Shown here: positions 1 through 64,000 of the stretch, piece after piece
Numbering within the stretch: position 1 is the first letter of the stretch
Layout: the number at the start of each line of letters is the position of its first letter
Assembly: GCA_958296385.1 (NCBI GenBank)
Contig: OY282494.1
Span: 157,416 to 221,415 of the forward strand
Direction: 5' to 3'
Length of the DNA: 64,000 bases
Source: an uncultured Dehalococcoidia bacterium
GTDB taxonomy: Bacteria > Chloroflexota > Dehalococcoidia > Lucifugimonadales > UBA3495
Made by a program: the position numbers and the translations under genes
Notes under the pieces: generated by a model
What the model was told of the DNA's origin: nothing
What the model saw: the letters and a program-made list of their open reading frames with translations, nothing else
Database searches by the model: none

Positions 1-2
1 AT

Positions 3-458
3 GGGCCAGCGAATGTACGCGACGAGATGCCCGGCATTTTTTATGAACTGGCGTTGAACGCGGTGCAACACGCACAATCGGGTATGGGATGCTATGCTGT
101 TGCCATGTACGGTACAGACGTTAGCCAAGGCATTGTATATGCGGTTGGCGTTGCCGATTGTGGCATTGGTATTCCGGCGTCTTTGCGGGGAAACCCGGAT
201 TTTGCAGCTATCGCCAACGATGCCGAAGTCATCGTTCATGCTACGGAACTGCACGTTACCGGAACCGGCGAAGTGGAGCGCGGCTTGGGGCTGGACCATG
301 TTATGGGCGTGATGCAAAGTTTCGGTGGGAATTGCGTTATCATTGCCGGGGGCGGGTATATGAACGTAACAAACGGTAGCGAGATTGCGAAGGGTACGCT
401 GGATTACGTTCCTGGCACTGTGGTTGTGGCCACAATACACGTTCCGGCTGGGGGGTAA
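3..458 (+). CDS. HATPase-fold ATP-binding protein, 5' end cut off by the window
   Basis: The reading frame is open from the first bases, and the residues before the first internal ATG (27) fit the family, so the true start lies outside the window. Three motifs of the GHKL/histidine-kinase-like ATPase fold are visible: an N-box (ELALNAVQHAQ), a G1-like VADCGIGIP, and a G2-like RGLGLDHV. No dimerisation or phospho-acceptor segment is seen in the part present. The stop is 5 bp before a STAS-like DUF4325 gene. This pair recurs in many bacteria and resembles an anti-sigma kinase/antagonist-like switch, but its role here is unknown. Fold assignment is firm; function is inference. Confidence 0.75.
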   Translation, partial: GPANVRDEMPGIFYELALNAVQHAQSGMGCYAVAMYGTDVSQGIVYAVGVADCGIGIPASLRGNPDFAAIANDAEVIVHATELHVTGTGEVERGLGLDHVMGVMQSFGGNCVIIAGGGYMNVTNGSEIAKGTLDYVPGTVVVATIHVPAGG

Positions 459-463
459 GAATT

Positions 464-799
464 ATGGCGACTGTTGCGTTGTCAAACCTGTCGGGTAAAT
501 CCGTACTTATAACGCGGCCGGCGGCGCGTGATGTAGCGCCGGCGATGCAGGCGGCGTCTCGTGATGGGACGATAACGCTGGATACATCCGGCATCTTGAG
601 GATTGGGGTTTCGTTTTTTGACGAGGCGTTGCTGGTTTTCCAGGACATCATATCGGAGACGGGCAATGATGACTTGCGGCTGGTTTATCGCAAGGCTCCG
701 ACGATGCAGTCTTTGAAAAGGCTAGCGCATAATCGAGGTTTTGCGCTCTTTGAAACCCCCTCCGGCGAATGGGTTATATCCCGCTCTGGATTACGATAA
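464..799 (+). CDS. STAS-like DUF4325 family protein
   Basis: A 111-aa protein with the layout of the STAS-like DUF4325 family: a short beta strand, then a central [21 protein letters not shown] segment, which matches the 'LDFSGV..ig.sFldEll' core, then a basic C-terminal half. It lies 5 bp after an HATPase-fold gene, so the two are very probably co-transcribed and act together. Its TAA stop overlaps the next ATG in the arrangement TAATG, so translation may be coupled to the B12-binding relic that follows. The biochemical role of this family is not established; a regulatory partner of the ATPase is inferred from pairing only. Confidence 0.65.
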
Positions 800-918
800 T
801 GACTACCCCTCATTCTGACACCCCTCCCCCCCGCATCCTCCTGGCCAAGCTTGGTTTGGATGGGCATGACCGGGGGGTTAAGGTTATTGCGCGGGCGCTG
901 CGGGATGCGGGTATGGCG
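799..918 (+). pseudogene. 5' fragment of a cobalamin (B12)-binding domain gene
   Basis: From ATG 799 about 39 codons read as the start of a methylmalonyl-CoA-mutase-type B12-binding domain. The motif [10 protein letters not shown] contains the DxHxxG cobalt-ligand signature, followed by [13 protein letters not shown]. After that the homology stops: the expected Rossmann continuation is replaced by unrelated hydrophobic sequence. The frame stays open and runs into the alcohol dehydrogenase without a stop. I read it as the remnant of a mutase small-domain gene cut by a deletion or recombination. Whether the fused reading frame is translated is unknown. Confidence 0.7.
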
Positions 919-1008
919 GTATTGTTTGGGGTGTTTTACAATGGCGGCGATTTACTTTTGGCGTGGTGGTCGTTGGGTTGCTGCGCTTGCTTTGAGGAGG
1001 GGTTCGTT

Positions 1009-2109
1009 TTGAAGGTTAAAGCTGCTGTTTTGTGGGAAGTGGGCCAGCCTTTGGATATTTGCGAGGTTGACCTGGATGAGCCTAAGGCCGGGGAGGTGCT
1101 GGTGAAGGTTGGCTCGGCGGGCATTTGCCGCAGCGACCGGCACTTTATGCACGGCGACGCGCCCATCGCTATCCCGGTGGTGCTGGGGCACGAGGGCGCC
1201 GGGACGGTGGTGCAGACCGGGCCGGGCGTCACGCTGGCCGAGGAGGGTGACCGGGTTATCCTGTCATTCGTGCCGGCTTGCGGACGCTGCCGCTCCTGTC
1301 TGGAGGGTCATAGCAATCTGTGCGACCTGCACGGGGCTACCGGGGCGAATATGCTGGACGGCACGACGCGGCTGCACGCCGACGGCACCGACATTCATCA
1401 TATGGGCAAGGTGGCCTGCTTTGCCGAGTACGCGGTGATTCCCGAGACGGGCGTGGTTCCCGTCGGCAACGACTTGCCGCTGGACAAGGCGGCGATGATT
1501 GGCTGCTCGGTGACTACCGGCGTGGGCGCGGCGCTGTACAGCGCGGAGATTAAGGCCGGCAGCACGGTGGCCGTCATCGGATGCGGCGGCGTGGGCCTGA
1601 ACGTCATCATGGGTGCGGCGCTGGCCAACGCCGGGCAGATTATCGCGGTGGACATCCGGGAGGCGCAGCTGGAGTTTGCGATGCGGTTTGGCGCGACGCA
1701 CATGGTCAACGCCGCAGACCAGGATCCGGTGCGGCAGGTTCGGGAGCTGACCGGCGGCCGGGGCGCGGATTACACCTTTGAGGTCTTTGGCAGCGGCGAT
1801 ACCACCAAAGCGGCCTACGATATGGCGGCCAAGCGGGGCATCGTAACCGTCGTGGGCATTGCTCCCTGGGGACAGGAAGCCGCCATCAACGCAGTGGATT
1901 TGGTGCGGAACGAGAAGACTTTGCGCGGGTCGTACTACGGCTCGGCGCGCTCGCGCACCGATATGCCGGTGATGGTTGACCTGTACCAGTCGGGCAAGCT
2001 CAATCTGGATGACCTGGTGGTGCGGCATTACACGCTGGACCAGATAAACGAAGCCTACGCCGATTTGGACAACGGCGAAATCGGGCGCGGCGCCATCATG
2101 TTTGACTAA
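1009..2109 (+). CDS. zinc-dependent alcohol dehydrogenase (MDR family)
   Basis: A medium-chain dehydrogenase/reductase of about 366 aa. Catalytic zinc ligands are in GICRSD and GHEGAG. The structural zinc site is the four-cysteine CGRCRSC...C lobe. The NAD-binding fold carries GCGGVG. I chose TTG 1009 because GAGGAGG lies 8-14 bases upstream and the protein then begins with the usual KVKAAVLWE. The frame is also open back to 799 through a B12-domain relic, so a longer fusion is formally possible. Overall it resembles the class III / S-(hydroxymethyl)glutathione dehydrogenase-like branch, but the substrate cannot be fixed from sequence. A hairpin terminator follows at 2189. Confidence 0.85.
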
Positions 2110-2188
2110 GCCGGGTCTGACCCAGACGGGGCCAGCCACCGGCGGCAACGAAACGCTGCCGGCGGTTTAGACGAAGTAGAACTCGTCC

Positions 2189-2222
2189 AGCCCCTATCCC
2201 AGGATTGGGGTAGGGGCTTTGC
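2189..2222. terminator. hairpin terminator between ADH and rpsU
   Basis: The arms AGCCCCTATCCC and GGGGTAGGGGCT pair across a short loop and are followed by a short T tract. It sits between the converging alcohol dehydrogenase and bS21 genes and could serve both. Confidence 0.6.
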
Positions 2223-2245
2223 TAATCACTGCGCCGTGTCGTGTC

Positions 2246-2431
2246 CTAGCGGCGTTGGCGGCGACGGCGGCGGGCGGCGCGCTGGGCGGCGAGGCGTTCT
2301 TTCTGCGCCTTGGAGCGGAAAAACCGGCGGTCTTTCAGCTCGCGCAGGATTCCGGCGTGCTGCACCGACGCGCGGAACCGATTTACCAGGCTCTCCGGGG
2401 TTTCCCCATCACGGGGCGTTACGTATGCCAT
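2246..2431 (-). CDS. rpsU: 30S ribosomal protein bS21
   Basis: A 61-aa basic protein with the bS21 pattern. It has ESLVNRFRASVQHAGIL near the N-terminus (usual form 'e.alkRFkr.v.ragil'), then ELKDRRFFRSKAQKER, and an arginine-rich tail. The ATG at 2431 has a GGAGA-like ribosome binding site seven to eleven bases upstream. bS21 binds near the anti-Shine-Dalgarno end of 16S rRNA. The gene stands alone; its promoter should lie in the ~90 bp before the repeat element that begins at 2525. The length is typical for short bS21 forms. Confidence 0.9.
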   Translation of the reverse strand: MAYVTPRDGETPESLVNRFRASVQHAGILRELKDRRFFRSKAQKERLAAQRAARRRRRQRR

Positions 2432-2655
2432 TCAAGTCTCCAGCAACATCTGCTTGGTGGTCTGCTTGTTGTGGTGGGATATTACCACGAAGGGCGGAAC
2501 GGCGGCAACGCCAGGGCGGTCTTGGGCAGCGTTCCGTTTCAGGTGGTGGTCATTTCATATCATCAGCGGTTCTCCTGTAAGAGGGGGTTTTGCGGTTGGC
2601 TGGTATCGGGCGTTTATCGGGCGGTGGGTTTGGTTGGTTTGGGTTTGGTGGTTGT

Positions 2656-2864
2656 CGGAGATTCAAGTCGTTGTCAGCCCTACGGCCGGAGGTTGGTACG
2701 CAACTATTTTGGACCTTCATTTTACGTGGCCTGCCCTAATGAGAGGCAGCACGCGGGCTGAAGCTCGATACCCTGCGGAGGCAGCCCACGCCGTGGAAGC
2801 GGGGATGGGACTACCCTTGCCGATTGCGATTTTGCTGACTGGCCGTTTTTGACTTGAATCTCCG
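2656..2864 (+). ncRNA. HEARO/omega-RNA-like structured element, copy A
   Basis: A 14-bp perfect stem (CGGAGATTCAAGTC with GACTTGAATCTCCG) encloses ~180 nt that are well conserved in the copy at 24223. Conserved pieces include GTCAGCCCT, CGCAACTATT, GACCTTCATTTTACGTG and GCTGAAGCTCGATACCC. From memory these resemble the HEARO RNA, the omega RNA of IscB nucleases, which often occurs without its protein. No IscB gene is next to it. One stem position covaries with the other copy (A-T here, C-G there). The family name needs a covariance search; that the element is structured is well supported. Confidence 0.5.
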
Positions 2865-3065
2865 GCGGTTGTGCTAGCGGTGTGCTGGCCCCGGTTCCTC
2901 AGGGGGTGTTCTCGAGCGAGGACGGCTGAGGGGGGATTGGTTGGTTGATTTGCCCGATAGATTTATCCTACACGAACTGATGTGCGGCTGCAAGAGGTTG
3001 GGGTCGCTGATTTTGGGATTTGGCGGGGGATTTTGACGGTGGAGCGTATTCGTAAGGGGGCTGCG

Positions 3066-3096
3066 CTGGGGGAAATGATTTCCCCCAGACCCCCTC
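3066..3096. repeat. REP-like palindrome, copy 1 of 4
   Basis: The arms CTGGGGGAAAT and ATTTCCCCCAG surround one base, followed by ACCCCCTC. The same unit recurs at 24643, 37189 and 43498, always in intergenic repeat DNA. Confidence 0.8.
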
Positions 3097-3304
3097 GGTG
3101 TGTTTTTGGGGGCAAGGGGGCTGCTGCGGCGTTGGGGTTCTGCGCTGCGCTCAAGAATGACGGTAGGGGATGGGTGCTCGGAATTACGGTGGGAATGGCG
3201 GAATGGCAGGCGGGGGGCTGATTAGGCCTCCTGAAACGAAACGGTAGGGGGGTTTTTCCTGCGGTTGTTCTTATCGGGGGGGCGCTCGTGGTGGCTGGGG
3301 GCGG

Positions 3305-3313
3305 TGCTATAAT
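3305..3313 (+). promoter_or_regulatory. extended -10 promoter for the dehydrogenase at 3363
   Basis: TGCTATAAT is a perfect extended -10 element about 50 bp before the start codon. No good -35 is seen, which is usual for extended -10 promoters. Confidence 0.5.
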
Positions 3314-3362
3314 CCGGCTAGTTGCTCCGGTGATTGAGGCCGGGGTTTGAGGAGAGTTGGCT

Positions 3363-4274
3363 ATGAAAGCTGGGTTTATCGGCGTGGGGAATATGGGGAA
3401 TCCGATGGCCGCCAATATGATTAAGGCGGGGCATCAGCTTACGGTGCACGATTTGCGGCGGGAGTCGGCGACGAATCTGCTGGAGATGGGCGCGGCGTGG
3501 GCGGATACGCCGGCTGGGTGCGTGGCGGGCAACGATGCGGTCTTTACTTCGCTGCCGGTGCCGCGGGACGTGGAGGCGGTGGCGCTGGGCGAGAACGGCA
3601 TAATGTCGGCGGCCAACGCCGGCGACGTGTACGTTGACCTGTCCACCAACTCGCCCACCACGATACGGCGGCTGCACGGCGAGTTTGCGGCGCGGGGCGT
3701 TACGGTGCTGGACGCGCCGGTGAGCGGCGGCGTGTACGGGGCGGCGGCCGGCACGCTGGCGGTGATGGTGGGCGGCGACCGGGCTACCTTTGACAGCGTC
3801 AAGCCGATGCTGGACGCCATCGGCGCGCACGTGGTTTATTGCGGGGACATCGGCGCCGGGATGGTAACCAAAATCTGCAACAATCTGCTCTCGATGGGCA
3901 TTGGCGTGCTGATGGCGGAGGCGCTGACGCTGGGCGTCAAGGCGGGGGTGTCGCTGGATACGCTGGCCGACGTCATCGCCAACAGCAGCGGGGGCAACCG
4001 CAGGCTGGTCGAAAAGTTCCCGCGCTATCTGTTCTCGGGCAACTTTGAGCCGGGTTTCGCCACCGCGCTGGCGGCAAAGGACGTGCGGCTGGCCACCGAC
4101 TTGGGGCGGGAGTACGGCATACCGATGGAGCTGTCAAATCTGGTGGATCAAAGGCACGTGGAGGCTTTGCTGCGGGGCTGGGGGCCGGAGGATTCCGACG
4201 CCGTGGCCCGGCTGCAAGAGGAGAAGTCCGGCGTGCAGCTGCGGTTTGACGGTATGGGCGGCGCCGGAACCTGA
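3363..4274 (+). CDS. NAD(P)-dependent beta-hydroxyacid dehydrogenase (3-hydroxyisobutyrate dehydrogenase-like)
   Basis: A ~303-aa member of the 3-hydroxyisobutyrate/tartronate-semialdehyde reductase family. The N-terminal Rossmann motif is GFIGVGNMGNPMA, the substrate-binding motif DAPVSGGVYGAAAGT, and the catalytic lysine lies in TKICNN. ATG 3363 is preferred over TTG 3357 because GAGGAGAG then sits at normal spacing. It oxidises or reduces a small beta-hydroxyacid; the exact substrate is not readable. It precedes two CoA-transferase genes, so it probably belongs to carboxylic-acid catabolism. A paralogue of similar length lies at 56063. Confidence 0.85.
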   Translation: MKAGFIGVGNMGNPMAANMIKAGHQLTVHDLRRESATNLLEMGAAWADTPAGCVAGNDAVFTSLPVPRDVEAVALGENGIMSAANAGDVYVDLSTNSPTTIRRLHGEFAARGVTVLDAPVSGGVYGAAAGTLAVMVGGDRATFDSVKPMLDAIGAHVVYCGDIGAGMVTKICNNLLSMGIGVLMAEALTLGVKAGVSLDTLADVIANSSGGNRRLVEKFPRYLFSGNFEPGFATALAAKDVRLATDLGREYGIPMELSNLVDQRHVEALLRGWGPEDSDAVARLQEEKSGVQLRFDGMGGAGT

Positions 4275-4401
4275 CCGGCCGGAGGCCGACCGGCCAAAGC
4301 GAATCGGGATGCAGATAGTGACGCGGTGCGGGTTGCCCGTGCGGGCGGCTTGCCATACACTGTCGGCAGCAAGGCAAACCTAATTTTGCGGGAGGGAAAT
4401 C

Positions 4402-5727
4402 ATGCCCCTGCCTCGGCCATTGGAAGGAATCCGCGTGGTGGACTTTACCTGGGTGCGGGCGGGCCCGTGGGCGGCGCGCTGGCTGGGGACGCTGGGCGCG
4501 GAAGTGGTGAAGGTGGAATGGCCGCTGAACCTGGACACGCTGCGGCAGAACCGCTTTACGGTGCCGCCGGGCGTGGAACCGGGCCCCAATTCCACCGGGC
4601 AGTTCGCCGATACCAACGCCAACAAGCGCGGCATCAGCATCAACACCCGGACCGAGCAGGGGCTGGAGCTGGTCAAGCGGCTTATCTCGGTGTCGGACAT
4701 CGTGATTGAGAACTTTAGCAGCCGGATTATGCGGCGCTGGGGGCTGGGTTACGATGAGCTGCGCAAGATTCGTCCGGACATAATCTACGTATCGATGGCG
4801 GGATTCGGGCAGACGGGGCGCTATCACTGGTACGGCACGATGGGCCCGGCGGCGCAGGCTTTGAGCGGGCTGACGCATCTGTCGGGAATGCCCGGCGCAC
4901 CGCCGGCGGGCTGGGGCTGGTCGTATCTGGACGACACCGGGGGGATGTACGGGGCGATGTGCGCGCTCACCGCGCTGCGGCACCGCTCGGCTACGGGCAA
5001 GGGGCAGCACGTTGACCTTTCGCAGATGATTACCGGCATCACGCTCACCGGGCCGGCGCTGCTGGATCGCACCGTCAACGGGCGGCCGGCACGGCGGGAG
5101 GGGTTTCCGCCGGGCAACCGCACGGTGTGGCCGGGGAACGAAGTCGTCAATAACTACCGGGGGCCAATCGCCGCACCGCACAACACCTACCGCACCAAAG
5201 GAGGCGGGTACAACGACTGGGCAGTCATCGCCTGCCTCAACGATGCGGAATGGCAAAAGCTGGTGGCGCTGATGGGCAATCCCGATTGGGCCGATGGCCG
5301 TCTGGATACGATTCAAGGGCGGCTGGAGCATCAGGAGGAGATTGACGGCCACATTGAGCAGTGGGCCAAGGGCTATACGAAGTACGAGTTGACCGACAAA
5401 TGCCAGCAGGCCGGCGTGCGGGCGATGGCGGTGCAGAGCAGCCAGGACCGGGTGGACAACGACCCGCAGCTGCGGCACCGGGAGATGTACGTGCCGATGG
5501 AGCATCCGATGCTGGGGCCGTGGAAGTTCCAGAACGCGCCCTACAAAATGAGCAAGTCGCCGGCGCAGATGACCAGTCCGCCGCCGATGATTGGGGAGCA
5601 TAACCGGGAGGTGCTGGAGGACTTGCTGGGCGTAAAGCACGAGGAGCTGCTGGACGGGTACGAGAACGGCATATTCTGGCCGACGACGATGGAACGGTTC
5701 CCCTATATTGAGGAGGCCCTGCGATGA
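4402..5727 (+). CDS. family III CoA-transferase (CaiB/BaiF type)
   Basis: A 441-aa cytosolic enzyme that moves CoA between carboxylic acids. The N-terminus LEGIRVVDFTWVRAGPWAARWLGTLGAEVVKVE is the family signature, followed by NANKRGISIN and the nucleotide-binding region. The catalytic aspartate should lie in LDDTGGMYG (the GxD..G segment). A GGGAGGG ribosome binding site precedes ATG 4402. Its stop overlaps the ATG of a second CaiB-like gene by four bases, so the two are translated together and may form a heteromer. Acid substrates cannot be inferred. Confidence 0.88.
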   Translation: MPLPRPLEGIRVVDFTWVRAGPWAARWLGTLGAEVVKVEWPLNLDTLRQNRFTVPPGVEPGPNSTGQFADTNANKRGISINTRTEQGLELVKRLISVSDIVIENFSSRIMRRWGLGYDELRKIRPDIIYVSMAGFGQTGRYHWYGTMGPAAQALSGLTHLSGMPGAPPAGWGWSYLDDTGGMYGAMCALTALRHRSATGKGQHVDLSQMITGITLTGPALLDRTVNGRPARREGFPPGNRTVWPGNEVVNNYRGPIAAPHNTYRTKGGGYNDWAVIACLNDAEWQKLVALMGNPDWADGRLDTIQGRLEHQEEIDGHIEQWAKGYTKYELTDKCQQAGVRAMAVQSSQDRVDNDPQLRHREMYVPMEHPMLGPWKFQNAPYKMSKSPAQMTSPPPMIGEHNREVLEDLLGVKHEELLDGYENGIFWPTTMERFPYIEEALR

Positions 5728-7094
5728 CTTCTCCCAACGGCAATACTGATAGCAACGGGGGCAACGAGAGCAACGGGGCCAATCAGGGCAACGGGCGGGT
5801 GGAGCTGGAGCCGGTGGACCTGGGCGATGCCCGGCCGGCGGACTTGTCGCTGCCGGGGCCGCATGACGGGTTGCGGGTGCTGGAGATTTGCGACGAGAAG
5901 GGCCAGTTCTGCGGCAAACTGCTGGCCGACTTGGGCGCGGACGTCATCAAGATTGAGCCGCCGGGGGGGGAAGCCTGCCGCAACTTTGGGCCTTTCTATC
6001 AGGACATTCCCCATCGGGAGCGCAGCCTGTCTTTCTGGCATTACAACACGTCCAAGCGGGGCATCACGCTGAATCTGGAAACGGCGCAGGGCCAGGAAAT
6101 ACTCAAACGGCTGGCGGCGACGGCGGACATCGTGCTGGAAAGTCACAAGCCCGGCTACCTGGCAGCGCTGGGGCTGGGCTACGAGCAGCTGTCGGCGGAC
6201 AACCCGGGGCTGATAATGTGCTCGCTGACGCCCTACGGCCAGACCGGGCCATGGCGGGATTACATCAGCAGCGACATCACGCAGCTGGCCGGCGGCGGGC
6301 AGATGGCGTCGTCGGGTTACGACGAGGTTGACGTGCCGGACGCGCCGCCCATTGCGCCCGGCGGGGGCAACGCCTGGCACATCGGGGCGCACTACGCCTA
6401 CATCGGGATGATGGCGGCGCTGTACTATCGGTTTGTGTCCGGCGAGGGGCAGTACATTGACGCGTCAATACACGAGGCTTGCGCGCTGACTACCGAGGGG
6501 GCCATTGCTATTTATTTGTCCACCGGGGACGTGGTGCAGCGGCACACGGGCCGCCACGCGGCGCCGGATATGTCGCCGGCCATCCAGTTTCCGACGGGCG
6601 ACGGGGGCTGGCTGAACACCACCCGCTCCGGCACCAACCTGACGCCGCAACGCCTGAAGCTGCTGGCGGAATGGTTTGACCAGACGGGAATGGCCGAAGA
6701 CCTGAACGACGAACGCTACCAGAACCCGGAGGTAATTGCCGAGGAAAACGACCACATCGTGCAGGTGATGAAGAACTTTTTCAGTCAATCTACGCTGGAA
6801 GACGCCTTCCACGGCGGGCAGCAAAGGGACTTTCCCTGGGGCGCCATCCGCAGCATGGACGAAATCGTGGGCGACGAACACCTGACGGACCGGGAGTTTT
6901 TCAAGGAAGTTGAGCATCCGGAGCTTGGAGAGACTTTCACCTATCCGGGCGGCGCGGCAATCTACAACGGGTCGCCGTGGCGCATCAGCCGGCGGGCGCC
7001 GCTAATCGGGGAGCACAACGCCGAGATACTGCAAGGGGAGCTGGGGCTGAGCAACGCCGACCTGCTGCTGCTGGCCGAGGGCGGGGTGATTTAA
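5724..7094 (+). CDS. family III CoA-transferase, second subunit or paralogue
   Basis: A 456-aa CaiB/BaiF protein overlapping the previous gene by ATGA. The first ~30 residues are an Asn/Gly-rich low-complexity leader with no counterpart in its neighbour. The family core then begins at DGLRVLEICDEKGQFCGKLL and continues with GADVIKIEPPGG and NTSKRGITLNLE. The expected aspartate region is less canonical here (GGGNAWHIGAHYAYIG), so it may be a non-catalytic partner of the upstream protein. This is inference from motif quality and tight coupling. Confidence 0.85.
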   Translation: MTSPNGNTDSNGGNESNGANQGNGRVELEPVDLGDARPADLSLPGPHDGLRVLEICDEKGQFCGKLLADLGADVIKIEPPGGEACRNFGPFYQDIPHRERSLSFWHYNTSKRGITLNLETAQGQEILKRLAATADIVLESHKPGYLAALGLGYEQLSADNPGLIMCSLTPYGQTGPWRDYISSDITQLAGGGQMASSGYDEVDVPDAPPIAPGGGNAWHIGAHYAYIGMMAALYYRFVSGEGQYIDASIHEACALTTEGAIAIYLSTGDVVQRHTGRHAAPDMSPAIQFPTGDGGWLNTTRSGTNLTPQRLKLLAEWFDQTGMAEDLNDERYQNPEVIAEENDHIVQVMKNFFSQSTLEDAFHGGQQRDFPWGAIRSMDEIVGDEHLTDREFFKEVEHPELGETFTYPGGAAIYNGSPWRISRRAPLIGEHNAEILQGELGLSNADLLLLAEGGVI

Positions 7095-7095
7095 G

Positions 7096-8019
7096 GTGGC
7101 TACGGCGGATGGCTACTACCCGGTTATCAGTCTGCCACATTCCGACCAGATTCCCGATGAACGGGAAAGGCTGGGCAGCAAGGAAAAGTTCTGGTTCCGG
7201 CACAGCGACGGGAGTCTCTGGCTGTTCAAGTTCCCTCGGCCCAATACCGGCGAGCATTGGGCCGAAAAGGTTGCCGCCGAAATAGCCGGACTCATTGGCG
7301 TGCGCTGTGCCGAAGTGGAGCTTGCCAGATATGGGGACGATTTGGGCGTGCAATCCAGGTCATTTACCGAACCGGAATGGCTTAAGGCGCACGGCAACGA
7401 AATCATGGCCGCTTGCATTGGAGGATACGATGAGAATTTAAGATTTGGACAACGCGACCACAGCATCAAAAACATTGCCGTTGCGCTTACCGTATGGGTA
7501 GAAAAGCGAAATCTTGACTGGAACGAAACAGCTGGCGAGTTAGTGTCGTATGCCATACTGGATGGGCTAATTGGCAACACTGATCGGCATCATGAGAACT
7601 GGATGTTTTTTTACGACCCGACACAACGCTCTTACCGATTGGCGCCGTCTTATGACCACGGCTCCTCACTGGGGCGAGAACTGCAAGACATCAGCCGACG
7701 CGAATCCCGCAGCCGGCGTCATATTCTCGATTCCGGTGGGGTGCTAAACTATCTTATGAATCGTCGCAGCGGCGGCAGCGTGTACGTTAGCGCGCGCAGG
7801 ACTCAGGCCCCGCCGCCGTTATCAGTAGCTCAGTTGCTTTGCCGTTGGCAGCCGAGTTTAGCCAGGCAATGGTTGGAACGGTTGCAAGCCGTATCAAATG
7901 TCGAGTTTCGCACTATAATTGACAAAGTACCGCCGGCGTTTATAACTGACACCGCCAAGGAGTTTGCTTATCAAGTTATGACGGTAAGCAGGAATGAGTT
8001 GCTGAGGAGAGCGTTATGA
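7096..8019 (+). CDS. HipA-like Ser/Thr kinase domain protein
   Basis: A 307-aa protein with the kinase half of HipA. There is an ATP lysine in LFKFP (K45) and a helix glutamate at AAEIAGL (E62). The catalytic loop is GNTDRHHENW (D163, N168), and the metal aspartate is in APSYDHG (D187). It starts at GTG, two bases after the upstream stop. It lacks the N-terminal HipA subdomain, but the next gene overlaps it by four bases and supplies a HIRAN-like protein. Codon use and composition are more AT-rich than the CoA-transferase genes, suggesting a separate origin. No HipB-type HTH antitoxin is present. Toxin activity is a guess from family. Confidence 0.75.
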   Translation: MATADGYYPVISLPHSDQIPDERERLGSKEKFWFRHSDGSLWLFKFPRPNTGEHWAEKVAAEIAGLIGVRCAEVELARYGDDLGVQSRSFTEPEWLKAHGNEIMAACIGGYDENLRFGQRDHSIKNIAVALTVWVEKRNLDWNETAGELVSYAILDGLIGNTDRHHENWMFFYDPTQRSYRLAPSYDHGSSLGRELQDISRRESRSRRHILDSGGVLNYLMNRRSGGSVYVSARRTQAPPPLSVAQLLCRWQPSLARQWLERLQAVSNVEFRTIIDKVPPAFITDTAKEFAYQVMTVSRNELLRRAL

Positions 8020-8798
8020 CCACCCTTTACCTAGCCTGGCAAGACGCCGAAAGCCGCCGGTGGTTTCCGGTGGGGCGGCTGAACGCTGACGAAAACGTAG
8101 ATCCCACCAAGTACGAATTTTCGTACCTGGACGGGGCGCGCAAAGCCTGTGAATCGGCGGCCTTTTTTGAGATTCCAGGATTCCCGGAGATGGCTGAATC
8201 GTATCAGTCGAGCCGTTTGTTTCCGTTTTTCCAGAATCGTCTGATGAACCTCCGTCGTCCCGACCGAGCCGAATACCTGCGGCAGTTGGGACTGGACGTT
8301 GACAACTGGAACCCGCTGGTGGAGCTTACGGCATCAGCCCGGTACAGGGACAATTTTGAGATGTTTCGGGCAATTGAGCCTGACGCTGACGGGCGGTTCA
8401 CAGCCCGTTTTGCCTTGTACGGTTTGCGCCATACTAACCCTGATGCCATCCGGCGTATTGAATCACTGGCGGTTGGGGAACGGCTTGGCGCAGTGTTGGA
8501 ACCGGATGATGAGATTAGGGTGTACACCCAGGATGGTTGCAATTTGGGCTTGCTACCGCGCTACCTTGTTGACACAGTACACCAGGATGGCGCCTGGGAA
8601 ACTCCCGACATCAAGGCTACCGTGGCCCAAGTGAACCTTGACGGGCCGTTAAGTCACCGATTACTGGTGGATTTCAGCGGCAAGCTCCGCCCAGGCTTTC
8701 GTCCGATGGAACATCTGCCCCAATACCAGCCGATCCGTAACGTTGCCCTGACCTATCCGGTGAATAAGTCTTCGGGCAGGAATGCGGATACGGTGTAG
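8016..8798 (+). CDS. HIRAN-like protein paired with the HipA-like kinase
   Basis: A 260-aa protein starting inside the stop of the kinase gene (ATGA). Residues 1-95 (LYLAWQD...GRLN...FPFFQNRLMNLRRPD) recall the short HipA N-terminal region. Residues ~127-190 (ARFALYGLRH...GERLGAVLEPDDEIRVYTQDG...LGLLPRYLVDTV) fit the HIRAN fold found in Rad5-type and HipA-associated proteins. The pair looks like a split HipA system in which this protein may bind DNA or modulate the kinase. The last ~15 codons overlap the 3' end of the opposing formamidase gene, which suggests that an insertion or rearrangement joined them. Confidence 0.6.
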   Translation: MTTLYLAWQDAESRRWFPVGRLNADENVDPTKYEFSYLDGARKACESAAFFEIPGFPEMAESYQSSRLFPFFQNRLMNLRRPDRAEYLRQLGLDVDNWNPLVELTASARYRDNFEMFRAIEPDADGRFTARFALYGLRHTNPDAIRRIESLAVGERLGAVLEPDDEIRVYTQDGCNLGLLPRYLVDTVHQDGAWETPDIKATVAQVNLDGPLSHRLLVDFSGKLRPGFRPMEHLPQYQPIRNVALTYPVNKSSGRNADTV

Positions 8799-9862
8799 TT
8801 GGGTACGTCAACTACGTTGCTTACTTTTAGGTCGACGGCTACGCTGCAAATTACGTAGGCCTGGTTGCGGGTGTAGCCGCGTTCTTGCAGCAGGTCAATC
8901 ATGTTGAGCAGGGCGTTGCGGCAGGCGAGGGTGAGGTCTTCGCCCTGGTTGATGCCGTCGTCGGTTACGGGCATTCCCATGGTGGCGATGAACTTGCGCG
9001 GGGCGGCCCATTGGGGGTCGATGTAGTAGTCCTCGCGGGTGAAACGGGGCCAGCGGATGTTGTGGCGCTGGGCTTCGCCTTTGATGAGGCGGAACCGGAG
9101 GGTGCAGGTGGCGCCCATCTCTACCGCAGTTACGCAGACTTCGCCGTCGCCCTGGGCAAAGTGGGCATCGCCGGTGGAAAAGAGCGCGCCGGGGACGCCG
9201 ACGGGCAGCAGCAGCTTGGAGCCGGCCGAGAGCTGTTTCACGTCAAAGTTGCCGCCGTTCTCCCGGGGCGGCAGGGTGCGCAGGCCGTGGGCTGCGGCTA
9301 CGCCGGCGGCCGGCACGGAACCGGACGGGTCGGGAGGTAAGGCAGCGCCGCCGCGCGCGGCCAACGCCGCCTCACGCTGCGCCCAAGCGTCAACCTGAGC
9401 GTGGGTGGGCGCCACGCCGGATACGCCCATGAAAGGCGCGCCGGGGATGCGGACGCCGGGAATCTGGGGCGAAGTGGCCCACCCGTCGGCGATGTTCCAA
9501 TGCACCATAAAGGGTTCGGTGAAAGTATCGCGCAGGAAGCCAAAGCCGGGCACGATGCAGCTAAAGGCGTTGGGCTGGGGGAGAATCTCAAGGAACTCCA
9601 CCTCCAGCAAATCACCGGGCTGGGCGCCCTTGACCAGCACCGGGCCGGTGAGGGGGTGGATGACGCTGGCGTCAACGGTGTCAAATATGGCCTCGGTTAC
9701 GGTGGGGTGCAGCTGGCCGTCGAAAGCATCGCGGGTTTCCAATGTGACCGCCGTTCCTTCGTCCACCTCCAAAGCGGCGGGGATGTCGGGATGCCAGCGA
9801 TTATGGCCTGTGTTAGACTCGTCCCGCAGGGGTTTGCTGCGGTCGATGGTGATGCTTGGCAT
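8753..9862 (-). CDS. acetamidase/formamidase family protein
   Basis: A 369-aa member of the FmdA/AmdA family, which hydrolyses formamide or short aliphatic amides to ammonia and an acid. Family landmarks include HPLTGPVLVKGAQPGDLLEVE, PGFGFLRD, the glycine-rich GGNFDVKQLSAGSKL, and STGDAHFAQGDGEVC. The start ATG 9862 is preceded by AGGAGG. The 3' end overlaps the opposing HIRAN-like gene by 46 bp. It could supply nitrogen from amides; the nearby metallo-amidohydrolase gene fits a scavenging lifestyle. Length and motifs are normal. Confidence 0.9.
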   Translation of the reverse strand: MPSITIDRSKPLRDESNTGHNRWHPDIPAALEVDEGTAVTLETRDAFDGQLHPTVTEAIFDTVDASVIHPLTGPVLVKGAQPGDLLEVEFLEILPQPNAFSCIVPGFGFLRDTFTEPFMVHWNIADGWATSPQIPGVRIPGAPFMGVSGVAPTHAQVDAWAQREAALAARGGAALPPDPSGSVPAAGVAAAHGLRTLPPRENGGNFDVKQLSAGSKLLLPVGVPGALFSTGDAHFAQGDGEVCVTAVEMGATCTLRFRLIKGEAQRHNIRWPRFTREDYYIDPQWAAPRKFIATMGMPVTDDGINQGEDLTLACRNALLNMIDLLQERGYTRNQAYVICSVAVDLKVSNVVDVPNYTVSAFLPEDLFTG

Positions 9863-9932
9863 TGCTCCGGCCTCCTGTTGCGCTTGCGATTAGACAGCCC
9901 ATCAATTAGATAGCCCGTCAAGGAGTTATACC

Positions 9933-10367
9933 ATGACTGCCGCTGCCGACTCATCCGGTCAAGCCGAGATTTCTGACGTCATCGCCGCCAACCTGGCTGC
10001 GGTGGAGGCGCACTTTCATTCTGAAGCGATTAACGAGGTGGACGCTGCGCTGGACCTTTATACCGACGACGTGGTTTGGGAGGCGCCGGTGCGGGGGCTG
10101 CGCTTTGAGGGCAAGCGGGCGGTTGCCGACAATTATACGCAGATGTTCGCCAAGATGGAGAACGTGGAGTTTGAGACGCTGCAACGCTTTGCCACCGCAG
10201 ACCGGGTGGTGGACGACAGCGTGGTGCGGTTTCGACTGACCGGCGAAGGCTACCTGCCGCTGAACCCCGGCACGCAAGTGGAGATGCGGCTGGTGCACAT
10301 CTTCGAGATGCGGGACGGGCTAATCAGCAAGGAAATTGGGTATGAGATGTGGCGGGCCGTGGGGTAA
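9933..10367 (+). CDS. SnoaL-like / NTF2-fold protein
   Basis: A 144-aa protein with the small cone-shaped NTF2/SnoaL fold: a helix with NLAAVEAHFHSEAINEVDAALDLYTDDVVWEAP, then alternating strands ending in VHIFEMRDGLISKEIGYEM. AAGGAG lies before ATG 9933. Proteins of this type act as hydrolases, isomerases or dehydratases on small organic molecules, or simply bind ligands; no catalytic set can be assigned. It is transcribed away from formamidase, and a MITE lies 44 bp after its stop. Confidence 0.75.
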   Translation: MTAAADSSGQAEISDVIAANLAAVEAHFHSEAINEVDAALDLYTDDVVWEAPVRGLRFEGKRAVADNYTQMFAKMENVEFETLQRFATADRVVDDSVVRFRLTGEGYLPLNPGTQVEMRLVHIFEMRDGLISKEIGYEMWRAVG

Positions 10368-10411
10368 GGGCCGGAACGTTGCGACGGAGCGCTTATTGCA
10401 GAGCACGGCGA

Positions 10412-10594
10412 GGTAGCGTTCCATTTCAGGTGGTTTAGTTTCCCTCAATGTCATTCTGAGCGCAGCGAAGAATCTCGATGACGTAGGACACACTTTGAGG
10501 GCAACGCCGTTGCTACGCTTTCGAGATTCTTCGCTGCGCTCAGAATGACATTAGGGAGGAGGACTGATTAAACCACCTAAAACGAAACGCTACC
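10412..10594. mobile_element. MITE with terminal inverted repeats and 9-bp target duplication
   Basis: A 183-bp element. The left end GGTAGCGTTCCATTTCAGG pairs with the right end CCTAAAACGAAACGCTACC. The 9-bp direct repeat GCACGGCGA flanks it exactly (10403-10411 and 10595-10603). The interior is itself a long inverted repeat built on CATTCTGAGCGCAGCGAAG and its complement. It encodes no protein and must have been moved by a transposase in trans. Confidence 0.85.
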
Positions 10595-10681
10595 GCACGG
10601 CGAGGGGTACTAGTGGGCTTAGTTCTGCGCATTATCATGGACGTAGCCGACACCAAATATGGGTAGTCAGTGATCACTATT

Positions 10682-10730
10682 AACCAAGCGGCGACTCCGG
10701 CTCAAACCGGGTCGTCGCTTGGTTTGTTTT
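10682..10730. terminator. strong terminator hairpin
   Basis: The arms AACCAAGCGGCGAC and GTCGTCGCTTGGTT enclose a second small stem (CCGG/CCGG) and are followed by TTTGTTTT. It lies between the converging SnoaL-like and DUF35 genes. Confidence 0.75.
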
Positions 10731-10747
10731 GCCTTTGCGGGTCGGGG

Positions 10748-11260
10748 TTATGCGGATGGGGCTGCGTGGGCCCAGGTGAATCCTTGGGCCGGTTCGTCGA
10801 TTAGGCGCCATTGCAGTAGTTTGTGGTCGCCCTCTACCGGCTGGAAGACGGCTTCGACGCGTTTGCCGATGCCGACGTTTGCTTCCGCTTCCATGTTGAA
10901 ATCGGCGTCAACCAGATTGCCGGTGATGCGGAGGCCGTCGTGTTCGCTGGGCTGGCCGCGCTGCTCGTCCAGTTCTACCAGGACGATGGCAAAGGGGGTT
11001 AGGTCGCGGAAGCTGGGGATGACGGTGTGGGCGACGACCTGGTATGAGTAGATGGCGCCTTTGCCGGAAACCTGCTGCCATTCCCAGTTTATGGAGGTGC
11101 ACCAGGGGCAGCCGGGGCCGGGTTCGCCGCGCAGCAGGCCGCAGTCGGCGCACTTTTTGACTACCAGACGGCCCTCGGCGGCCGCCTCGAAATAGCCCTT
11201 GTACTCGGAATCGTTGTCGGGGATGCTCAGCGTGATGCCCCGGTAAGTGAAGTTAGGCAT
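10748..11260 (-). CDS. Zn-ribbon/OB-fold protein (DUF35 family)
   Basis: A 170-aa acyl-CoA-associated protein. An N-terminal helix is followed by a rubredoxin-like zinc ribbon (CADCGLLRGEPGPGCPWC) and a C-terminal OB fold with GKGAIYSYQVVAH and PFAIVLVELDEQ. DUF35 proteins form complexes with thiolase-like enzymes, for example the steroid side-chain aldolase Ltp2. The thiolase-like gene lies immediately upstream on the same strand (27 bp), so the two surely act together. It is expected to present or bind the CoA portion of the substrate. Confidence 0.88.
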   Translation of the reverse strand: MPNFTYRGITLSIPDNDSEYKGYFEAAAEGRLVVKKCADCGLLRGEPGPGCPWCTSINWEWQQVSGKGAIYSYQVVAHTVIPSFRDLTPFAIVLVELDEQRGQPSEHDGLRITGNLVDADFNMEAEANVGIGKRVEAVFQPVEGDHKLLQWRLIDEPAQGFTWAHAAPSA

Positions 11261-11287
11261 GGTCTTTCTCCCGAAAGCGGCGGGGCG

Positions 11288-12517
11288 TTAGTTGAGGATG
11301 TTGCCCATGATGAGGGAACTGCCGACGGCGGGGGTGCCCCAGCCCATGTTCATGCTGATTTTGGCGTCGCGCACCTGGCGGCAACCGCCCTCGCTGTAAT
11401 CGTAGGTGTGCTCGCCCTGGATGGCGTCGGGGCAGTAGTCATCTACGGTGCCGCGGAGCTGGCGCACGTTCTCGATGACCATGTTCATCCCGTGAGTGTA
11501 GCCTTCGCAGAGGTGGCCGCCGCTGAGGTTGTTGGGGCGGGCGCCGCCCAAGTTGATGATGCCGCTGGTGACGTAGTCTTTGCCCTCGCCTTTTGCGCAC
11601 CAGCCGTAGTCCTCAAACTGCAACAGCACGGTGTAGGTAAAGGCATCGTAGCAGCCGGTGAGGTCGATGTCCTCGTGCTTGACGCCGGCCAGCTCGAAAA
11701 CGCGGGGGCCGACGTAATGTCCGGCAACGCGGGTGATGGGGCCGTGCTGGTAGTGAAAATCGCCGCCGGGCTTGGTGCCTCGGCCCTGCACGCCCTTGAC
11801 GTAGATGGGCTTGTGCTTCAGGTCTTTGGCGCGGTCGGCGGAGGTTACGATGACGCAGGTGGCGTTGTCGGTTTCCAGGCAGCAGTCCAGCAGGTGGGCA
11901 ACCGGGCGGATAATCCAGCGGGAGTTCATCACGTCGTCAACGGTCACCCGGTGTTTCATCAGGGCCTTGGGGTTGTTGGAGGCGTGGTTGGAGTGGGCAA
12001 CCTTGATGGCGGCCAGGTCCTCGCTCTTGACGCCGTACTCGGCCATGTGGCGGGTGAAGGTGTAGGAAAACTGCTGCACGGCGCTGATGAGTCCGTAAGG
12101 CCGTTTGAGCAAATCGGGGCCGCCGATGGGAGCGGCGGCGCGGGCGCCGGTGCCGCCGATGCGGATGTTGGAGTAGCCGTTCATGGAGCGAAAGATGGCT
12201 ACGACGTCGCACATACCGGCTTCAATGGCGCCGATGGCCAGGCCAACCAGGGCCTCGGTAGAGGAACCGCCGCCGGAGCAGTCCATGTAGAAGTTGGGCC
12301 GGATGCCCAGGTCGTACTGGATGGACGTGGAGGGCGTGGAGTCGCCGCCATGATAGCTGAGCATCCCGTCCACCTGATCGGGGGTGAGCCCGGCATCGTG
12401 CATAGCGTTGCGGATGGCCTCGGCGCCCATAGCGCGGGTAGTGCGGCCCGACGCCCGACTGTATTCGGTTTCGCCGACGCCGACGATGCAGTACTTGTCT
12501 CGCGGATTACCTGCCAT
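11288..12517 (-). CDS. thiolase-superfamily protein (lipid-transfer/Ltp2-like)
   Basis: A 409-aa thiolase-like protein without a separate KAS signature. The N-terminus is YCIVGVGETEYSRASG. The nucleophile region reads MDCSGGGSSTEALV, and the C-terminal part contains INLGGARPNNLSGGHLCEG, where the usual GG.lalGHP..atG is altered. This pattern is typical of SCP-x/Ltp2 proteins that act as aldolases or non-decarboxylating thiolases with a DUF35 partner. ATG 12517 is chosen over TTG 12538 because GGAGGG lies seven bases before it. It probably cleaves a branched acyl-CoA side chain; the substrate is unknown. Confidence 0.85.
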   Translation of the reverse strand: MAGNPRDKYCIVGVGETEYSRASGRTTRAMGAEAIRNAMHDAGLTPDQVDGMLSYHGGDSTPSTSIQYDLGIRPNFYMDCSGGGSSTEALVGLAIGAIEAGMCDVVAIFRSMNGYSNIRIGGTGARAAAPIGGPDLLKRPYGLISAVQQFSYTFTRHMAEYGVKSEDLAAIKVAHSNHASNNPKALMKHRVTVDDVMNSRWIIRPVAHLLDCCLETDNATCVIVTSADRAKDLKHKPIYVKGVQGRGTKPGGDFHYQHGPITRVAGHYVGPRVFELAGVKHEDIDLTGCYDAFTYTVLLQFEDYGWCAKGEGKDYVTSGIINLGGARPNNLSGGHLCEGYTHGMNMVIENVRQLRGTVDDYCPDAIQGEHTYDYSEGGCRQVRDAKISMNMGWGTPAVGSSLIMGNILN

Positions 12518-12653
12518 AACGTTCCCTCCGGTTGGCAAGGGTTCAGAACGCGCCGGGCTGGTTTGCGCGGCGCGATGATTAGGCTACGCTAACACGGCGG
12601 GGGCGGGGATTCAAGCGGGGGGGATGCGGTGACATTGCAGGTGTCAACGGGGG

Positions 12654-13832
12654 CTAACATTCGCCCATGCGGGTTAGGCGGCCTTCTTGCCAGGCTATGG
12701 CGCCGGCTTTGATGGTTGCGTAGGTGTCGAGGCGGAGGGCGCCTTCTACGTTGTGGCCGGCCATGTCGTGCCAGACGAAGCGGCCCTGGCGTTGTTCCCA
12801 GACGGCGGCGTCGCCGGCCATGCCTGCTGTCAGGGAGCCGATGCTGTCTTGCAGTCCTAGTACCTGGGCGGGGCGGGTGGTGCTGGCGGCTATTGCGTCG
12901 GACAGCGACATTCCCATGGCGTGGAACTTGCTTACCAGGTCGTTCATCAGGTACACCGTGCGTCCGGGCGGGGCGATGTGCACGTCGGTGCTGATGGTGT
13001 CGGGGATTATGCCCTGGGCCATGGCGGCGTTGGCTACTGCGACGTCGCAGTGCACGCCGGCGTGGGCTACGTCCATTATTACGCCCCTGGCTACGGCGTC
13101 GCGGACTTGGGGGCGAATCTTGCCGGCGTTGTCCAGTATGCCCTCCGGGTTTCCGTTGAAAGCGTGGGTGGCGATGTCGCCGGGCCCCAGGTGCTCGAGT
13201 ACGTCGGGCAAGGGGATGGGAGTGCCGCTGACGTGAACCATCAGTTTGACGCCGGCTTCGGTGGCGGCCTCGCGGGCTTTGGCCATGGCCTCGTGAGCGT
13301 TCCAGCGGGCTACGGCGTCGTAGTGCATCCGGACTTTGACGCCGAAGATGAAACCGGGGTTGTCTTTGATGGCCTTTACCGTCTGCGCTACGTCGATGAT
13401 TCGCATATCGTGGAGGGCGCCGCCGAGGACGCGGTTGGCGGCCAGGCCGACGGCGCCGATGTGCAGGAAGGCCAGCAGGCGGGTGCGGTGGGCGGGGAAG
13501 ACGTAATCGCGCATGGCGGCGTAGTTGAGGAAACCGGAGCTGCCCGCATCAACGCCGGTGGTCGTGCCGCTGCTGAGGCAGATTTGGTCGGCGTGAACGG
13601 CGGTGCCGCTGGCGCCGTGATAGAAATGGCCGTGCAGGTCAACGAGGCCGGGCGTGATGAGTTTGCCGGAAACGTCCAGGCTCCGGGCGCTTTGGGCCGG
13701 TGGGATGTGGTCGGCGACGGCGGCGACTTTGCCGTCTTTGAAGGCGACATCGCGGCGTTCGTTGTGGATGCCCTGGGCCGGGTCCAGCAGGGTGCCGCCG
13801 GTTAGTACGAGGTCGTAGGCTGCGGTTGTCAT
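12654..13832 (-). CDS. metal-dependent amidohydrolase/deacetylase family protein
   Basis: A 392-aa member of the amidohydrolase superfamily. The first metal motif is LVDLHGHFYHG. The later residues VKVRMHY, KLMVHVSGTP, THAFNG and ISTDVH supply the other ligands and the catalytic aspartate. It resembles the 'amidohydrolase/deacetylase metallohydrolase' branch near dihydroorotase and D-aminoacylase. The frame is open upstream, but ATG 13832 has GGAGGGA at good spacing and begins the conserved YDLVLTGGTLLDP strand. It probably deacetylates or opens a cyclic amide; the natural substrate is not evident. Confidence 0.85.
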   Translation of the reverse strand: MTTAAYDLVLTGGTLLDPAQGIHNERRDVAFKDGKVAAVADHIPPAQSARSLDVSGKLITPGLVDLHGHFYHGASGTAVHADQICLSSGTTTGVDAGSSGFLNYAAMRDYVFPAHRTRLLAFLHIGAVGLAANRVLGGALHDMRIIDVAQTVKAIKDNPGFIFGVKVRMHYDAVARWNAHEAMAKAREAATEAGVKLMVHVSGTPIPLPDVLEHLGPGDIATHAFNGNPEGILDNAGKIRPQVRDAVARGVIMDVAHAGVHCDVAVANAAMAQGIIPDTISTDVHIAPPGRTVYLMNDLVSKFHAMGMSLSDAIAASTTRPAQVLGLQDSIGSLTAGMAGDAAVWEQRQGRFVWHDMAGHNVEGALRLDTYATIKAGAIAWQEGRLTRMGEC

Positions 13833-13891
13833 TGGAACAATCCCTCCGGGTGGGCGAGGCGGCGCGGCGTGCGGACAGATTGGCCCGTGGT

Positions 13892-14365
13892 CTATTCCTC
13901 GTCCCAGTAGTAATCTTCGGCGCTGAGGTTTTCCTGCCACCAACGGCGCAGGCGGGGCAGCACCAGTTCTTTGGGCTTGCGAAAATCGGCTTCGACAAAG
14001 TCCAGCGAATCGGGCAAGGGCCGCGCTTCCCACTTCTGGATGGCTTCCAGGATGAACCGGCGCACCATTTCGGGCGAACCGGCCTCCAGGCGGCCCAGCT
14101 GGTAGGCCAGGGTTACCGCCATCTGCATCTGGCAGATTGCGGCGTGGGCGTCGTCATCCCGCAGGTTCTCCGGCAGCGCGCCGGACTGGTCGATGAAATC
14201 GTCCAGCACCTGGCCGATAATCAGCGGCATATCGTCGCTGTCCGGCTCCGGGAGAAACTCGGTGAGGCGGTCGGTAAGGTCGGCCACGCCTTCCTCAGGG
14301 AGAGCGTAGGCGGCCCACTGGGGTTCCGACGGGTCTGGGTTCGGGTTGTTAGGCACTTTGCTCAT
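13892..14365 (-). CDS. hypothetical acidic protein
   Basis: A 157-aa protein that I do not recognise. It is acidic and helical, starting MSKVPNNPNPDPSEPQWAAYALPEEGV and ending in a Trp/Glu-rich tail (RRWWQENLSAEDYYWDEE). No cysteines suggest metal binding and there is no signal peptide or membrane segment. ATG 14365 is the first in-frame start before compositionally normal coding sequence. It is 59 bp upstream of the amidohydrolase gene on the same strand, so the two may be co-transcribed. Codon use looks authentic. Confidence 0.6.
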   Translation of the reverse strand: MSKVPNNPNPDPSEPQWAAYALPEEGVADLTDRLTEFLPEPDSDDMPLIIGQVLDDFIDQSGALPENLRDDDAHAAICQMQMAVTLAYQLGRLEAGSPEMVRRFILEAIQKWEARPLPDSLDFVEADFRKPKELVLPRLRRWWQENLSAEDYYWDEE

Positions 14366-14626
14366 CTCGCTGGTACTGCGTGGCAACGCCGCTGGCCGGA
14401 GGCAATTGCCGCCCGCCAATCTGGTGCGTGTGCGTGAATCATTGTATCACGGGGGCGGGGGTTACTTGGTGACATCCACCCGCTGACCCGGCGGCCAGGT
14501 GCATGATAAAGTGTGCTGGCACGCCGGGGCTTTATCCCGGAGCGCGTTCACGATGGCGCAGGGGGGGTATCAGAATGGCAAGGGACAGGACGGGGTTTCG
14601 CAATTTTTTAGGGGTGCGGTTATTTG

Positions 14627-15037
14627 ATGCCGATGTGCTGTAGTACGCTACAATATCTTGAGGGTGGAGCGTACATCGCGATTATCATCGCAGTGATTGG
14701 GGTGCCACAATTGTTGACCTACTTTTTAGACCGACGAGACCGGCAGCGCGACCGCCGGGAACGCTACCAGGAACGCCAGGACCGGCGCGAAGAGGAGCGG
14801 GCCCGGCGTGAAGAGGAGCGGGCCGAAGCAGACCGGCGGCATCAGGAAACTTTGACTGCGATGACGGCTTTGATTGCGGCGGTGGTTAAGTCGGCAAACG
14901 GCAACGGGCATTCGTCCGGCGATACTGCGGATACTATTGCCCAGCTGCTGCAACGGGTGCGGGATTTAGAGGAGGAAAACGCTCGGCTGCGGCATGATGA
15001 TTATGCGAACGGCGGGGGTGGCGACGCTGACGGCTGA
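14627..15037 (+). CDS. single-pass membrane protein with charged coiled coil
   Basis: A 136-aa protein. Residues ~13-33 (AYIAIIIAVIGVPQLLTYFL) form one membrane helix. A long Arg/Glu-rich coiled coil follows (RRDRQRDRRERYQERQ and repeated RREEERA), then a second short amphipathic coil near the C-terminus (LLQRVRDLEEENARLR). ATG 14627 is preferred to TTG 14624. Function is unknown; it may be a membrane-tethered scaffold. Its 3' end overlaps ybeY by 44 bp in another frame, which suggests translational coupling. Confidence 0.6.
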   Translation: MPMCCSTLQYLEGGAYIAIIIAVIGVPQLLTYFLDRRDRQRDRRERYQERQDRREEERARREEERAEADRRHQETLTAMTALIAAVVKSANGNGHSSGDTADTIAQLLQRVRDLEEENARLRHDDYANGGGGDADG

Positions 15038-15587
15038 GGGCGTTTTAGTATCGATTGACGTTGACCTGCCCGACGGGTGGCTGGATGACGTTTGCCAAAC
15101 CGATGCTGACCGGGTTATCGGTGATACGGAGTGGCTGGCCGCCGCTTTGAGGTGTGGCCTGGCTCAGGCGCTGCCGTCTGATGTGCCCGGTCAGGTTAGT
15201 TTGCTGCTTACTGACGATGCTGCGGTGCGGGAGCTTAATCGCCGGTATCGGGGGCTGGATGAGACGACCGACGTGCTGTCCTTTTCGGCGGAACACGCCG
15301 GCGAGTGGCAGGGGGATGATGGTTGGGTGGCGGACGAACCGGCGGTGGAGTTTCCAATTCCGGATGGGGAGTTGCCGCCGCTGGGGGATGTAGTTATTGC
15401 CGTGCCTCAGGCGGCGCGGCAGGCGGTGGAGCAGGGGGTGCCGCTGCACCGGGAGATGGCGCTGCTGCTGGTGCACGGTGCGCTCCACCTGTTGGGATAT
15501 GACCATCTTGACGAGGCATCAAGGGCCGGGATGCAAGAGCTGGAGCGGGCGTCGCTGGGTGAGTTGTTCGGGTTGCCGGGGTGGTAG
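14994..15587 (+). CDS. ybeY: endoribonuclease YbeY (rRNA maturation factor)
   Basis: A 197-aa zinc endoribonuclease used in 16S rRNA 3'-end processing and late ribosome quality control. The metal motif HGALHLLGYDH near residue 160 is intact. The upstream NRRYRGLDETTDVLSFS is the conserved substrate segment. Compared with the usual ~150-aa enzyme it has an insertion of ~20 residues after DVLSFS (EHAGEWQGDDGWVADEPAVEF). GAGGAGG lies 16-22 bases before ATG 14994; ATG 15003 is an alternative start. It is encoded inside the end of a coiled-coil membrane protein gene. Confidence 0.92.
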   Translation: MMIMRTAGVATLTAEGVLVSIDVDLPDGWLDDVCQTDADRVIGDTEWLAAALRCGLAQALPSDVPGQVSLLLTDDAAVRELNRRYRGLDETTDVLSFSAEHAGEWQGDDGWVADEPAVEFPIPDGELPPLGDVVIAVPQAARQAVEQGVPLHREMALLLVHGALHLLGYDHLDEASRAGMQELERASLGELFGLPGW

Positions 15588-15639
15588 GTTGTAGGTTTGC
15601 CGTTGTCGTTGCAAGCGTGGGCGAGGAATCCTTATGGCA

Positions 15640-15745
15640 CAGGGCATATTTGGGGGAAACGCCGTTGCTACGTCATCGAGATTCTTTGCTGTGCTCAGAA
15701 TGACGGATGCGGGAATGGTTAGGCTATCCGGAACGGAACGCTACC
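15640..15745. mobile_element. truncated MITE, right half
   Basis: The right half of the 10412-type MITE: the core 'AACGCCGTTGCTACG...GAGATTCTTTGCTG' and the terminal GGAACGCTACC. The left end is missing. Its terminal GGTAG (minus strand) provides the TAG stop codon of pgpA. Confidence 0.75.
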
Positions 15746-16274
15746 CAATGGTGGTTAGCAGCTTCAATATCAGGTAGATGACGCCCAGCCCCAGCAAGGT
15801 CCAGAGGGCGGCGGCTACGTCGTCGATCATTATGCCCCAGCCGCCGTGGAGTCGTTCCAGGGGGCGGCAGGGCCAGGGTTTCAGGCCGTCCAGGGCGCGG
15901 AAACCGAGGAAGGCGGCTAGCAGCCACCAGTTGAAGGGGGTTGGGGACAGGGTTACTGCTGGCACGGCGGCAATCCACATACCGACGAATTCATCCCATA
16001 CGGCTGTGCCGGGGTCGGGGTTGGCGTTGGTGGACATTTTGCCGGTGGCCCAGACGCCGGCGGCGAAACCGACGATTATCAGGGCGCCGTAAATCGGTAA
16101 CGTGGCTGCGGCGGGCCAATCCGGCGGCAACAGCAGGGCTATGGCAATCAGGATGACGGTTGCGACTGCGGAGCCGGCTGTGCCGGGCGCAATCGGCGCG
16201 AATCCGCTGCCGAACCCGCTGCCGATTATCCAGGCGATCCGGTCTTGCCACCGCAGGCGTCGCCAGTCAGGCAT
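15741..16274 (-). CDS. pgpA: phosphatidylglycerophosphatase A
   Basis: A 177-aa inner-membrane phosphatase that makes phosphatidylglycerol. The family motifs are APIAPGTAGS near residue 27, the catalytic-type WDEFVGMW, and FRALDGLKPWPCRPLERLHGGWGIMIDD. Four hydrophobic segments span the membrane. The start overlaps the end of the upstream zincin gene by 8 bp. The TAG stop lies inside a MITE end, so the natural C-terminus has probably been replaced or trimmed. The last residues (LILKLLTTIG) still complete a membrane helix, so function is likely kept. Confidence 0.9.
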   Translation of the reverse strand: MPDWRRLRWQDRIAWIIGSGFGSGFAPIAPGTAGSAVATVILIAIALLLPPDWPAAATLPIYGALIIVGFAAGVWATGKMSTNANPDPGTAVWDEFVGMWIAAVPAVTLSPTPFNWWLLAAFLGFRALDGLKPWPCRPLERLHGGWGIMIDDVAAALWTLLGLGVIYLILKLLTTIG

Positions 16275-16644
16275 AACCCAACCGGGCCAGGTCGTGTTCG
16301 TTGAGGCCGAGGTAGTGTCCGATTTCGTGCAATAGGGTGGTTCGGATTTCGTCCGCTACTGCATTGGGGGTGTCGCACATTGAGAGGATTGGGCGGCGGT
16401 ACAGATAGATGCAGTCGGGCAGCAGGGGGTCTGCGGCGTAGCGTTCGATAAGGGGGACGCCTACGTACAGGCCCAGCAGCGCGTCGCCGGGTTCGTGCTG
16501 GGAGTCGTCGGCTCCATCGGCCTCGGGGCCGGGCCAGTCTTGAACTACGATGTCAACGTTGTGCAGCGTTGACCACACAGATTCGGGCAAGTCCAGATAG
16601 GCTTGCTGGACCAGGTTCTCAAACTGCGCTAGTGACATCTGCAT
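16267..16644 (-). CDS. minimal zincin-type metallopeptidase family protein
   Basis: A 125-aa protein of the small bacterial 'metallopeptidase family' (possible zinc protease) with the motif LLHEIGHYLGLNEHDL: HExxH plus a downstream histidine and aspartate. An acidic loop (EADGADDSQHEPGD) and GLYVGVPLIER are also characteristic. Whether the family truly cleaves peptides is not established. It sits between nfo and pgpA on the minus strand with 28-bp and -8-bp spacings, so the three form an operon. Confidence 0.85.
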   Translation of the reverse strand: MQMSLAQFENLVQQAYLDLPESVWSTLHNVDIVVQDWPGPEADGADDSQHEPGDALLGLYVGVPLIERYAADPLLPDCIYLYRRPILSMCDTPNAVADEIRTTLLHEIGHYLGLNEHDLARLGYA

Positions 16645-16672
16645 TTTGATATTTGCCGGCAGCGTGAAACGC

Positions 16673-17530
16673 TCATCCGGCGACTTGCGCGCGGATGGCT
16701 TTCAGGATGTCCACGTTGGGCTGGTCGGGGCCGTTGGGCTTCTCACCAAAGCCGGGGACTTCCAGAAAGAAAGGCACGCTGGCAAAGGCGGGGTGTGACA
16801 TAATGTTGGCAAAGCCCTGCTCGCCAATCAGGCCCTCGCCGATGTTGTCGTGGCGGTCGACGCCGGAACCGCAGGGGCGCTTGGAGTCGTTGGCGTGGAC
16901 GGCGGCCAGGCGGTCGAGGCCGATGTCGCGGTCGAACTCGTCAATCATACCGGCAACGCCGTCGGGGTTGGTGAGGTCGTAGCCGGCGGCGAAAGCGTGC
17001 TGGGTATCGAGGCAGATGCCGAGGCGGGGGCTGGCTACGGCTTTCAGCACGTCGCCGAGCTCGCTGAACTTGGCGCCGATGTGCTGGCCCATGCCGGCCA
17101 TGTTCTCGAGGCACAGCAGGGGGCCCTCCGGGGTTTGCTCCAAGACCAGGGTGATGCTGTCCACTACTTGCCGGAAAACGCCGTCGTAGCCGGCGCCGCC
17201 GTGACTGCCGGGGTGAAAAATGACCCCGCCGGCGCCAATCTGATCGGCCAAGTGCATATAGTTGACCAGCGACGTTACGGATTTGGCAACGTTGTCGGGG
17301 TTTGCGTTGCCCAGGTTGATCAGGTAAATGGCGTGGAGGAAAGGCGGGGCGAGGCCGGCGGCGGCGTTTCGCTGCCGGAAATCAGCGGCGTCGTCATCGC
17401 TCAGGGGCTTGAACCGCCAGGAGCGGGTGGAGGAACCGAAAATCTGCACCGCTTCGGCTCCAATCGCGGCGCCGCGGTCGATGGCGTTGGCGATGCCGCC
17501 GGCGGCGGAAACGTGGGCTCCGATAATCAT
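16673..17530 (-). CDS. nfo: deoxyribonuclease IV (AP endonuclease)
   Basis: A 285-aa TIM-barrel endonuclease of base-excision repair that nicks 5' of abasic sites with a three-zinc centre. Zinc ligands appear in order: GAHVSAAGG, HAIYLINLG, HPGSHGG, CLENMAGMG, CLDTQHAFAAGYD, VHANDSKRPCGSGVDRHDNIGEG. Length is normal. It is the first gene of the nfo-zincin-pgpA run. A divergent alcohol dehydrogenase gene begins 135 bp away. Confidence 0.95.
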   Translation of the reverse strand: MIIGAHVSAAGGIANAIDRGAAIGAEAVQIFGSSTRSWRFKPLSDDDAADFRQRNAAAGLAPPFLHAIYLINLGNANPDNVAKSVTSLVNYMHLADQIGAGGVIFHPGSHGGAGYDGVFRQVVDSITLVLEQTPEGPLLCLENMAGMGQHIGAKFSELGDVLKAVASPRLGICLDTQHAFAAGYDLTNPDGVAGMIDEFDRDIGLDRLAAVHANDSKRPCGSGVDRHDNIGEGLIGEQGFANIMSHPAFASVPFFLEVPGFGEKPNGPDQPNVDILKAIRAQVAG

Positions 17531-17665
17531 TGATGCTCTCCTGGCCGGCTCTCCGGGGTGGTTGCGGTTGTGCTTGCCGGGCTGGGGCGCGGCGTTTATG
17601 CTGTGCGTGCGTATTGCGGCGCGGGCTGGCAGTATGGCAGATTGCGGCGGGTTGGGCCAACTTGA

Positions 17666-18754
17666 ATGGCTGCGAACTTATCCAATATACCGGATACGAT
17701 TATCCCGGACACGATGACCGCTTTGGTGGTGGCGGAGGCCGGGCGTCCGCCGGTGGTGGGGGCGGTGAACCGGCCGACGCCGACGGCCGGCGCCGGCGAG
17801 GCGCTGCTGCGGGTCAATGCCGCCGGGTTTTGCCATCACGACCGGCTGGTGATGGATGGCACGCTGCGGCGGGGGGTTGCGCCCGGTGTTGCGCTGGGGC
17901 ATGAAATTTCGGCTACCGTCGCTGCGCTGGGCGATGGCGCGGGGGGGCTGTCGGTGGGCGACCGGGTGGTTAGCCTTTTGACGGCGGCTTGCGGGCGATG
18001 CGGGCGGTGCCGGTCGGGGCGGGAGCATCGCTGCGGGTACGGGCTGGGGATTGGACACGGGCGGGACGGCGGGTTTGCCGAGTACATCGCACTGCCGGCA
18101 GCGGCGCTGGTGCGCTTGCCGGAGGGCATACCGGACGCGGCGGCGGCGCTGCTGGCCTGCCCGGCCGGGGTAGCAGCGGACGGACTGGCGGCTATCAACG
18201 CAGCGGCGGGCGACACGGTGGTTGTTACCGGAGCCGGCGGCGGGCTGGGCACCAGTGCGGTGCAAATTGCCGGCGGCCGGGGGGCGCAAGTCATTGCCGT
18301 CACTACGTCGTCGGATAAAAGGGAGCGGCTGGAAAAGCTGGGCGCAGCTTACGTCGTTGAGGCGGACGGGGGGTTGGACTTTGCGGAGATTGTGATGGCC
18401 CTAACCGAGGATGCCGGGGCCGATGCGGTCATTGACACCGTAGGGCCACCGCTGTGGCCGTCGGCGCTGCGGTGTCTGGGGCAGTACGGGCGGATGGCAT
18501 TGCTGGGCGATTTGACGGGGGATGGGGTGTCGCTGCGGCTGGCCGAGGTTATCTTTCGGGATTTGCGCATCGTTGGACATTCGGGGGTGTCGCGGGCGAC
18601 GCTGGAAACGATGGTTGGGATGGCCGCCGCTGGGGAACTGGCGCCGGTGGTGTCGCATACGCTGCCGATGACGTCAGAGGGGCTGGTGGAGGCTTGGCGT
18701 CTGGTCGCAGAGGAACGGCCTTGGGGACGGGTGGTTCTGGTTAGGGAGGGCTAG
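17666..18754 (+). CDS. zinc-binding alcohol dehydrogenase (MDR family)
   Basis: A 362-aa medium-chain dehydrogenase distinct from the enzyme at 1009. The catalytic zinc region has GFCHHD and GHEISA. The structural zinc lobe is CGRCGRCRSGREHRC. The coenzyme fold shows GAGGGLGTSAVQIA, of the quinone-oxidoreductase type, followed by TTSSDKRERLEKLGA, which suggests NADPH. ATG 17714 is a possible shorter start, because residues 1-16 have no family match and no clear ribosome binding site precedes 17666. Substrate unknown. It is monocistronic and converges on secF. Confidence 0.82.
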   Translation: MAANLSNIPDTIIPDTMTALVVAEAGRPPVVGAVNRPTPTAGAGEALLRVNAAGFCHHDRLVMDGTLRRGVAPGVALGHEISATVAALGDGAGGLSVGDRVVSLLTAACGRCGRCRSGREHRCGYGLGIGHGRDGGFAEYIALPAAALVRLPEGIPDAAAALLACPAGVAADGLAAINAAAGDTVVVTGAGGGLGTSAVQIAGGRGAQVIAVTTSSDKRERLEKLGAAYVVEADGGLDFAEIVMALTEDAGADAVIDTVGPPLWPSALRCLGQYGRMALLGDLTGDGVSLRLAEVIFRDLRIVGHSGVSRATLETMVGMAAAGELAPVVSHTLPMTSEGLVEAWRLVAEERPWGRVVLVREG

Positions 18755-18803
18755 GACACTATCGCTTGCCGGGGGACGTTGGCAAGCGGAGCGATGGGGT
18801 TGG

Positions 18804-19760
18804 TTATGCCGCCGATTGGCGTCGTCCGAGGGAGAATATGCGGCCAAACTCGCGGCGGTCCCAGATTACGAGGAATTGGGCGGCGATGAATATGGAGCTG
18901 TAGGTTCCGACTACTACGCCGATGGCTACTACCAGCAGCAGTTCGCGGATGGATTCGCCGCCGATTAGCAGCATGGCCAGCAGTACCATCAGGGTGGTGA
19001 AGCTGGTGTTGATGGAGCGTCCGAAGCTCTCGACTACGCTCAGATTTACGGTGTCTTGCAGGGCGCGGTCGGGGACGCGGATGGCGTTCTCGCGGATGCG
19101 GTCGAATACTACGATGGTGTCGTTGACGGAGTAGCCGGCTACGGTGAGGATGCCGACGATGAACATGGAGTTGACTTCCATGCCGAGGAACCGGCCCAGG
19201 ATGGAGAATACGCCAAGCACGATCAGGGTGTCGTGGGCCAGCGTGACTACTGCCGCGACGCCGTAGCGGTAGGCGCGGGGCACGCGGCGGAAGGCGTACC
19301 AGATGTAGATGAGGATGAATACCGAGGCCACCATCAGGGCGAGGAAAGTGTTGCGCACGGTTTCCTCGGCTACGATGGGGGATACGGTGTCCACGCCTGA
19401 GGCGATGATAGCGCCGACGTCCTCCTCGAGGGCGTCCTGGAGGCGCTGTCTTTCGGATACCTGGTTGCCGGAGGCTTCCTCCAGCACGCGGGTGCGGATG
19501 AGGACGGAGTTGTTGCCGACGGCCTGCACGAGGGCCTCGGGGTGGCCCTGTGCGGCCATCAGACTGCGGACGTCGGCGGTTTGCACCGGCTCGACAAAGG
19601 CGACGTTCAGGACGGAGCCGCTGGTGAAGTCGATGCCGGGGCGCAGGCCGGAGCCGCCGCTGGCCCAGCCGGGGGGGGCAATCATGGACAGCAGCCCGGG
19701 GATGATGAGGAGGGCGGAAAAGACGAAGTACCAGCCCCGTTTGCCGACAATGTTATACAT
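18804..19760 (-). CDS. secF: protein translocase subunit SecF
   Basis: A 318-aa inner-membrane protein with the SecF plan: a first membrane helix, a periplasmic P1 domain starting GIDFTSGSVLNVAF, then five membrane helices with the motif VAGYSVNDTIVVFDRIREN. It joins SecD to use proton-motive force to pull proteins through SecYEG. It is last in def-cca-secD-secF, 96 bp after secD. Length is normal. Confidence 0.95.
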   Translation of the reverse strand: MYNIVGKRGWYFVFSALLIIPGLLSMIAPPGWASGGSGLRPGIDFTSGSVLNVAFVEPVQTADVRSLMAAQGHPEALVQAVGNNSVLIRTRVLEEASGNQVSERQRLQDALEEDVGAIIASGVDTVSPIVAEETVRNTFLALMVASVFILIYIWYAFRRVPRAYRYGVAAVVTLAHDTLIVLGVFSILGRFLGMEVNSMFIVGILTVAGYSVNDTIVVFDRIRENAIRVPDRALQDTVNLSVVESFGRSINTSFTTLMVLLAMLLIGGESIRELLLVVAIGVVVGTYSSIFIAAQFLVIWDRREFGRIFSLGRRQSAA

Positions 19761-19856
19761 ATCAGTTACTGTTCCGCTCTACCGGGTTTATTGTTTTACC
19801 GGGTTTATCGTTGATTGGACTGCGCGCGGGGGCGCATCGCTAGATGGGACTTGCGG

Positions 19857-21692
19857 TTAGCGCCGGCCGCCGGCTGACTGGGGGCGGCCGGTTTCGCGGG
19901 GGCGGATTTTCTCCGGGGTGAACAGATTGGCGGCGCGGCTCAGGCCCATGGCTTGCAGCGCCTGGAGGAGGTTGCGGCTGACGAGTACGGCGGTGAACAT
20001 ACTTACCAGCACGCCAATCATCAGGGTCAGAGCGAATCCGTTAACCAGTCCGCCGCCGAGACGGTTGCCGAACCACAATAGGACGACGCAGGTAATCAGG
20101 GTGCTTACGTTGCCATCCCGGATGGCCGGCCAGGCGCGGCTGAATCCGACTTCCATTGCGGAGGCCAGGCTGCGGCCTAATCGGATTTCCTCTTTGATGC
20201 GCTCGAAAATCAGGACGTTGGCGTCCACGGCCAAGCCGATGGACAGGATAAAGCCGCCGATGTGGGGGAGGGTGAGGGTGATGGGGACGAGTTTGAATAT
20301 CGCCAATGTTACTACGGCGTAGCAGACCAGGGCGATTGCGGCGACGATGCCGGCGGCGCGGTAGTAGGCGATGACGAAAATCAGGACCAGGGCCAGCCCG
20401 ACCAGGCCGGCCATCATGCTGCGCTCCAGCGATTCGGCGCCGAGCCACGAGTCAACTTCGGATTCCTGAATCAGTTGCAGGGGTACGGGGAGGCGTCCGG
20501 ATTTGAGCTGTACGGCCAGGGTGCGGGAGGATTCCCGGTTGAAGTTGCCGGAAATTTGGCTGCGGCCATCGCGGATGTGGGCCTGGGCTACGGGGGATAT
20601 TAGCTGCCGGCCGTCGAGGAAGATGGCGATGACTTCGTCGCTCTGGGGGTTGGTCTGGACGTTGATGGCGCCGGTGAGGTCGCCGAAAATCTCGGCGCCG
20701 CGGTCGTTGAACTGGATGTTGACGACCCATTCGCCGGTAACGGAATGAGTGCCAACAAAGGCGTCCTCGAGGTCGTCGCCGGTGAGTCCGATGCGGTTGT
20801 CCGCGATGGGGGGGATGCAGCCGAATTGGGCGACCGGAGCGCCGCACTTACGACGGAGGAACTCCAGCTGGGCGGTTTCGCCGATGAGCCGTTTGGCGTC
20901 CTCGATGCTGCCGGTTACCTGGAAAGCGGCGATAGGGCCGAACTGGTCGGCCAGGGCGGTGCGGAGGCGGTCGCGTTCCTCAATGCCGACGGTGCTGCCG
21001 GTGGAGATGCGGAACAGGTTGTTCTCACTGCCGGTTACGTCAAACCCGGTGTAGCCCAGCTCGGACATGAAAGCGCGTATGCCGGCGATGTCGGTTTCCA
21101 CGTCCGGGGAGAATTGGACGGCGACGACGGAGCCGCTGGCGCCGGGGAGCTGGATGATGATGCGGTCATCGCCGAAACGCTGGACGATGGGTTCCTCGGT
21201 GCCGTAGAGGTTGACGCGGCGGCTGATGATGTCCAGCACGCCGTCCATCTGCTCGCTAGTGGGCGGGGGCAGGTCATCGGCGCTGAACTCGACGGGTTCG
21301 CCGATGGCGTCAACCAGGGCCAGGCGGACGGTTTCCCGGGCATCGGGGAGCAAGTAATCGCCGGCGATTATGAAAGTGGGGGTTTCGCCGATTTGCGCAA
21401 CCTCCGCCTCGTATTCGGCATCGGACAAGGCGGCGCTCACGGCGTCGGTATCTACCTCCGCGTCGTCGGCGAAAGTGACGGCGAGGGTGGTGCCGGTCAG
21501 GGCCTGGTACACCAAGTGGGCGCCGCCTTGCAGGTCAAGGCCGAGTTTGAGGCCCAGGGGGCCGCTTTCGGCGCGGTCGAGGCGGCCGAGGCCGGGGATG
21601 GCGATGCGGATTTCAGGCAGCGCCAATGCGACGACCGAAACGCCCAACACCACCACAATCAGAAGGGTCAGCAATACCGTGCGTCGTCGCAT
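19857..21692 (-). CDS. secD: protein translocase subunit SecD
   Basis: A 611-aa partner of SecF. The D1 motif GLKLGLDLQGGAHLVYQ lies after the first membrane helix. A large periplasmic head contains the DGVLDIISRRVNLYGTEEP segment. C-terminal membrane helices include GLAVDANVLIFERIKEEIRLG. The 611-aa length includes extra loops in the head (for example a cysteine-bearing stretch RRKCGAPVAQFGC). Its start is 10 bp after the cca stop, so it is co-transcribed. Confidence 0.95.
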   Translation of the reverse strand: MRRRTVLLTLLIVVVLGVSVVALALPEIRIAIPGLGRLDRAESGPLGLKLGLDLQGGAHLVYQALTGTTLAVTFADDAEVDTDAVSAALSDAEYEAEVAQIGETPTFIIAGDYLLPDARETVRLALVDAIGEPVEFSADDLPPPTSEQMDGVLDIISRRVNLYGTEEPIVQRFGDDRIIIQLPGASGSVVAVQFSPDVETDIAGIRAFMSELGYTGFDVTGSENNLFRISTGSTVGIEERDRLRTALADQFGPIAAFQVTGSIEDAKRLIGETAQLEFLRRKCGAPVAQFGCIPPIADNRIGLTGDDLEDAFVGTHSVTGEWVVNIQFNDRGAEIFGDLTGAINVQTNPQSDEVIAIFLDGRQLISPVAQAHIRDGRSQISGNFNRESSRTLAVQLKSGRLPVPLQLIQESEVDSWLGAESLERSMMAGLVGLALVLIFVIAYYRAAGIVAAIALVCYAVVTLAIFKLVPITLTLPHIGGFILSIGLAVDANVLIFERIKEEIRLGRSLASAMEVGFSRAWPAIRDGNVSTLITCVVLLWFGNRLGGGLVNGFALTLMIGVLVSMFTAVLVSRNLLQALQAMGLSRAANLFTPEKIRPRETGRPQSAGGRR

Positions 21693-21702
21693 AGGGGTTT
21701 AA

Positions 21703-23256
21703 CTATTCCTCTATATGGGCCGGGAAAGGGGCTAGTTCGTGAGATGGGAGGCAGTCCGGGCCGGGGGTGGAACGGAGCAGGCGGGCGACGAGAGCGATGC
21801 CGTCGTCGCGGGTTGCGATTGCGCCGGTGGCCTGGGCTTCGCGCAGCCTTTCCAGCAGCGCGCCGATCTGGGGGCCGGGGGGTATGTCGAAAGTTTGCAT
21901 TAAATCGTGACCATTGACGAGAGCGGGGGCCGGGGCCGGGTGGGCCGGCGGGCCGGCGCCCGCTTGAAGTACAGCGGCAATCATTCTAGCATAGTTGGCC
22001 CAGCGTTCCGGCGCTAAATCGGGGCCACGGGCGGCCAAAAAATCGGCCATTGCCAGATACAGGGTGTCTATCGCCGCCGGGCCTAAATCGCGATAGTAGC
22101 GGTAGATGGCCCGGGCGGACGGCATCCGGTCGGCGTGGCGGAGCTGGCCGGGGCGCAGGTGGTGGCGCACCATTGCGGATACCAGCGAGCGGATGGGGCG
22201 GGCCATGCGGAGGGCGGACAGGCGGGCATCGGCGACGTCGGCGCCCTGTTCGCTGTGTCCGAGGAACCGGATGCGGCCGGTGGCGTCGGGAGCGCGGGTT
22301 TGGGGCTTGGCGACGTCGTGGAGCAGGGCGGCCAGCTTGAGGACGGTGCGGCGGGTTTGGCCATCGCCAACATATTCGCGGAAGTAGGCGTCCTCGGCAG
22401 CCGTCCAGGGGGCCATGGTGTAGATGGCGTTGTTGCGGTGGCCGGCGGTGACGGCCTCGGCGTATTCTACGCAGTGCAGCAGGTGTCCCCACACGTCCCA
22501 ATAGTGATGGGCGCGGGGCTGCTCACAGCCGCGGGCCGCCGCCAGTTCGGGGATTATCCGGCAGAGCAAGTCGAGGCGGTCGAGGATTTCCAGGCGGGCG
22601 CGGGCGCCGTCGGGGGCCAGCAGGCGCATGAATTCATCGCGGACGCGTTCCGGGGACACGCGGGTCAGATGGTGAGCGTTTTGCCGCATTAGCTGGGCCG
22701 TGCTGGGTTCAAGCCGGTATTCTAATTCTCCGGCCAGACGGACGCCACGCAGCAGGCGGCCGGGGTCGTCCTGAAAGACGTAATCGCCGTTAGCGCGCAG
22801 GATGCGCCGGGCCATATCGGCCCGGCCGCCGAGGGGGTCAAGGAGGGTGTCCATCGGCCAGTCGGGAGTCCAGTCGGACAGGGGCATGGCCAGGGAGTTG
22901 ACGGTGAAATCGCGGCGGCGCAGGTCATCGGCAAAGGGGCCGGTGTAGCCGGCGACGTCAATGAGGAAGGGGGGCTGGCCGTGGTTGGTAGTGGGTAAGG
23001 CGACGCGGGCTACGTTGTGCTCCGGGAGGGGGACTAGCCGGCCGCCTAACAGGTTGGCGATGGCGCGGCCGGCGGGTGCGGCAGAGCCGGGTACGGCCAG
23101 GTCGATGTCGTGCAGGGGGCGGCGCAGGAGGGCATCGCGTATCGTGCCGCCGACCAGCCACCAGCCATCGGCGGCGGTTTCCGGGCCGGCGCAAAAGTGG
23201 GCCAGCCGGGTCAAAAGGTCGGCGGTGTCAACGGCTACGGTGTCTGGTATGTCCAT
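21703..23256 (-). CDS. CCA tRNA nucleotidyltransferase / poly(A)-polymerase family with HD domain
   Basis: A 517-aa class II nucleotidyltransferase. The head domain has WWLVGGTIRDALLRRPLHDIDLAV, with the GG motif and catalytic DxD (DID). RRDFTVNSLAMPL and DPLGGRADMARRILR follow, then an HD phosphohydrolase-type domain (LAALLHDVAKPQTR and QGADVAD). It probably adds or repairs the CCA end of tRNAs, although a split A-adding enzyme cannot be excluded. ATG 23256 is chosen; TTG 23277 is possible. It sits between def and secD. Confidence 0.85.
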   Translation of the reverse strand: MDIPDTVAVDTADLLTRLAHFCAGPETAADGWWLVGGTIRDALLRRPLHDIDLAVPGSAAPAGRAIANLLGGRLVPLPEHNVARVALPTTNHGQPPFLIDVAGYTGPFADDLRRRDFTVNSLAMPLSDWTPDWPMDTLLDPLGGRADMARRILRANGDYVFQDDPGRLLRGVRLAGELEYRLEPSTAQLMRQNAHHLTRVSPERVRDEFMRLLAPDGARARLEILDRLDLLCRIIPELAAARGCEQPRAHHYWDVWGHLLHCVEYAEAVTAGHRNNAIYTMAPWTAAEDAYFREYVGDGQTRRTVLKLAALLHDVAKPQTRAPDATGRIRFLGHSEQGADVADARLSALRMARPIRSLVSAMVRHHLRPGQLRHADRMPSARAIYRYYRDLGPAAIDTLYLAMADFLAARGPDLAPERWANYARMIAAVLQAGAGPPAHPAPAPALVNGHDLMQTFDIPPGPQIGALLERLREAQATGAIATRDDGIALVARLLRSTPGPDCLPSHELAPFPAHIEE

Positions 23257-23308
23257 AATCAGGGGGGATAGCCGCAACCGCGCCGGTTAAAAGGGACGGG
23301 GACGTGGG

Positions 23309-23980
23309 CTAGTCGGCGGACGTGCCGGCGGCGTCGGCGGGCGTCCGGTCGGTAGTGGGGCGGCCGTTGGTGGGGTCGAATTGCGGGGGTTCCGGGGGGT
23401 GGGGGGTCGTTGGGTTGTTGATGCGGCGGTTCATGCGGAGGGCGGCGGCTTCGAGTTCGGCGGCGTCGGGCTGGCCGGTGGGGAGATAGTCAACATCGCC
23501 GTCGTCGTTCACCGTGATGCGGAAAAACTGGTCGTGGGCGATGAGGTGGTCGATGTAGAGGATGCCGTTGAGATGGTCGGTTTCGTGCTCAATGGCCTGG
23601 GCCAGGGTACAGTCGGCGTTGAGGCGAACCGACTTGCCGGTCAAGTCCTGAAAGCGCACGCGGATGCGGACGGCACGGTTGACCATGCCCCGGTAACCGG
23701 GGAGGCTGAGGCAACCCTCCTCGACTTCGCGGTCACCCTCGCGGCGCATAATTTCGGGGTTGACCAGGGTCATGGCCTCATCCCAATCGGCGAGCTTGAC
23801 GACGCAGAGGCGCTGCAATGAGCCGACCTGATTGGCGGCCAGGCCGACGCCGTGGTGGGCATCCATAGTCTCTACCATGTCGGCGGCGAGGCGGGCCAGT
23901 TTGGCGTCAAACTGGGTAACCTTGCGCGCCCGCTGGCGCAGGATAGGGTCGGGGAAAACGCGCATTTCCAGCACGGACAA
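23309..23980 (-). CDS. def: peptide deformylase
   Basis: A 223-aa metallo-hydrolase that removes the formyl group from new proteins. All three motifs are intact: GVGLAANQVG, EGCLSLPG (cysteine ligand) and QAIEHETDHLNG (HExxH ligand set). The C-terminal ~55 residues after the catalytic core form a Pro/Thr-rich tail not needed by the family. The start is TTG 23980, with GTG or ATG alternatives within seven codons. It leads the minus-strand run to secF. Confidence 0.93.
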   Translation of the reverse strand: MSVLEMRVFPDPILRQRARKVTQFDAKLARLAADMVETMDAHHGVGLAANQVGSLQRLCVVKLADWDEAMTLVNPEIMRREGDREVEEGCLSLPGYRGMVNRAVRIRVRFQDLTGKSVRLNADCTLAQAIEHETDHLNGILYIDHLIAHDQFFRITVNDDGDVDYLPTGQPDAAELEAAALRMNRRINNPTTPHPPEPPQFDPTNGRPTTDRTPADAAGTSAD

Positions 23981-24222
23981 GATAGCACCCCTGGGCGGGC
24001 CGCCCGCCGGCAGCCTTTATTGCGGATTTCGTAATCGTACTGGCGATTATATGCCGCTACTGCCGGGCGTGTAAAGCGGGCTAAGACGGTTGGCAGCGTT
24101 TTGTTTCGGGCGGTTTGGTCAAGTCATGACAGGTCATCCTTGGGGAGTGGGGTTGTGCTGGCGGGTATCGGGCGGGTGTGGTATCGGGCGGTGGGTTCGG
24201 TTGGTTGGTTTGTTGGTTATCG

Positions 24223-24442
24223 CCGGAGATTCCAGTCGGTGTCAGCCCTTACGGCCGGAAGGTTTTTACGCAACTATTACGGACCTTCATTTTACGTGTC
24301 CTGCACTTTGGGGGAGCAGCACGCGGGCTGAAGCTCGATACCCTGCGGAGTACCGCCCACGCCGTGGATGCGTCGATGGGTCGGCCTGGCCGATTGCGGT
24401 TTGGATGCTGACGGGGGTGGCCGTGGTGACTGGAATCTCCGG
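24223..24442 (+). ncRNA. HEARO/omega-RNA-like structured element, copy B
   Basis: The second copy of the structured unit at 2656. The closing stem is CCGGAGATTCCAGTC with GACTGGAATCTCCGG (15 bp). Compared with copy A, one A-T pair has become C-G, a compensatory change that keeps the pairing. The interior blocks GTCAGCCCTTACGGCCGG, CGCAACTATTACGGACC, TTCATTTTACGTGTCC and GCTGAAGCTCGATACCC are kept. No nuclease gene is adjacent. Confidence 0.5.
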
Positions 24443-24642
24443 CGACGTTTGATGCGGTGTTGTGATAGTGTGATGGCCCCGGTTCCTCAGGGGGCGCTCT
24501 CGGTGGGAGAACGGTTGAGGCGGGGATTGGTTGGTTGATTTGCCCGATGGATGTATCTTACACGAACTGATGTGCGGTTGCAAGGGGTTAGGGTCGCTGA
24601 TTTTTGGGATTTGGCGGTGGGGCGTATTCTAAGGGGGTGCCG

Positions 24643-24673
24643 CTGGGGGAAATGATTTCCCCCAGACCCCCTC
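24643..24673. repeat. REP-like palindrome, copy 2 of 4
   Basis: Identical arms CTGGGGGAAAT and ATTTCCCCCAG with the trailing ACCCCCTC, at the right side of composite element copy B. Confidence 0.8.
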
Positions 24674-24715
24674 ATTCTTGAGGGCTAGGGGGTGCTACGG
24701 CGTCGGGATTCAGCG

Positions 24716-27142
24716 CTAATCGAGGCGGGCGGGGTCGATTTCGATGCGGCAGTTGGGGGGGGTTGGGGCGCCGGCGAGGAATTGCCAGAGGCGGCGGCCG
24801 CGGAGCAGGAGGCGCCAGCGGTAGCGGCCGCGGACGCGCTCCGGGGTGCAGGGGGTTGGGCCGATGATTTGGATGCTGGCGTCGCCCATCCGGTGCGCCT
24901 GCTCTTGCCAGCGTTCGGACAGGTCTTTCAGGGTTTGCTGGACGGTGCGGAGGCTGGAATCGGTGCAAATCACTTGGGCCAGGCGGTTGAACGGGGGGTT
25001 GCCTTGTTGACGGCGGGCGGAGATTTCAATGTCGTAGAATGTTTCGTAGTCTTGGGCTGCCGCCGCCGTTACTGCGTAGTGGTCGGGCTGGTAGGTTTGG
25101 ATGATGGCGCGGGCCGGGTCGCCGCTGCGGCCGGCGCGTCCGGCGACCTGGCAGAGGAGGGCGAAAGCGCGTTCGCCGGCGCGGAAGTCGGGGAGGTTTA
25201 GTCCGAGGTCGGCCAGCAGGGCCGCGGCTAGGGCGACGTTGGGTACGTCGAGACCGTGCGCTACCATCTGGGTGCCGACTAGAATCTGGGTTTGGCCATC
25301 GGCAAGGCGGGACATGGCCTGCTCAAGGGCCGCCGGGTCGTCGAGGGAGTCGGAATCCCAACGGGCGATGGACACGCCGGGGTAGCGGGTTTCCAGTTCG
25401 GCGGCTACGGCCTCGGTGCCGGCGCCCATCTCGCGGATGCGTCCGCCGCGACACTGGGGGCAGGCGCGGAGGGGGCGGCGGCTGCGGTTGCAGTAGTGGC
25501 AGAGCAGGCGCCCGGTGTGGGCGTGGTAGGCGTAGGCGACGGAGCAGCGGCTGCAAGTGACGACGTGGCCGCACTCGCGGCACTGCATAAAGGCCGCGCT
25601 GCCGCGCCGGTTCAGAAAGAGGACGGCCTGGCGGCCGGCGGCGACGGTTTCATCCAGGGCCGTTGTCAGGGGGCGGCTGAACACGCTGCGGTTGCCTGCG
25701 CGCAATTCGGCGCGCATATCTACGATGGACACGGTGGGCAGGGCCGCCGGCTGGCCGGTCGGGCCGGGCACGCGGGCGGGCAGGCTCAGCAGCCGATGCC
25801 GTCCGCGCTGGGCTTGATAGTAGGTTTCTACGTCGGGGGTGGCGGAGCCCATCACGACGACGGCGGCGCAGCGACGGGCCAGGGCCAGGGCGGCATCGCG
25901 GGCGTGGTAGTAGGGGGGGAAGTCGGGTTGCTTGTAGGCGGGTTCGTGTTCCTCATCTACGATGATGATGCCGGGGTTGGCTACGGGGGCGAACAGGGCG
26001 CTGCGGGGGCCGACGATGACGGTGGCGGCGCCATCGCGGATGCGCCACCATTGGTCGAACCGCTGGCGTTCGGTGAGGCGGTAGTGGAGGGCGGCGACCC
26101 GACCGGGGAAACGGTCGTTGACCAGGCCCAGGGTTTGCGGCGTCAGGGCAACTTCCGGCACCAGGTAGATGGCCGGGCGGCCCTGTTGCAGGGTGTGGGC
26201 GATGGCGCGCAGATAAACTTCGGTCTTGCCGCTGCCGGTCACGCCGTGGAGCAGGAAACTGCGGGGGGTTTGGCCGGGGTCGTCAAGGGCGGCGGTGATG
26301 CGTTGGATGGCGTCGGTTTGCGCGGGGGTCAGGGTGTGGGGGGGCGGGTTGGTGGGGGGGGAACCGGCGGGAATGTCCGGCTCGATGCGTTCCCATTCCT
26401 CGGCGACCAGGCCGCGGCGGAGCAAAGCGTCGGCAGCCGGGCCCATGCCGGCGGCGCTGTAGGGGGCGGGAGCGTCGCGCACGGCGGCCAGCAGGCTGGT
26501 TTGGCGGGGGCTGCGGGTTGGGGGGGCGTCGGCGGGGGTAGGGGTGTTGGACGGAATGAGCAGGCGTTGGTAGCGGTGCGTGCGGGGGCGGGGCAGGGTT
26601 ACGTCTTTGCGAATCATGCCCCGGTTAACCAGCCGTTGCAGCTCGCGGCGGGCGGGGATGGGGCGGCTGGCGTCCATCTGCTTGAGGAACGCGCTTTCGT
26701 TGATTGGCTTGCCGGCGGCGGCCAGTTCGGTCCAGGCGGCGCGGGTGGCATCGCGCAGTGATGCGGTGTCGGCGGCGTCGCTGGCGCCCGGCACGGCGGT
26801 GAGGCGGGATTGCTGGAGGGTATGAAAGCCGACGGGCAGAAAGGGGAGCAGGGCCGCAAAGGGCGAGCAGCGGTAGGTTTGGCCCAGCCAGTCGGCCAGC
26901 TCCAAACCGAGGGGAGTGATTAGGGGGGATGGCTCTACGGGGTGCAGGATGTCTTTGGTTTCATCGTCGGAAACGGCTGACGCATCGGCCAGGCTGACTA
27001 CGATACCCTGCACGTAGCGGCGCCCGAACTGCACCCAGACGAGCTGGCCCGGCTCTACCGCCAAGTGTGCGGGGATGCGGTAGGAGAAAGTTTTGCCCGG
27101 TGCAATCCAATCGGCGTTGATGGCGACGTCGGCGTAGTTCAC
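24716..27142 (-). CDS. priA: primosomal protein N' (PriA helicase)
   Basis: An 808-aa superfamily II helicase that restarts stalled forks. The N-terminal DNA-binding domain begins DVAINADWIAPGKTFSYRIP. Walker A is LHGVTGSGKTEVYLRAI and the DEAH-type box is VDEEHEPAYKQ. The zinc-binding insert shows paired cysteines (CRECGHVVTCSRC, CHYCN, CPQC). QILVGTQMVAHGLDVPNV marks the C-terminal RecA-like domain. Length is normal to slightly long. It follows rplS by 125 bp on the same strand; a repeat element lies directly after its stop. Confidence 0.95.
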   Translation of the reverse strand: MNYADVAINADWIAPGKTFSYRIPAHLAVEPGQLVWVQFGRRYVQGIVVSLADASAVSDDETKDILHPVEPSPLITPLGLELADWLGQTYRCSPFAALLPFLPVGFHTLQQSRLTAVPGASDAADTASLRDATRAAWTELAAAGKPINESAFLKQMDASRPIPARRELQRLVNRGMIRKDVTLPRPRTHRYQRLLIPSNTPTPADAPPTRSPRQTSLLAAVRDAPAPYSAAGMGPAADALLRRGLVAEEWERIEPDIPAGSPPTNPPPHTLTPAQTDAIQRITAALDDPGQTPRSFLLHGVTGSGKTEVYLRAIAHTLQQGRPAIYLVPEVALTPQTLGLVNDRFPGRVAALHYRLTERQRFDQWWRIRDGAATVIVGPRSALFAPVANPGIIIVDEEHEPAYKQPDFPPYYHARDAALALARRCAAVVVMGSATPDVETYYQAQRGRHRLLSLPARVPGPTGQPAALPTVSIVDMRAELRAGNRSVFSRPLTTALDETVAAGRQAVLFLNRRGSAAFMQCRECGHVVTCSRCSVAYAYHAHTGRLLCHYCNRSRRPLRACPQCRGGRIREMGAGTEAVAAELETRYPGVSIARWDSDSLDDPAALEQAMSRLADGQTQILVGTQMVAHGLDVPNVALAAALLADLGLNLPDFRAGERAFALLCQVAGRAGRSGDPARAIIQTYQPDHYAVTAAAAQDYETFYDIEISARRQQGNPPFNRLAQVICTDSSLRTVQQTLKDLSERWQEQAHRMGDASIQIIGPTPCTPERVRGRYRWRLLLRGRRLWQFLAGAPTPPNCRIEIDPARLD

Positions 27143-27267
27143 GTCTGAAAAATCCGAGGTTGTGCCGGCCTGACGATGGCGATTAAAACGTCAAGCCGCC
27201 GCCCGGCGCCGGAGTGGGCACGGGCGGCGGAATGGGTCTGATAGTGTCGGGCTCCGACGGCAACCGC

Positions 27268-27627
27268 TTAGCGGTTGGTGCGGTAGGTGACGCGCTCCTT
27301 GATGCGGGCGGCGCGGCCCTGGCGTCCGCGGAGGTAGTAGAGCTTGGCGCGGCGGACTTTGCCCTGGCGGGTTACTTCGAGGGATTCGATGAGGGGGGAG
27401 TGCAGGGGGAAGACGCGCTCGATGCCGATGCCGGCGGTGATGCGGCGCACGGTGAAGTTGGCGGCCGGGCCCTTGCCGTTGCTGCGGCGGATGCAAACGC
27501 CCTGAAACGCCTGCACGCGCTCGCGGGCGCCCTCACGGATGCGGAAGTTGACGCGAACCGTATCGCCGGGGCCAAATTCGGGGATGCGCTCGTTAACGTC
27601 GGGGGAAACCAGTTCGGATGCTTTCAT
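27268..27627 (-). CDS. rplS: 50S ribosomal protein bL19
   Basis: A 119-aa protein at the 30S-50S interface. The family residues [51 protein letters not shown] and [11 protein letters not shown] are all present. The frame is open upstream to 27684, but ATG 27627 is the family start. The common neighbours trmD and rimM are absent here. Confidence 0.97.
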
Positions 27628-27729
27628 GGCAGTAAAACCGATGTGGGGTTGTGGATGGAGGGACAAGGAGGCGACCCGCACCATTGGCGGGCAACACGGG
27701 GATTATAGCACATTCGCCGGCGGGCCGTT

Positions 27730-28605
27730 TTACTGGCGCACGTACTTGTCCACGCGCTCCTGGGCACCCAGGGCCATGTAGATGTTGCCGTTGGCGTCAA
27801 CCCAGCTGCCGTGGGCGGATTGGGAGTCCCAGCGGGCCAGCACGTCGCCGTCGGGGGACATGATGCTGACGCGGGGGGACAGGCCGTTGGCGCCGCCTTC
27901 GCTGATGACCAGGGCGCCTTCGCTGTCCACTGAGATGTCCAGGGGGCGGCGCAGGTCGTCCCACATGGTGATGTAATCGCCGTCGGGAGAATAGACCTGG
28001 ATGCGGTTGTTCTCGCGGTCGCAGAGGTAGAGGTTGCCGTTGGGGTGGGCGACGATGCTGTGGGGCAGGTGGAACTGTCCGGGGCCGCCCTTGCCGGGTT
28101 CGCCCCAGGATGCCTTGAGCTGACCGTCGGCGGAGAAGCGATGCACGCGGGCGTTGCGGTAGCCGTCGGACACGTAGAGGTCGCCGTTGGGTGCTGGCAC
28201 AATCTCGGTGGGGTAGTTGAAAGGGCCGGCGGAGCGGGGGCAGACTTCGCCGGGAATCTCGCAGCCGGTGTCGGAATGGACGCCGCGCGCGCCGATGACC
28301 TGCAAGGGCTTGCCGTCCAGCGTGAAGATGACGCAGACGGAGTCCGTCCGGTCGGTGAGGTAGGCGATGTCGTCCTGGATGTAGATGCCGTGGGCTTCGT
28401 CGAAGGCGCGCAGTCCCCAGGAGCCGAGGAAATTGCCGCCGGGGCCGAAAATCAGGACGGGGGGGTCTTTGCGCTGGAACACGTACACGCGGTTCTGCGA
28501 GTCGGTGGCGACGGCGGAGGCGTTGCCCATGGTCATGCCGTCGGGCAGCTGCGCCCAATGCTCCTCCAATATGTAGGTATATTTGCCGGAACCGATGGTA
28601 GTCAT
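27730..28605 (-). CDS. NHL-repeat beta-propeller protein
   Basis: A 291-aa protein built of NHL blades, similar to the lyase domain of peptidylglycine amidating enzymes. Visible repeats include NASAVATDSQNRVYVFQR, AHGIYIQDDIAYLTDR, YPTEIVPAPNGDLYVSDGY, LPHSIVAHPNGNLYLCDRENNRIQVY and RPLDISVDSEGALVIS. No signal peptide is seen, so it is probably cytosolic. ATG 28605 has AAGGAG upstream. The catalytic role is unknown; many such proteins in this lineage are binding scaffolds or lactonase-like. Confidence 0.8.
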   Translation of the reverse strand: MTTIGSGKYTYILEEHWAQLPDGMTMGNASAVATDSQNRVYVFQRKDPPVLIFGPGGNFLGSWGLRAFDEAHGIYIQDDIAYLTDRTDSVCVIFTLDGKPLQVIGARGVHSDTGCEIPGEVCPRSAGPFNYPTEIVPAPNGDLYVSDGYRNARVHRFSADGQLKASWGEPGKGGPGQFHLPHSIVAHPNGNLYLCDRENNRIQVYSPDGDYITMWDDLRRPLDISVDSEGALVISEGGANGLSPRVSIMSPDGDVLARWDSQSAHGSWVDANGNIYMALGAQERVDKYVRQ

Positions 28606-28654
28606 GGCAGGTACTCCTTGTTTGATAGCGAGGCTTGATTGTGGGATAGGGGTT

Positions 28655-29446
28655 TCAGTCGTCGGCTGCGGCGGATTCAATTTGCGGCGGGATGGTGAAA
28701 ACCGGGGGGGCGCCGTCGCCGTGGCTGTGGTTGATTAGGGCCAGCATGATGCGGTCGGTGTTGCGGCGCATTTCGTCGCGGAGGTCGTACCCCAGCCGGT
28801 CAATCTTGCCGTCCAGCTGCTCAAAGCGGGTGTCAATTTTGTTGTCCAGCTGTTCGTGCCTGGTTTCAATCTTGGTGTCCAACTGCTCAAAGCGGGTGTC
28901 GATTTTGTTGTCCATTTGCTCAAACCGGCGGTTAATTCTGTGGTCTGCCTGCTCGAACCGGCTGTCAAACTTGCTGTCCAACGCCGCAATCTTGCTGTCA
29001 ATTTTATCGTCCAATTCATCAAAGCGGCTGTCGATTTTGTTGTTCAACTGTTCGTAGCGGTTATCGATTTTGTCGTCCAATTCATCAAAGCGGCTGTCGA
29101 TTTTGTTGTCCAGCTGTTCGTAGCGGTTTTCAATTTTGTCGTCCAACTGCTGAAACCGGCTGTCAAATTTGCTGTCCAATTCCTCAAAGCGGCTGTCGAT
29201 TTTGCGGTCCAGCCGGGTTAATTCGGTTTTGAGTTGGCCTAGTTCGCCGTTGATTTGGCCTATTTGCTTGTTGAGTTCGTCCAGCTGTAGTTGGAGGTTG
29301 GCCAAGCGGCCGTGTATTATGCCCTGCTCTTTGCTGATGCCCGCTATCTTGGCCCATATTCCGGTAGAGGTGGCGATGACGGCGGCGGTTATGGCGAGGT
29401 AGGCGAATGCCAGGTAGTTTAGCAGCGGTGGGATGTCGGAAGGCAT
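28655..29446 (-). CDS. membrane-anchored protein with 13 eleven-residue coiled-coil repeats
   Basis: A 263-aa protein. Residues 8-34 (LNYLAFAYLAITAAVIATSTGIWAKI region) form one membrane helix. A heptad coil (LANLQLQLDELNKQIGQING) follows. From residue 79 to 221 come thirteen hendecads of the type LDxKIDxRFxQ, encoded by 33-bp DNA repeats at 28784-29212. The C-terminus has a short helix and a Pro-rich tail. Hendecads form straight, weakly right-handed coiled coils. Function is unknown; it could be a spacer or filament on the membrane. Repeat number may vary between strains. Confidence 0.75.
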   Translation of the reverse strand: MPSDIPPLLNYLAFAYLAITAAVIATSTGIWAKIAGISKEQGIIHGRLANLQLQLDELNKQIGQINGELGQLKTELTRLDRKIDSRFEELDSKFDSRFQQLDDKIENRYEQLDNKIDSRFDELDDKIDNRYEQLNNKIDSRFDELDDKIDSKIAALDSKFDSRFEQADHRINRRFEQMDNKIDTRFEQLDTKIETRHEQLDNKIDTRFEQLDGKIDRLGYDLRDEMRRNTDRIMLALINHSHGDGAPPVFTIPPQIESAAADD

Positions 29447-29530
29447 TGGTTAGCCTCCTGTGGCTGGTTGCCTGGGGATGGGGGGTTGGGGTGGGGTGTT
29501 GAGCAACATTTTAGCAGACTGCGATTGCGG

Positions 29531-30406
29531 TTAGTTGTCAAAGAAGCCGGTTTGGATGTGTTCCCGGATTGTGTCGGCGACCAGCGCCGGGCGTTGCAGG
29601 GGGACGTCGTGGATGCTGTTTTCCAGCCAGACGGTTTTGGCCCGGGGCAGCAGGGCTTCGGCTTGGGCGATGGATTCCTCGCGCCGGAGCCGCCGGTCGA
29701 TGGCGTCGGGGACGGACTGGCGGGCTGGCAGAAGGAGGGTGGGGCATTGCAGTTTGGGGTATAGTTCGGACGGCCGGTGCTCCCAGAGGGCGTCGATGAT
29801 GCGCAGGTGGTTCTCGCGGCGCAGGTTGGATTGGATGGTGCCGTCGTCCAGCACGCGGAAGTTGGCGAGCACCGCCGCGACTACCGTTGGCGACGGGTTG
29901 GGGCCGAAACGGCCGCTGGATTCCACGCGCTCGCGCATCATTGCGGGGGTGAAGCCGGTGAATATCGGCGGGGCCATTTCCTGGCGGGCCTGCTCCAGAG
30001 TCCAGCCGGGGCGGTTGGAGATGTCGATGGTGCCGCCGTCCACGAAAATCAGGCCCGATACCAGGTCGGGGTGGGCTGCGGCCAGTTCCAGGGCTACGTC
30101 GGCGCCCCAGGAATGGCCGACGATTAGGGGACGCTGCAATTCCAGGTGGCCGATAAAGGCGGCCGCATCGGCCAGCACGGTGGCGAAGTCGTAGCCGGCA
30201 TCTACCTGCGCCGATTGGCCGTGCCCTCGCTGGTCGAGGGCGGCGATGCGGAAATCGGCGGCAAGCCGGGGCGCCACTAAATCCCAGATGTGGCAGGTGG
30301 AGGCCAGCCCGTGCAGCAGCAGGATGGGCCGGCCCCGGCCGCCCCAATCCCGATAGTGAAAAGGCAGGCCGCGCAGGTTGATGTGGCAGTCTTGGGGGGT
30401 GGGCAT
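29531..30406 (-). CDS. alpha/beta hydrolase
   Basis: A 291-aa alpha/beta-hydrolase. The oxyanion motif is LLLHGLAST, the nucleophile elbow is GHSWGAD (serine), an acid residue lies near the LLLPARQSV strand, and the catalytic histidine is in ENSIHDVPLQRP. The ALDQRGHGQS segment is typical. ATG 30406 begins the conserved fold; the open frame upstream is not family-like. Substrate unknown (esterase, epoxide hydrolase or dehalogenase-like). It is separated from the CRISPR array by ~300 bp. Confidence 0.85.
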   Translation of the reverse strand: MPTPQDCHINLRGLPFHYRDWGGRGRPILLLHGLASTCHIWDLVAPRLAADFRIAALDQRGHGQSAQVDAGYDFATVLADAAAFIGHLELQRPLIVGHSWGADVALELAAAHPDLVSGLIFVDGGTIDISNRPGWTLEQARQEMAPPIFTGFTPAMMRERVESSGRFGPNPSPTVVAAVLANFRVLDDGTIQSNLRRENHLRIIDALWEHRPSELYPKLQCPTLLLPARQSVPDAIDRRLRREESIAQAEALLPRAKTVWLENSIHDVPLQRPALVADTIREHIQTGFFDN

Positions 30407-30702
30407 GAGTGGTGCAGTCCGAGGCGTAAGGCTGGCGCTATTGTAGCACCGTTGGGCTGGGGGGATGGGGGGTGGTGCGGGTGTGCGGGCGGACTTCCCC
30501 GGAGTTGGAAATGTCAAGAGGGATAATGCGGAATAATCGCCCGTGCTGCTCCGCAATGCTCGCCAATATCGCTACACATCGCCATCATTCAGACAGAGCA
30601 TTGTTGCGGGCGATGGGCCGGTGGGTCGCCGGCCTTTCGGTTATCAATATTGCCACGTGTCTGTGCGCTAGTTGCGACTGCTCCGTTAGGTTGATGAGAT
30701 AC
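30407..30702. other. gene-free stretch, possible CRISPR leader
   Basis: This ~300-bp gap lies between the alpha/beta hydrolase start and repeat 1. I see no credible gene. The last ~150 bp are more AT-rich than the surroundings (TTATCAATATTGCCACG) and lie on the side where an I-E leader would be expected, given that the repeats end GGGATAACC in this direction. The first repeat differs from the rest only in its preceding base. Confidence 0.35.
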
Positions 30703-31048
30703 GGAACATCCGCACACACACGGGATAACCGGCAAGGGGCCTCGCCCCCCCTGATTAAGGCATAGGAACATCCGCACACACACGGGATAACCCGCCCCCA
30801 TCACCCCGGAGAGTGACAACCATGAGGAACATCCGCACACACACGGGATAACCGCGCCATCCACTACATCGACACCGACGGATACAGGAACATCCGCACA
30901 CACACGGGATAACCCGGTGATTCCCTCAGCGGTTGGAATTTCAATCAGGAACATCCGCACACACACGGGATAACCGCCAGGCTGTCGTTAATGCTTTGCC
31001 GCCGTATTATTCCGAGTACAGGAACATCCGCACACACACGGGATAACC
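30703..31048 (+). CRISPR. six-repeat CRISPR array, I-E-like repeat
   Basis: Six identical 28-bp repeats (GGAACATCCG, then CACACACA, then CGGGATAACC) start at 30703, 30765, 30826, 30887, 30948 and 31021. In five of six an A precedes, giving a 29-bp unit. Counted that way, spacers are 33, 32, 32, 32 and 44 bp. Length, spacing and the imperfect ATCC/GGAT dyad with a GGGATAA end match type I-E arrays. No cas gene is in the window. The last repeat ends 22 bp from the stop codon of a TnpB gene on the other strand. Confidence 0.95.
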
Positions 31049-31070
31049 CCTGGCGTTGGGAGTTGTCCCA

Positions 31071-32585
31071 TCAGATGGTAAATCCCGGCAACGGAAGTTG
31101 CCCGTGATGTGTCGGTTTTCTGCGTGCCTTCGGGTCTTGGGACGTTCGCTTGCGAACGGCTCCCGCCGCGATTATCACCGGCTCAGCAGAGCCGTCCTTG
31201 CCGCACGCCGGGGGACTGTCTGGCAGCGTTCCACCCCCGCCTGAGGATTTTTGCAACCCCAGGGACAAGATATTTTTCGCTGCGTTCACATCCGCGTTCT
31301 CAGCGTGTCCGCAATGGATGCAAACGAAGTCTGATTGCGACCTACGGGACTGTTTGTCCGGCACGCCGCATTTTGAGCAGGTTTGTGAGGTATAAGCTGG
31401 AGGGATTCTAACAAACTGCTTACCGGCGCTTGCAGCCTTGTAAGCAATCTGCTGATACATTTGCCCCCAACCCTGCTCAAGTATTCCCCGGTTCAGCCCC
31501 GACTTTTGCCGAACATTCTTACCGGGGTTATCCAGCGTTCCTTTGGCGGAACGCACCATATTCGGTATCTGCAACGCCTCTGCTGCGAAGAAGTCGTACT
31601 TCCTCACCAAGTCGGTGGTCAGACGGTGCAGGGCGTTGCGGTTTGATTCCGTTAGTCGTTGTTCCTCCTTTGCTTTGAGCGCGCGGGTTTTGCGATAGGC
31701 ATTGGTCTCCTCTTTATGGCGACGTCCCCGGCGAGTTGTGAAGTCGGTGTCCCACCGCTTGCCACCTTTGCCATTTTTAGCAAGGCCGGAGCGCGCCAGT
31801 TTGCGTTGCAGTCGTTTGCCCTTTCTGCGGTTTTTCTGATGACCCGGAATTAGCGTACCATCGGAAAGTGCAATCCTTTTGGCGACGCCGGCATCGATCC
31901 CGACCGGATTGGCCGGCTCCATTGCAGACGGTTCCGGGTCAACAATGTTGTACACCAGGGATGCAATCACCCGGCGCGGCGTCCGGGTAATCCGGATGGT
32001 AGCAGGCTGCCCTGCCGGCAGTTCACGTTGCAGGCGAAACTCCAGGTGGGGCAATCCGGGAATATTAATCCGGCCTTTGTTGTTTTCGGTGTCCAGACGC
32101 AGCCACTTTTCATACCCGGAATGACATTCCAGCGTGCGGAACCGATGCGCGGATTTATAGCGTGGGAATCCCGGCGTTTCGCCTGCCTTTAGTCTGCGAA
32201 AGAATGCGTCAAAGGCCCGGTCGAGGCGGTCTAAGACACTGACTTTAATACGACGTCCAATGGCTTTAATTTCAGGGTCTTGCGCGCCCAACTCGGTTAG
32301 CCAGCGATCTAGATTGAGCAATCTGGGATTACCGTTCCTACCCTCGTACAGATTGTCCGCATTATCCCGTAGGGAGTCCACATCGGGCCACTCCGGTTTG
32401 CGTTCTTTGACGCCGGACGTAGATAGTTTGCTCACGTTGAGGCCCAAGTCGCGGTAGGCGGCGCGGTGTATCTGGAGCCCGTCGTTATACAGCCGGCAGC
32501 ACTGGCGCAGAACTTCGTCCAGCTGCTGGTGGCCGGCTTTGCTCAGGTAGGGCTTGACCTGATAGGTTCGTCCTGACTTAGGCAT
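31071..32585 (-). CDS. tnpB: TnpB-family RNA-guided endonuclease (IS200/IS605-type OrfB)
   Basis: A 504-aa protein with an intact RuvC nuclease: D231 in GIDAGVAKRIAL, E336 in FFAAEALQIPNM, D432 in NADVNAAKNI. A zinc ribbon (C403, C406, C422, C425) sits between the second and third motifs. The N-terminal ~220 residues form the RNA/DNA-recognition part. The ~65-residue tail after the nuclease (SSGGGGTLPDSPPACG...) is typical of genes whose 3' end overlaps the omega RNA. No TnpA lies nearby. TnpB cuts DNA guided by RNA from the element's right end. Here that end meets a CRISPR array, so the guide may read into it. A type V effector role is possible but unproven. Confidence 0.88.
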   Translation of the reverse strand: MPKSGRTYQVKPYLSKAGHQQLDEVLRQCCRLYNDGLQIHRAAYRDLGLNVSKLSTSGVKERKPEWPDVDSLRDNADNLYEGRNGNPRLLNLDRWLTELGAQDPEIKAIGRRIKVSVLDRLDRAFDAFFRRLKAGETPGFPRYKSAHRFRTLECHSGYEKWLRLDTENNKGRINIPGLPHLEFRLQRELPAGQPATIRITRTPRRVIASLVYNIVDPEPSAMEPANPVGIDAGVAKRIALSDGTLIPGHQKNRRKGKRLQRKLARSGLAKNGKGGKRWDTDFTTRRGRRHKEETNAYRKTRALKAKEEQRLTESNRNALHRLTTDLVRKYDFFAAEALQIPNMVRSAKGTLDNPGKNVRQKSGLNRGILEQGWGQMYQQIAYKAASAGKQFVRIPPAYTSQTCSKCGVPDKQSRRSQSDFVCIHCGHAENADVNAAKNILSLGLQKSSGGGGTLPDSPPACGKDGSAEPVIIAAGAVRKRTSQDPKARRKPTHHGQLPLPGFTI

Positions 32586-32651
32586 TATGGAATTATGCTA
32601 TTCTGGCGCGCCGGTTAAGTCAAAGGGATGGCGTCGCGCTACACGCCGGCC

Positions 32652-32660
32652 TGCTATAAT
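32652..32660 (+). promoter_or_regulatory. extended -10 promoter for the monooxygenase at 32720
   Basis: TGCTATAAT lies 60 bp before the GTG start, with no convincing -35 element. The same TGnTATAAT form occurs before 3363. Confidence 0.5.
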
Positions 32661-32719
32661 GCTTGCGGCGGCCGGCTCAACGTATTTTGTGCCGCCTCAT
32701 TTTACGGGAGGGTACTGCT

Positions 32720-33058
32720 GTGTACGCGATTTTTGTTACCATTAATATCAAGGACGGTTTGGCGGAGGAGTTTGCTGCGGCCAGTTTGGGGGATGGGCAG
32801 GGGTCGGTGCGGGATGAGGAGAACTGTTTCCGGTTTGACATTTTGCGGAGTCCGGATGACCCCAATCGGTTTTACCTTTATGAGGTGTACGCCAACCGGG
32901 AGGCGCACGCTGCGCACCGGGAGCAGCCGCACTATACGGCCTGGCGCGCGGCGGTGGAGCATATGTTTGACGGCGACTTGGGCCGGGTGGAGATGGAAAC
33001 GGTGTTCCCATCGGATGACGGCTGGCGGGCGCAGAAACCCGGTTTGGTCAACTGGTAG
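32720..33058 (+). CDS. antibiotic biosynthesis monooxygenase (ABM) family protein
   Basis: A 112-aa ferredoxin-like dimeric alpha+beta barrel. The family pattern is YAIFVTINIKDGLAEEF, then CFRFDILRSPDDPNRFYLYEVYANREAHAAHREQPHY and a late VEMETVFPSD. GTG 32720 is chosen because GGGAGGG lies nine bases upstream and earlier residues do not fit. Members oxygenate quinones or aromatic compounds without cofactors, or degrade haem; no specific role can be read. It is monocistronic. Confidence 0.82.
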   Translation: MYAIFVTINIKDGLAEEFAAASLGDGQGSVRDEENCFRFDILRSPDDPNRFYLYEVYANREAHAAHREQPHYTAWRAAVEHMFDGDLGRVEMETVFPSDDGWRAQKPGLVNW

Positions 33059-33434
33059 CGGGTTGCGGGCCGGGTTTGGGTTGAGGCGGTTTGGGGTTGG
33101 AGATTTTGCTCCGAACCGCCTCCCGGTTTCCTCTCGGTCACTCTGAGCTTATCGAATAATCCCGTTCCGGATAGCGCGATGTTCTCCCGGGTTCCTCTCG
33201 GTCATTCTGAGCTTAGCGAATAATCCTGTTCCGGCAAGCGCGACGTTTTGCGACGGGTGCGCTGCGCGGTCGGGATTCTTTGCTGCGCTCAGAATGACAT
33301 TGAAGGGGCCTGATAGAGGGGCCGGAATGGCAGAGGGGATGGGCCCGGAATGACGGTACCGGGCTGCTATGGCCTTTTACGTAGCACGCAGACCGCAGGG
33401 GATGGTCCCGGAATGACGGTATAGGGCGCTGGCG
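33059..33434. repeat. intergenic repeat block (64-bp tandem units and degenerate MITE cores)
   Basis: No gene is seen. Two tandem units with a period of 64 bp begin at 33128 and 33192 (TTCCTCTCGGTCA / TTCCTCTCGGTCATTCTGAG). A piece of MITE core (GATTCTTTGCTGCGCTCAG) follows near 33271. A short unit 'GGGATGGKCCCGGAATGACGG' occurs twice, near 33340 and 33400. Confidence 0.7.
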
Positions 33435-33830
33435 TTAGCCGGTTGCTTGGACGAGCTCGATTAGTACGTCGTCGGGGCCTTCAATGTAGGCGAGGCGGGT
33501 GCCGGTGGGGGTTTCGGTGTAGGGCAGGACGATGCGGATGCCGGCGGCTTCGAGGCGTTCCAACTCGGCGCGGAGGTCGGTTACGTCGAAGCCGAAGTGC
33601 TCCAGGCCGAGGCGGTTCAGTTCGGCGGTGCCGCGCTGGTCGGAGGAGCCGGGGGGCTTGGATGATACGTTCAGGCGGCACTGGCCGCCCATCTCCATGC
33701 CGATGGTGATGGTGTTGGGCATCACTTCGCGCTCGGAAACCTGGCGGGCGTTGAAATGCTCCTGATACCACGCGGCGGTGGAGTGAGGGTCGGCGGCCCG
33801 GATGTGCACGTGGTTGATGCGGTACTCCAT
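33435..33830 (-). CDS. VOC-family (glyoxalase/bleomycin-resistance fold) protein
   Basis: A 131-aa protein with paired beta-alpha-beta-beta-beta units. It begins INHVHIRAADPHSTAAWYQEHF, has a central GLEHFGFDV with a metal-type histidine, and ends LAYIEGPDDVLIELVQ with a metal-type glutamate. AGGAGG precedes ATG 33830. Such proteins are isomerases, dioxygenases or binding proteins; H/H/E ligands suggest a metal enzyme. The open frame before 33830 is not family-like. Confidence 0.85.
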   Translation of the reverse strand: MEYRINHVHIRAADPHSTAAWYQEHFNARQVSEREVMPNTITIGMEMGGQCRLNVSSKPPGSSDQRGTAELNRLGLEHFGFDVTDLRAELERLEAAGIRIVLPYTETPTGTRLAYIEGPDDVLIELVQATG

Positions 33831-33984
33831 TTTGTTGCCTCCTGATGTTGTAAAGCCGATGGTGTCGTAGAGTGGAACTGATGGCGTATGGAACCGGCGC
33901 AGCTGCGTAGGTTCTGCGACGGTCATAGCTTGGGGCTGATGATACCTGATGCCGGCGGGCCGGGGAAACCGGGCGGGACAAAGT

Positions 33985-34174
33985 GGTAGCGTTGCGTTTT
34001 AGGTGGTTTAATCAGCCCACCGCCGGCCATTCCTGATGTCATTCTGAGCGTAGCGAAGAATCTCGATGACGCAGGGCACACTTTGGGGGCAACGCCGTTG
34101 CTACGCTGCCGAGATTCTTCGCTGCGCTCAGAATGACATTGGGGAAACTAAACCACCTAAAACGGAACGCTGCC
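33985..34174. mobile_element. MITE, second full copy with 9-bp target duplication
   Basis: A 190-bp copy of the element at 10412. The ends GGTAGCGTTGCGTTTTAGG and CCTAAAACGGAACGCTGCC pair. The 9-bp repeat GGACAAAGT lies directly on both sides (33976-33984 and 34175-34183). The internal inverted repeat of TGTCATTCTGAGCG cores is preserved. Confidence 0.87.
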
Positions 34175-34230
34175 GGACAAAGTGCTAAACTGGCGGCTGG
34201 GCTATCTGGCGACGTGTTTTGGTTGTGGAT

Positions 34231-34596
34231 ATGAGTGTGAATCCTACTGATGCCGGCGGTTTTGATGGCCGTTCTGCCGCTGTGCTGCCGGTTTATGGGC
34301 GGGTGCTGGAGGTGGTGCGGGAGATTCCTTTTGGGCGGGTGGCTACTTACGGGCAGATTGCGATGATTGTTGGCGACTGCACGCCCCGTATGGTGGGGTA
34401 CTGCCTGGCGTCGCTGGATGATGGGCAGGATGTGCCGTGGCATCGGGTGATTAATCGGCAGGGCAAGATTAGTCCGCGCGGCGTGGGGTTGGGGGCGCAG
34501 GTACAGCGGGAGCTGCTGTTGCAAGAAGGGGTGGAGTTTGGGCAGTCGGATCGGATTAGCTTTCGCCAGTTTGGCTGGATGGATCCTTATCATTAG
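34231..34596 (+). CDS. alkyltransferase-like protein (MGMT family, Cys replaced by Trp)
   Basis: A ~121-aa protein with the C-terminal DNA-binding domain of O6-alkylguanine-DNA alkyltransferase: IPFGRVATYGQIA, PRMVGYCLAS and the active-site motif. The usual PCHRV reads PWHRVIN, so the alkyl-accepting cysteine is tryptophan. This defines ATL proteins, which bind alkylguanine and hand the lesion to nucleotide excision repair. TTG 34219 is an alternative start. It is monocistronic, immediately after a MITE. Confidence 0.9.
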   Translation: MSVNPTDAGGFDGRSAAVLPVYGRVLEVVREIPFGRVATYGQIAMIVGDCTPRMVGYCLASLDDGQDVPWHRVINRQGKISPRGVGLGAQVQRELLLQEGVEFGQSDRISFRQFGWMDPYH

Positions 34597-34622
34597 CGGC
34601 CAACCGGGAGTGACGGATTGCC

Positions 34623-34784
34623 GTGTTTGAGGCGCCTGAGGTGCGGGTATTTGCCGGGTTTTGGCAAGCGAATCTGCCCGGACAGGCTGTCGCTGAAGCG
34701 CAGATATTGAGGGCCAGTGTCGTGAGTGGGCTGGCCGGCGATGTGGCTGCTGACGTGGTGGGGTGGCAGTTTCGGTCTGTGTAG
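34623..34784 (+). CDS. possible small ORF of 53 aa
   Basis: A GTG-initiated frame reading MFEAPEVRVFAGFWQAN and ending VGWQFRSV. Its residue mix is protein-like and a GGGAG lies ~12 bases upstream, but it has no recognisable family. It may be a small protein or a remnant. The rest of the gap to 35035 holds degenerate MITE-core pieces (34787-34880) and the promoter of the MFS gene. Confidence 0.25.
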   Translation: MFEAPEVRVFAGFWQANLPGQAVAEAQILRASVVSGLAGDVAADVVGWQFRSV

Positions 34785-34963
34785 CGGCATCGGGATTCTG
34801 CGCTGGGTTTGGAATGACAGAGGGAGGCAGGGGGCGCTGCGTCGTCGGGATTCTGCGTCGCGTTCATAATGACAGTGGGGCCGGGGGGCGTTAGGGCGGT
34901 AGCGGTGAGGGGGGGTTGCGGTTGGGTTGTCATAACGTTGCTTATTGGCGGGGTGAGTGGGTG

Positions 34964-34972
34964 TGGTACAAT
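34964..34972 (+). promoter_or_regulatory. extended -10 promoter for the MFS gene
   Basis: TGGTACAAT, an extended -10 element, lies 64 bp before ATG 35036. A TTGCTT further upstream is too far away (23 bp) to be a regular -35. Confidence 0.45.
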
Positions 34973-35035
34973 CCGGCTTCCGATGCCAGCTTTGCCGTTT
35001 GTTATGATGCCGTCTCCGCTTGGAGCAACCCTTTG

Positions 35036-36433
35036 ATGCGCCCCCGCAGGCCGCGCATTTTTTATGGCTGGTGGGTGGTTATCGTCAGCCTGATTGCCGA
35101 TGGGATGAAGCACGGTTCGTTTAACCGGGGCTTTACGGTTTTTTACATTCCCATTGAGCAGGACTTGGGGTTCACGCGGACGATGCTGGGGCTTGCGGAG
35201 GGGCTGGGGCGTTTTATGGGCGGGGTGCAGGGGCCGCTGATGGGGTACTGCACCGACCGCTATGGGCCGCGGGTGATGCTGGCGTTTGGCGGGCTGATGT
35301 CGGGGGTGGGGTTTATCCTGCTGGGGTACACCGGGTCGTTCTGGTACTTCCTGGTGATATTCGTCGGGTTTATGTCGGTGGGGTTCCGCTCCGGGTACAA
35401 CAACGCGTCCATTGCGGCGGTCAACAACTGGTTCCGGCGGCGGCGGGGGCTGGCGATGTCGGTGGTGAGCATGGGCAACGGGCTGGGAGGGGCATCGGCG
35501 TATCTGGTGGGGCTGCTGATATTCGCGGTGGGCTGGCGGGATGCCTGTACGGTGCTGGGCGTTGCGATTCTGGCGGTGGTGATTCCGCTGTCGTGGTTCC
35601 TGCGGCGGGCGCCGGAGGATATGGGGCAGCTGCCGGACGGGGATAGTCCTGAGATGCTGGAGGAGGCGTCGGCGCCGGCGCCGGCGGGACGGGGCGATGA
35701 GCGGCCGCGCCGGCGGGTGCAGTTTGGCGAGGTTGACTTTACGGCGCGGGAGGCGATGCGGACGCCGTCGTACTGGCTGCTGGTGATGTCCACCGGGTTT
35801 AGGAACATCGTGCACGCCGGGGCGTCGTTCCTGATGGCGCCGCTGATAATGTGGTTTCTGGAGGCGGGCGTGCCGATTGAGCCGGGGACGGCGACATCCC
35901 GGCAGCACGCTATCATCGCAGCGGGTTTCGTGAGCGCGTTTTCCTTTACCAATATGGTGTTCAATCCGGCGATGGGGTGGCTGGGCGACCGGATGAACCG
36001 GCGCAAGCTGAGCGCGCTGTGCATGGTTTCGGGGGCGCTGGCGCTGGGTTCGCTGCTGACGCAAAGCGGGGAAATCTGGCAGCTGGTTCTGTTCGTGATG
36101 CTGCTGGCGCTGGCGGAAAGCGCGAATCCGCTGAACTGGGCCATTATGGGGGACTTTTTTGGGCGGCGGGCTTACGCAACGCTACGGGGGTGGCAGCATC
36201 TGCCCGACCAGTTGGCGTCGATGTGGACGGCGATGTGGATGGGGGTAATTTACGACCAGACGGGCAGTTTTTACTGGGCGCTGTTCCCGCTGGTGGTGCT
36301 GTACATCTGCGCCGCCGTGGGGTATTGGTTCCTGCCGCCGCCGCGCCTGCCGCGCCGGTTGCAGCTGCAACGGGACCGGGAGTTGGCCCGGCGGGCCAGG
36401 GCGCCCCGGCTGGCGCCGGAACCGGGCAACTGA
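35036..36433 (+). CDS. MFS transporter
   Basis: A 465-aa permease with twelve membrane helices in two halves. It starts at ATG 35036 (IFYGWWVVIVSLIADGMKHG). The loop 2-3 signature is GYCTDRYGPRVMLAFGG. A long cytosolic linker after helix 6 (PDGDSPEMLEEASAPAPAGRGDE) is followed by GWLGDRMNRRKLSAL in the second half. It resembles monocarboxylate/oxalate-formate-type MFS carriers, which fits the carboxylate-catabolic neighbourhood, but the solute is unknown. The frame is open back to 34916 without support. Confidence 0.85.
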   Translation: MRPRRPRIFYGWWVVIVSLIADGMKHGSFNRGFTVFYIPIEQDLGFTRTMLGLAEGLGRFMGGVQGPLMGYCTDRYGPRVMLAFGGLMSGVGFILLGYTGSFWYFLVIFVGFMSVGFRSGYNNASIAAVNNWFRRRRGLAMSVVSMGNGLGGASAYLVGLLIFAVGWRDACTVLGVAILAVVIPLSWFLRRAPEDMGQLPDGDSPEMLEEASAPAPAGRGDERPRRRVQFGEVDFTAREAMRTPSYWLLVMSTGFRNIVHAGASFLMAPLIMWFLEAGVPIEPGTATSRQHAIIAAGFVSAFSFTNMVFNPAMGWLGDRMNRRKLSALCMVSGALALGSLLTQSGEIWQLVLFVMLLALAESANPLNWAIMGDFFGRRAYATLRGWQHLPDQLASMWTAMWMGVIYDQTGSFYWALFPLVVLYICAAVGYWFLPPPRLPRRLQLQRDRELARRARAPRLAPEPGN

Positions 36434-36464
36434 CGGAACTGCGGGCGGGTTCATCCGGTCGGGT

Positions 36465-37088
36465 TCATCCGGTCGTTTCAATCCGCATGGTTACGCGGGC
36501 AATCCAGTTGCGGGGGCGGTTTTCCAGGGGGCCTTGAATTATCCGGAAACCGGCCCGGCGGAAGAGGGGCTCGGTGCCGAAGTAGGCGTTGTCGTCGCCG
36601 GTGCGTGCGGAGCCGGCGCGGGGGTATGCCTCTATTGCCGGGGCGCCGTGCTGTTTGGCGTAGGTTACGGCGGCCTGAATTAAGGCCAGTGCGATGCCCC
36701 GGCCACGTTCCGGCTTGCGGACGGTTACGCAGGGGATGCCCCAAACGTCGGTGTCGTCAACGCGAGGGGTGGTACGTGAGCGTTCTACTCGGATTAGTTC
36801 GCGGCGGGGGGCGATGGCGATCCAACCGACGGGGTTGGGGCCGTCGTAGGCCAGCAGACCGGGGGCCGGAGTGCGGCCGGCGAGGGCGGACATGGCCAGA
36901 CGCTTGCGCTGGCTCTGGGAACCGTCGCCGGGCAGGGCGCGGGTCTGGGCATCGGTGAGGCGGGGGAATATACACCAGCAGCCGGCGCCGAAATTGCCCC
37001 GCAGCACTGCGCCGAAGTCGTCCATCAAATCGGGCGTCAACGGGCGGCAAAGCAGGGGGCAGCGTTTTGTTTCAGGTGGATTGGTCAT
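36465..37088 (-). CDS. GNAT-family N-acetyltransferase
   Basis: A 207-aa acetyltransferase. The N-terminal part RPLTPDLMDDFGAVLRGNFGAGCWCIFPRL fits the 'CCWC' GNAT group. The CoA-binding core is VTVRKPERGRGIALALIQAAVTYAKQHGAPAIEAYP, with the Q/RxxGxG/A-type loop. The only ATG upstream of the conserved region is 37088, and codons 1-10 lie inside a MITE terminal repeat. The repeat therefore seems to provide the start codon and first ten residues. ATG 37025 would remove conserved residues. Acetyl acceptor unknown. Confidence 0.8.
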   Translation of the reverse strand: MTNPPETKRCPLLCRPLTPDLMDDFGAVLRGNFGAGCWCIFPRLTDAQTRALPGDGSQSQRKRLAMSALAGRTPAPGLLAYDGPNPVGWIAIAPRRELIRVERSRTTPRVDDTDVWGIPCVTVRKPERGRGIALALIQAAVTYAKQHGAPAIEAYPRAGSARTGDDNAYFGTEPLFRRAGFRIIQGPLENRPRNWIARVTMRIETTG

Positions 37089-37225
37089 TTCATATCATCA
37101 GCGGTCATCCTGGGGGACCGGAGTGCCGGTTGCAAGGGGTTGGGGTCGCTGATTTTGGGATTTGGCGGGGGGGGTTGACGGGGCTGCGCTGGGGGAAATG
37201 ATTTCCCCCAGACCCCCTCGTTGTG
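37058..37225. mobile_element. composite MITE-like repeat element, internally deleted copy C
   Basis: It begins GGCAGCGTTTTGTTTCAGG, keeps the left ~60 bp of the 2525-type element (ATTTCATATCATCAGCGG), then jumps to the block GCAAGGGGTTGGGGTCGCTG and the palindrome at 37189. The HEARO-like unit is absent. It lies between the divergent GNAT and DNA-methylase genes and contributes the 5' end of the former. Confidence 0.6.
37189..37219. repeat. REP-like palindrome, copy 3 of 4
   Basis: The arms CTGGGGGAAAT and ATTTCCCCCAG followed by ACCCCCTC, identical to copies 1 and 2. Confidence 0.8.
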
Positions 37226-37288
37226 TTTTTGGGGGCATTGGCGCATCGGTTATACTTGGCGGGGCGGCGTTGGCTGCCGGGACGGGAT

Positions 37289-38581
37289 ATGATTTGCGAC
37301 ACTCATCGTCTGGCGGAATTGCTGGCGGGCGATTTGGCGTTTGAGGCGCCGGCGCGGGATGCGCATCCGCTGTATGCTTTGCATCCTTTTGCGGCGCGGT
37401 TTCCGTATGGGCTGGCGGGGTATTTTATTGACGCCTTGACGGAGCGGGGGGATAGGGTGCTGGACCCGATGTGCGGCTCCGGGATTACGCTGCTGGAGGG
37501 GTGGCTGGGGGGGCGGGCGGTGGTTGGCGTGGATTTGGACCCGCTGGCCCGGCGGCAGAGTGCGGCGCGGACGGCGCTGCTGGATGCGTCGGCGATACGG
37601 GAGGCGGGGGCGGCTACGCTGGAGCGGGCGGCTTTTGGCTATGCCGGTATTGGCAATCCGGCTGACCCGCTGGCGGCGCTGCGGGCGGGGATGGACGATG
37701 CAACGCGCAAGTTTCTGGATTACTGGTTTCTGCCGGAAACGCAGCGGGAGCTGGCGGCGCTGGCGGTGGCCATCCGGGGCGAATCCGACGACGGGCTGCG
37801 CAACTTGCAGGAGGTTATCTTTTCGTCCGCAATCGTTACCAAATCGGGTGGGGTTTCACGGGCCCGGGATCTGGCGCATACCAGGCCGCATCGGGTCAAT
37901 GACAAGACGCCGCGCCGTCCGCTGCGGGTGTTTCAAGGGCTGCTGCGTCGGGCGGCGGATGCCTATGGGTCGGTTGACCGGGATGCGGTGGGCAATCGGG
38001 CGGTGCTGGCCGGGGATTCGCGGCGGCTGCCGGTGGCTGAGAGTAGTGTGAATCTGGTGATGACGTCGCCGCCTTACGCCAACGCGCTGGACTATATGCG
38101 GGCGCACAAGTTCTCGCTGGCGTGGCTGGGGGAGCCGATACCAAAGCTGTCCAATCTGCGGGGGCGCTACATCGGGGCGGAACGGCAATCGGGGCGGGCG
38201 ACGGGCGACGAAATGCCGCCGGTTGTCAGGGAGTGTATCAGTCAATTGGGGGCGCGGGATGCCGGGAAAGCGCGCGTGCTGGGGCGGTATTTTGGGGATA
38301 TGTCAGCGGCGATCGGCGAGATGGCAAGGGTACTGCGGCCGGGCGCGGCGGCAATCATAGTGGTGGGGCCGTCGGTGATGCGGGGCGTTTTGATACCGAC
38401 GCACGACTGCCTGGCGGCCATTGCAGCCGGCGTTGGGCTGGAGGTGGCAGCGGTGGCGCCCCGGGACATCGCACGGGATCGGCGGATGATGCCGGCGCGC
38501 AACGGCGTGCGCAGTGTGCAGGGCATTGGTATCGAGGGGCGGATGCACACTGAATACATTATTGGGGCGGTTAAGCCGTAA
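37289..38581 (+). CDS. DNA methylase-family SAM-dependent methyltransferase
   Basis: A ~430-aa methyltransferase. Motif X-like HPFAARFPYGLAGYFIDAL comes first, then the SAM-binding VLDPMCGSGITLLEG and the catalytic TSPPY in VNLVMTSPPYANALDY. The order and the SPPY motif suggest an amino-methyltransferase (N4-cytosine or N6-adenine), possibly on DNA. Related folds also act on RNA. ATG 37289 is preferred; the open frame back to 37223 lies in repeat DNA. No restriction enzyme is adjacent, so it looks like an orphan methylase. Confidence 0.75.
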   Translation: MICDTHRLAELLAGDLAFEAPARDAHPLYALHPFAARFPYGLAGYFIDALTERGDRVLDPMCGSGITLLEGWLGGRAVVGVDLDPLARRQSAARTALLDASAIREAGAATLERAAFGYAGIGNPADPLAALRAGMDDATRKFLDYWFLPETQRELAALAVAIRGESDDGLRNLQEVIFSSAIVTKSGGVSRARDLAHTRPHRVNDKTPRRPLRVFQGLLRRAADAYGSVDRDAVGNRAVLAGDSRRLPVAESSVNLVMTSPPYANALDYMRAHKFSLAWLGEPIPKLSNLRGRYIGAERQSGRATGDEMPPVVRECISQLGARDAGKARVLGRYFGDMSAAIGEMARVLRPGAAAIIVVGPSVMRGVLIPTHDCLAAIAAGVGLEVAAVAPRDIARDRRMMPARNGVRSVQGIGIEGRMHTEYIIGAVKP

Positions 38582-38942
38582 TTTTGCGGCCCGGAATGGG
38601 GCGTTTGAGTTCAATCCCGGATTAGCCCGGAACCGAATGGCACAAGATGTTGTGCCGGAGCGCCGGGGGGGTACGAATGACCCTCCGGGGGGGTTGCCTC
38701 TGGATTGAGGCGCAGATTTTACGGGTCAAATTGGCGGCAACTTGGGCAAGCATAGCGTCATCCGTTTTATCAAAACGGGTAGGAACAATATTTCTAGGGG
38801 CTTGCCTAGCGGCGGCTCTAATCAGGCCGTAGGATGGTTTTACGCAGCGGGCCGGTTGATTTATCAACTTAACGGAGCTCCGGGTTAACGGAGTTCCGGC
38901 GCCGCGCGGGGAAACCGGATACGAAATGGAGAGCGGATAGCG
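38582..38942 (+). promoter_or_regulatory. dnaA upstream region with palindromes and tandem repeats
   Basis: A 361-bp gap with no gene. It holds the inverted repeat CCGTTTT-ATC-AAAACGG (38762-38778), the dyad GTTGAT-TT-ATCAAC (38855-38868), and a tandem TTAACGGAG(C/T)TCCGG just after it. No convincing TTATCCACA DnaA-box cluster is visible, so an origin is not supported. The dyads are possible operators for dnaA. Confidence 0.4.
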
Positions 38943-40421
38943 ATGCCGGACTTTGCGAATGCAGCGACCGTTTGGCGGGCCGTTTTGGGCGGGTTGCAGA
39001 TGGAGATGCCCCGGGAGCATTTTGACACGTTCCTGGAGCCCTGCGTGGGGCAGGGGTGGGACGATGGCGACCTGGTGGTGGGGGCGGCCAGTTCTTTTGC
39101 GGTTTCGTGGCTGGAACTGCCGCTGCATCTGGCGATGGCGCAGGGTGTTTTAGCGCGGACGCTGGGGCGGGAGGCCAGGGTGATTTACCGGGCGATGCCG
39201 GCGGCGGCCGCGGCGCATCGGCCGGCAGCGGAAACGGGGGCAGCGGTTGCGGCGATAACCGCCGCACCGGAACGGGGCGTCCGCGCGCCGGCGCCGGAGG
39301 GGTATGACCTGGGCAGCGGGGGCGGGGGGGCCGCCGGCGGGTACGACTGGCGGGCGGTCAACGCGGCAACCTGCAACGGCGGGTACACTTTTGACAATTT
39401 TGTGGTGGGGCAGAGTAATCAGCTGGCGTTTCACGCCGCCGTTGCGGTGGCAGAGTCGGATGCGGCAACGGCCGTCGCTCCAACGGGGGCCGTGGGTTAC
39501 AACCCGCTGCTGATTCACGCCGGGCCGGGGCTGGGCAAGACGCATCTGCTGCACGCCATCGGGAACCGGGCCCGGGAGCGGGGGCGGGCGGCGCTGTACG
39601 TTACATCGGAGCAATTCACTAACGAGTTTGTGTCGTCAATCAATGGGCGCACGATGCGGCAGTTCCGGGAGCGTTACCGGAATCTGGACGTGCTGCTGCT
39701 GGACGACGTGCAGTTTCTGGTGGGCAAGGAGCAGACGCAGGAGAGTTTGTTTCATACGTTCAACGACTTGCATCAGGCCGGGGCGCAGATTGTGCTGACC
39801 AGCGACCGGGCGCCGCAGTCAATCCATCCGCTGGAGGATCGTTTGCGGTCACGGTTCCAGTGCGGGTTGCTGGCGGACATACAGCCGCCAGCGCTGGAGA
39901 CGCGCATCGCAATACTGCACGCCTGGGCGGCCGCGCGGAATGGGGTTGGAGTGGGCAAGGCCGGTCTGGATGAAATCCTGGAGCTGATTGCACAGCGGGT
40001 TAGCGGCAACGTGCGGGCGTTGCAGGGGGCGTTTAATCGGGTGATGGCGATGGCGCAGCTGATGAATATGCCGCTGACGGCGGAGCAGGTTGCGCAACAG
40101 CTGGACGCCATCGCCGGGCCGGAAAGGCGGCGCAGCCTGACGGCAGAGCAGGTTTTGGAGCAGGTGGCAGCGCACTACGGAATCAGCGGGGAACGGATAC
40201 TGGGCCGGGGGCGCACGGCGGAGATGGCAGAGGCGCGGCAGGTGGTGATGTATCTGCTCACTGCGGAGCTGGGCATCACGCCGACTAACGCGGGGCGGTT
40301 TCTGAACGGGCGCAACCACAGCACGGTCATTCACGGTTCGGGTAGAATAAGGGGCGCCATTGCCAGCGACGACCGCATTGGACGGGCGGTCAACAGCATC
40401 AGGGATGCGCTTTACGATTGA
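38943..40421 (+). CDS. dnaA: chromosomal replication initiator protein DnaA
   Basis: A 492-aa AAA+ initiator. Domain I (VWRAVLGGLQMEMPREHFDTFLEP) is followed by a Gly/Ala-rich domain II linker. Domain III has YTFDNFVVGQSNQLA, Walker A HAGPGLGKTHLL (~192), Walker B LLLDDVQFL (~250), and the arginine-finger region DRLRSRFQCGL. Domain IV carries the DNA-binding motif AEARQVVMYLLTAEL...NGRNHSTVIHG. The linker is longer than average. dnaN is not downstream; an NHL protein is, so the usual dnaA-dnaN order is broken. Confidence 0.96.
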   Translation: MPDFANAATVWRAVLGGLQMEMPREHFDTFLEPCVGQGWDDGDLVVGAASSFAVSWLELPLHLAMAQGVLARTLGREARVIYRAMPAAAAAHRPAAETGAAVAAITAAPERGVRAPAPEGYDLGSGGGGAAGGYDWRAVNAATCNGGYTFDNFVVGQSNQLAFHAAVAVAESDAATAVAPTGAVGYNPLLIHAGPGLGKTHLLHAIGNRARERGRAALYVTSEQFTNEFVSSINGRTMRQFRERYRNLDVLLLDDVQFLVGKEQTQESLFHTFNDLHQAGAQIVLTSDRAPQSIHPLEDRLRSRFQCGLLADIQPPALETRIAILHAWAAARNGVGVGKAGLDEILELIAQRVSGNVRALQGAFNRVMAMAQLMNMPLTAEQVAQQLDAIAGPERRRSLTAEQVLEQVAAHYGISGERILGRGRTAEMAEARQVVMYLLTAELGITPTNAGRFLNGRNHSTVIHGSGRIRGAIASDDRIGRAVNSIRDALYD

Positions 40422-40442
40422 GTTGATTCCAACGGAGGCCAC

Positions 40443-41483
40443 ATGACAATGCCGACCACACCGATTATTCGCACCGTAGTTGGGACCGGAGAGGCCGGGT
40501 ACACCGGGGACGGCGGGCCGGCGGAGTCGGCGACGCTGCGGGAACCGTTTATGTGCGATTTTGACGCCGGCGGGAACCTGTTTTTCTGCGAGGCGCGCAA
40601 TCACGTCGTGCGGCGGGTTGACGCGGCTACCGGGGTGGTGACGACCGTGGCGGGAACCGGGGCGGACGGCTATACGGGGGACGGCGGGCCGGCTACCGAG
40701 GCGACGCTGTACGAACCTTACGCGCTGGCGGTGGACGGCGGCGATGGCAGCATCTACATTGTTGACCGGCTGAACGCCGCCGTGCGCCGGGTGGACGGGG
40801 CTACCGGCATCATTACTACGGTGGCCGGCACGGGGGAGGCGGGGTATTCCGGGGACGGCGGGCCGGGGCATCTGGCGCAGCTGCGGGAACCTAACGACTG
40901 CTTTCTGGACGGACGGGGCGGGCTGCTGATTGCGGATATTCAGGACCAGCGTATTCGTCGTTTGGACCTGGGCACGGGGGTTATCAGCACGTTTGCCGGC
41001 AACGGGGAGAAAGTGCGGGGCGGCGACGGGATGCCGGCGGCGCAGGCCAGTATCCTGGGGGCGCGGGCGGTCTGTATGGACCAGGCCGGGAATACTTACA
41101 TCGCCGAACGGGAGGGCAACGGCGTGCGGGTGGTGACGGCGGGCGGGATTATGGGGACGGTGGCTGGCGCCGCCGGGGAACGGGGCTACACGGGGGACGG
41201 CGGGCCGGCGCTGGCGGCGACCTGGGGGGCGCCCAAGGCGCTGCGGTGCGACGCCGGCGGGGACGTTATTGTGGTGGATACGGAGAACCATGCTATCCGG
41301 CGGATTGATGTCCGGAGCGGTGTTGTGACTACGATTGCCGGCGGTCAGCCGGGGGGACATGGGGACGGCGGGCCGGCTATTGAGGCGGGGCTGGATCGGC
41401 CGCACGGGTGCGGCATAGCGGCCGACGGGACGATTTACATTGCCGACAGCAACAACCACCGGGTGCGGGTGGTAAAGCCCTGA
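40443..41483 (+). CDS. six-bladed NHL beta-propeller protein
   Basis: A 346-aa protein made of six similar ~55-residue units. Each opens like T(V/I)AGTGEAGYTGDGGPA and carries a strand such as GNLFFCEARNHVVRRVD or GTIYIADSNNHRVRVV. Six blades make a closed propeller with no other domain. There is no signal peptide. ATG 40443 lies 22 bp after the dnaA stop, behind AACGGAGG, so it may be co-transcribed with dnaA. Function unknown; this repeat type is common in environmental Chloroflexota and Acidobacteria. Confidence 0.82.
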   Translation: MTMPTTPIIRTVVGTGEAGYTGDGGPAESATLREPFMCDFDAGGNLFFCEARNHVVRRVDAATGVVTTVAGTGADGYTGDGGPATEATLYEPYALAVDGGDGSIYIVDRLNAAVRRVDGATGIITTVAGTGEAGYSGDGGPGHLAQLREPNDCFLDGRGGLLIADIQDQRIRRLDLGTGVISTFAGNGEKVRGGDGMPAAQASILGARAVCMDQAGNTYIAEREGNGVRVVTAGGIMGTVAGAAGERGYTGDGGPALAATWGAPKALRCDAGGDVIVVDTENHAIRRIDVRSGVVTTIAGGQPGGHGDGGPAIEAGLDRPHGCGIAADGTIYIADSNNHRVRVVKP

Positions 41484-41488
41484 CTTGC

Positions 41489-41497
41489 TGGTACAAT
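41489..41497 (+). promoter_or_regulatory. extended -10 promoter, probably leaderless
   Basis: TGGTACAAT ends seven bases before ATG 41504, so transcription would begin at or next to the start codon and the mRNA would have no ribosome binding site. Confidence 0.5.
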
Positions 41498-41503
41498 TGG
41501 GTT

Positions 41504-42154
41504 ATGACAGTGCCAGAACTTGCCGACCCGCAATCGGTCGTAGCGCGTATTATCGCTGAGCTCGAGGCCAACCCGGCCGCGCGCGAGCTTTTGCTGCGCG
41601 CGCTGCTGACCGAGGAATTTCTCCAACTGCCGGCGCGAGTCGCCCGGATTGAGGAGGAGATATTGCCTCGGATTGAGGGCGATATAAAGGTCATGAAGGA
41701 CGATATAGGCAGGATAAAAGGAACGGAACTCGAAGCGAGTTTCGCGCACCGGGCCACTTCCATACTGAATCGAGAGTTTGGATTCACCCGCATCCGGGTG
41801 ATGCACGGCAGGGCGGGAGCTTTTCTACAATACGCCGGGGAATTCATCGAGCGGGTTGCCGACGCGATGGAAAGCAGGCTAATCCCTGACGAACAGTGGC
41901 AGCGGGTTTTTGACACTGACGTCATCTTACAGTGCCGTCGCCCTGGGGAGACTCAGCCCACCTGGGTTGCCGTGGAAGTTGCCGCTCGCATTGACCAGGA
42001 TGATATTAATCGGGTGCTGCGGTCTGTTCAGGCTTTGGAAACGCTGTTCGGCGAGGCTGCTTTGCCGGTAGTTTCCGGAGAGCGCATCGATCCGCCTGAC
42101 GTGGCGCGTGCGCGGCAATTGGGAGTTACTTTCATTGAACTATTGCTGGCGTGA
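41504..42154 (+). CDS. hypothetical protein with coiled coil and nuclease-like C-terminal domain
   Basis: A 216-aa protein. Residues ~40-85 (LPARVARIEEEILPRIEGDIKVMKDDIGRIKGTE) form a short coiled coil. The C-terminal half contains WVAVEVAARIDQDDINRVLRSVQAL and VTFIELLLA, whose strand/helix order recalls the PD-(D/E)xK-like domain of DUF3782-type proteins. The lysine of the motif is absent here (VEVAA), so it is probably not an active nuclease. The true start is ATG 41504 next to the leaderless promoter, not the longer open frame. Role unknown. Confidence 0.6.
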   Translation: MTVPELADPQSVVARIIAELEANPAARELLLRALLTEEFLQLPARVARIEEEILPRIEGDIKVMKDDIGRIKGTELEASFAHRATSILNREFGFTRIRVMHGRAGAFLQYAGEFIERVADAMESRLIPDEQWQRVFDTDVILQCRRPGETQPTWVAVEVAARIDQDDINRVLRSVQALETLFGEAALPVVSGERIDPPDVARARQLGVTFIELLLA

Positions 42155-42274
42155 ACCGGGGGTGGGGGGCTTTGGTGATTTTGGGACGGTTGGTGTTCCT
42201 TGACACTGGCTGGGGGTGTTGGCTAGGATGGTGTTGTGGCCGGCGTTGGATGGGGTCGGTTGCGGTTGTTATTT

Positions 42275-42350
42275 GGGGATATAGCTCAACTGGGAGAGCG
42301 CGGCGTTCGCAATGCCGAGGTTGCGGGTTCGAGTCCCGCTATCTCCACCA
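42275..42350 (+). tRNA. tRNA-Ala (anticodon CGC)
   Basis: A full cloverleaf of 76 nt. Acceptor GGGGATA pairs with TATCTCC (one G-U). The D stem is GCTC/GAGC, the anticodon stem CGGCG/TGCCG with loop TTCGCAA (anticodon CGC), and the T stem GCGGG/CCCGC. CCA is encoded. Confidence 0.95.
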
Positions 42351-42362
42351 TTTTGTTATTGC

Positions 42363-42439
42363 GCCCCTGTAGCTCAGTTGGATAGAGCGGCGGCGTCCTA
42401 AGTCGCGCGTCGGGGGTTCGAGTCCCTCCAGGGGTACCA
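42363..42439 (+). tRNA. tRNA-Arg (anticodon CCT)
   Basis: A 77-nt cloverleaf. Acceptor GCCCCTG pairs with CAGGGGT, anticodon stem GCGGC/GTCGC with loop GTCCTAA (anticodon CCT), T stem GGGGG/CCCTC with one G-U. CCA is encoded. It lies 12 bp after tRNA-Ala, so the two are probably transcribed together. Confidence 0.95.
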
Positions 42440-42552
42440 ACTTATTGGGGTTGTGCTGGCCTGTTGCTGCCATGCTGTCTCTCTATTGATGTGCTCGGAA
42501 TGACAGTGCGGTCGGTATGATGGCCAGGTGGTTTTGTAGATGGAGGTTCAGG

Positions 42553-43344
42553 ATGGTTCGGTTGGATGGGAAGGTTGCTTTGATTACGGGGGCTACGGGG
42601 GGGATTGGGCGGGCGGCGGCGCGGCTGTTTGCGGATGAGGGGGCGCGGGTTGCGCTGGTTGACCTGGATGAGGCGGCTTTGGGGGAGCTGGCAGGGTCGA
42701 TTGGCGAGGGACGGGCCAGTTACTCGGTTGCCGATGTTACTGAGCCGGAGCAGGCGCGGGATTACGTGGCGGCGGCGGTGAATCGTTGGGGCGGCGTTGA
42801 CGTCTTTTTGGCTAATGCCGGGGTTGAGGGTGCGATCTCTGCGATACCGGATTATCCGATTGACGTTTTTGACCGGGTGATGGCGGTGAACGTGCGAGGG
42901 GTTTGGCTGGGGATTAAGTACGTGGTTCCGGTGATGCGGGAGCGTGGCGGTGGGAGTATTGTCATCACGTCGTCAACTGCCGGTATTGGCGGCAGCGCGG
43001 ATATGTCGGCTTACGTTACCAGCAAGCACGCGGTCATCGGTCTGATGCGTACTGCGGCTCTGGAGGGGGCGCCGCTGGGTATTCGCGTCAATACCGTCAA
43101 TCCGGCTCCGATTGAAACGCGGATGATGCGGTCGATAGAGGAGATGCGGGTGGCGGCGCTGGACGATGCGGGGGCGAGCGTTGAGCAGACCAAGCGGGCG
43201 GCGGCGGCGCGGATTCCGCTGCGACGGTATGGGAATCCGGAGGAAGTGGCCCGGATGATGCTGTTTCTGGCGAGCGATGAAAGCAGCTTTAGCACCGGCG
43301 GCGTCTATATGGTGGATGGGGGGCGGTCGGCGGGCAGCCCGTAG
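42553..43344 (+). CDS. short-chain dehydrogenase/reductase (SDR)
   Basis: A 263-aa classical SDR. The cofactor motif is ALITGATGGIGRAAA, followed by VDLDEA (an aspartate that favours NAD), NAG in LANAGVEG, and the catalytic set serine (ITSSTAG), tyrosine and lysine (AYVTSKHAV). The C-terminal ASDESSFSTGGVYMVDGG is also typical. A GGAGG precedes ATG 42553. Substrate is likely a secondary alcohol or 3-oxoacyl compound. It is monocistronic after the tRNAs. Confidence 0.9.
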   Translation: MVRLDGKVALITGATGGIGRAAARLFADEGARVALVDLDEAALGELAGSIGEGRASYSVADVTEPEQARDYVAAAVNRWGGVDVFLANAGVEGAISAIPDYPIDVFDRVMAVNVRGVWLGIKYVVPVMRERGGGSIVITSSTAGIGGSADMSAYVTSKHAVIGLMRTAALEGAPLGIRVNTVNPAPIETRMMRSIEEMRVAALDDAGASVEQTKRAAAARIPLRRYGNPEEVARMMLFLASDESSFSTGGVYMVDGGRSAGSP

Positions 43345-43390
43345 GGCCTTTGGGGTTTTTCCTCTCTCTGGTTATTTTGAGTGTACTTGC

Positions 43391-43481
43391 TTTGTCATTC
43401 TGCGCTGCGCTCAGAATGACATTGGGGGAGAGGGGCAGAATGACGGTAGAGAAACTAAACCGCCTAGAACGGAACGCTACC
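43391..43481. mobile_element. degenerate MITE, right part
   Basis: A shortened core TTTGTCATTCTGCGCTGCGC and the terminal ACTAAACCGCCTAGAACGG...CGCTACC of the 10412 family. The left end is missing, and palindrome copy 4 follows 16 bp later. Confidence 0.7.
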
Positions 43482-43497
43482 CTCTGGGGGGATGCCG

Positions 43498-43528
43498 CTG
43501 GGGGAAATCATTTCCCCCAGACCCCCTC
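43498..43528. repeat. REP-like palindrome, copy 4 of 4
   Basis: The arms CTGGGGGAAAT and ATTTCCCCCAG, here with C instead of G as the central base, followed by ACCCCCTC. Confidence 0.8.
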
Positions 43529-43602
43529 GGTGTATTCCAGGTGAGGATGGTTGGGGTTGCTGGTATTATGTAGCCATTCGTACCGGGTGCGGGTTTGCTG
43601 TG

Positions 43603-45846
43603 ATGGCTGCTATTGATGCGTACACGCCTGATGCTTGCCGGCTGGCGGCGGCGCTGCCGGTGATTTATGCCGGCCATCCGGCGGGGGATGGGCTGGATGC
43701 GGCGCGTCGTATTGCGGCGACGGCGGGGGAGTTGCTGGCGGCGGTGCCGGGTGATGGGGTTGAGCCGTCGGTGGTTAATGCGGCGGGGTTGTTTTTGCTG
43801 GCCGGGCCTGCGGATGGGGTCGGGCGGGCTGATTTGTCGAGGGCCATTGCGGGGGCCTGGCTGTTGGGGGTGGGGGCGCCGGGTGGGTTTGTGACTGCGG
43901 TGTCATCCGCTATTGCTGATGCCTGGCGGGAGTTGGAGGGTGTCGGGGTGGCTGCGGATACGGCGCTGGGGCAGGCGGCTTTGCTGGATTTGGCTTGTTG
44001 GGAACGGCACGCTGCCGTTTTGGGGTGTGCGCCGGCTGTGGGACGGGAGCGGGAGCAGTATCTGTCGCGATACCGGCGGCGAGTTTTGATACCGGCGCTG
44101 CTGCTGGAGGGGCGGCTGGCGTCAGCGGCGGCGGCTTGGGAGATGTATCGCGCGCGGATGGGGCGGCTGGCCGGGTATTTGGACGGTCTGGATGGCGGAT
44201 TGGTGTCGGCGGATTGGCGGCGGCTGGCGGAGGTGGAGGTTGTGGAGCGGGGGGTGGAGCGGCTGCTGGCGGGGGAGGACCCGGCGCTGGTTAAATCGGA
44301 GATGCCGGTTCCGGGGTTGCCTTATGCGGAGTACCGGGGGCAGCAGCGGGGGGTTATTGCGGGCAGCCATGACCGGATTCTGGAGCTGACGCACGACCGT
44401 ATTGAGGCATCGCGGAACGTGGCGGCGGAGAAGTATTTGGAGAGCGATACTATCCACAAGCCGGCGGTGGAGGAGAATTTGTTTGTCAGCGCGCGGCGGC
44501 GGGCGCGGCGGCTGGGGTTATCTGCGGAAACTGCGGAGGACATTGCGCGGCTGCTGCTGTCTAACGCGCGGGCGGTGCAGGAACGGACGCTGAACGACAT
44601 TGCGCAGCGGCTCAGCCGTTTGCACGGGCAGATTTTGGATGCGGACTCGCCGGAAACCCGGACGGAGGAGGCGGATATGGCGATTCCGTCGCTGGTGGTG
44701 CGGACGGGGGACCAGCCGCTGGCGCGGGAGAACGAGCTCATCAAGGAACTGCGGGTCACCGGGCTGAACGAGGCGTATCCGGAGCAGCGGCGGCAGTTTG
44801 TGAACTGGTTTGACGCGCCGCATCCGTATATGGAGACGGGGCAGCTGGTGGGGAGCCGGGATGCCGACCTTTTTTTGCAGGCGCTGACGGACGGGCAGCG
44901 GTGCAAGGTGATGGCGGCGATGTCAACGGACGGGCCGATGCACCTGGGCAACGGGGCGCTGGTCAATCTGCTGCGCTATTTTCAAGGGCTGGGGGCGGAA
45001 ATCGTTATCGGTTTTCGCGACGAATCGGACGACCGGAACCGGGCCCGCAAGGTGATGCTGGAGCGTCTGCTGACGATGGCGGCGGCCGGCCTTGACTTGC
45101 ATAAGACCGACGCTTACTTGCAGCCGGACCGTTCGGCAATCGTGGAGACGGCGTTTGCGCTGGGGCAGGCGATACCGCTGAGCGTGCTCAATTCGGCGCT
45201 GGGGCTGCGGCTGAACAGCAGCGTTACCAATACGTTCCGGCCGCTGCTGCGGCTGGCGGATATTCTGCATCAGCAGCAGGCCGAATACGGGGGGCCGGGG
45301 CGGACTCTGGTTATCGACGGGATTGGGGGGGACGTGTACGTGCGGATGGCGCGCAATGTGGCGGAGGGGTTTGGATTCGTTAAGCCGTCGGCGCTCTATT
45401 TGCGGATGGTGCGGAGTTTGACGACCTACGAGGACCCGGGCACGGGCAGCGCGGTGGAGGTGATGACTAACGCCGTGCCGCAAGGGCGGGTTGCTTACGA
45501 CGATGGGCCGGAGGAAATTCGCCGGCGCATCGGGCGGGCGTACACCGGGGGGCGGCGGACGCTGGCGGAGCAGAGGGCGCAGGGGGGGAATCCGGATCCG
45601 AGGGTCTGCGCGGTGGCCAGTTTGCACGCTTTTTACGCTACGCCGGACGCCGAGCGGTATGCTGACTTGCAGGGGCGCTGCCGCTCCGGGGGGCTGCTGT
45701 GCGGGGATTGCAAGGCGATGGCTACCGACGGCCTGCTAGAATATCTGGCGGGGTATCGCCAGGCGCGGGGCAATCTGCCGGACGACGTGCTGCGGCGGGC
45801 CCGGGCTCTGGCCGGATGCAGTGGGTCGGAGGAGCAATCGGAATGA
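43603..45846 (+). CDS. AroQ chorismate-mutase domain fused to an archaeal-type TrpRS-like domain
   Basis: A 747-aa protein. Residues 1-240 are an unrecognised alpha-helical region. Residues ~249-330 fit an AroQ chorismate mutase: R249, R266, K277, E290 and Q326 fall at exactly the spacing of R11, R28, K39, E52 and Q88 in E. coli PheA; R51 is Val and D48 is Lys. Residues ~400-720 follow archaeal-type tryptophanyl-tRNA synthetase: TGQLVGSRDADLFLQAL, RLADILHQQQAEYGG, YTGGRRTLAEQRAQGG, GRCRSGGLLCGDCK. HIGH reads HLGN (447-450) and KMSSS reads VMTNA (620-624). ATG 43603 follows repeat DNA. Canonical trpS is 55 bp downstream. A Trp-sensing mutase is my inference. Confidence 0.75.
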   Translation: MAAIDAYTPDACRLAAALPVIYAGHPAGDGLDAARRIAATAGELLAAVPGDGVEPSVVNAAGLFLLAGPADGVGRADLSRAIAGAWLLGVGAPGGFVTAVSSAIADAWRELEGVGVAADTALGQAALLDLACWERHAAVLGCAPAVGREREQYLSRYRRRVLIPALLLEGRLASAAAAWEMYRARMGRLAGYLDGLDGGLVSADWRRLAEVEVVERGVERLLAGEDPALVKSEMPVPGLPYAEYRGQQRGVIAGSHDRILELTHDRIEASRNVAAEKYLESDTIHKPAVEENLFVSARRRARRLGLSAETAEDIARLLLSNARAVQERTLNDIAQRLSRLHGQILDADSPETRTEEADMAIPSLVVRTGDQPLARENELIKELRVTGLNEAYPEQRRQFVNWFDAPHPYMETGQLVGSRDADLFLQALTDGQRCKVMAAMSTDGPMHLGNGALVNLLRYFQGLGAEIVIGFRDESDDRNRARKVMLERLLTMAAAGLDLHKTDAYLQPDRSAIVETAFALGQAIPLSVLNSALGLRLNSSVTNTFRPLLRLADILHQQQAEYGGPGRTLVIDGIGGDVYVRMARNVAEGFGFVKPSALYLRMVRSLTTYEDPGTGSAVEVMTNAVPQGRVAYDDGPEEIRRRIGRAYTGGRRTLAEQRAQGGNPDPRVCAVASLHAFYATPDAERYADLQGRCRSGGLLCGDCKAMATDGLLEYLAGYRQARGNLPDDVLRRARALAGCSGSEEQSE

Positions 45847-45901
45847 CGGGACGGAAATCTGAAATCAAGACGGAATCGGAATTAAGCAGGAGAATTACAT
45901 A

Positions 45902-46918
45902 ATGCCCGACCAGCAACGTATCCTTACCGGGATGCGCCCAACCGGACAGCTTCACGTGGGCCATTATCTTGGCGCATTGGAGAACTGGATTCAGTTGCAG
46001 CACGAGTACGAGTGCTTTTTTCTCATCGCCGACTACCAGGCGATGGGCGACCATCTGGACGACATCGGATTGATTCGGCGTTCGGTGCTGGAGGTGGCTA
46101 CGGACTGGCTGGCGGTGGGGCTGGACCCGGAGCGGGCGTCGTTTGTGATACAGAGCTACGTGCCGGAACACGCCGAGTTGACGATGTACTTTAGTATGCT
46201 GACGCCGCTGAATCAGCATCAGAGGAATCCGACACTGCGGGCCGAAATTGGGCAGCTGGAGGCGGAAAACCAGTCGGTAACGCTGGGGTTTTTCAACTAT
46301 CCGCTCAGCCAAGTTGCGGATATTCTGCTGCCAAAGGCGCATCTGGTGCCGGTGGGGGAGGATCAAGTGGCACATATTGAGTACACCAGGGACATTGCAC
46401 GCCGGTTTAACCGAATCTACGGCGACGTGTTTCCGATGCCAAGGGCCAGGGTGGGGCGGGTGCCGCGGCTGGTGGGTACGGACGGGCGGGCCAAAATGAG
46501 CAAAAGTCTCAACAATGCGGTGTATCTGGCCGACGATGCGGACACGGTGAAGCAGCGGGTGCGGCGGATGGTTACGGACAGCACCGGGGAGAATCCGCGC
46601 TTGCGGCCTACCGATCCGGGGGTGGTGGAGTACAATCCGGCGTTTCTGTATCACGATGCGTTTAACGACAATGCAGGCGAGGTTGCCGAATTGAAAGAAC
46701 GGTACACCGCCGGGCGGGTTAGCGACGTGGAGGTGAAAGACCGTCTGGCGGAGGCGCTGAACCGCTTTCTGGAGCCAATCCGGGAAAGGCGGGCGTGGTA
46801 CGAACAGCATCCGGACTACGTGCGGGAGGCGCTGATTGCCGGCACGGAACGGGAACGGGTCATCGCGCGTCAGACTATTGAGGACGTGCGGCAGGCGATG
46901 CAGGTGGTGTACGCCTGA
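45902..46918 (+). CDS. trpS: tryptophanyl-tRNA synthetase
   Basis: A 338-aa class I synthetase that charges tRNA-Trp. The HIGH motif is in RPTGQLHVGHYLGALENW and the KMSKS motif is intact in GRAKMSKSLNN. The tRNA and amino-acid pocket motifs (PVGEDQVAHIEYTRDIARRFN) are normal for the bacterial enzyme. AGCAGGAG precedes ATG 45902. It follows the AroQ/TrpRS-like gene by 55 bp on the same strand, so the organism carries a working bacterial enzyme beside a degenerate archaeal-type homologue. Confidence 0.96.
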   Translation: MPDQQRILTGMRPTGQLHVGHYLGALENWIQLQHEYECFFLIADYQAMGDHLDDIGLIRRSVLEVATDWLAVGLDPERASFVIQSYVPEHAELTMYFSMLTPLNQHQRNPTLRAEIGQLEAENQSVTLGFFNYPLSQVADILLPKAHLVPVGEDQVAHIEYTRDIARRFNRIYGDVFPMPRARVGRVPRLVGTDGRAKMSKSLNNAVYLADDADTVKQRVRRMVTDSTGENPRLRPTDPGVVEYNPAFLYHDAFNDNAGEVAELKERYTAGRVSDVEVKDRLAEALNRFLEPIRERRAWYEQHPDYVREALIAGTERERVIARQTIEDVRQAMQVVYA

Positions 46919-46998
46919 AATCGCGGGCCGGGATTAGGCCGGCAAAGCAGCACTGACGCGGGGAGATAGGACGGGGGAACTGATATGGAGGTACTCAC

Positions 46999-48585
46999 TT
47001 GAGCATGGAGGGCAGCCGGCCGGGGCAGTTACCGGCGCCGCTGGGCAAAGTTTTGATGGTGCAGGGTACGGCGTCGCACGTGGGAAAAAGCGTGCTGGTG
47101 TCGGCGCTGTGCCGGATCTTGCGGCAGGATGGTTACCGGGTGGCGCCGTTCAAAGCGCAGAATATGTCCAACAATTCGTATGTCACTCCGGACGGGGGAG
47201 AGATTGGGCGGGCGCAGGCGGTGCAGGCGGAGGCGGCCGGGGTGGATGCGCGGGTCGAGATGAATCCGGTACTGCTGAAACCGGAGGCGGACAGCCATGC
47301 GCAGGTGGTGCTGATGGGGCGTCCGCTGACCTCGGCACGGGCACGGGATTACTTTGACCTGAAGGCTACGCTGTGGGAATCGGTGACGGCGTCGCTGGAT
47401 ACGCTGCGGGGGCAGTATGACGTGGTGGTGATAGAGGGGGCGGGCAGTCCGGCGGAAATTAATCTCAAGGCTACCGAAATCGTCAATATGCGGGTGGCGC
47501 GGTACGCTAATGCGCCGGTGCTGCTGTGCGGGGACATTGACCGGGGGGGCGTGTTTGCGGCGCTGGTGGGGACGTTGCAGCTGCTGGACGCGGCGGAGCG
47601 GGATACGGTGAAAGGGCTGCTGATAAACAAGTTTCGGGGCGATGCGGGGCTGCTGACCGACGGGCTGGACTGGCTGGAGCAGTACACGGGCAAGCCGGTG
47701 GTGGGGGTGGTGCATCATTATCGGGATATTCATATTCCGGAGGAGGATTCGGTAGCGCTGGATTTGGCGCCGCCGGCGTCGTCGGAGGCGGCCGTGCTGG
47801 ACGTGGCGGTGGTGCAGGTGCCGCACATCTCCAACTTTGACGACTTTGACCCGCTGGCCAGGGAGCCGGGGGTAGCCTTGCGCTACGTGCAGCACGGGGA
47901 CAGGCTGGGACGGCCGGATTTGGTGATTCTGCCGGGGAGCAAAACGACGATACCCGACCTGCTGTGGATGGAACGGCAGGGTCTGACGCGGGCGATTGCG
48001 GACGCGCACGGCGGGGGAGCGGCGGTGATGGGGATCTGCGGGGGGTATCAGATGCTGGGCAACGCTATTTACGATCCGGAGCACGTGGAGTCGTCGGTGG
48101 GGATGGCGCAGGGGTTGGGGATGCTGCCGCTGACGACGACCTTTGTCGGCTCCAAAGAGACGCATCGGGTGCGGGCGACGGTGCGAGGGGAGGCGGCCGG
48201 CGCCGGCAGTCTGCTGGCGGGCGCCGGCGGGCGGGATGTTAGCGGGTACGAAATTCATATGGGACGTACCGTTGCGGAGGGGGTTATTCCGGCTTTTGCG
48301 GTTGTGGACCGGGCGGATGCTCCGGTGACGGCGGAGTCGGCGTGGGACGGGGCAATCAATGCCGGCGGGGATGTTCTGGGGACTTACATTCACGGGCTGC
48401 TGCACAATGCTGAGGTGCGGCAGGCGCTGCTGGGGGAACTGGCGCGGCGCAAGGGGGTTGCGCTGCCGGAGGGGGGCGACGTGGCGCGGGACCGGGAGTA
48501 TGACCGGCTGGCGGACTGGGTGCGGGGCAGCCTGCGGATGGGGCTGGTGTACGAGATGGCCGGGCTGACGCCGGCGGCCGTTTAG
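46999..48585 (+). CDS. cobQ: cobyric acid synthase
   Basis: A 528-aa ATP-dependent amidase that adds four amide groups to the corrin ring. The N-terminal P-loop-like domain starts KVLMVQGTASHVGKSVLVSALCR and contains APFKAQNMSNNSYVT. The C-terminal class I glutaminase-like domain has MGICGGYQMLG (nucleophile cysteine) and ends GTYIHGLLHN. TTG 46999 is preferred since GGAGGT lies six bases before it; ATG 47005 is a near alternative. It begins the cobQ-cobU-pduX run. Confidence 0.95.
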   Translation: MSMEGSRPGQLPAPLGKVLMVQGTASHVGKSVLVSALCRILRQDGYRVAPFKAQNMSNNSYVTPDGGEIGRAQAVQAEAAGVDARVEMNPVLLKPEADSHAQVVLMGRPLTSARARDYFDLKATLWESVTASLDTLRGQYDVVVIEGAGSPAEINLKATEIVNMRVARYANAPVLLCGDIDRGGVFAALVGTLQLLDAAERDTVKGLLINKFRGDAGLLTDGLDWLEQYTGKPVVGVVHHYRDIHIPEEDSVALDLAPPASSEAAVLDVAVVQVPHISNFDDFDPLAREPGVALRYVQHGDRLGRPDLVILPGSKTTIPDLLWMERQGLTRAIADAHGGGAAVMGICGGYQMLGNAIYDPEHVESSVGMAQGLGMLPLTTTFVGSKETHRVRATVRGEAAGAGSLLAGAGGRDVSGYEIHMGRTVAEGVIPAFAVVDRADAPVTAESAWDGAINAGGDVLGTYIHGLLHNAEVRQALLGELARRKGVALPEGGDVARDREYDRLADWVRGSLRMGLVYEMAGLTPAAV

Positions 48586-48622
48586 CCGTGGGGCGTGCTG
48601 GGCGATGAGTATTGTCTGAACG

Positions 48623-49225
48623 ATGAGCACCGTTGCGCTGATATTGGGGGGTATCCGTTCGGGGAAAAGCGCCTACGCCGAGGGGGTTGTGGCGGGTATG
48701 GCGTTGGGGCGTCCGGTGATTTACATTGCTACCGGGGTTGCGGCGGATGGTGAGATGGCCGAGCGCATCCGACGGCATCGGGAGCGGCGTCCGGGGGAAT
48801 GGCAGACTTTGGAGGCGCCGCTGAATCCGACGGGGGCGCTGCGGGGTTGGCAATCGGGGACGGCCGGGGGATGCTCGGAAACGGGTTCTCCGGTAACGGG
48901 TTTGCCGGTGGTGCTGCTGGACTCGCTGGATGGGTGGGTGGGCAATTTGATGTTTGAGTACGCCAATGCGCCGGCGGTGGAGCTGGAGGCGCGGATGGTG
49001 GGGGCAGTGCGGCAGTTGGTGGCTGACGTCAGGGGGTTTAATATGGATGCGGTGGTGGTGAGCAGCGAGGTGGGGCAATCGCTGGTGTCGGCTAACGCGG
49101 TGGGGCGACGGTTTCAGGATTTGCTGGGGACGGTGAATCAGGCGCTGGCGGGGGCGGCGGACGAGGTTACGCTGGTGGTGGCCGGCATACCGATGGCGGT
49201 GAAACGCGCCGCTACGCCGCGCTAG
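48623..49225 (+). CDS. cobU: adenosylcobinamide kinase/guanylyltransferase
   Basis: A 200-aa bifunctional enzyme that phosphorylates cobinamide and then adds GMP during nucleotide-loop assembly. The P-loop is LILGGIRSGKSAYAE, followed by VIYIATGVAADGEMAERIRRHRERRP, which includes the guanylylated histidine, and LLDSLDGWVGN. It lies 37 bp after cobQ. Length is normal. Confidence 0.93.
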   Translation: MSTVALILGGIRSGKSAYAEGVVAGMALGRPVIYIATGVAADGEMAERIRRHRERRPGEWQTLEAPLNPTGALRGWQSGTAGGCSETGSPVTGLPVVLLDSLDGWVGNLMFEYANAPAVELEARMVGAVRQLVADVRGFNMDAVVVSSEVGQSLVSANAVGRRFQDLLGTVNQALAGAADEVTLVVAGIPMAVKRAATPR

Positions 49226-49234
49226 TTTGGCCCA

Positions 49235-50158
49235 ATGTCCGGCGACGTCATCGGCACGGCAACCGCGCTGGCGCCAGGCACCTGCGGGGAGCTGGTGCAG
49301 GGGATGACCGGGGGCGTGGACTTTCTGGTGACCTGTCCAATTAACCAGTTTGCGCGGGCTACGGTGACTTTGCGCTCGGGACGGACGGACGGCGAGGGGG
49401 GGATGGTGACGGGGGTTGACCATCTGCCAAAGACGCGGCGGGCGGTGGAGCTGGCGTTGTCTGAGATTGCCAGGATGGGGGGCGTCGGCAATCCAGCGGC
49501 CGGGGTGATGGTGAGCAGTCCGCTGCCGGTGGGCAAGGGGATGGGGAGCAGCAGCGCGGATATTGCGGCCGCGGTGGGGGCGGTTGGCATTGCGGCCGGG
49601 GTCACGCTAGCGCCGGAGAGGATTGCCCGTATTGCGCTGTCGGTTGAGCCTACGGACGGGGTGATGCTGCCCGGTGTGGTGCTGATGGACCATCGCCGGG
49701 GCCGCATCTTAGATTATCTGGGCACGCCGCCGCCGCTGGAGGTAATCGTCATCGACCGGGGCGGGCAGGTGGATACGCTGGAGTTCAACCAGATTGACCG
49801 GACGCGGCAATGGCAAGAAGTAGAGAGTAGGACCGAGGAGGCCCTGGATCTGGTGAGAGCAGGTATTCGTCACGACGACGCTGAGTTGGTGGGCCGGGGC
49901 GCAACCATTAGCGCGCGGGCTGGACATCCGCCTGGCGCTGGCCCGTGGGTGGAGCGGGCGTTGACCTGCGTTGCCGGAATGCGCGCCGCCGTTGGGGTTA
50001 ACGTTGCGCATAGCGGTACGGTGGTGGGTATCTTGCTGGACGCGCGGTTGCGGCAGGGCAAGCCGGCGCTGCGGCAGGTGAAGGCGGCGTTCAGCGATGC
50101 GGAAAGCGTGCGGCACTTTCGGGTTATTGGGGGGGGAGTGCGGCGGGAGCCGTTCTGA
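49235..50158 (+). CDS. pduX: L-threonine kinase PduX-like (GHMP family)
   Basis: A 307-aa GHMP kinase. It starts APGTCGELVQGM and carries the ATP loop SSPLPVGKGMGSSSADI, then EPTDGVMLPGVVLMDHRRG, the pattern of PduX. PduX makes L-threonine phosphate, the precursor of the aminopropanol linker of cobalamin, which fits its place 9 bp after cobU. The last GHMP motif near the C-terminus (GVNVAHSGTVVGILLD) is intact. Other loop-assembly genes (cobS, cobD) are not in the window. Confidence 0.9.
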   Translation: MSGDVIGTATALAPGTCGELVQGMTGGVDFLVTCPINQFARATVTLRSGRTDGEGGMVTGVDHLPKTRRAVELALSEIARMGGVGNPAAGVMVSSPLPVGKGMGSSSADIAAAVGAVGIAAGVTLAPERIARIALSVEPTDGVMLPGVVLMDHRRGRILDYLGTPPPLEVIVIDRGGQVDTLEFNQIDRTRQWQEVESRTEEALDLVRAGIRHDDAELVGRGATISARAGHPPGAGPWVERALTCVAGMRAAVGVNVAHSGTVVGILLDARLRQGKPALRQVKAAFSDAESVRHFRVIGGGVRREPF

Positions 50159-50301
50159 TATGAACTGCGCGCGGCGCCGGCGCGATGGCAGGATTTGGAC
50201 GTATTGGAACGAATGATGCTGTTGGTCCATGGGATAGGGAGGCAGGGGGCTACGGTCATATGATTTGAAAGCGTGATTTTAGTACAGCCAGATTATGCGT
50301 A

Positions 50302-50330
50302 TTGACAACCGGAACTTGGGCTGGTAGAGT
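50302..50330 (+). promoter_or_regulatory. strong sigma-70-type promoter
   Basis: A perfect TTGACA is followed by a 17-bp spacer and TAGAGT preceded by TGG (extended -10). The expected start site (~50337) falls at the first base of the nested hairpin. Confidence 0.75.
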
Positions 50331-50337
50331 CGCAGAT

Positions 50338-50446
50338 GCTACAGTTCAGGCTCCGCGCTCTCATGCGGCCAGATTGCAAGTCTCCATCGAAGGTATGGCA
50401 ACGTGCCTCCTTGCGGGACTTGCAATCGGAGCTGGTGAACTGTAGC
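50338..50446 (+). ncRNA. nested long hairpin RNA or structured 5' leader
   Basis: Three stacked stems: GCTACAGTTCA with TGAACTGTAGC (outer, 11 bp), GCTCCG with CGGAGC, and GATTGCAAGTC with GACTTGCAATC (inner, 11 bp). A 16-nt bulge lies on the 5' side and a ~34-nt apical loop can form GGCA-acg-TGCC. It begins at the predicted start site of a strong promoter and ends 37 bp before the TM2-protein ATG. It is either a stand-alone small RNA or a regulatory leader. It matches no family I recognise. Confidence 0.55.
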
Positions 50447-50483
50447 AGGTAGCCAAATCCTGAGACCGCAAGGGGGTTCCACA

Positions 50484-50945
50484 ATGACCGGGCAAGTGCT
50501 CGATTACTCCGTCCAAAACCGAGAAGGCGTCATTTCGGGTGACGACGGCCAGCGTTATCGGTTCGGGGCTGATGAATGGCCGTCGGGAAGGTTCGCATCG
50601 CAAGGCATACGCGGACAACGGGTTGATTTTGAGGTCGACGACGATGGCCGGGCAGTCAACCTCTACCTGCTGGATTCGCCATCATTGCCCAAGCCAGTAG
50701 AAGCCACGCAGACAGCGACGGCGCCTACTGGAACGAAAGTAAGGATGACAGCGGCGCTTTTTGCCCTGCTCCTTGGTTTGTTTGGGGTTGACCAGTTTTA
50801 CATCGGCAAAACTGGAGCCGGGATTGGCAGGATTGTGCTGACCGTGACCATGCTCGGAGCTCCGGCGTCCGCCGCTTGGTCATTGATGAGCGCGATCAAA
50901 TTCTTTTCGATGACCGATGCCGACTTTGACGCCACGTATAATTAG
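50484..50945 (+). CDS. TM2-domain protein with N-terminal cold-shock-like domain
   Basis: A 153-aa protein. Residues 1-65 (GQVLDYSVQNREGVISGDDGQ...VDFEVDDDGRAVNLYL) look like a cold-shock/OB-fold nucleic-acid-binding module, though the aromatic RNP motifs are weak. Residues ~88-140 form two membrane helices joined by FGVDQFYIGKTGAGIGRI, the TM2 signature. AAGGGGG precedes ATG 50484 and a structured leader lies upstream. The role of TM2 proteins is not defined. It is followed 11 bp later by a lipoprotein gene. Confidence 0.75.
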   Translation: MTGQVLDYSVQNREGVISGDDGQRYRFGADEWPSGRFASQGIRGQRVDFEVDDDGRAVNLYLLDSPSLPKPVEATQTATAPTGTKVRMTAALFALLLGLFGVDQFYIGKTGAGIGRIVLTVTMLGAPASAAWSLMSAIKFFSMTDADFDATYN

Positions 50946-50956
50946 CGGGGGTAGCC

Positions 50957-51202
50957 ATGAAAATCCTCGCTATTGCGATAACCACCCTATTGCTGATTGC
51001 CTGCGCTCCGTCCAGTGTCGGCTTGTCCAATGCTACGGACAAGGAATTGGACAAGGCCTGCAATGCGCTGTCGAAAGTCGGTTACGACTACCACCAGTTG
51101 AACGTGCTGGCGATCGGTGGCAGGACTTTGGAGGTAGCGGCAAGTATCCACACCGACCACACCGGGCCAGAAAAGACGCGTAAATACTGCGAAGGACGGT
51201 AG
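50957..51202 (+). CDS. small lipoprotein
   Basis: An 81-aa secreted protein. The signal peptide MKILAIAITTLLLIAC ends in the lipobox LIAC, giving a lipidated cysteine at residue 16. The mature part (about 65 residues) has two further cysteines (KACNAL and KYCEGR) that could form a disulphide. No family is recognised. It is co-transcribed with the TM2 gene and ends before a hairpin terminator. Confidence 0.7.
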   Translation: MKILAIAITTLLLIACAPSSVGLSNATDKELDKACNALSKVGYDYHQLNVLAIGGRTLEVAASIHTDHTGPEKTRKYCEGR

Positions 51203-51206
51203 CAAA

Positions 51207-51240
51207 GACAAGGGCCGGGCTAATGCCACCGGCCTTTGTC
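51207..51240 (+). terminator. terminator after the lipoprotein gene
   Basis: GACAAGGGCCGG pairs with CCGGCCTTTGTC (one G-U) around a 10-nt loop. It is followed by GTTATG, so the T tract is weak. Confidence 0.6.
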
Positions 51241-51311
51241 GTTATGGTGCAGTCGTTGCAGGGTATGGCGCTACGAGAACAGGCAACCTTGCGGCGCTGA
51301 AAAGCTGTGCG

Positions 51312-52172
51312 CTACCGTCCTTCGCGGCGGCGGCCGTGGAATAGGTATTGCTGGGAGTAGCCGGCGTATGGGCCGAAGTGGGCTTGGGCCCATTGCACCA
51401 TTGCTTTGTCGGGGGGCTTTTTTTGCATGGGGAAGTACCATTCGGCGAGGGCGCGGCGTACCCAGACATCTACCGGGAACGCGTCGAGTTTTTCCAGGGC
51501 GAATACGGCGATGCAGTCGGCGATTTTGGCGCCGATGCCGCGACATTCCATTAGACGCGATTTGGCGTCGGGGTAGGGTTGGCGGATTAGTTCGTCCAGG
51601 TTTAGCTGGCCGTCGGTGACTTGTTGGGCTACGCCGGCTACGTAGGGGGCGCGGAATCCTAATCCTAGCTCGCGGAGGAATCCAGCGCCGGCGGCGGCTA
51701 GCTGCTCAGGGGTGGGGAAGGTGTGGCGGGTTTCGCCGGCCAGTTGCAGGGGGTGGCCGAGGCTTTGGGCCATGGCTTCCATGTTCTGGTGGATGCGGGG
51801 GATGTTGGAGGTGGCGGAGCAGATGAAAGCGACGGTACATTCCCAGGGTTCCTGGCGCAGGATGCGCAGGCCGGGGTAGCGGGCCACCATGTCGGCAACG
51901 CGGCGGTCGCGGCAAATGTCGTTGTAAATGGCGGCGATGTCGTCGTCAAGGCGGAAGTAGGAATGGAGCAGGCGATCGATGGCGTCGTCGGATGGGAGTC
52001 CGGTGGTGCTGACGGCCTGGTATTCTACTGCGGCGCCGTCTTGGCGGAGGTGGATCAAGTGACTGCCTAGAACGCCGGAGTAGAGGCCATCGTCGAGCTT
52101 GCGCCAGCGGTGGGCCTGGCCGCTTTCGAGGCTTTCGGCCAGGTTGAAGGGTTGGCTAATTGCGAGTTTCAC
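51312..52172 (-). CDS. ogg: 8-oxoguanine DNA glycosylase/AP lyase (Ogg1-type)
   Basis: A 286-aa HhH-GPD glycosylase that removes 8-oxoguanine. The N-terminal domain resembles OGG1 (FNLAESLESGQAHRW). The helix-hairpin-helix LMECRGIGAKIADCIAVFALEKLDAFPVDVWV holds the catalytic lysine of GIGAK and the aspartate of PVDVW. The N-terminal extension GQAHRW...YSGVLG is family-like. Its start overlaps the dinG stop by 17 bp, so it is co-transcribed with the helicase. Confidence 0.9.
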   Translation of the reverse strand: MKLAISQPFNLAESLESGQAHRWRKLDDGLYSGVLGSHLIHLRQDGAAVEYQAVSTTGLPSDDAIDRLLHSYFRLDDDIAAIYNDICRDRRVADMVARYPGLRILRQEPWECTVAFICSATSNIPRIHQNMEAMAQSLGHPLQLAGETRHTFPTPEQLAAAGAGFLRELGLGFRAPYVAGVAQQVTDGQLNLDELIRQPYPDAKSRLMECRGIGAKIADCIAVFALEKLDAFPVDVWVRRALAEWYFPMQKKPPDKAMVQWAQAHFGPYAGYSQQYLFHGRRREGR

Positions 52173-55029
52173 GGGCGAGTTGGAGCCAGCGGGCGGCTTG
52201 CTGGCCTACGGATGCCATGGTGGAGCGCTGGAAGGTGCAGGTGGGCAGGGAGTTGAGGAAACGGTCGCCGTAGTTGGCGGTTTGGATGCGGCGGTCGAGG
52301 ATTACGACTACGCCCCGGTCGGTTTTGTTGCGGATGAGGCGGCCAAAGCCTTGCCGGAAGCGGAGTACGGCGGTGGGCACCTGGAAGTCGTTGAAAGGGT
52401 TGTTGCAGAGGTTGCTGCGGGCTTTGACGATGGGGTCGCTGGGGACGGGGAAGGGGAGGCGGCAGAGGAGCAGGCCGCGCAGGATGCCGGATTCCAAGTC
52501 AACGCCCTCCCAAAAGCTGGCGGTGCCGAGGAGGACGGAGCGGGGTTCGGAGCGCAGGCGTTCGGTGAGCTGACGGGGGGTGCCGTCGATGCCTTGGGCC
52601 AGCAGGGTGATGCCCTCGGCGCGGAGGGCGGCGCGGACCTGGTAGGATGCCTCGCGCAGGGCGTTGTGGGAGGTGAACAGGGCCAGCAGGTGGCCATCCA
52701 GGGCTTTGGCCATGTTCAGGATGACCTGGGCGGTGCCCCGGTTGTGGTCGGCGGCACGGCGGGGGTCGGGCTGGTCCTCGGGGACTAGGATAAGGGTGTT
52801 GCGTTCGTAGTTGAAGGGGCTGTCAACCAGCAACTCGTCGCTCTGCTCCGGGAAACCGACGCGCTGGCGCAGGAAATCAAAGCTGGAGTCTGCGGTGAGG
52901 GTGGCGCTGGTCAGTACGATGGCGTCTTTGTTGGCAAAGAGGCGGTCGCTGAGGATGGGGCCGACGGACAGGGGGGTGGAGTGGAGGGTGACGTTGCGGC
53001 GCACGACGTCAAGCCACTGGATTTGCTGGTCGTCAAAGCGTCCGAAAACGGAGGCGAGGCTGTCGTTGAGCTGGGATATGGCCTCGCGGCTGGCGAACAG
53101 TTCGGTGGGGGCGGATTCGTCATCGGCGCTGAAAACGTCGGAGGCCAGACGTTCCAGATTTTGCAGGGCGATGACGCACTGGTTCATAAAGACGGAGGCG
53201 TTCTCCCATTCCAGGGCGACGGAACTCCAGCCGGCGGACTGGCGCACCTTGTCATCCAGCGAAAGGGGTTCCTGGCGGTCGTTGTCGGACTGGCGGGTTG
53301 CGCCGGAGTGGAGGCCGGCGATGGCCTTCCAGAGGCTTTCCCAACTCTGGATGGCGTTGTTGCAGGCGACAAAGGCGCCGGATACGGCGTCGTTGGCCCG
53401 GGAGGCGGTGGGCTGGTCGCTGATGCGGTGGGTGGCGGCGGTCAGGCGGTTCAGTACGCGGTACACGGCGTCCAGCTCGCGGGGCAAGGCGTCGTGGGCG
53501 ACCTCAAAACCGAGCTGGCGGCTGGCTTCCTCCTCCAGGTGGTGGGCTTCGTCGATGACAAGGTGCTGGTAGTCCTGGAGGACGGTGCCGCCGACGGCGA
53601 GGTCGGCGAGGAGGAGGGCGTGGTTGACGACGAGGATGTGGGCGGATTCGGCCTGATGGCGGGCCTGGCGGAGGAAACAGGGGGCGCTGCTGCGAAAGGC
53701 GGGGCAGACCTGGGCGGTGTCGGCGGAAATCCGGGACCAGGCGCGGAAATCGCCGGAATGGAAATTCAGATTGGTACGGTCGCCGCTGGCGGTGTCGTCC
53801 AGCCAGACGGCGGTTTTGCCAATCATGCGGGCTTCATCCTCGCTGATGTTGTCGGCCAGGGCCAGCGCGTTCCAGCGGTGCAGGCAGACGTAGTTGGAGC
53901 GGCCTTTGAGCTGGGCGGCCTTGACTACGCCGGGGTGCAGGATGCCGGCGGTTTCGAGGATGCCAATTACGGCGGGGATGTCTTTCTCCATCAACTGTTC
54001 CTGGAGGTTGATGGTGTTGGTGGAGATGACGACGCGCTCGCCGTGGGTGGCGGCGTAAATGACGGCGGGCAGCAGGTAGGCCAGGCTCTTGCCGATGCCG
54101 GTGCCGCCCTCAACGATGAGCTTGCGGCCCTGATAGACGGCGCGGGTAACGGCTTTCAGCATCTCGGCTTGCTGGGGGCGATCCTCAAAGCCGGGGAACT
54201 CGCTGGCGAACAGGCCGTGGGGGGCCAATAGTTCCTCAACCTGCTGCTCGGTTAGTTCGCGGCGGATGGCTTTGTCGAGGGGGGCGCCGGGGGTGTCGGA
54301 GAGGCGGTGGGACAGGGCTTCCAGGTTCAGGCCGTTGAGTCCGATTGAGCTGGGGCCGCCGGTTGAACCGGGGGCGGCGGATTGGGCGAGGGCGGAGTTG
54401 GCGCCGGCGGAGTGGGGGACGAGTCCCTCCAGCAAGTCGGCAACCGGGGCGTTGGCGGTGCGGGCGGCGCGGGCGATGAGGGCGATTTTGGGGGCCGGGT
54501 GCTGGGCGCCAATCTGCAACAAGCGGTGAAACACGCCGGCGGTGACTTCGGCGTCGGCGATGGCCCGGTGAGCGTTGGGGTGGGGCAAGTCCAGCTGCTG
54601 GGCCAGGGCGGAGAGGTTGTATTCGGGAGCAGTGGGGAGGAAAACGGAGGCCAAATCCCAGGTGTTGTAGCTGGGGTTGGGGAAATCCAGCCGGTGGGAC
54701 TTGAGAAAGTCGAGGTCAAACTTGACGTTGTGGCCGATGATGGGGAGGTTGCCGACGAACTCGGCCAACTGGCCGGCGATTTGGCCGAAGGAGGGGGCGC
54801 GTTCAATTTGGGCCGGGGTGATGGAGGTTAGCTGCTGGATGAACTGGGGAATCTTGCGGCCCGGATTGACGAAAGTGCTGAACGTATCCAGCAGCTCGCC
54901 GGCGCGGAACTTTACGGCGCCGACCTCAATGATGGTGTCGCCGTGGGGGTTCAGGCCGGTGGTCTCCAAGTCGATGGCGACGAACACCTGCTGAAAGGGG
55001 TCAATGTGCTGGAGGATGGATTGCGTCAT
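52156..55029 (-). CDS. dinG: DnaQ-type exonuclease/DinG-family helicase
   Basis: A 957-aa two-domain protein. The N-terminal DEDD exonuclease has FVAIDLETTG (Exo I), IIGHNVKFDLDFL (Exo II) and HRAIADAEVT (Exo III). The C-terminal XPD/DinG helicase has Walker A VEGGTGIGKSLAYLLP, cysteines of a likely Fe-S cluster (YVCLHR, VCPAFRSSAPCF) and the DEAH box VIDEAHHLEEE. The fusion is the form common in Gram-positive and Chloroflexota genomes. ATG 55029 is chosen; the open frame before it is not family-like. It acts in DNA repair or recombination. Confidence 0.93.
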   Translation of the reverse strand: MTQSILQHIDPFQQVFVAIDLETTGLNPHGDTIIEVGAVKFRAGELLDTFSTFVNPGRKIPQFIQQLTSITPAQIERAPSFGQIAGQLAEFVGNLPIIGHNVKFDLDFLKSHRLDFPNPSYNTWDLASVFLPTAPEYNLSALAQQLDLPHPNAHRAIADAEVTAGVFHRLLQIGAQHPAPKIALIARAARTANAPVADLLEGLVPHSAGANSALAQSAAPGSTGGPSSIGLNGLNLEALSHRLSDTPGAPLDKAIRRELTEQQVEELLAPHGLFASEFPGFEDRPQQAEMLKAVTRAVYQGRKLIVEGGTGIGKSLAYLLPAVIYAATHGERVVISTNTINLQEQLMEKDIPAVIGILETAGILHPGVVKAAQLKGRSNYVCLHRWNALALADNISEDEARMIGKTAVWLDDTASGDRTNLNFHSGDFRAWSRISADTAQVCPAFRSSAPCFLRQARHQAESAHILVVNHALLLADLAVGGTVLQDYQHLVIDEAHHLEEEASRQLGFEVAHDALPRELDAVYRVLNRLTAATHRISDQPTASRANDAVSGAFVACNNAIQSWESLWKAIAGLHSGATRQSDNDRQEPLSLDDKVRQSAGWSSVALEWENASVFMNQCVIALQNLERLASDVFSADDESAPTELFASREAISQLNDSLASVFGRFDDQQIQWLDVVRRNVTLHSTPLSVGPILSDRLFANKDAIVLTSATLTADSSFDFLRQRVGFPEQSDELLVDSPFNYERNTLILVPEDQPDPRRAADHNRGTAQVILNMAKALDGHLLALFTSHNALREASYQVRAALRAEGITLLAQGIDGTPRQLTERLRSEPRSVLLGTASFWEGVDLESGILRGLLLCRLPFPVPSDPIVKARSNLCNNPFNDFQVPTAVLRFRQGFGRLIRNKTDRGVVVILDRRIQTANYGDRFLNSLPTCTFQRSTMASVGQQAARWLQLARETRN

Positions 55030-55075
55030 GTTGGCGGTATGGGCGTCGGTCGATTGGCCGCAAGGCCGATGGGGT

Positions 55076-55783
55076 CTAGGATGGGGTCTGCAAGCGGTAA
55101 GGGCGGAGTTGGCCTTGCCGCAAGCCTTCAAGGGGGCGGAAATCGCCCTTGTGGAGGGCGGCGAGGAACTGGGCTTCGTCAAATATCTCGTCGGGGAATT
55201 CGGTTACGAACCGTCCTATTCCGTGGGTGCTGTGGGCGTCGCTGCCGCCGGTGACGGGGAGGTTCAGGCGGTGGGCTACTTCGGCGGCGAAACGGTTCTC
55301 CTCGTCGGAAGTGCCGCCGTTGGCAATCTCTACGGCGTCGGCCAGCTGGAAAACCGGGTGCTGCATGGCCTCGGATGCCTCAGTGGGGATGGGTTCGCTG
55401 GGGTCGCGGTACAAGTAGGGGCGGGTGCGATGGTGCTGGCCGAGGACGCCCCGGAAAGGGTGGGCCGATACTACGAAGCCGCCGGCTCGGTGGGCTGACT
55501 TGCTCAATTCCTCGGCGCGGTTGAAACCGCTCTGGTAGCGGTCAACGCCGAAAGCCAGGATGTGGCCCATGTCGGTGTCGGCCTCCATGGCCCGGATTAG
55601 GACCACGTTGTGCCGGCTGGCGAAGGCGGCGAATTCGTGGCGGTCCCAGGGGCCGGAATGTTCGGTAATGCACAGGCCGCGCAAACCTAACCGCTCGGCC
55701 TCAAGGATAAGGTCCTCCGGCGTCAGGCTTGAATCAGCACTGCCCCTGGTGGTGTGGATGTGTAGGTCAAAAAGGCGGGCCAT
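55076..55783 (-). CDS. PHP-domain phosphoesterase family protein
   Basis: A 235-aa PHP protein. Metal ligands are in LHIHTTRGSADSSLTPEDLI, ITEHSG, VSAHPFRG and GSDAHSTHGIG. It is the short stand-alone form that usually acts as a phosphoesterase, such as histidinol or nucleotide phosphatase. ATG 55783 is chosen. It lies 46 bp upstream of the dinG start on the same strand, which makes a DNA-metabolism role plausible but not shown. Confidence 0.85.
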   Translation of the reverse strand: MARLFDLHIHTTRGSADSSLTPEDLILEAERLGLRGLCITEHSGPWDRHEFAAFASRHNVVLIRAMEADTDMGHILAFGVDRYQSGFNRAEELSKSAHRAGGFVVSAHPFRGVLGQHHRTRPYLYRDPSEPIPTEASEAMQHPVFQLADAVEIANGGTSDEENRFAAEVAHRLNLPVTGGSDAHSTHGIGRFVTEFPDEIFDEAQFLAALHKGDFRPLEGLRQGQLRPYRLQTPS

Positions 55784-55856
55784 AGGCGTTACCAGTCTAG
55801 TCGCCAAGTCGCAAAGCGTCAACGGCGGGATGTCACTTTGGAAATCGTCCTGTGTT

Positions 55857-55965
55857 GTCATTCTGAGCACAGCGAAAAATCGCGACGGCGTAGGGCACAC
55901 TTTGGGGTAGCGTCGTTGCTACGCTATCGAGATTCTTCGCTGCGCTCAGAATGACATTAGGGGGG
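55857..55965. mobile_element. MITE core without terminal repeats
   Basis: A 109-bp internal portion of the 10412 family (TGTCATTCTGAGCACAGCG... and CTTCGCTGCGCTCAGAATG). The terminal inverted repeats are missing on both sides. It sits in the ~280-bp gap between the divergent PHP and dehydrogenase genes. Confidence 0.7.
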
Positions 55966-55982
55966 TGATGGTGGGGGGTGTC

Positions 55983-55991
55983 TGATAGAAT
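55983..55991 (+). promoter_or_regulatory. extended -10 promoter for the dehydrogenase at 56063
   Basis: TGATAGAAT is an extended -10 element with no clear -35, 71 bp before the start codon. Confidence 0.4.
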
Positions 55992-56062
55992 GCGGCGGCG
56001 TTGGATTGGATTTGACGCGCTGTTACGCAAACGGGACACGATGCAAATGGGAGGCGATTGAG

Positions 56063-56992
56063 ATGGCACGAGTTGGGTTTATTGGTTTGGGGACGATGGG
56101 CGCCAGTATGGCGTACAACTGCCTGCGGGGGGGCAACGAGATGGTGGTGCACGACATCCGTCGGGAGGCGGCGACGCAGCATCTGGAGGCGGGGGCCAGC
56201 TGGGCGGATACGCCGCGGGAGGTTGCGGAGTCCAGCGACGTGGTGTTCACGTCGCTGCCGGGGCCGGTGGAGGTGGAGGCGGTGTCGGTGGGGGAGGACG
56301 GGATTATGTCGGGGATGACGGCGGGCAAGACTTATTTTGACCTGAGCACGAGTTCGCCGACGCTCATCCGGCAGATTCACGAGCGGGCGGCGGCGCAGGG
56401 GGTTGACGTGCTGGACGCGCCGGTGAGCGGCGGGCCGGCCGGGGCGGCCAGCGGGCGTTTGGCAATCTGGGTGGGCGGCGACAAGGGGGCGTTTGACCGG
56501 AACAAGGCGGTGCTGGATTCCATTGGCGATGCGGCGTATTACGTGGGGCCAATCGGCAGCGGGGCGGTGGCCAAGCTGGTGCACAACTGCGCGGGGTACA
56601 TCGTGCAGACGGCGCTGGCGGAGGTTTTTACGATGGGCATTAAGGCCGGGGTGGATCCGCTGGCGCTGTTTCTGGCGGTGCGCAAGGGGGCCGGCGGACG
56701 GCGGGGGATGTTTGAGGGGCTGGCGCAGCACTTTCTTATCAACAGCTACGATCCGCCGGATTTTGCGCTGCGGCTGGCGCGCAAGGATGTTGACCTGGCG
56801 GTTGCGGTGGGGCGGGAGTTTGACGTGCCGATGAAACTGGCGAACACGACCCTGGCGGAACTGACCGAGGCGCTGAACCGGGGCTGGGCCGGCCGGGATT
56901 CGCGGGTGGCAATGCTGTTGCAGGAGGAACGGGCGGGGGTGGAGTTTGAGGTTGACCCTGAGGAGCTGCGGCGGGCGCTGGAGGCTGAGTAG
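56063..56992 (+). CDS. NAD(P)-dependent beta-hydroxyacid dehydrogenase, second copy
   Basis: A 309-aa relative of the enzyme at 3363. It has GFIGLGTMGASMAYNC (Rossmann), DAPVSGGPAGAASGRLAIWVGG (substrate motif) and the catalytic lysine in AKLVHNC. GGGAGG precedes ATG 56063. The two paralogues differ clearly in sequence and so probably act on different hydroxyacids. It converges on gcvPB, with a shared terminator at 57052. Confidence 0.85.
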   Translation: MARVGFIGLGTMGASMAYNCLRGGNEMVVHDIRREAATQHLEAGASWADTPREVAESSDVVFTSLPGPVEVEAVSVGEDGIMSGMTAGKTYFDLSTSSPTLIRQIHERAAAQGVDVLDAPVSGGPAGAASGRLAIWVGGDKGAFDRNKAVLDSIGDAAYYVGPIGSGAVAKLVHNCAGYIVQTALAEVFTMGIKAGVDPLALFLAVRKGAGGRRGMFEGLAQHFLINSYDPPDFALRLARKDVDLAVAVGREFDVPMKLANTTLAELTEALNRGWAGRDSRVAMLLQEERAGVEFEVDPEELRRALEAE

Positions 56993-57051
56993 GCGGCCAT
57001 CAGATCCAAGCGGGGGCCGATCCAAGCGGGGGCCGAATCGGCTCAAATCGG

Positions 57052-57095
57052 AGCGGCGGAACGTGCCATTGGCACGCGTTCCGCCGCTTGCGTTT
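57052..57095. terminator. bidirectional terminator between dehydrogenase and gcvPB
   Basis: AGCGGCGGAACGTGCC pairs with GGCACGCGTTCCGCCGCT through ATT, with a small bulge, and is followed by TTGCGTTTT. Confidence 0.75.
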
Positions 57096-57114
57096 TGCCG
57101 GGCGTTGGGCTGAA

Positions 57115-58584
57115 TCAGTCGGCGGCGGGCTGCCAGCGGAGGATGGGGCGGCGGGCGGCGGTGGCTTCGTCGAGGCGGGATACGGGGGTGGTGTGGGGGG
57201 CTTGCTGCACCAGGGTTGGGTCGGTGGTGGCTTCGTGGTCGATGGCACGCAGGGCGTCAATGAAGGCGTCGAGGGTGTCTTTGGTTTCGGACTCGGTGGG
57301 TTCAATCATTAGGGCTTCGTGGACGATGAGGGGGAAGTACATTGTGGGGGCGTGAAAGCCGTAGTCGAGGAGGCGCTTGGCGACTTGGAGGCCGCTGACG
57401 CCGCGTTCGTGCTGGCGGTCGGCGGAGAACACTACTTCGTGCATACAGGTGCGGTCGTAGGGGAGGGCGTAGATGTCTTTAAGGGCGTGCATGAGGTAGT
57501 TGGCGTTGAGGACGGCGTTGCCGCTGATGGAGGTCAGGCCGGCGGCGCCGAGGGTGCGGATGTAGGTGTAGGCGCGCACGAGGACGCCAAAGTTGCCGTG
57601 GAATCCGCTGGTTTTGCCGATGCTGTCGGGCGGCTGGGCGATGACGTAATCGCCGGCGGCGGTTTGCGCGACGATGGGGGCGGCGAGGTAGGGGGCGAGG
57701 CTGGCGCCGCAGCAGACGGGGCCGGCGCCGGGGCCGCCGCCGCCGTGGGGGGTGCTGAAGGTTTTGTGCAGGTTCAGATGGCAGACGTCAAAACCGAGAT
57801 GGCCCAACTTGGCCCGGCCCAATAGGGCGTTCATGTTGGCGCCGTCGCCGTACACGAGGCCGCCGCAGTCGTGGACTACCTGGCAGACTTCGAGAATCTT
57901 GGTGTCAAAGAGGCCGAGGGTGCTGGGGAGGGTAATCATCAGGCCGGCCAGGTCGTCGTCGGCCAGTGCGCGCAGGGCGTCGAGGTCGGTGTTGCCGTCG
58001 GAGTCGGAGGGGACGGTAACGACGTCAAAGCCGGCCATGGCGGCGGAGGCGGGGTTGGTGCCGTGGGCGCTGTCGGGAATGGCCATCTTGGTGCGGCGGG
58101 TGTCGCCGCGGGAGAGGTGGTAGGCGCGCATCATCAGGACGCCGGCGAGTTCGCCGTGGGCGCCGGCGAGGGTGGCCAGGCTGGTAGCGTCCATGCCGGT
58201 GATTTCGGACAGGAACCCTTGCAGGCGGTACAGCAGCTCCAGGGCGCCCTGGGAGAGCTCAACCGGCTGCTGGGGATGGATGCCGGCGAAACCGGGGAGG
58301 AAGGCAACCTCGTCGTTTATCTTGGGGTTGTACTTCATGGTGCACGAACCCAGGGGGTAAAAGTGGGTGTCAATGCTGAAGTTGAGCTGGCTCAGGGCGG
58401 TGAAATACTGGACGACTTCGGGTTCGGACACTTCAGGCAGGGGCAAGTCGTCGCGCAGGTAGGCGGCGGCGGGCAGGGGGGCGGCCGGGACGTCGAGGTC
58501 GGGGGTGACAACGCCCATCCGTCCGGGGACGCTGCGGGCCATTAGCATTTGGGTGGTATCGCGGTTTCCGCCTTTGTTCAGCAT
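57115..58584 (-). CDS. gcvPB: glycine dehydrogenase (decarboxylating) subunit 2
   Basis: A 489-aa PLP subunit of the split P-protein of the glycine cleavage system. The PLP lysine lies in DVCHLNLHKTFSTPHGGGGPG, and GSCTMKYNPKINDEVA and DIGKTSGFHGN-like signatures are typical. It forms a heterotetramer with the product of gcvPA, which begins 51 bp upstream on the same strand. Glycine decarboxylation feeds one-carbon units to folate through GcvT. Confidence 0.95.
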   Translation of the reverse strand: MLNKGGNRDTTQMLMARSVPGRMGVVTPDLDVPAAPLPAAAYLRDDLPLPEVSEPEVVQYFTALSQLNFSIDTHFYPLGSCTMKYNPKINDEVAFLPGFAGIHPQQPVELSQGALELLYRLQGFLSEITGMDATSLATLAGAHGELAGVLMMRAYHLSRGDTRRTKMAIPDSAHGTNPASAAMAGFDVVTVPSDSDGNTDLDALRALADDDLAGLMITLPSTLGLFDTKILEVCQVVHDCGGLVYGDGANMNALLGRAKLGHLGFDVCHLNLHKTFSTPHGGGGPGAGPVCCGASLAPYLAAPIVAQTAAGDYVIAQPPDSIGKTSGFHGNFGVLVRAYTYIRTLGAAGLTSISGNAVLNANYLMHALKDIYALPYDRTCMHEVVFSADRQHERGVSGLQVAKRLLDYGFHAPTMYFPLIVHEALMIEPTESETKDTLDAFIDALRAIDHEATTDPTLVQQAPHTTPVSRLDEATAARRPILRWQPAAD

Positions 58585-58635
58585 GGTGTGGGGAACTCCG
58601 GTTCAGACTGTGTTGCGTGGGGTGGGGCGTCGGTA

Positions 58636-59961
58636 TCAGGCGATGGCGGACAGGGCGTCCACCAGCAAATCAATCTCGGCGCGGGTGTTCATCTCGGTTA
58701 CGCAAAGGAGCATACCGTTGTCAAAGCGGTCGCTGACGTCAAGCCCGCCGAGAATATCCTGGGACATCAACCAGCGGTTGACATCGGCCGGCGGGGACGG
58801 ACAGGAAACGACGAACTCCTGAAAGAACTCGCCGTCCGTAGCGACGGAATAGCCGGGTAAGGCGTCAATGCGCTCGGCGGCGTAGTGGGACTTGTGGTAG
58901 CAAAGCTCGGCGACCTGGCGGAGGCCGCGGCGGCCCATGGCGGCGAGGTAGATGGAGGCGGCCAGGGCGTAGAGGGCTTCGTTGGTGCAAATGTTGGAAG
59001 TGGCGCGCTCGCGGCGGATGTGCTGCTCGCGGGTTTGCAAGGTGAGGACGTAGCCGGTGCGGCCCGCGGTGTCGGTGGTGCGTCCGACCAGACGGCTGGG
59101 CATCTGGCGGATGTACTGCTGCTGGCAGCTGAACAAGCCGAGGTAAGGGCCGCCGTAGGACGGGGGGATGCCCAGGGGCTGGCCCTCGCCGGTGACGATG
59201 TCGGCGCCGAAGTTGCCGGGGGGGCGCAGCATACCCATGGCCAGGGGGTCGGCGGATACGACGAGCAGGGCGCCGTCGTCGTGGGCGGATTGGGCCAGGC
59301 CGGAGAGGTCGTCGAGGGCGCCGTAGAAATTGGGATACTGGGCGACGATGCCGGCGGTGGACTCGGTTACGGCCGCGCCAGCCTGGGCCGCGGGGAGTAC
59401 GTCGATGGTGATGCCCTGAGCCTGGCAGTAGGTGGTGATGACTTCGCGGTAGGCGGGGGCGACGGAATCGGTGACGATGACGCGGGCGCGTCGGGTGACG
59501 CGGCAGGCCATCAGCACGGCTTCGGCCAGGCTGGTGGCGCCGTCGTACATACCGGCGTTGGCGACTTCCATACCGTACAGGCCGCTAATCATGGTCTGGA
59601 ACTCGAAGATGACCTGCAAGGTGCCCTGGGAAACTTCGGGCTGGTAGGGGGTGTAGGCGGTGAGGAACTCGCCCCGGGTCATGAGGGCTTTTACGATGGA
59701 GGGGATGAAGTGGTGGTAGCTGCCGGCGCCGAGGAAGGAGGGGCCGCTGCTGAGGGGGCGGTTGCGGGCGGCCAACTGGCCTAGCTCGCGCTGGATGTCC
59801 AGCTCGGAGAGGGGGGCGGGCAGGTTCAGTTCGGGGTTGCGGTAGTCCTGCGGGATGTCGTGGAACAGGTCGTCCATGTGGCGCAGGCCGATGGCGGCGA
59901 GGAGGGCGTCCTGCTCAGCAGGGGTGTTGGGGATGTAATGTGATTGGAAAGAGGTAACCAT
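58636..59961 (-). CDS. gcvPA: glycine dehydrogenase (decarboxylating) subunit 1
   Basis: A 441-aa partner of gcvPB. The N-terminus is [29 protein letters not shown], the family hallmark. Later [20 protein letters not shown] and [20 protein letters not shown]-like (here [10 protein letters not shown]) segments are intact. ATG 59961 is chosen; the open frame to 60069 is not family-like. No glycine riboswitch was recognised in front of it. Confidence 0.95.
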   Translation of the reverse strand: [441 protein letters not shown]

Positions 59962-60011
59962 CCGGGATGCTCCATGGGTGGGGGTAATGAGTAAGGATTG
60001 CAGTCTTATTA

Positions 60012-60275
60012 TTAATCGTCCCAAGCGAGGGGGTGATTGGGGTTGGCGGGAATGGTCTGGACGCGCCAATGGGCTTTGCTTTTGAGGGCGGCCAAGCCTA
60101 TTCTAACCCGAAACGCCTCGCCCCGTGTTGGGGCATTGCGTCCGGCAAGCCAGAATGAGTCAGCGGCGGTGGGGTTGTAGCGGTCTTGCAAAAGCCCGTT
60201 GGGGAGGCATAGGACTGAAATGGTGAATATCGCAACGGCCTCGGCTCTGAAATCGTATAGGGCTGGCACTATCAT
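60012..60275 (-). CDS. hypothetical 87-aa protein downstream of a DNA methylase
   Basis: A short protein reading MIVPALYDFRAEAVAIFTISVLCLPNG..., with no recognised domain. It lies 76 bp after the DNA methylase on the same strand. A small upstream frame (ending ...ANLVIIEQVAKHPRE) ends in TGA overlapping its ATG, so the pair may be coupled. It could be a small restriction-related protein, a remnant of one, or unrelated. Residue composition is plausible for a real protein; I make no functional claim. Confidence 0.4.
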   Translation of the reverse strand: MIVPALYDFRAEAVAIFTISVLCLPNGLLQDRYNPTAADSFWLAGRNAPTRGEAFRVRIGLAALKSKAHWRVQTIPANPNHPLAWDD

Positions 60276-60351
60276 TCGCGGGGATGCTTTGCCACTTGCT
60301 CAATGATGACGAGATTGGCCCGGAGCGCAGCGACATTCAAGGTCAGGGCAA

Positions 60352-61287
60352 CTAGCTCAGGGTTGCTGTGATACGTTGCTCGAATAGTTTGACGCTTTCC
60401 GGGTTTAAGTCAAAGCCTAGAAACTGCCGGTTTTCCGATACTGCCGCTGCCGCCGTAGTTCCGCTGCCTACGAAACAATCCAGTACCAAGTCGTGCGGTT
60501 CGGTGAGCAAGGTTATCATGCGGCGGGGGAGTTCGGGGGGGAATTGGGATTCGTGGGCGTTGTTGGAGCGTACTGAAGGGATGTGCCAGACGCCGCGGGA
60601 TCCCCACTCGGCCCATTCGCCGGGTTCCAGGCGCTGCCGGTTCACTACGGTTATGCCGGGCTTCCAGAAAATCAGCACGTGTTCCCACTCGTCCACGGAG
60701 CGATAGGACAGGCTGTGCCAGCGGCTGTTCTCCCAGCAGGGGTCTTTTACCCAGATGCGGCGGTCGTACAGGTAAAAGCCGGCGTCGGCGGCCCATTGCT
60801 CAATGAGGCCGGCGGTGAGTTTTACTCTGGTTTGAGGGGCGGATTTGCCGCCGCGGACGTTGTTGTGTTTCAGGCGGCGGTCAATGGTTTGTTCGCTGCA
60901 TCCTAACAGGGCGGCCAGCTGGTATTTGTCAAAGCCGGGGTTGGCCTGCTGGGCGGTGAGCACTTCGTCCCGGGTGATCTTTACCTTTTTGGCGCTGATG
61001 TTATCGGCCTGGATGCGGGGCATAGCGGCATCCTCAAAAGCGAGAATGTCGGCGATGTTAATGCCTAAAAAGCCGCCGGGCTTGATGACCGGATAGTGGG
61101 ACTGGATGGTCTCTGACAGCAAGGCTGACCAATCAGCAAAGCCGAGGTGGGCCTCGTAAGACTTGCCGAGGCAGTAGGGCGGCGACCAGAAACTGAGGGC
61201 TACCGAATCCGGCTGCACCGACGCAAGCAGCTTTCGGGCGTCACCCTGGTAAATGCGGTTGGGCGACAAAAAGCTTGTTGTCGTCAT
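60352..61287 (-). CDS. site-specific DNA methyltransferase with embedded helix-turn-helix
   Basis: A 311-aa beta-class amino-methyltransferase. The catalytic motif SPPY (residues 35-38) lies before the SAM-binding motif DLVLDCFVGSGTTAAAA (~270), the beta order. SPPY favours N4-cytosine methylation, but N6-adenine cannot be excluded. Between them, at ~121-141, a clear HTH (YQLAALLGCSEQTIDRRLK) is inserted where the target-recognition domain lies. No restriction enzyme is evident, though an unknown 87-aa ORF follows. It is one of two orphan methylases in the window. Confidence 0.85.
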   Translation of the reverse strand: MTTTSFLSPNRIYQGDARKLLASVQPDSVALSFWSPPYCLGKSYEAHLGFADWSALLSETIQSHYPVIKPGGFLGINIADILAFEDAAMPRIQADNISAKKVKITRDEVLTAQQANPGFDKYQLAALLGCSEQTIDRRLKHNNVRGGKSAPQTRVKLTAGLIEQWAADAGFYLYDRRIWVKDPCWENSRWHSLSYRSVDEWEHVLIFWKPGITVVNRQRLEPGEWAEWGSRGVWHIPSVRSNNAHESQFPPELPRRMITLLTEPHDLVLDCFVGSGTTAAAAVSENRQFLGFDLNPESVKLFEQRITATLS

Positions 61288-61322
61288 CCTGGTTCACCAT
61301 ATCGTGGTTCATCGTCTAATGA

Positions 61323-62516
61323 CTAGGCCAGTACGCGGTAGCGGTAGCTGGATTGGAGGAGGTCGTTTTCGGCGAATCTGGCGTAGCGGAGGGGGGTTAG
61401 GTCGATGTCGCGGGGGCGGTTTTCTACTATTAGTTCGGCGATGGCTTTGGCGATGGCGGGGGATAGTTTGAAGCCGTGGCCGCTGAAACCGATGGCGCAG
61501 TAGAGGCCGGTTATTCCGGGGATGGCGTCGAGGATGGGGTGCCAGTCGGGGGTGGTGGTGAAGAGGCCGGACCAGCCGCCCCGGTAGTAGGAATCGGCGA
61601 GGCCGGGGACGCGGCGGCCTAATCGGTGCAGGGCCGAGGTGGCATCGGATGGGTCAACGCCCTCGGGGTAGTCGTCGGGGTTGGGGGTTTCCGGGTCGTC
61701 GCCAAAGCCCATCATCGTAAAGGCGCTGCCGTCGGGTCGGAATGAGAACGACTGGCTGATGTCGCCGACGGTGGGGTGTTCGGGGACGCGTTCGACCGGG
61801 CGGGCAACGGTGGCTACCTGGTGCCGGACGGGAATCAGGGGGACATTTACGCCTACGCCGGCCAGGAGGGGCTTTGACCAGGGGCCGGCGGCGACGATGA
61901 CGGTTCCGGCGGCGATGCGGTCGCCGTTGGTGGTGGTTACGGCTTGCACGCGTTCGCCGTCGAGTTCGATGGCGCTGGCGGAGGTGCGCAGGGCGATTTG
62001 GGCGCCGGCTTCGCGGGAACGCTGGGCGTAGGACGTGGTTACCAGGTAGGGGTTGGCGTAGCCGGAGAGGGGTTCCCAGGCGGCGCGTTCATCATCGTAG
62101 AGGCGGATGCTGGGGGCGAGGCGGGCGAGGTCGTCGGCTGAAATCAGGGAGGCGGGGACGCCAAGTTCCTGCTGCATGGCGACGTTGCGTTCCAGTCCGG
62201 CGGCGTCAACGTCCTCTACTACTACCAGGTAGCCGGTGCCGACGAAACCGGATTGGCCGCCGACGCGGGCGTCAAAATCGGAGAAAACCTGCAAGCTTTG
62301 CCACGCGAGTTCGGTGGTGACGGGGTTGGAGTAGTGCATCCGGCAGATGGCCTGGGAGCGGCCGGTGCTGCCGGCGGCGAGGACGCTGCGCTCCAGGACG
62401 ACGGTGTTGGGGACGCCCAGCTGCGCCAGATGGTACTGGATGGCGCAGCCCATGACGCCGCCGCCGATGATGACGACGTCGGCAGTGGCGGGCAGGGGGC
62501 TGCTGCTACTGGTCAT
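61323..62516 (-). CDS. FAD-dependent amino-acid oxidase (DAO / sarcosine oxidase beta-like)
   Basis: A 397-aa flavoenzyme. The dinucleotide motif is DVVIIGGGVMGCAIQYHLAQLG, the substrate domain has GSTGRSQAICRMHYS, and near the end come TPDWHPILDAIPGITGLYCAIGFSGHGFKLSP, typical of glycine oxidase/sarcosine oxidase beta. It would oxidise a secondary or D-amino acid such as sarcosine, which links it to the nearby glycine cleavage genes. ATG 62516 overlaps the upstream gene by 11 bp; TTG 62549 is an unlikely alternative. Confidence 0.88.
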   Translation of the reverse strand: MTSSSSPLPATADVVIIGGGVMGCAIQYHLAQLGVPNTVVLERSVLAAGSTGRSQAICRMHYSNPVTTELAWQSLQVFSDFDARVGGQSGFVGTGYLVVVEDVDAAGLERNVAMQQELGVPASLISADDLARLAPSIRLYDDERAAWEPLSGYANPYLVTTSYAQRSREAGAQIALRTSASAIELDGERVQAVTTTNGDRIAAGTVIVAAGPWSKPLLAGVGVNVPLIPVRHQVATVARPVERVPEHPTVGDISQSFSFRPDGSAFTMMGFGDDPETPNPDDYPEGVDPSDATSALHRLGRRVPGLADSYYRGGWSGLFTTTPDWHPILDAIPGITGLYCAIGFSGHGFKLSPAIAKAIAELIVENRPRDIDLTPLRYARFAENDLLQSSYRYRVLA

Positions 62517-62928
62517 CGCCTTTCCACGACATAACGCGGTTGACGTCAATTACGATGGCAACCAGACGCTGGTCGCTAGCGGTAAGGTCGTTGGCGTCCT
62601 GTTCGCCGCGTTCGGCGCCCTCGTAGCGGGAGAAAATGCTGCGCACGGTGTCGCGCAGGTTGGAGCTGTCAACGGTGGCGTTGCCCTCCAGGATGACGTA
62701 CTGGTAGGGCCATTCGTCGGTGGCGACGGAGATGGCGACTTTGGGGTTTTGGCGGACGTTGCGGGTTTTGACCGCGGAATCGCCGGAGACGACGGTGACC
62801 TTGCCGTCGGCCCACTGATACCAGACGGGGGAGACGTGGGGGGTGCCGTCGGGCCGGATGGAGGCGAAATGCGCGACGTGGGGGCCGTCCAGGTAGGCGT
62901 CAATCTCCGGTGGGGTGAGTCGGGGCAT
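62506..62928 (-). CDS. pyridoxamine-5'-phosphate-oxidase-fold protein (possible F420 enzyme)
   Basis: A 140-aa split-barrel flavin-type protein. It reads HVAHFASIRPDGTPHVSPVWYQWADGKVTVVS, KTRNVRQNPKVAISV and RYEGAERGE, which is the TIGR03618-like, probable F420-dependent group. ATG 62928 is supported by GAGG nine bases upstream. It is co-transcribed with the oxidase that overlaps its end. Substrate not known; F420 use is inferred from family. Confidence 0.78.
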   Translation of the reverse strand: MPRLTPPEIDAYLDGPHVAHFASIRPDGTPHVSPVWYQWADGKVTVVSGDSAVKTRNVRQNPKVAISVATDEWPYQYVILEGNATVDSSNLRDTVRSIFSRYEGAERGEQDANDLTASDQRLVAIVIDVNRVMSWKGDDQ

Positions 62929-63071
62929 TGATGGCATCCTCGGTTCCGGCGGCAAGCAAAGGTGGGCGGCCGGGCTGACAAGCGTAACTTGGCGTATATC
63001 ATAACATACGGATGGGCGCCGGGCGGGAGGGTGGGGATGGAGTTCGCAATCGGTTGGGGTGAAAATAATCG

Positions 63072-63100
63072 TTGCGCCCGCAACGGCATGGCGGTATGAT
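63072..63100 (+). promoter_or_regulatory. probable gcvT promoter
   Basis: TTGCGC, a 17-bp spacer and TATGAT lie about 80 bp before gcvT. The spacing is ideal and the match moderate. Confidence 0.4.
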
Positions 63101-63181
63101 GAATCAGCGAAAAATCGGCGTCAGCCGGCTTACGCATCAGCCTGCCTATTCAATTCAATCAGAGGGACGATCAGAGGGACG

Positions 63182-64000
63182 ATGGCCGCGGAAACCGCTA
63201 ATTCGGACAACCTGCGTACCGCTTTGTATCAGACGCACGTCGGCCTCGGCGCGCGGATGGTGCCGTTTGGGGGGTGGGATATGCCGGTGCAGTACGCGGG
63301 GGTGATTGCGGAGGTGGGGGCGGTGCGCGGCGGCGCCGGGATGTTTGACGTTTCGCACATGGGGCGGCTGCACATCGGCGGGCCTAACGCGGCCGGGCTG
63401 CTGGATATTCTCTTGACGGGTTCGGCATCCGATTTGCGTTTGGGGCGGGCCCGGTACTGCTTTATCTGCAACCGGGACGGCGGGGTTATTGACGACACGA
63501 TATTTTACCGGCTGTCGGATGACGAGTTTTTGCTGATTCCTAACGCCGGGAATCGTCCGCAGGTTGTGCTGTGGTTTGACCGGCAGCTGGCGCACCATTT
63601 TGACGGGCGCGGGGTGCAGATTACCGACCGGACGATGCTGACCGGGCTGATTGCGCTGCAAGGGCCGGATGCGGCGCGCATCCTGGACGGGCTGTGCGAG
63701 GACTTTGCGCCGGGCGCGCGTCTGGCCCGCAATCCCGGCCGCTCGCCGCAGCCGTCGCTGCTGCGGCCTTTTGCGTGGGGGCGCGGGCATATCGACGGGC
63801 GGCGGGTGTTCGTGGGACGCACGGGGTACACCGGAGAGGACGGGTTTGAGCTGGCGCTGGGGGCGTCGGACGCGGCGGCGATTTGGGAGCGGCTGGCCGA
63901 GGCCGGGGCGGTTCCGTGCGGGCTGGGGGCCCGGGACGTGCTGCGACTGGAGGCCGGGCTGCCACTGCACGGGCACGAGCTTACGGAGACAATCACGCCG
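63182..64000 (+). CDS. gcvT: aminomethyltransferase (glycine cleavage T-protein), 3' end beyond window
   Basis: An open frame of 273 codons runs off the end. It starts at ATG 63182 (LRTALYQTHVGLGARMVPFGGWDMPVQYAGV) and contains GMFDVSHMGR, ARYCFICNRDGGVIDD, GLIALQGPDA, VGRTGYTGEDGFEL and CGLGARDVLRLEAGLPLHGHEL, all T-protein landmarks including the folate-site residues. A 12-bp tandem repeat carries the ribosome binding site twice, directly before the ATG. It is divergent from the oxidase/PPOX pair rather than in one operon with gcvPA-gcvPB. Normal length would be ~360 aa. Confidence 0.95.
   Translation, partial: MAAETANSDNLRTALYQTHVGLGARMVPFGGWDMPVQYAGVIAEVGAVRGGAGMFDVSHMGRLHIGGPNAAGLLDILLTGSASDLRLGRARYCFICNRDGGVIDDTIFYRLSDDEFLLIPNAGNRPQVVLWFDRQLAHHFDGRGVQITDRTMLTGLIALQGPDAARILDGLCEDFAPGARLARNPGRSPQPSLLRPFAWGRGHIDGRRVFVGRTGYTGEDGFELALGASDAAAIWERLAEAGAVPCGLGARDVLRLEAGLPLHGHELTETITP

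Follow-up and report, generated by a model that had tools for sequence, protein, structure and literature searches.

A probable sole chorismate mutase fused to a degenerate tryptophanyl-tRNA synthetase beside trpS in a genus of uncultured Dehalococcoidia

Chorismate mutase commits chorismate to phenylalanine and tyrosine, and the 64,000 nucleotides of Dehalococcoidia DNA analysed here (the window) carry a gene in which such a domain shares one polypeptide with a relative of tryptophanyl-tRNA synthetase (TrpRS), next to trpS. Is this gene real, are its two halves active, and what could a synthetase fold contribute to a chorismate mutase? An initial annotation, made from the letters of the sequence, had recognised both halves and proposed that the second binds tryptophan and controls the first. 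The reading frame stands exactly as it was described there, and the gene, its domains and its downstream neighbour are the following.

43603..45846, + strand: coding sequence of 747 aa, HD-like domain, AroQ chorismate mutase and TrpRS-like pseudo-synthetase (domain matches, 14/14 genus genomes)
43603..44211, + strand: N-terminal ~203 aa, probable degenerate HD domain (profile comparisons)
44347..44583, + strand: AroQ-type chorismate mutase domain, residues 249-327 (Pfam, profile alignment, motif counts)
44593..44787, + strand: nearly invariant connector from the chorismate mutase to the TrpRS-like Rossmann fold, residues 331-395 (conservation, alignment)
44797..45789, + strand: TrpRS-like domain, residues 399-729 (NCBIfam, PDB, model comparison)
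45847..45901, + strand: gap of 55 nt between the fusion gene and trpS (coordinates)
45902..46918, + strand: canonical bacterial trpS with intact KMSKS (TIGR00233, 292 bits against a cut-off of 176.75)

A fusion of this kind might stem from a misassembled contig, a worry voiced at the outset, or be a pseudogene in decay. Nothing was found in favour of either explanation and both are extremely improbable: the gene is intact in 14/14 genomes of the genus (the own genome and 13/13 others, with 66-73% identity) and in two from a different class, and it is under strong purifying selection. Three of the 14 genus genomes that bear the fusion consist of a single contig, and the start codon at 43603 is backed by the relatives. 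The fusion was found in none of the 26 other genera tested from the same family and order, nor in any of 392 other genomes sampled from the class. A sample of the phylum brought up two genomes of another class, from genus g389 (L076 and L077), with a protein of 549 aa that is ~52% identical and lacks the N-terminal 200 residues. The search for homologues and their neighbours proposed with the first reading has in this manner yielded 16 fusion proteins, 14 from the genus and two from g389, which form the family set for all motif counts given below, and trpS lies next door in 16/16. When 84,980 species genomes were scanned, only one archaeal TrpRS and two genus members were matched; the patterns used in that scan lay mostly in variable parts of the protein, and a wider occurrence of the fusion is possible. 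The fusion was absent from the viral, phage and plasmid collections, where haloarchaeal plasmids yielded ordinary TrpRS only.

The assignment of the central domain to the AroQ mutases draws on several comparisons. Residues 252-327 score 30 bits with Pfam CM_2 (E 6.2e-7), above its cut-off of 27, which the two g389 proteins exceed as well, with 36.3 and 35.4 bits. An hhalign comparison of the family profile with that of E. coli PheA/TyrA AroQ gives an ungapped alignment of 76 columns (89.8%, E 1.8e-6), against 0.3% and 1% for two mismatched controls. By pairing R249, R266, K277, K286, V289 and E290 with R11, R28, K39, D48, R51 and E52, this alignment bears out the active-site match first proposed for R249, R266, K277 and E290. 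It ends before Q88, and the further claim that Q326 is the counterpart of that residue agrees with the equivalent spacing of Q326 and its position inside the Pfam match. The equivalents of R11, R28, K39, E52 and Q88 are invariant in 16/16 proteins. A profile of this region searched against the PDB placed a chorismate mutase at the top rank with a weak score (E 0.075), owing to the near invariance of the family. In the predicted structure, the mutase part is modelled with low pLDDT as helices at 256-280, 286-303 and 308-346; searches with the structure model were dominated by TrpRS/TyrRS matches and are uninformative on the mutase and HD-like parts.

Two positions of the active site differ from AroQ throughout the family, the D48 equivalent K286 being Lys and the R51 equivalent V289 being Val in 16/16. 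The lysine is not alarming, since D48 makes its contact through the backbone and since arginine is the second commonest residue at this position, which is Asp in 57% of AroQ enzymes (PMC12329711). R51V would then be, judging from the sequence, the sole serious departure from the AroQ active site, and its presence in every member suggests that activity may be low or require activation. The valine also led us to consider isochorismate pyruvate lyase; position 52 is usually Glu in mutases and it is there that the lyase PchB has its Val55 (PMC12329711), and this candidate was rejected because the E52 equivalent is kept here. Exported chorismate mutase fusions that possess just half of the customary active-site residues remain active (PMC10520331).

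The distribution of chorismate mutases bears directly on whether the domain is used. AroH occurred in every other genus tested from the order (26/26), all devoid of the fusion, and in 0/14 genomes of the genus, the own genome included, while CM_2 was found in 0/26 and 14/14, respectively, a mutual exclusion that counts as one event on the tree and not as 40 independent ones. A separate aroQ, which the initial annotation had suggested looking for, does not occur in the own genome, where CM_2 is confined to the fusion gene and AroH is absent as well; a second CM_2 match (14 bits, L022) falls in a HemW-like reading frame and was discarded as chance. The same genome encodes prephenate dehydratase (PDT) and, next to aroA, prephenate dehydrogenase (PDH), and must therefore produce prephenate. 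The fusion is thus probably the sole chorismate mutase of the genus. The early concern that R51V and D48K could signify a loss of activity is weakened by this, by the backbone role of D48 and by the retention of E52, and it stays serious for R51V.

AroH is missing from the second class altogether (0/31 genomes tested, whether they carry the fusion or not), and the replacement argument therefore does not extend there. In the 20 AroH loci inspected from other genera of the order (L042-L061), aroH lies beside trpA in 20/20, with a DAHP synthase gene nearby in 10/20. Because aroH adjoins trpA in these relatives, the ancestor probably had its mutase within the trp gene cluster, and the genus would have shifted the function to the gene beside trpS. 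It would offer a clean case of a genus that exchanged a trp-cluster AroH for a fusion beside trpS.

The conservation of the gene is far from uniform. Differences at fourfold sites amount to ~0.5 along the entire fusion gene. Amino-acid differences are 0.05-0.09 over residues 241-395 (0.055 in the connector, residues 331-395), rise to 0.14-0.44 across most of the remaining protein and reach 0.58 in the C-terminal tail. The block of low divergence comprises the chorismate mutase domain and the connector that joins it to the TrpRS-like fold; in the alignment, this connector overlaps with the N-terminal part of archaeal TrpRS. Such a frozen block fits a coupling of the two halves and is not proof of it. 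An overlapping gene or RNA was rejected as its cause, since fourfold sites vary there as elsewhere and, for an RNA, since Rfam gives only two tRNAs nearby. The very high conservation of residues 241-395 would also suit a mutase-like domain that has given up catalysis, binds chorismate or prephenate and makes the whole protein a regulator, for instance of TrpS. R51V in every member agrees with that explanation, and mainly regulatory domains of this type are described in some DAHP synthases (PMC5526877). We nevertheless judge it unlikely: it would leave the genus with no recognisable chorismate mutase even though PDT and PDH are encoded in the own genome, and the residues that correspond to E52 and Q88 never vary, a trait shared with active mutases.

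The C-terminal half was attributed from the start to archaeal-type TrpRS, and this attribution is upheld by three comparisons; the tail CRSGGLLCGDCK is present as reported. The NCBIfam archaeal TrpRS model covers residues 399-723 (E 2.4e-51; 174.8 bits, below the equivalog cut-off of 451), PDB 3a04 is matched with E 8e-32, and the structure prediction that had been called for (residues 226-726, pTM 0.65) superposes on A. pernix TrpRS 3a04 with Z 34.8 over 332 residues at an rmsd of 2.8. As modelled, this half has the class Ic TrpRS fold. The motifs by which such an enzyme is recognised are the following.

44941..44952, + strand: degenerate HIGH motif, HLGN (motif counts)
45319..45333, + strand: degenerate AIDQD motif, GIGGD (alignment with canonical archaeal TrpRS, motif counts)
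45460..45474, + strand: degenerate KMSKS motif, VMTNA (motif counts)
45607..45711, + strand: C-x23-C-x6-C-x2-C, candidate [4Fe-4S] motif of the TrpRS anticodon-binding domain (motif counts)

The degeneration of KMSKS noticed in the window holds for the whole family: its lysine is Val in 16/16 members, and homologues with an intact KMSKS were not encountered among them. The degenerate HIGH is present as described, but HLGN is peculiar to the own genome. The first His is kept in 16/16 and the second position is His in 11 (HLGH type), Gln in two, and Asn (the window), Tyr and Arg in one each. AIDQ is lost in 16/16, where GIGG or GLE(H/R) stands in its place and the DQ pair has become GG or EH/ER, and the substrate-pocket Gln (that of PLVQVADIL in canonical archaeal TrpRS) is Arg or Tyr. 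The loss of the KMSKS lysine, of AIDQ and of the pocket Gln makes amino-acid activation very unlikely and canonical tryptophan binding doubtful; the synthetase half is very probably inactive. In the C-x23-C-x6-C-x2-C motif, each of the four cysteines is retained in 16/16. In T. maritima TrpRS the same motif, C-x(22-23)-C-x6-C-x2-C in the anticodon-binding domain, holds a [4Fe-4S] cluster beside the anticodon (PMC2954223); unlike the fusion, which has no KMSKS, that enzyme possesses HIGH and KMSKS and charges tRNA. With this motif of the anticodon domain intact, the tRNA-facing part is the one most visibly retained.

These substitutions also touch the central proposal of the initial annotation, since binding of tryptophan by the TrpRS-like half is not established in a family that has lost the KMSKS lysine and AIDQ in 16/16 and exchanged the pocket Gln. 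A sensor of free tryptophan, in which the amino acid would occupy the old TrpRS pocket and activate or inhibit the mutase, could still draw on the fold retained in the model and on the position of aroH next to trpA in relatives, which makes a link to tryptophan ancestral. Chorismate mutases controlled by tryptophan occur in yeast and plants. With the pocket Gln turned into Arg or Tyr and the DQ pair into GG or EH/ER in all members, canonical binding is doubtful, and we regard such a sensor as unlikely.

The canonical trpS reported 55 bp downstream was verified as such, for the gene passes TIGR00233 and starts 55 nt after the fusion. No terminator-like site was detected in the 55-nt gap (45847..45901), and trpS is the downstream neighbour of the fusion in 16/16 genomes. 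The trpS of the window is 72% identical to that of g389, in another class, as against 39-44% to the six TrpRS genes available from its family and order. On this difference, the fusion and trpS were probably transferred horizontally between classes as a pair, and a joint transfer argues for a functional link. The trpS of the genus is likely a horizontal replacement of an essential synthetase. In 7/14 genus genomes (L005, L008, L010-L014), a conserved small open reading frame of ~55 aa (MKEFFLNHICTTPPYTVASCEYQY..., with a hydrophobic stretch) lies between the fusion and trpS; it is missing in the window.

The neighbourhood also speaks to another use of the TrpRS-like half. Cyclodipeptide synthases have a TyrRS/TrpRS-like structure and use aminoacyl-tRNA without charging it (PMC9437257), and the retained cysteines of the tRNA domain would agree with an enzyme that consumes Trp-tRNA in this manner, the fusion then making a specialised metabolite. 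We hold this very unlikely, given that the fusion is surrounded by trpS and housekeeping genes with no biosynthetic cluster, and that it is the only chorismate mutase found in the genus.

The best reading of these data, and a reasonably probable one, is that the sole chorismate mutase of the genus is governed by a dead TrpRS-like half in a role comparable to that of HisZ. The AroQ domain would convert chorismate to prephenate, and the C-terminal half, a TrpRS paralogue presumably devoid of amino-acid activation, would act as a regulatory and dimerising module. The signal could be the state of the tryptophan-charging system, perceived through tRNA(Trp) or through contact with TrpRS, or alternatively an aromatic amino acid or a chorismate-derived ligand, and it would travel through the nearly frozen connector to the mutase active site. 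The outcome would be to set the share of chorismate that leaves the tryptophan branch for phenylalanine and tyrosine. We prefer the charging signal because the anticodon cysteine motif has survived, the canonical substrate-binding residues have not and trpS is a constant neighbour; going by these sequence features, tRNA(Trp) or contact with TrpRS is equally plausible to slightly favoured relative to free tryptophan. A more specific version can be put forward only tentatively, in which the TrpRS-like half either dimerises with TrpS or uses its iron-sulfur anticodon domain to bind tRNA(Trp), and chorismate partition follows the charging of tRNA(Trp) instead of the free amino acid.

Several known systems resemble parts of this arrangement. 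In HisZ-HisG, an activation-less synthetase paralogue controls a committed enzyme of amino-acid biosynthesis (PMC9437257), but HisZ is a separate subunit derived from class II HisRS and serves histidine synthesis, whereas the fusion has a class I TrpRS fold in one chain with a chorismate mutase; the likeness is one of role only, in so far as the fusion is regulated as we infer. In M. tuberculosis, a weak AroQ mutase is boosted by a partner protein, being activated >100-fold in complex with DAHP synthase (PMC4281200), although the two are separate proteins and the activator is no synthetase but an enzyme of the shikimate pathway. AroQ is also joined to regulatory or pathway partners in CM-PDT-ACT PheA, CM-TyrA, CM-DAHPS and exported CM-cyclohexadienyl dehydratase; the passages searched on these fusions (PMC1173090, PMC5526877, PMC10520331) name no tRNA-synthetase partner, and the present fusion differs further by Val at R51. 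A 2022 review of synthetase duplications contains no TrpRS-like protein with such a non-charging role and fusion (PMC9437257). The opinion offered at the outset that no such system had been described agrees with the openly licensed literature naming both partners, whose titles and abstracts contain no fusion of chorismate mutase with TrpRS. The component parts are of known kinds and their combination appears new. If our reading is true, this would be, within the literature searched, the first TrpRS paralogue with a non-charging role fused to an enzyme of aromatic biosynthesis, uniting in one chain a HisZ-type dead synthetase and a partner-controlled AroQ mutase, and it suggests a so far undescribed coupling of aromatic amino-acid supply to the use of tryptophan in translation.

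On another aspect, the N-terminal domain, like the [4Fe-4S] cysteine motif, the loss of AroH and the joint transfer with trpS, had escaped the initial annotation. It is confined to this genus and absent from the shorter g389 proteins. Pfam has no match to it in the protein of the window, and what it reports for other members are isolated hits at chance level. A profile of the domain retrieved only the HD hydrolases 2pq7 and 3dto from the PDB (E 0.017 and 0.04), resembled the YedJ family weakly (hhalign 77%, E 2e-5), and HDIG was matched by 7/14 members. Unlike YedJ-type HD hydrolases, the fusion has no metal-binding HD pair: the Asp of the HD motif is gone, with LFHLAG-type sequences in place of LLHD, and the H...HD...D metal-binding set is incomplete. 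We conclude with moderate confidence that these ~200 aa form a degenerate (pseudo-)HD domain added in this genus.

The region upstream of the fusion varies. It holds gyrA and an alpha/beta hydrolase gene in one relative (G009, L071 4273-7796), to which most relatives are alike by the sizes of their open reading frames, and two tRNA genes (Ala, Arg) with a short-chain dehydrogenase instead in the window, where a dnaA-like gene is found at 38943-40421, ~3 kb upstream of the fusion.

Follow-up and report, generated by a model that had tools for sequence, protein, structure and literature searches.

The window, by which we mean the whole 64,000-nucleotide stretch of DNA from an uncultured Dehalococcoidia bacterium, contains a promoter-like sequence, a nested hairpin and two open reading frames (ORFs) on the same strand. 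Read as RNA, the order is P1, a junction, P2, a loop consisting of a strand X, about 6 nt and a stretch complementary to the Shine-Dalgarno (SD) sequence (anti-SD), the returning strands of P2 and P1, a strand X′, the SD and the ORF, laid out as follows:

50302..50330, plus strand: sigma-70-like promoter, with -35 TTGACA at 50302-50307 and -10 TAGAGT at 50325-50330
50338..50348, plus strand: 5′ strand of P1, GCTACAGTTCA, forming a perfect 11-bp helix with the P1 3′ strand
50350..50354, plus strand: P1 extension GCTCC, paired with 50428-50432 in the MFE fold
50356..50367, plus strand: small junction hairpin CGC/GCG between the 5′ strands of P1 and P2, from the MFE fold
50372..50382, plus strand: 5′ strand of P2, GATTGCAAGTC, in a perfect 11-bp helix backed by the own-versus-swapped comparison below
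50391..50399, plus strand: loop strand X, pairing with X′ at 50452-50461 or within P3
50391-50397 with 50402-50408, plus strand: alternative hairpin P3 with a GCAA loop, from local folding
50406..50416, plus strand: anti-SD in the P2 loop, CCTCCTTGCGG, with 11 of 11 positions pairing with 50466-50476, one of them as G-U
50417..50427, plus strand: 3′ strand of P2, GACTTGCAATC, abutting the 3′ end of the anti-SD
50436..50446, plus strand: 3′ strand of P1, TGAACTGTAGC, backed by co-variation
50452..50461, plus strand: strand X′, 3′ of P1 and complementary to loop strand X
50466..50476, plus strand: SD-containing strand of the TM2 gene, CCGCAAGGGGG, complement of the anti-SD
50484..50945, plus strand: 153-aa ORF whose residues 87-125 form a TM2 domain (PF05154, E 4.2e-8)
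50957..51202, plus strand: ORF of 81 aa with a lipoprotein-like N-terminus, MKILAIAITTLLLIAC, the lipobox recognised by eye
51207..51241, plus strand: strong hairpin 3′ of the lipoprotein ORF (z -5.06), lacking a T run

A Pfam search with the 81-aa ORF at 50957..51202 returned no match, and the hairpin at 51207-51241 could possibly act as a terminator, an mRNA 3′ end or the end of the unit. The OGG gene at the window locus was found in 14 of 14 genus genomes; within flanks of about 1.5 kb per genome, the TM2/lipoprotein pair adjoins OGG only in G000, that place in G001, G010 and G012 being occupied by a GHMP kinase together with a second OGG-like gene. Next to the OGG ortholog, relatives (L180-L185) have a tandem second or third OGG-like DNA glycosylase, a place taken in the window genome by the TM2/lipoprotein unit. 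Elsewhere in the window, tRNA genes for Ala(CGC) and Arg(CCT) lie side by side at 42275-42439.

A preliminary description of this DNA had drawn attention to a consensus promoter and a nested hairpin with two perfect 11-bp helices at 50302-50446, with transcription predicted to start at the foot of the hairpin. The promoter is borne out by the sequence, in which a 17-bp spacer separates TTGACA from TAGAGT and a TG precedes TAGAGT, giving an extended -10, and it scores best among the three promoter-like sites within positions 45000-55000. Shuffling that interval yields 2.1 ± 1.6 promoter-like sites, so that the promoter by itself is not beyond chance. Promoter and hairpin jointly are, because the same geometry recurs across relatives: a promoter with its -10 ending 3-12 nt upstream of P1 was found at 57 of 73 family loci (L119, for which upstream sequence is missing, was left out) compared with 0.7% of 297 random positions, a promoter call needing a score of 8 or more out of 12, lowered when the -10 lacks A2 or T6. 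The distance from -10 to P1 is exactly 6 or 7 nt in 51 of these 57 loci. It is 7 nt in the window, which fits a transcription start at 50338, the first base of P1 and the predicted foot of the hairpin. Combined with a G as the first base of P1 in 65 of 69 full-length copies, this geometry suggests that the transcript most likely starts with the P1 strand itself.

Both 11-bp helices are likewise present as described, and the fold of 50330-50460 reaches -65.6 kcal/mol compared with -41.4 ± 3.8 kcal/mol for shuffled sequence (z -6.43, 0 of 200 as good). The extent given for the element held for the promoter, P1 and P2 and failed at its 3′ end: the unit reaches approximately position 50480, just upstream of the ATG at 50484, and half of it lies beyond the earlier coordinates, as X′ and the SD are located 3′ of P1 and have their complements in the P2 loop. 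The anti-SD:SD duplex in the window amounts to -20.3 kcal/mol. As the 16S rRNA of the same genome ends in GGATCACCTCCTTTT, the captured stretch includes sequence needed by the ribosome. The loop partner changes along with the SD, reading CCUCC or CCCCC. GGGGG often replaces GGAGG as the SD, at 50472-50476 and in many family members, requiring G-U pairing with the 16S tail.

The element belongs to a dispersed family. A BLAST search of the element uncovered a second copy in its own genome (one contig, 3.3 Mb) at C1:956509-956588 on the minus strand, which keeps the plan with different stems (TTGACA, GCGACAGTTCC...GGAACTGTCGC, loop CCTCCTTGCGG, CCGCAAGGAGG, then a lipoprotein gene), and gave matches in 13 of 99 relatives with the own genome counted in; in total the own genome holds three copies. 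The exact loop motif CCTCCTTGCGG was rejected as a copy finder, its 8 places in the own genome comparing with 8 in the control and being mostly chance. R1, a covariance model covering the 3′ half, was built from 13 sequences with pairing limited to anti-SD:SD. In the genus it matched 12 of 14 genomes at E≤0.5, and in the order 48 of 250 at E≤0.01, the latter at 139 places with 1-9 per genome. A second model (R2), built on an alignment (A3) that includes two extra rows, matched 22 of 393 genomes in the class at E≤0.001 and 7 of 400 in the phylum at E≤1e-4. Named genomes in which members turned up bear the labels SAR202 cluster bacterium, uncultured Dehalococcoidia bacterium, Chloroflexi bacterium and Chloroflexota bacterium, and several of these bacteria are, judging by isolate names, presumably sponge symbionts. 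A pattern scan of named genomes returned 14 stretches, nine of which were judged family members and five (L042, L043, L046, L049, L050) chance. One further locus, L178 (G004:C340), has a family-like 3′ half without recognisable P1 or promoter and is perhaps a truncated copy.

Detailed analyses used the best 80 of the 139 order places, two extra of 82 matches having been dropped (L152 1617-1713 minus; L147 1992-2061 minus, the same element on the opposite strand). Removal of six near-duplicates (L103, L137, L142, L149, L159, L169) left 74 loci, and a further five were set aside because P1 matched poorly, leaving the 69 full-length copies. Among the 82 model-aligned matches (81 distinct rows) 96.9% of cells show anti-SD and SD paired, and double-sided changes number 83 compared with 18 ± 3.4 in shuffled and 5-19 in slid controls on the same alignment; these counts include the two extra rows, and A3, being model-fitted, leans towards anti-SD:SD. 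In the 69 full-length copies aligned with MAFFT, P1 and anti-SD:SD together show 252 double-sided changes compared with 57 ± 9.5 shuffled and 33-56 slid, and 0 of 500 shuffles reached any of five measures. P1 pair counts are inflated because P1 5′ strands were picked by best complementarity, an effect covered by the swapped control, in which each strand was paired with its own partner or with the partners of other loci (74 loci). Own duplexes exceeded swapped ones for P1 (-21.3 vs -12.9 kcal/mol), P2 (-14.1 vs -7.7), X:X′ (-15.5 vs -10.4) and anti-SD:SD (-19.2 vs -15.4). The own partner beat 95% of swaps at 65 of 74 loci for P1, 49 for P2 and 41 for X:X′, so that locus-specific pairing lends support to all three; X:X′ is weak in the window itself, where 32% of swaps are equally good. 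For anti-SD:SD the figure is just 24 of 74 because swaps are already good, both sides being conserved.

Evidence for the alternative hairpin is of another kind. P3 would draw on bases that X:X′ and anti-SD:SD also use. Its local fold is -9.0 compared with -4.7 shuffled, and at 67 of 74 loci it pairs the two leading C of the anti-SD. For one P3 pair, 11 of 14 C-bearing loci have a G partner, in a local fold that admits standard pairs only. Local folding and this one pair weakly suggest P3, for which the swap comparison was itself weak (5 of 74). Pairing of X′ with the SD tail, considered as another hairpin, was rejected (own -7.4 vs swapped -7.7; 1 of 74).

An ORF of at least 60 aa starts 0-12 nt after the element at 58 of 74 loci compared with 16% of random positions, the other 16 having no ORF of 60 aa within 12 nt. 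A hydrophobic segment occurs in the first 50 residues of 45 of the 58 proteins and a lipobox in 21, compared with 26 (14%) and 8 of 186 control ORFs, which are greedy longest ORFs of the same loci and not curated genes; the window TM2 ORF scores as a miss in this N-terminal membrane test, its TM2 domain being internal. Pfam searches of the 58 downstream proteins revealed no common domain (38 families, the commonest in three members), single proteins carrying TPR, RCC1, collagen, CAP or trypsin domains. The genes controlled are predicted to encode mostly exported lipoproteins and small membrane proteins. TPR, RCC1 and collagen-like repeats behind a few leaders are eukaryote-like domains in possible symbionts. 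Some loci lacking an ORF look decayed, for example L109 with five codons. A subfamily with very similar leaders (L133, L137, L145, L149, L159) has short downstream frames in all five, which are possibly decayed targets or short peptides.

We posit that the element very probably forms the 5′ leader of an mRNA and belongs to a dispersed family of cis-regulatory RNAs working by SD capture. The structure is upheld by compensatory changes, and the SD lies in conserved pairing with a start codon at a fixed distance (58 of 74 loci). Relatives lacking the pairing had been named beforehand as the outcome that would speak against the structure, and both co-variation and the swap comparisons came out in its favour; of the two roles offered in the preliminary description, that of a regulatory leader for the TM2/lipoprotein pair is the one strengthened, as changes in the loop track those in an SD beyond the hairpin. 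With transcription starting at the first base of P1, the RNA 5′ end would be sealed in a stem, and P1 and P2 would hold the loop bearing X and the 11-nt anti-SD. Once X′ and then the SD had left the polymerase, the loop could form X:X′ and anti-SD:SD, pairings borne out by co-variation, and the second of them would bury the SD and presumably block initiation. P3 would take up the same X and anti-SD bases and leave the SD free, so that the leader could act as a translation switch with P3 as ON and X:X′ with anti-SD:SD as OFF, X:X′ opening P3. These roles for P3 (ON) and X:X′ (helper) are put forward tentatively, at a little under even chances. Binding of the SD by the loop anti-SD averages -19.2, compared with -11.8 for the 16S tail, so the default is probably OFF, and as calculation favours the OFF state, expression would be expected to require a trigger. 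With nested pairs only, the ensemble leaves 35% of the SD core unpaired on average and 19% in the window; some masking of the SD thus arises without the pseudoknot, which suggests that loop pairing is not the sole means of hiding it.

The geometry leaves room for a variant compatible with SD capture. X:X′ comprises approximately 11 bp, the linker from X to anti-SD approximately 6 nt and that from X′ to SD approximately 0 nt (median), so that forming X:X′ and anti-SD:SD together would be tight though conceivable, and the two may instead be alternatives. In a kinetic switch of this kind X:X′ would be the ON state, exclusive of anti-SD:SD: early X′ would hold the loop off the SD, and later, or without ligand, the loop would swap to the SD. 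The near contiguity of X′ and SD, which with the 6-nt linker makes two full helices tight, and the greater stability of anti-SD:SD than of X:X′ agree with this variant, but the position of X′ directly 5′ of the SD in most copies fits cooperative capture as well, and we consider the kinetic variant plausible without favouring it.

Capture of the SD in cis also has to be set against the other role first suggested, that of an independent, decoy-like small RNA. Such an RNA, acting in trans, for instance as a decoy for the ribosome or the anti-SD, and adjacent to TM2 by accident, would suit a very stable 5′-sealed hairpin with its own promoter and a loop CCTCC resembling the 16S tail. The co-varying unit nevertheless runs through the SD of the same locus, outside the hairpin, and 58 of 74 loci have an ORF at a set distance downstream. 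Moreover, no intrinsic-terminator-like site follows the hairpin between 50446 and the ORF, none of the six such sites in 45000-55000 being placed after it (Rho-type ends are not visible in sequence). The small-RNA role is therefore very improbable.

The SD-capture leader also appears to be reused as a module. Several leaders are 80-92% alike although the genes behind them have no mutual BLASTP match, the pairs L168/L169, L129/L162 and L120/L140 being 84-92% alike before unrelated genes, which suggests that the unit moves or is copied. The clearest pair, L168/L169, comes from genomes assigned to different families and is 91.6% alike over 203 nt. The likeness extends from the -35 TTGACG to shortly after the SD, and the genes thereafter differ; misbinning of L169 is possible as its contig is only 5.3 kb. 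L101/L103, L133/L137 and L145/L149 are alike past the element too, as expected of plain homologous loci. Dispersed copies and such leader pairs could also be produced by a DNA mobile element, a MITE- or REP-like inverted repeat with the stems as transposase or recombination sites. Promoter and SD nevertheless belong to the conserved unit while falling outside the inverted repeat, which the unit shared by L168/L169 exceeds on both sides, the stems vary freely while pairing is kept, a simple MITE would have no use for co-variation between loop and SD, and the element had no match in phage and plasmid records or, by exact pattern, in viral contigs, making a mobile repeat hard to credit. In hok-type type I toxin mRNAs a 5′ fold hides the SD upstream of a membrane protein, but a leader of that toxin-antitoxin kind, blocking a membrane toxin, is the least credible reading despite the stable 5′ fold, SD capture and membrane proteins downstream, because hok-type mRNAs encode a small toxin and the element precedes larger products, mostly lipoproteins and membrane proteins of 60-650 aa and not small toxic peptides.

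Among known leaders, the Escherichia coli S4 (alpha operon) leader controls translation by a pseudoknot fold around the SD; it serves a single operon with a protein ligand, whereas the Chloroflexota element is a dispersed family before unrelated genes. No Rfam 15 match was obtained at the element in the window at gathering or permissive thresholds, nor in 16 of the 80 member loci at the permissive threshold. The apparently unpublished status of the family rests on Rfam and a limited literature search, and a large 2017 survey, which reportedly described 224 candidate RNAs, lies outside this comparison. In the literature searched, of partial coverage and including PMC2864571, PMC8632094 and PMC6429828, no such element was found. 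One likeness is to the pnuC (SRC-10-1) motif, a leader RNA able to form a pseudoknot with the adjacent gene's ribosome-binding site (PMC8632094); the element differs in its two full 11-bp stems, 5′-sealed end, 11-nt anti-SD and X:X′, and in targets that are exported proteins instead of NAD metabolism. SAM-V and related riboswitches control translation through an H-type pseudoknot (PMC6061858). They are ligand-binding aptamers before metabolic genes, whereas the element had no Rfam match in the 16 member loci. Chloroflexi-1 RNA (RF01698), a candidate RNA from a Chloroflexota genome (PMC2864571), is likewise distinct insofar as neither the window element nor these 16 loci matched Rfam. We thus regard the element as a probable new RNA family of a known mechanism class, a leader pseudoknot over the ribosome-binding site, and do not claim riboswitch membership.

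It is conceivable, at somewhat less than an even chance, that the family represents a new RNA-switch class spreading across Chloroflexota as a ready-made 'promoter plus switch' unit and placing a single shared signal in charge of unrelated genes for envelope lipoproteins and membrane proteins, some of which have eukaryote-like repeats. If the reading as an SD-capturing leader is correct, the family would be a widespread and so far unlisted one among leader RNAs, combining strong co-variation and a defined mechanism of SD capture with coherent targets, namely exported lipoproteins and membrane proteins, in a phylum with few matches in the regulatory-RNA literature searched. Reuse of promoter and leader before unrelated genes would provide a concrete case of regulatory units copied between genes, and the signal to which they respond would be open to test with simple reporters.
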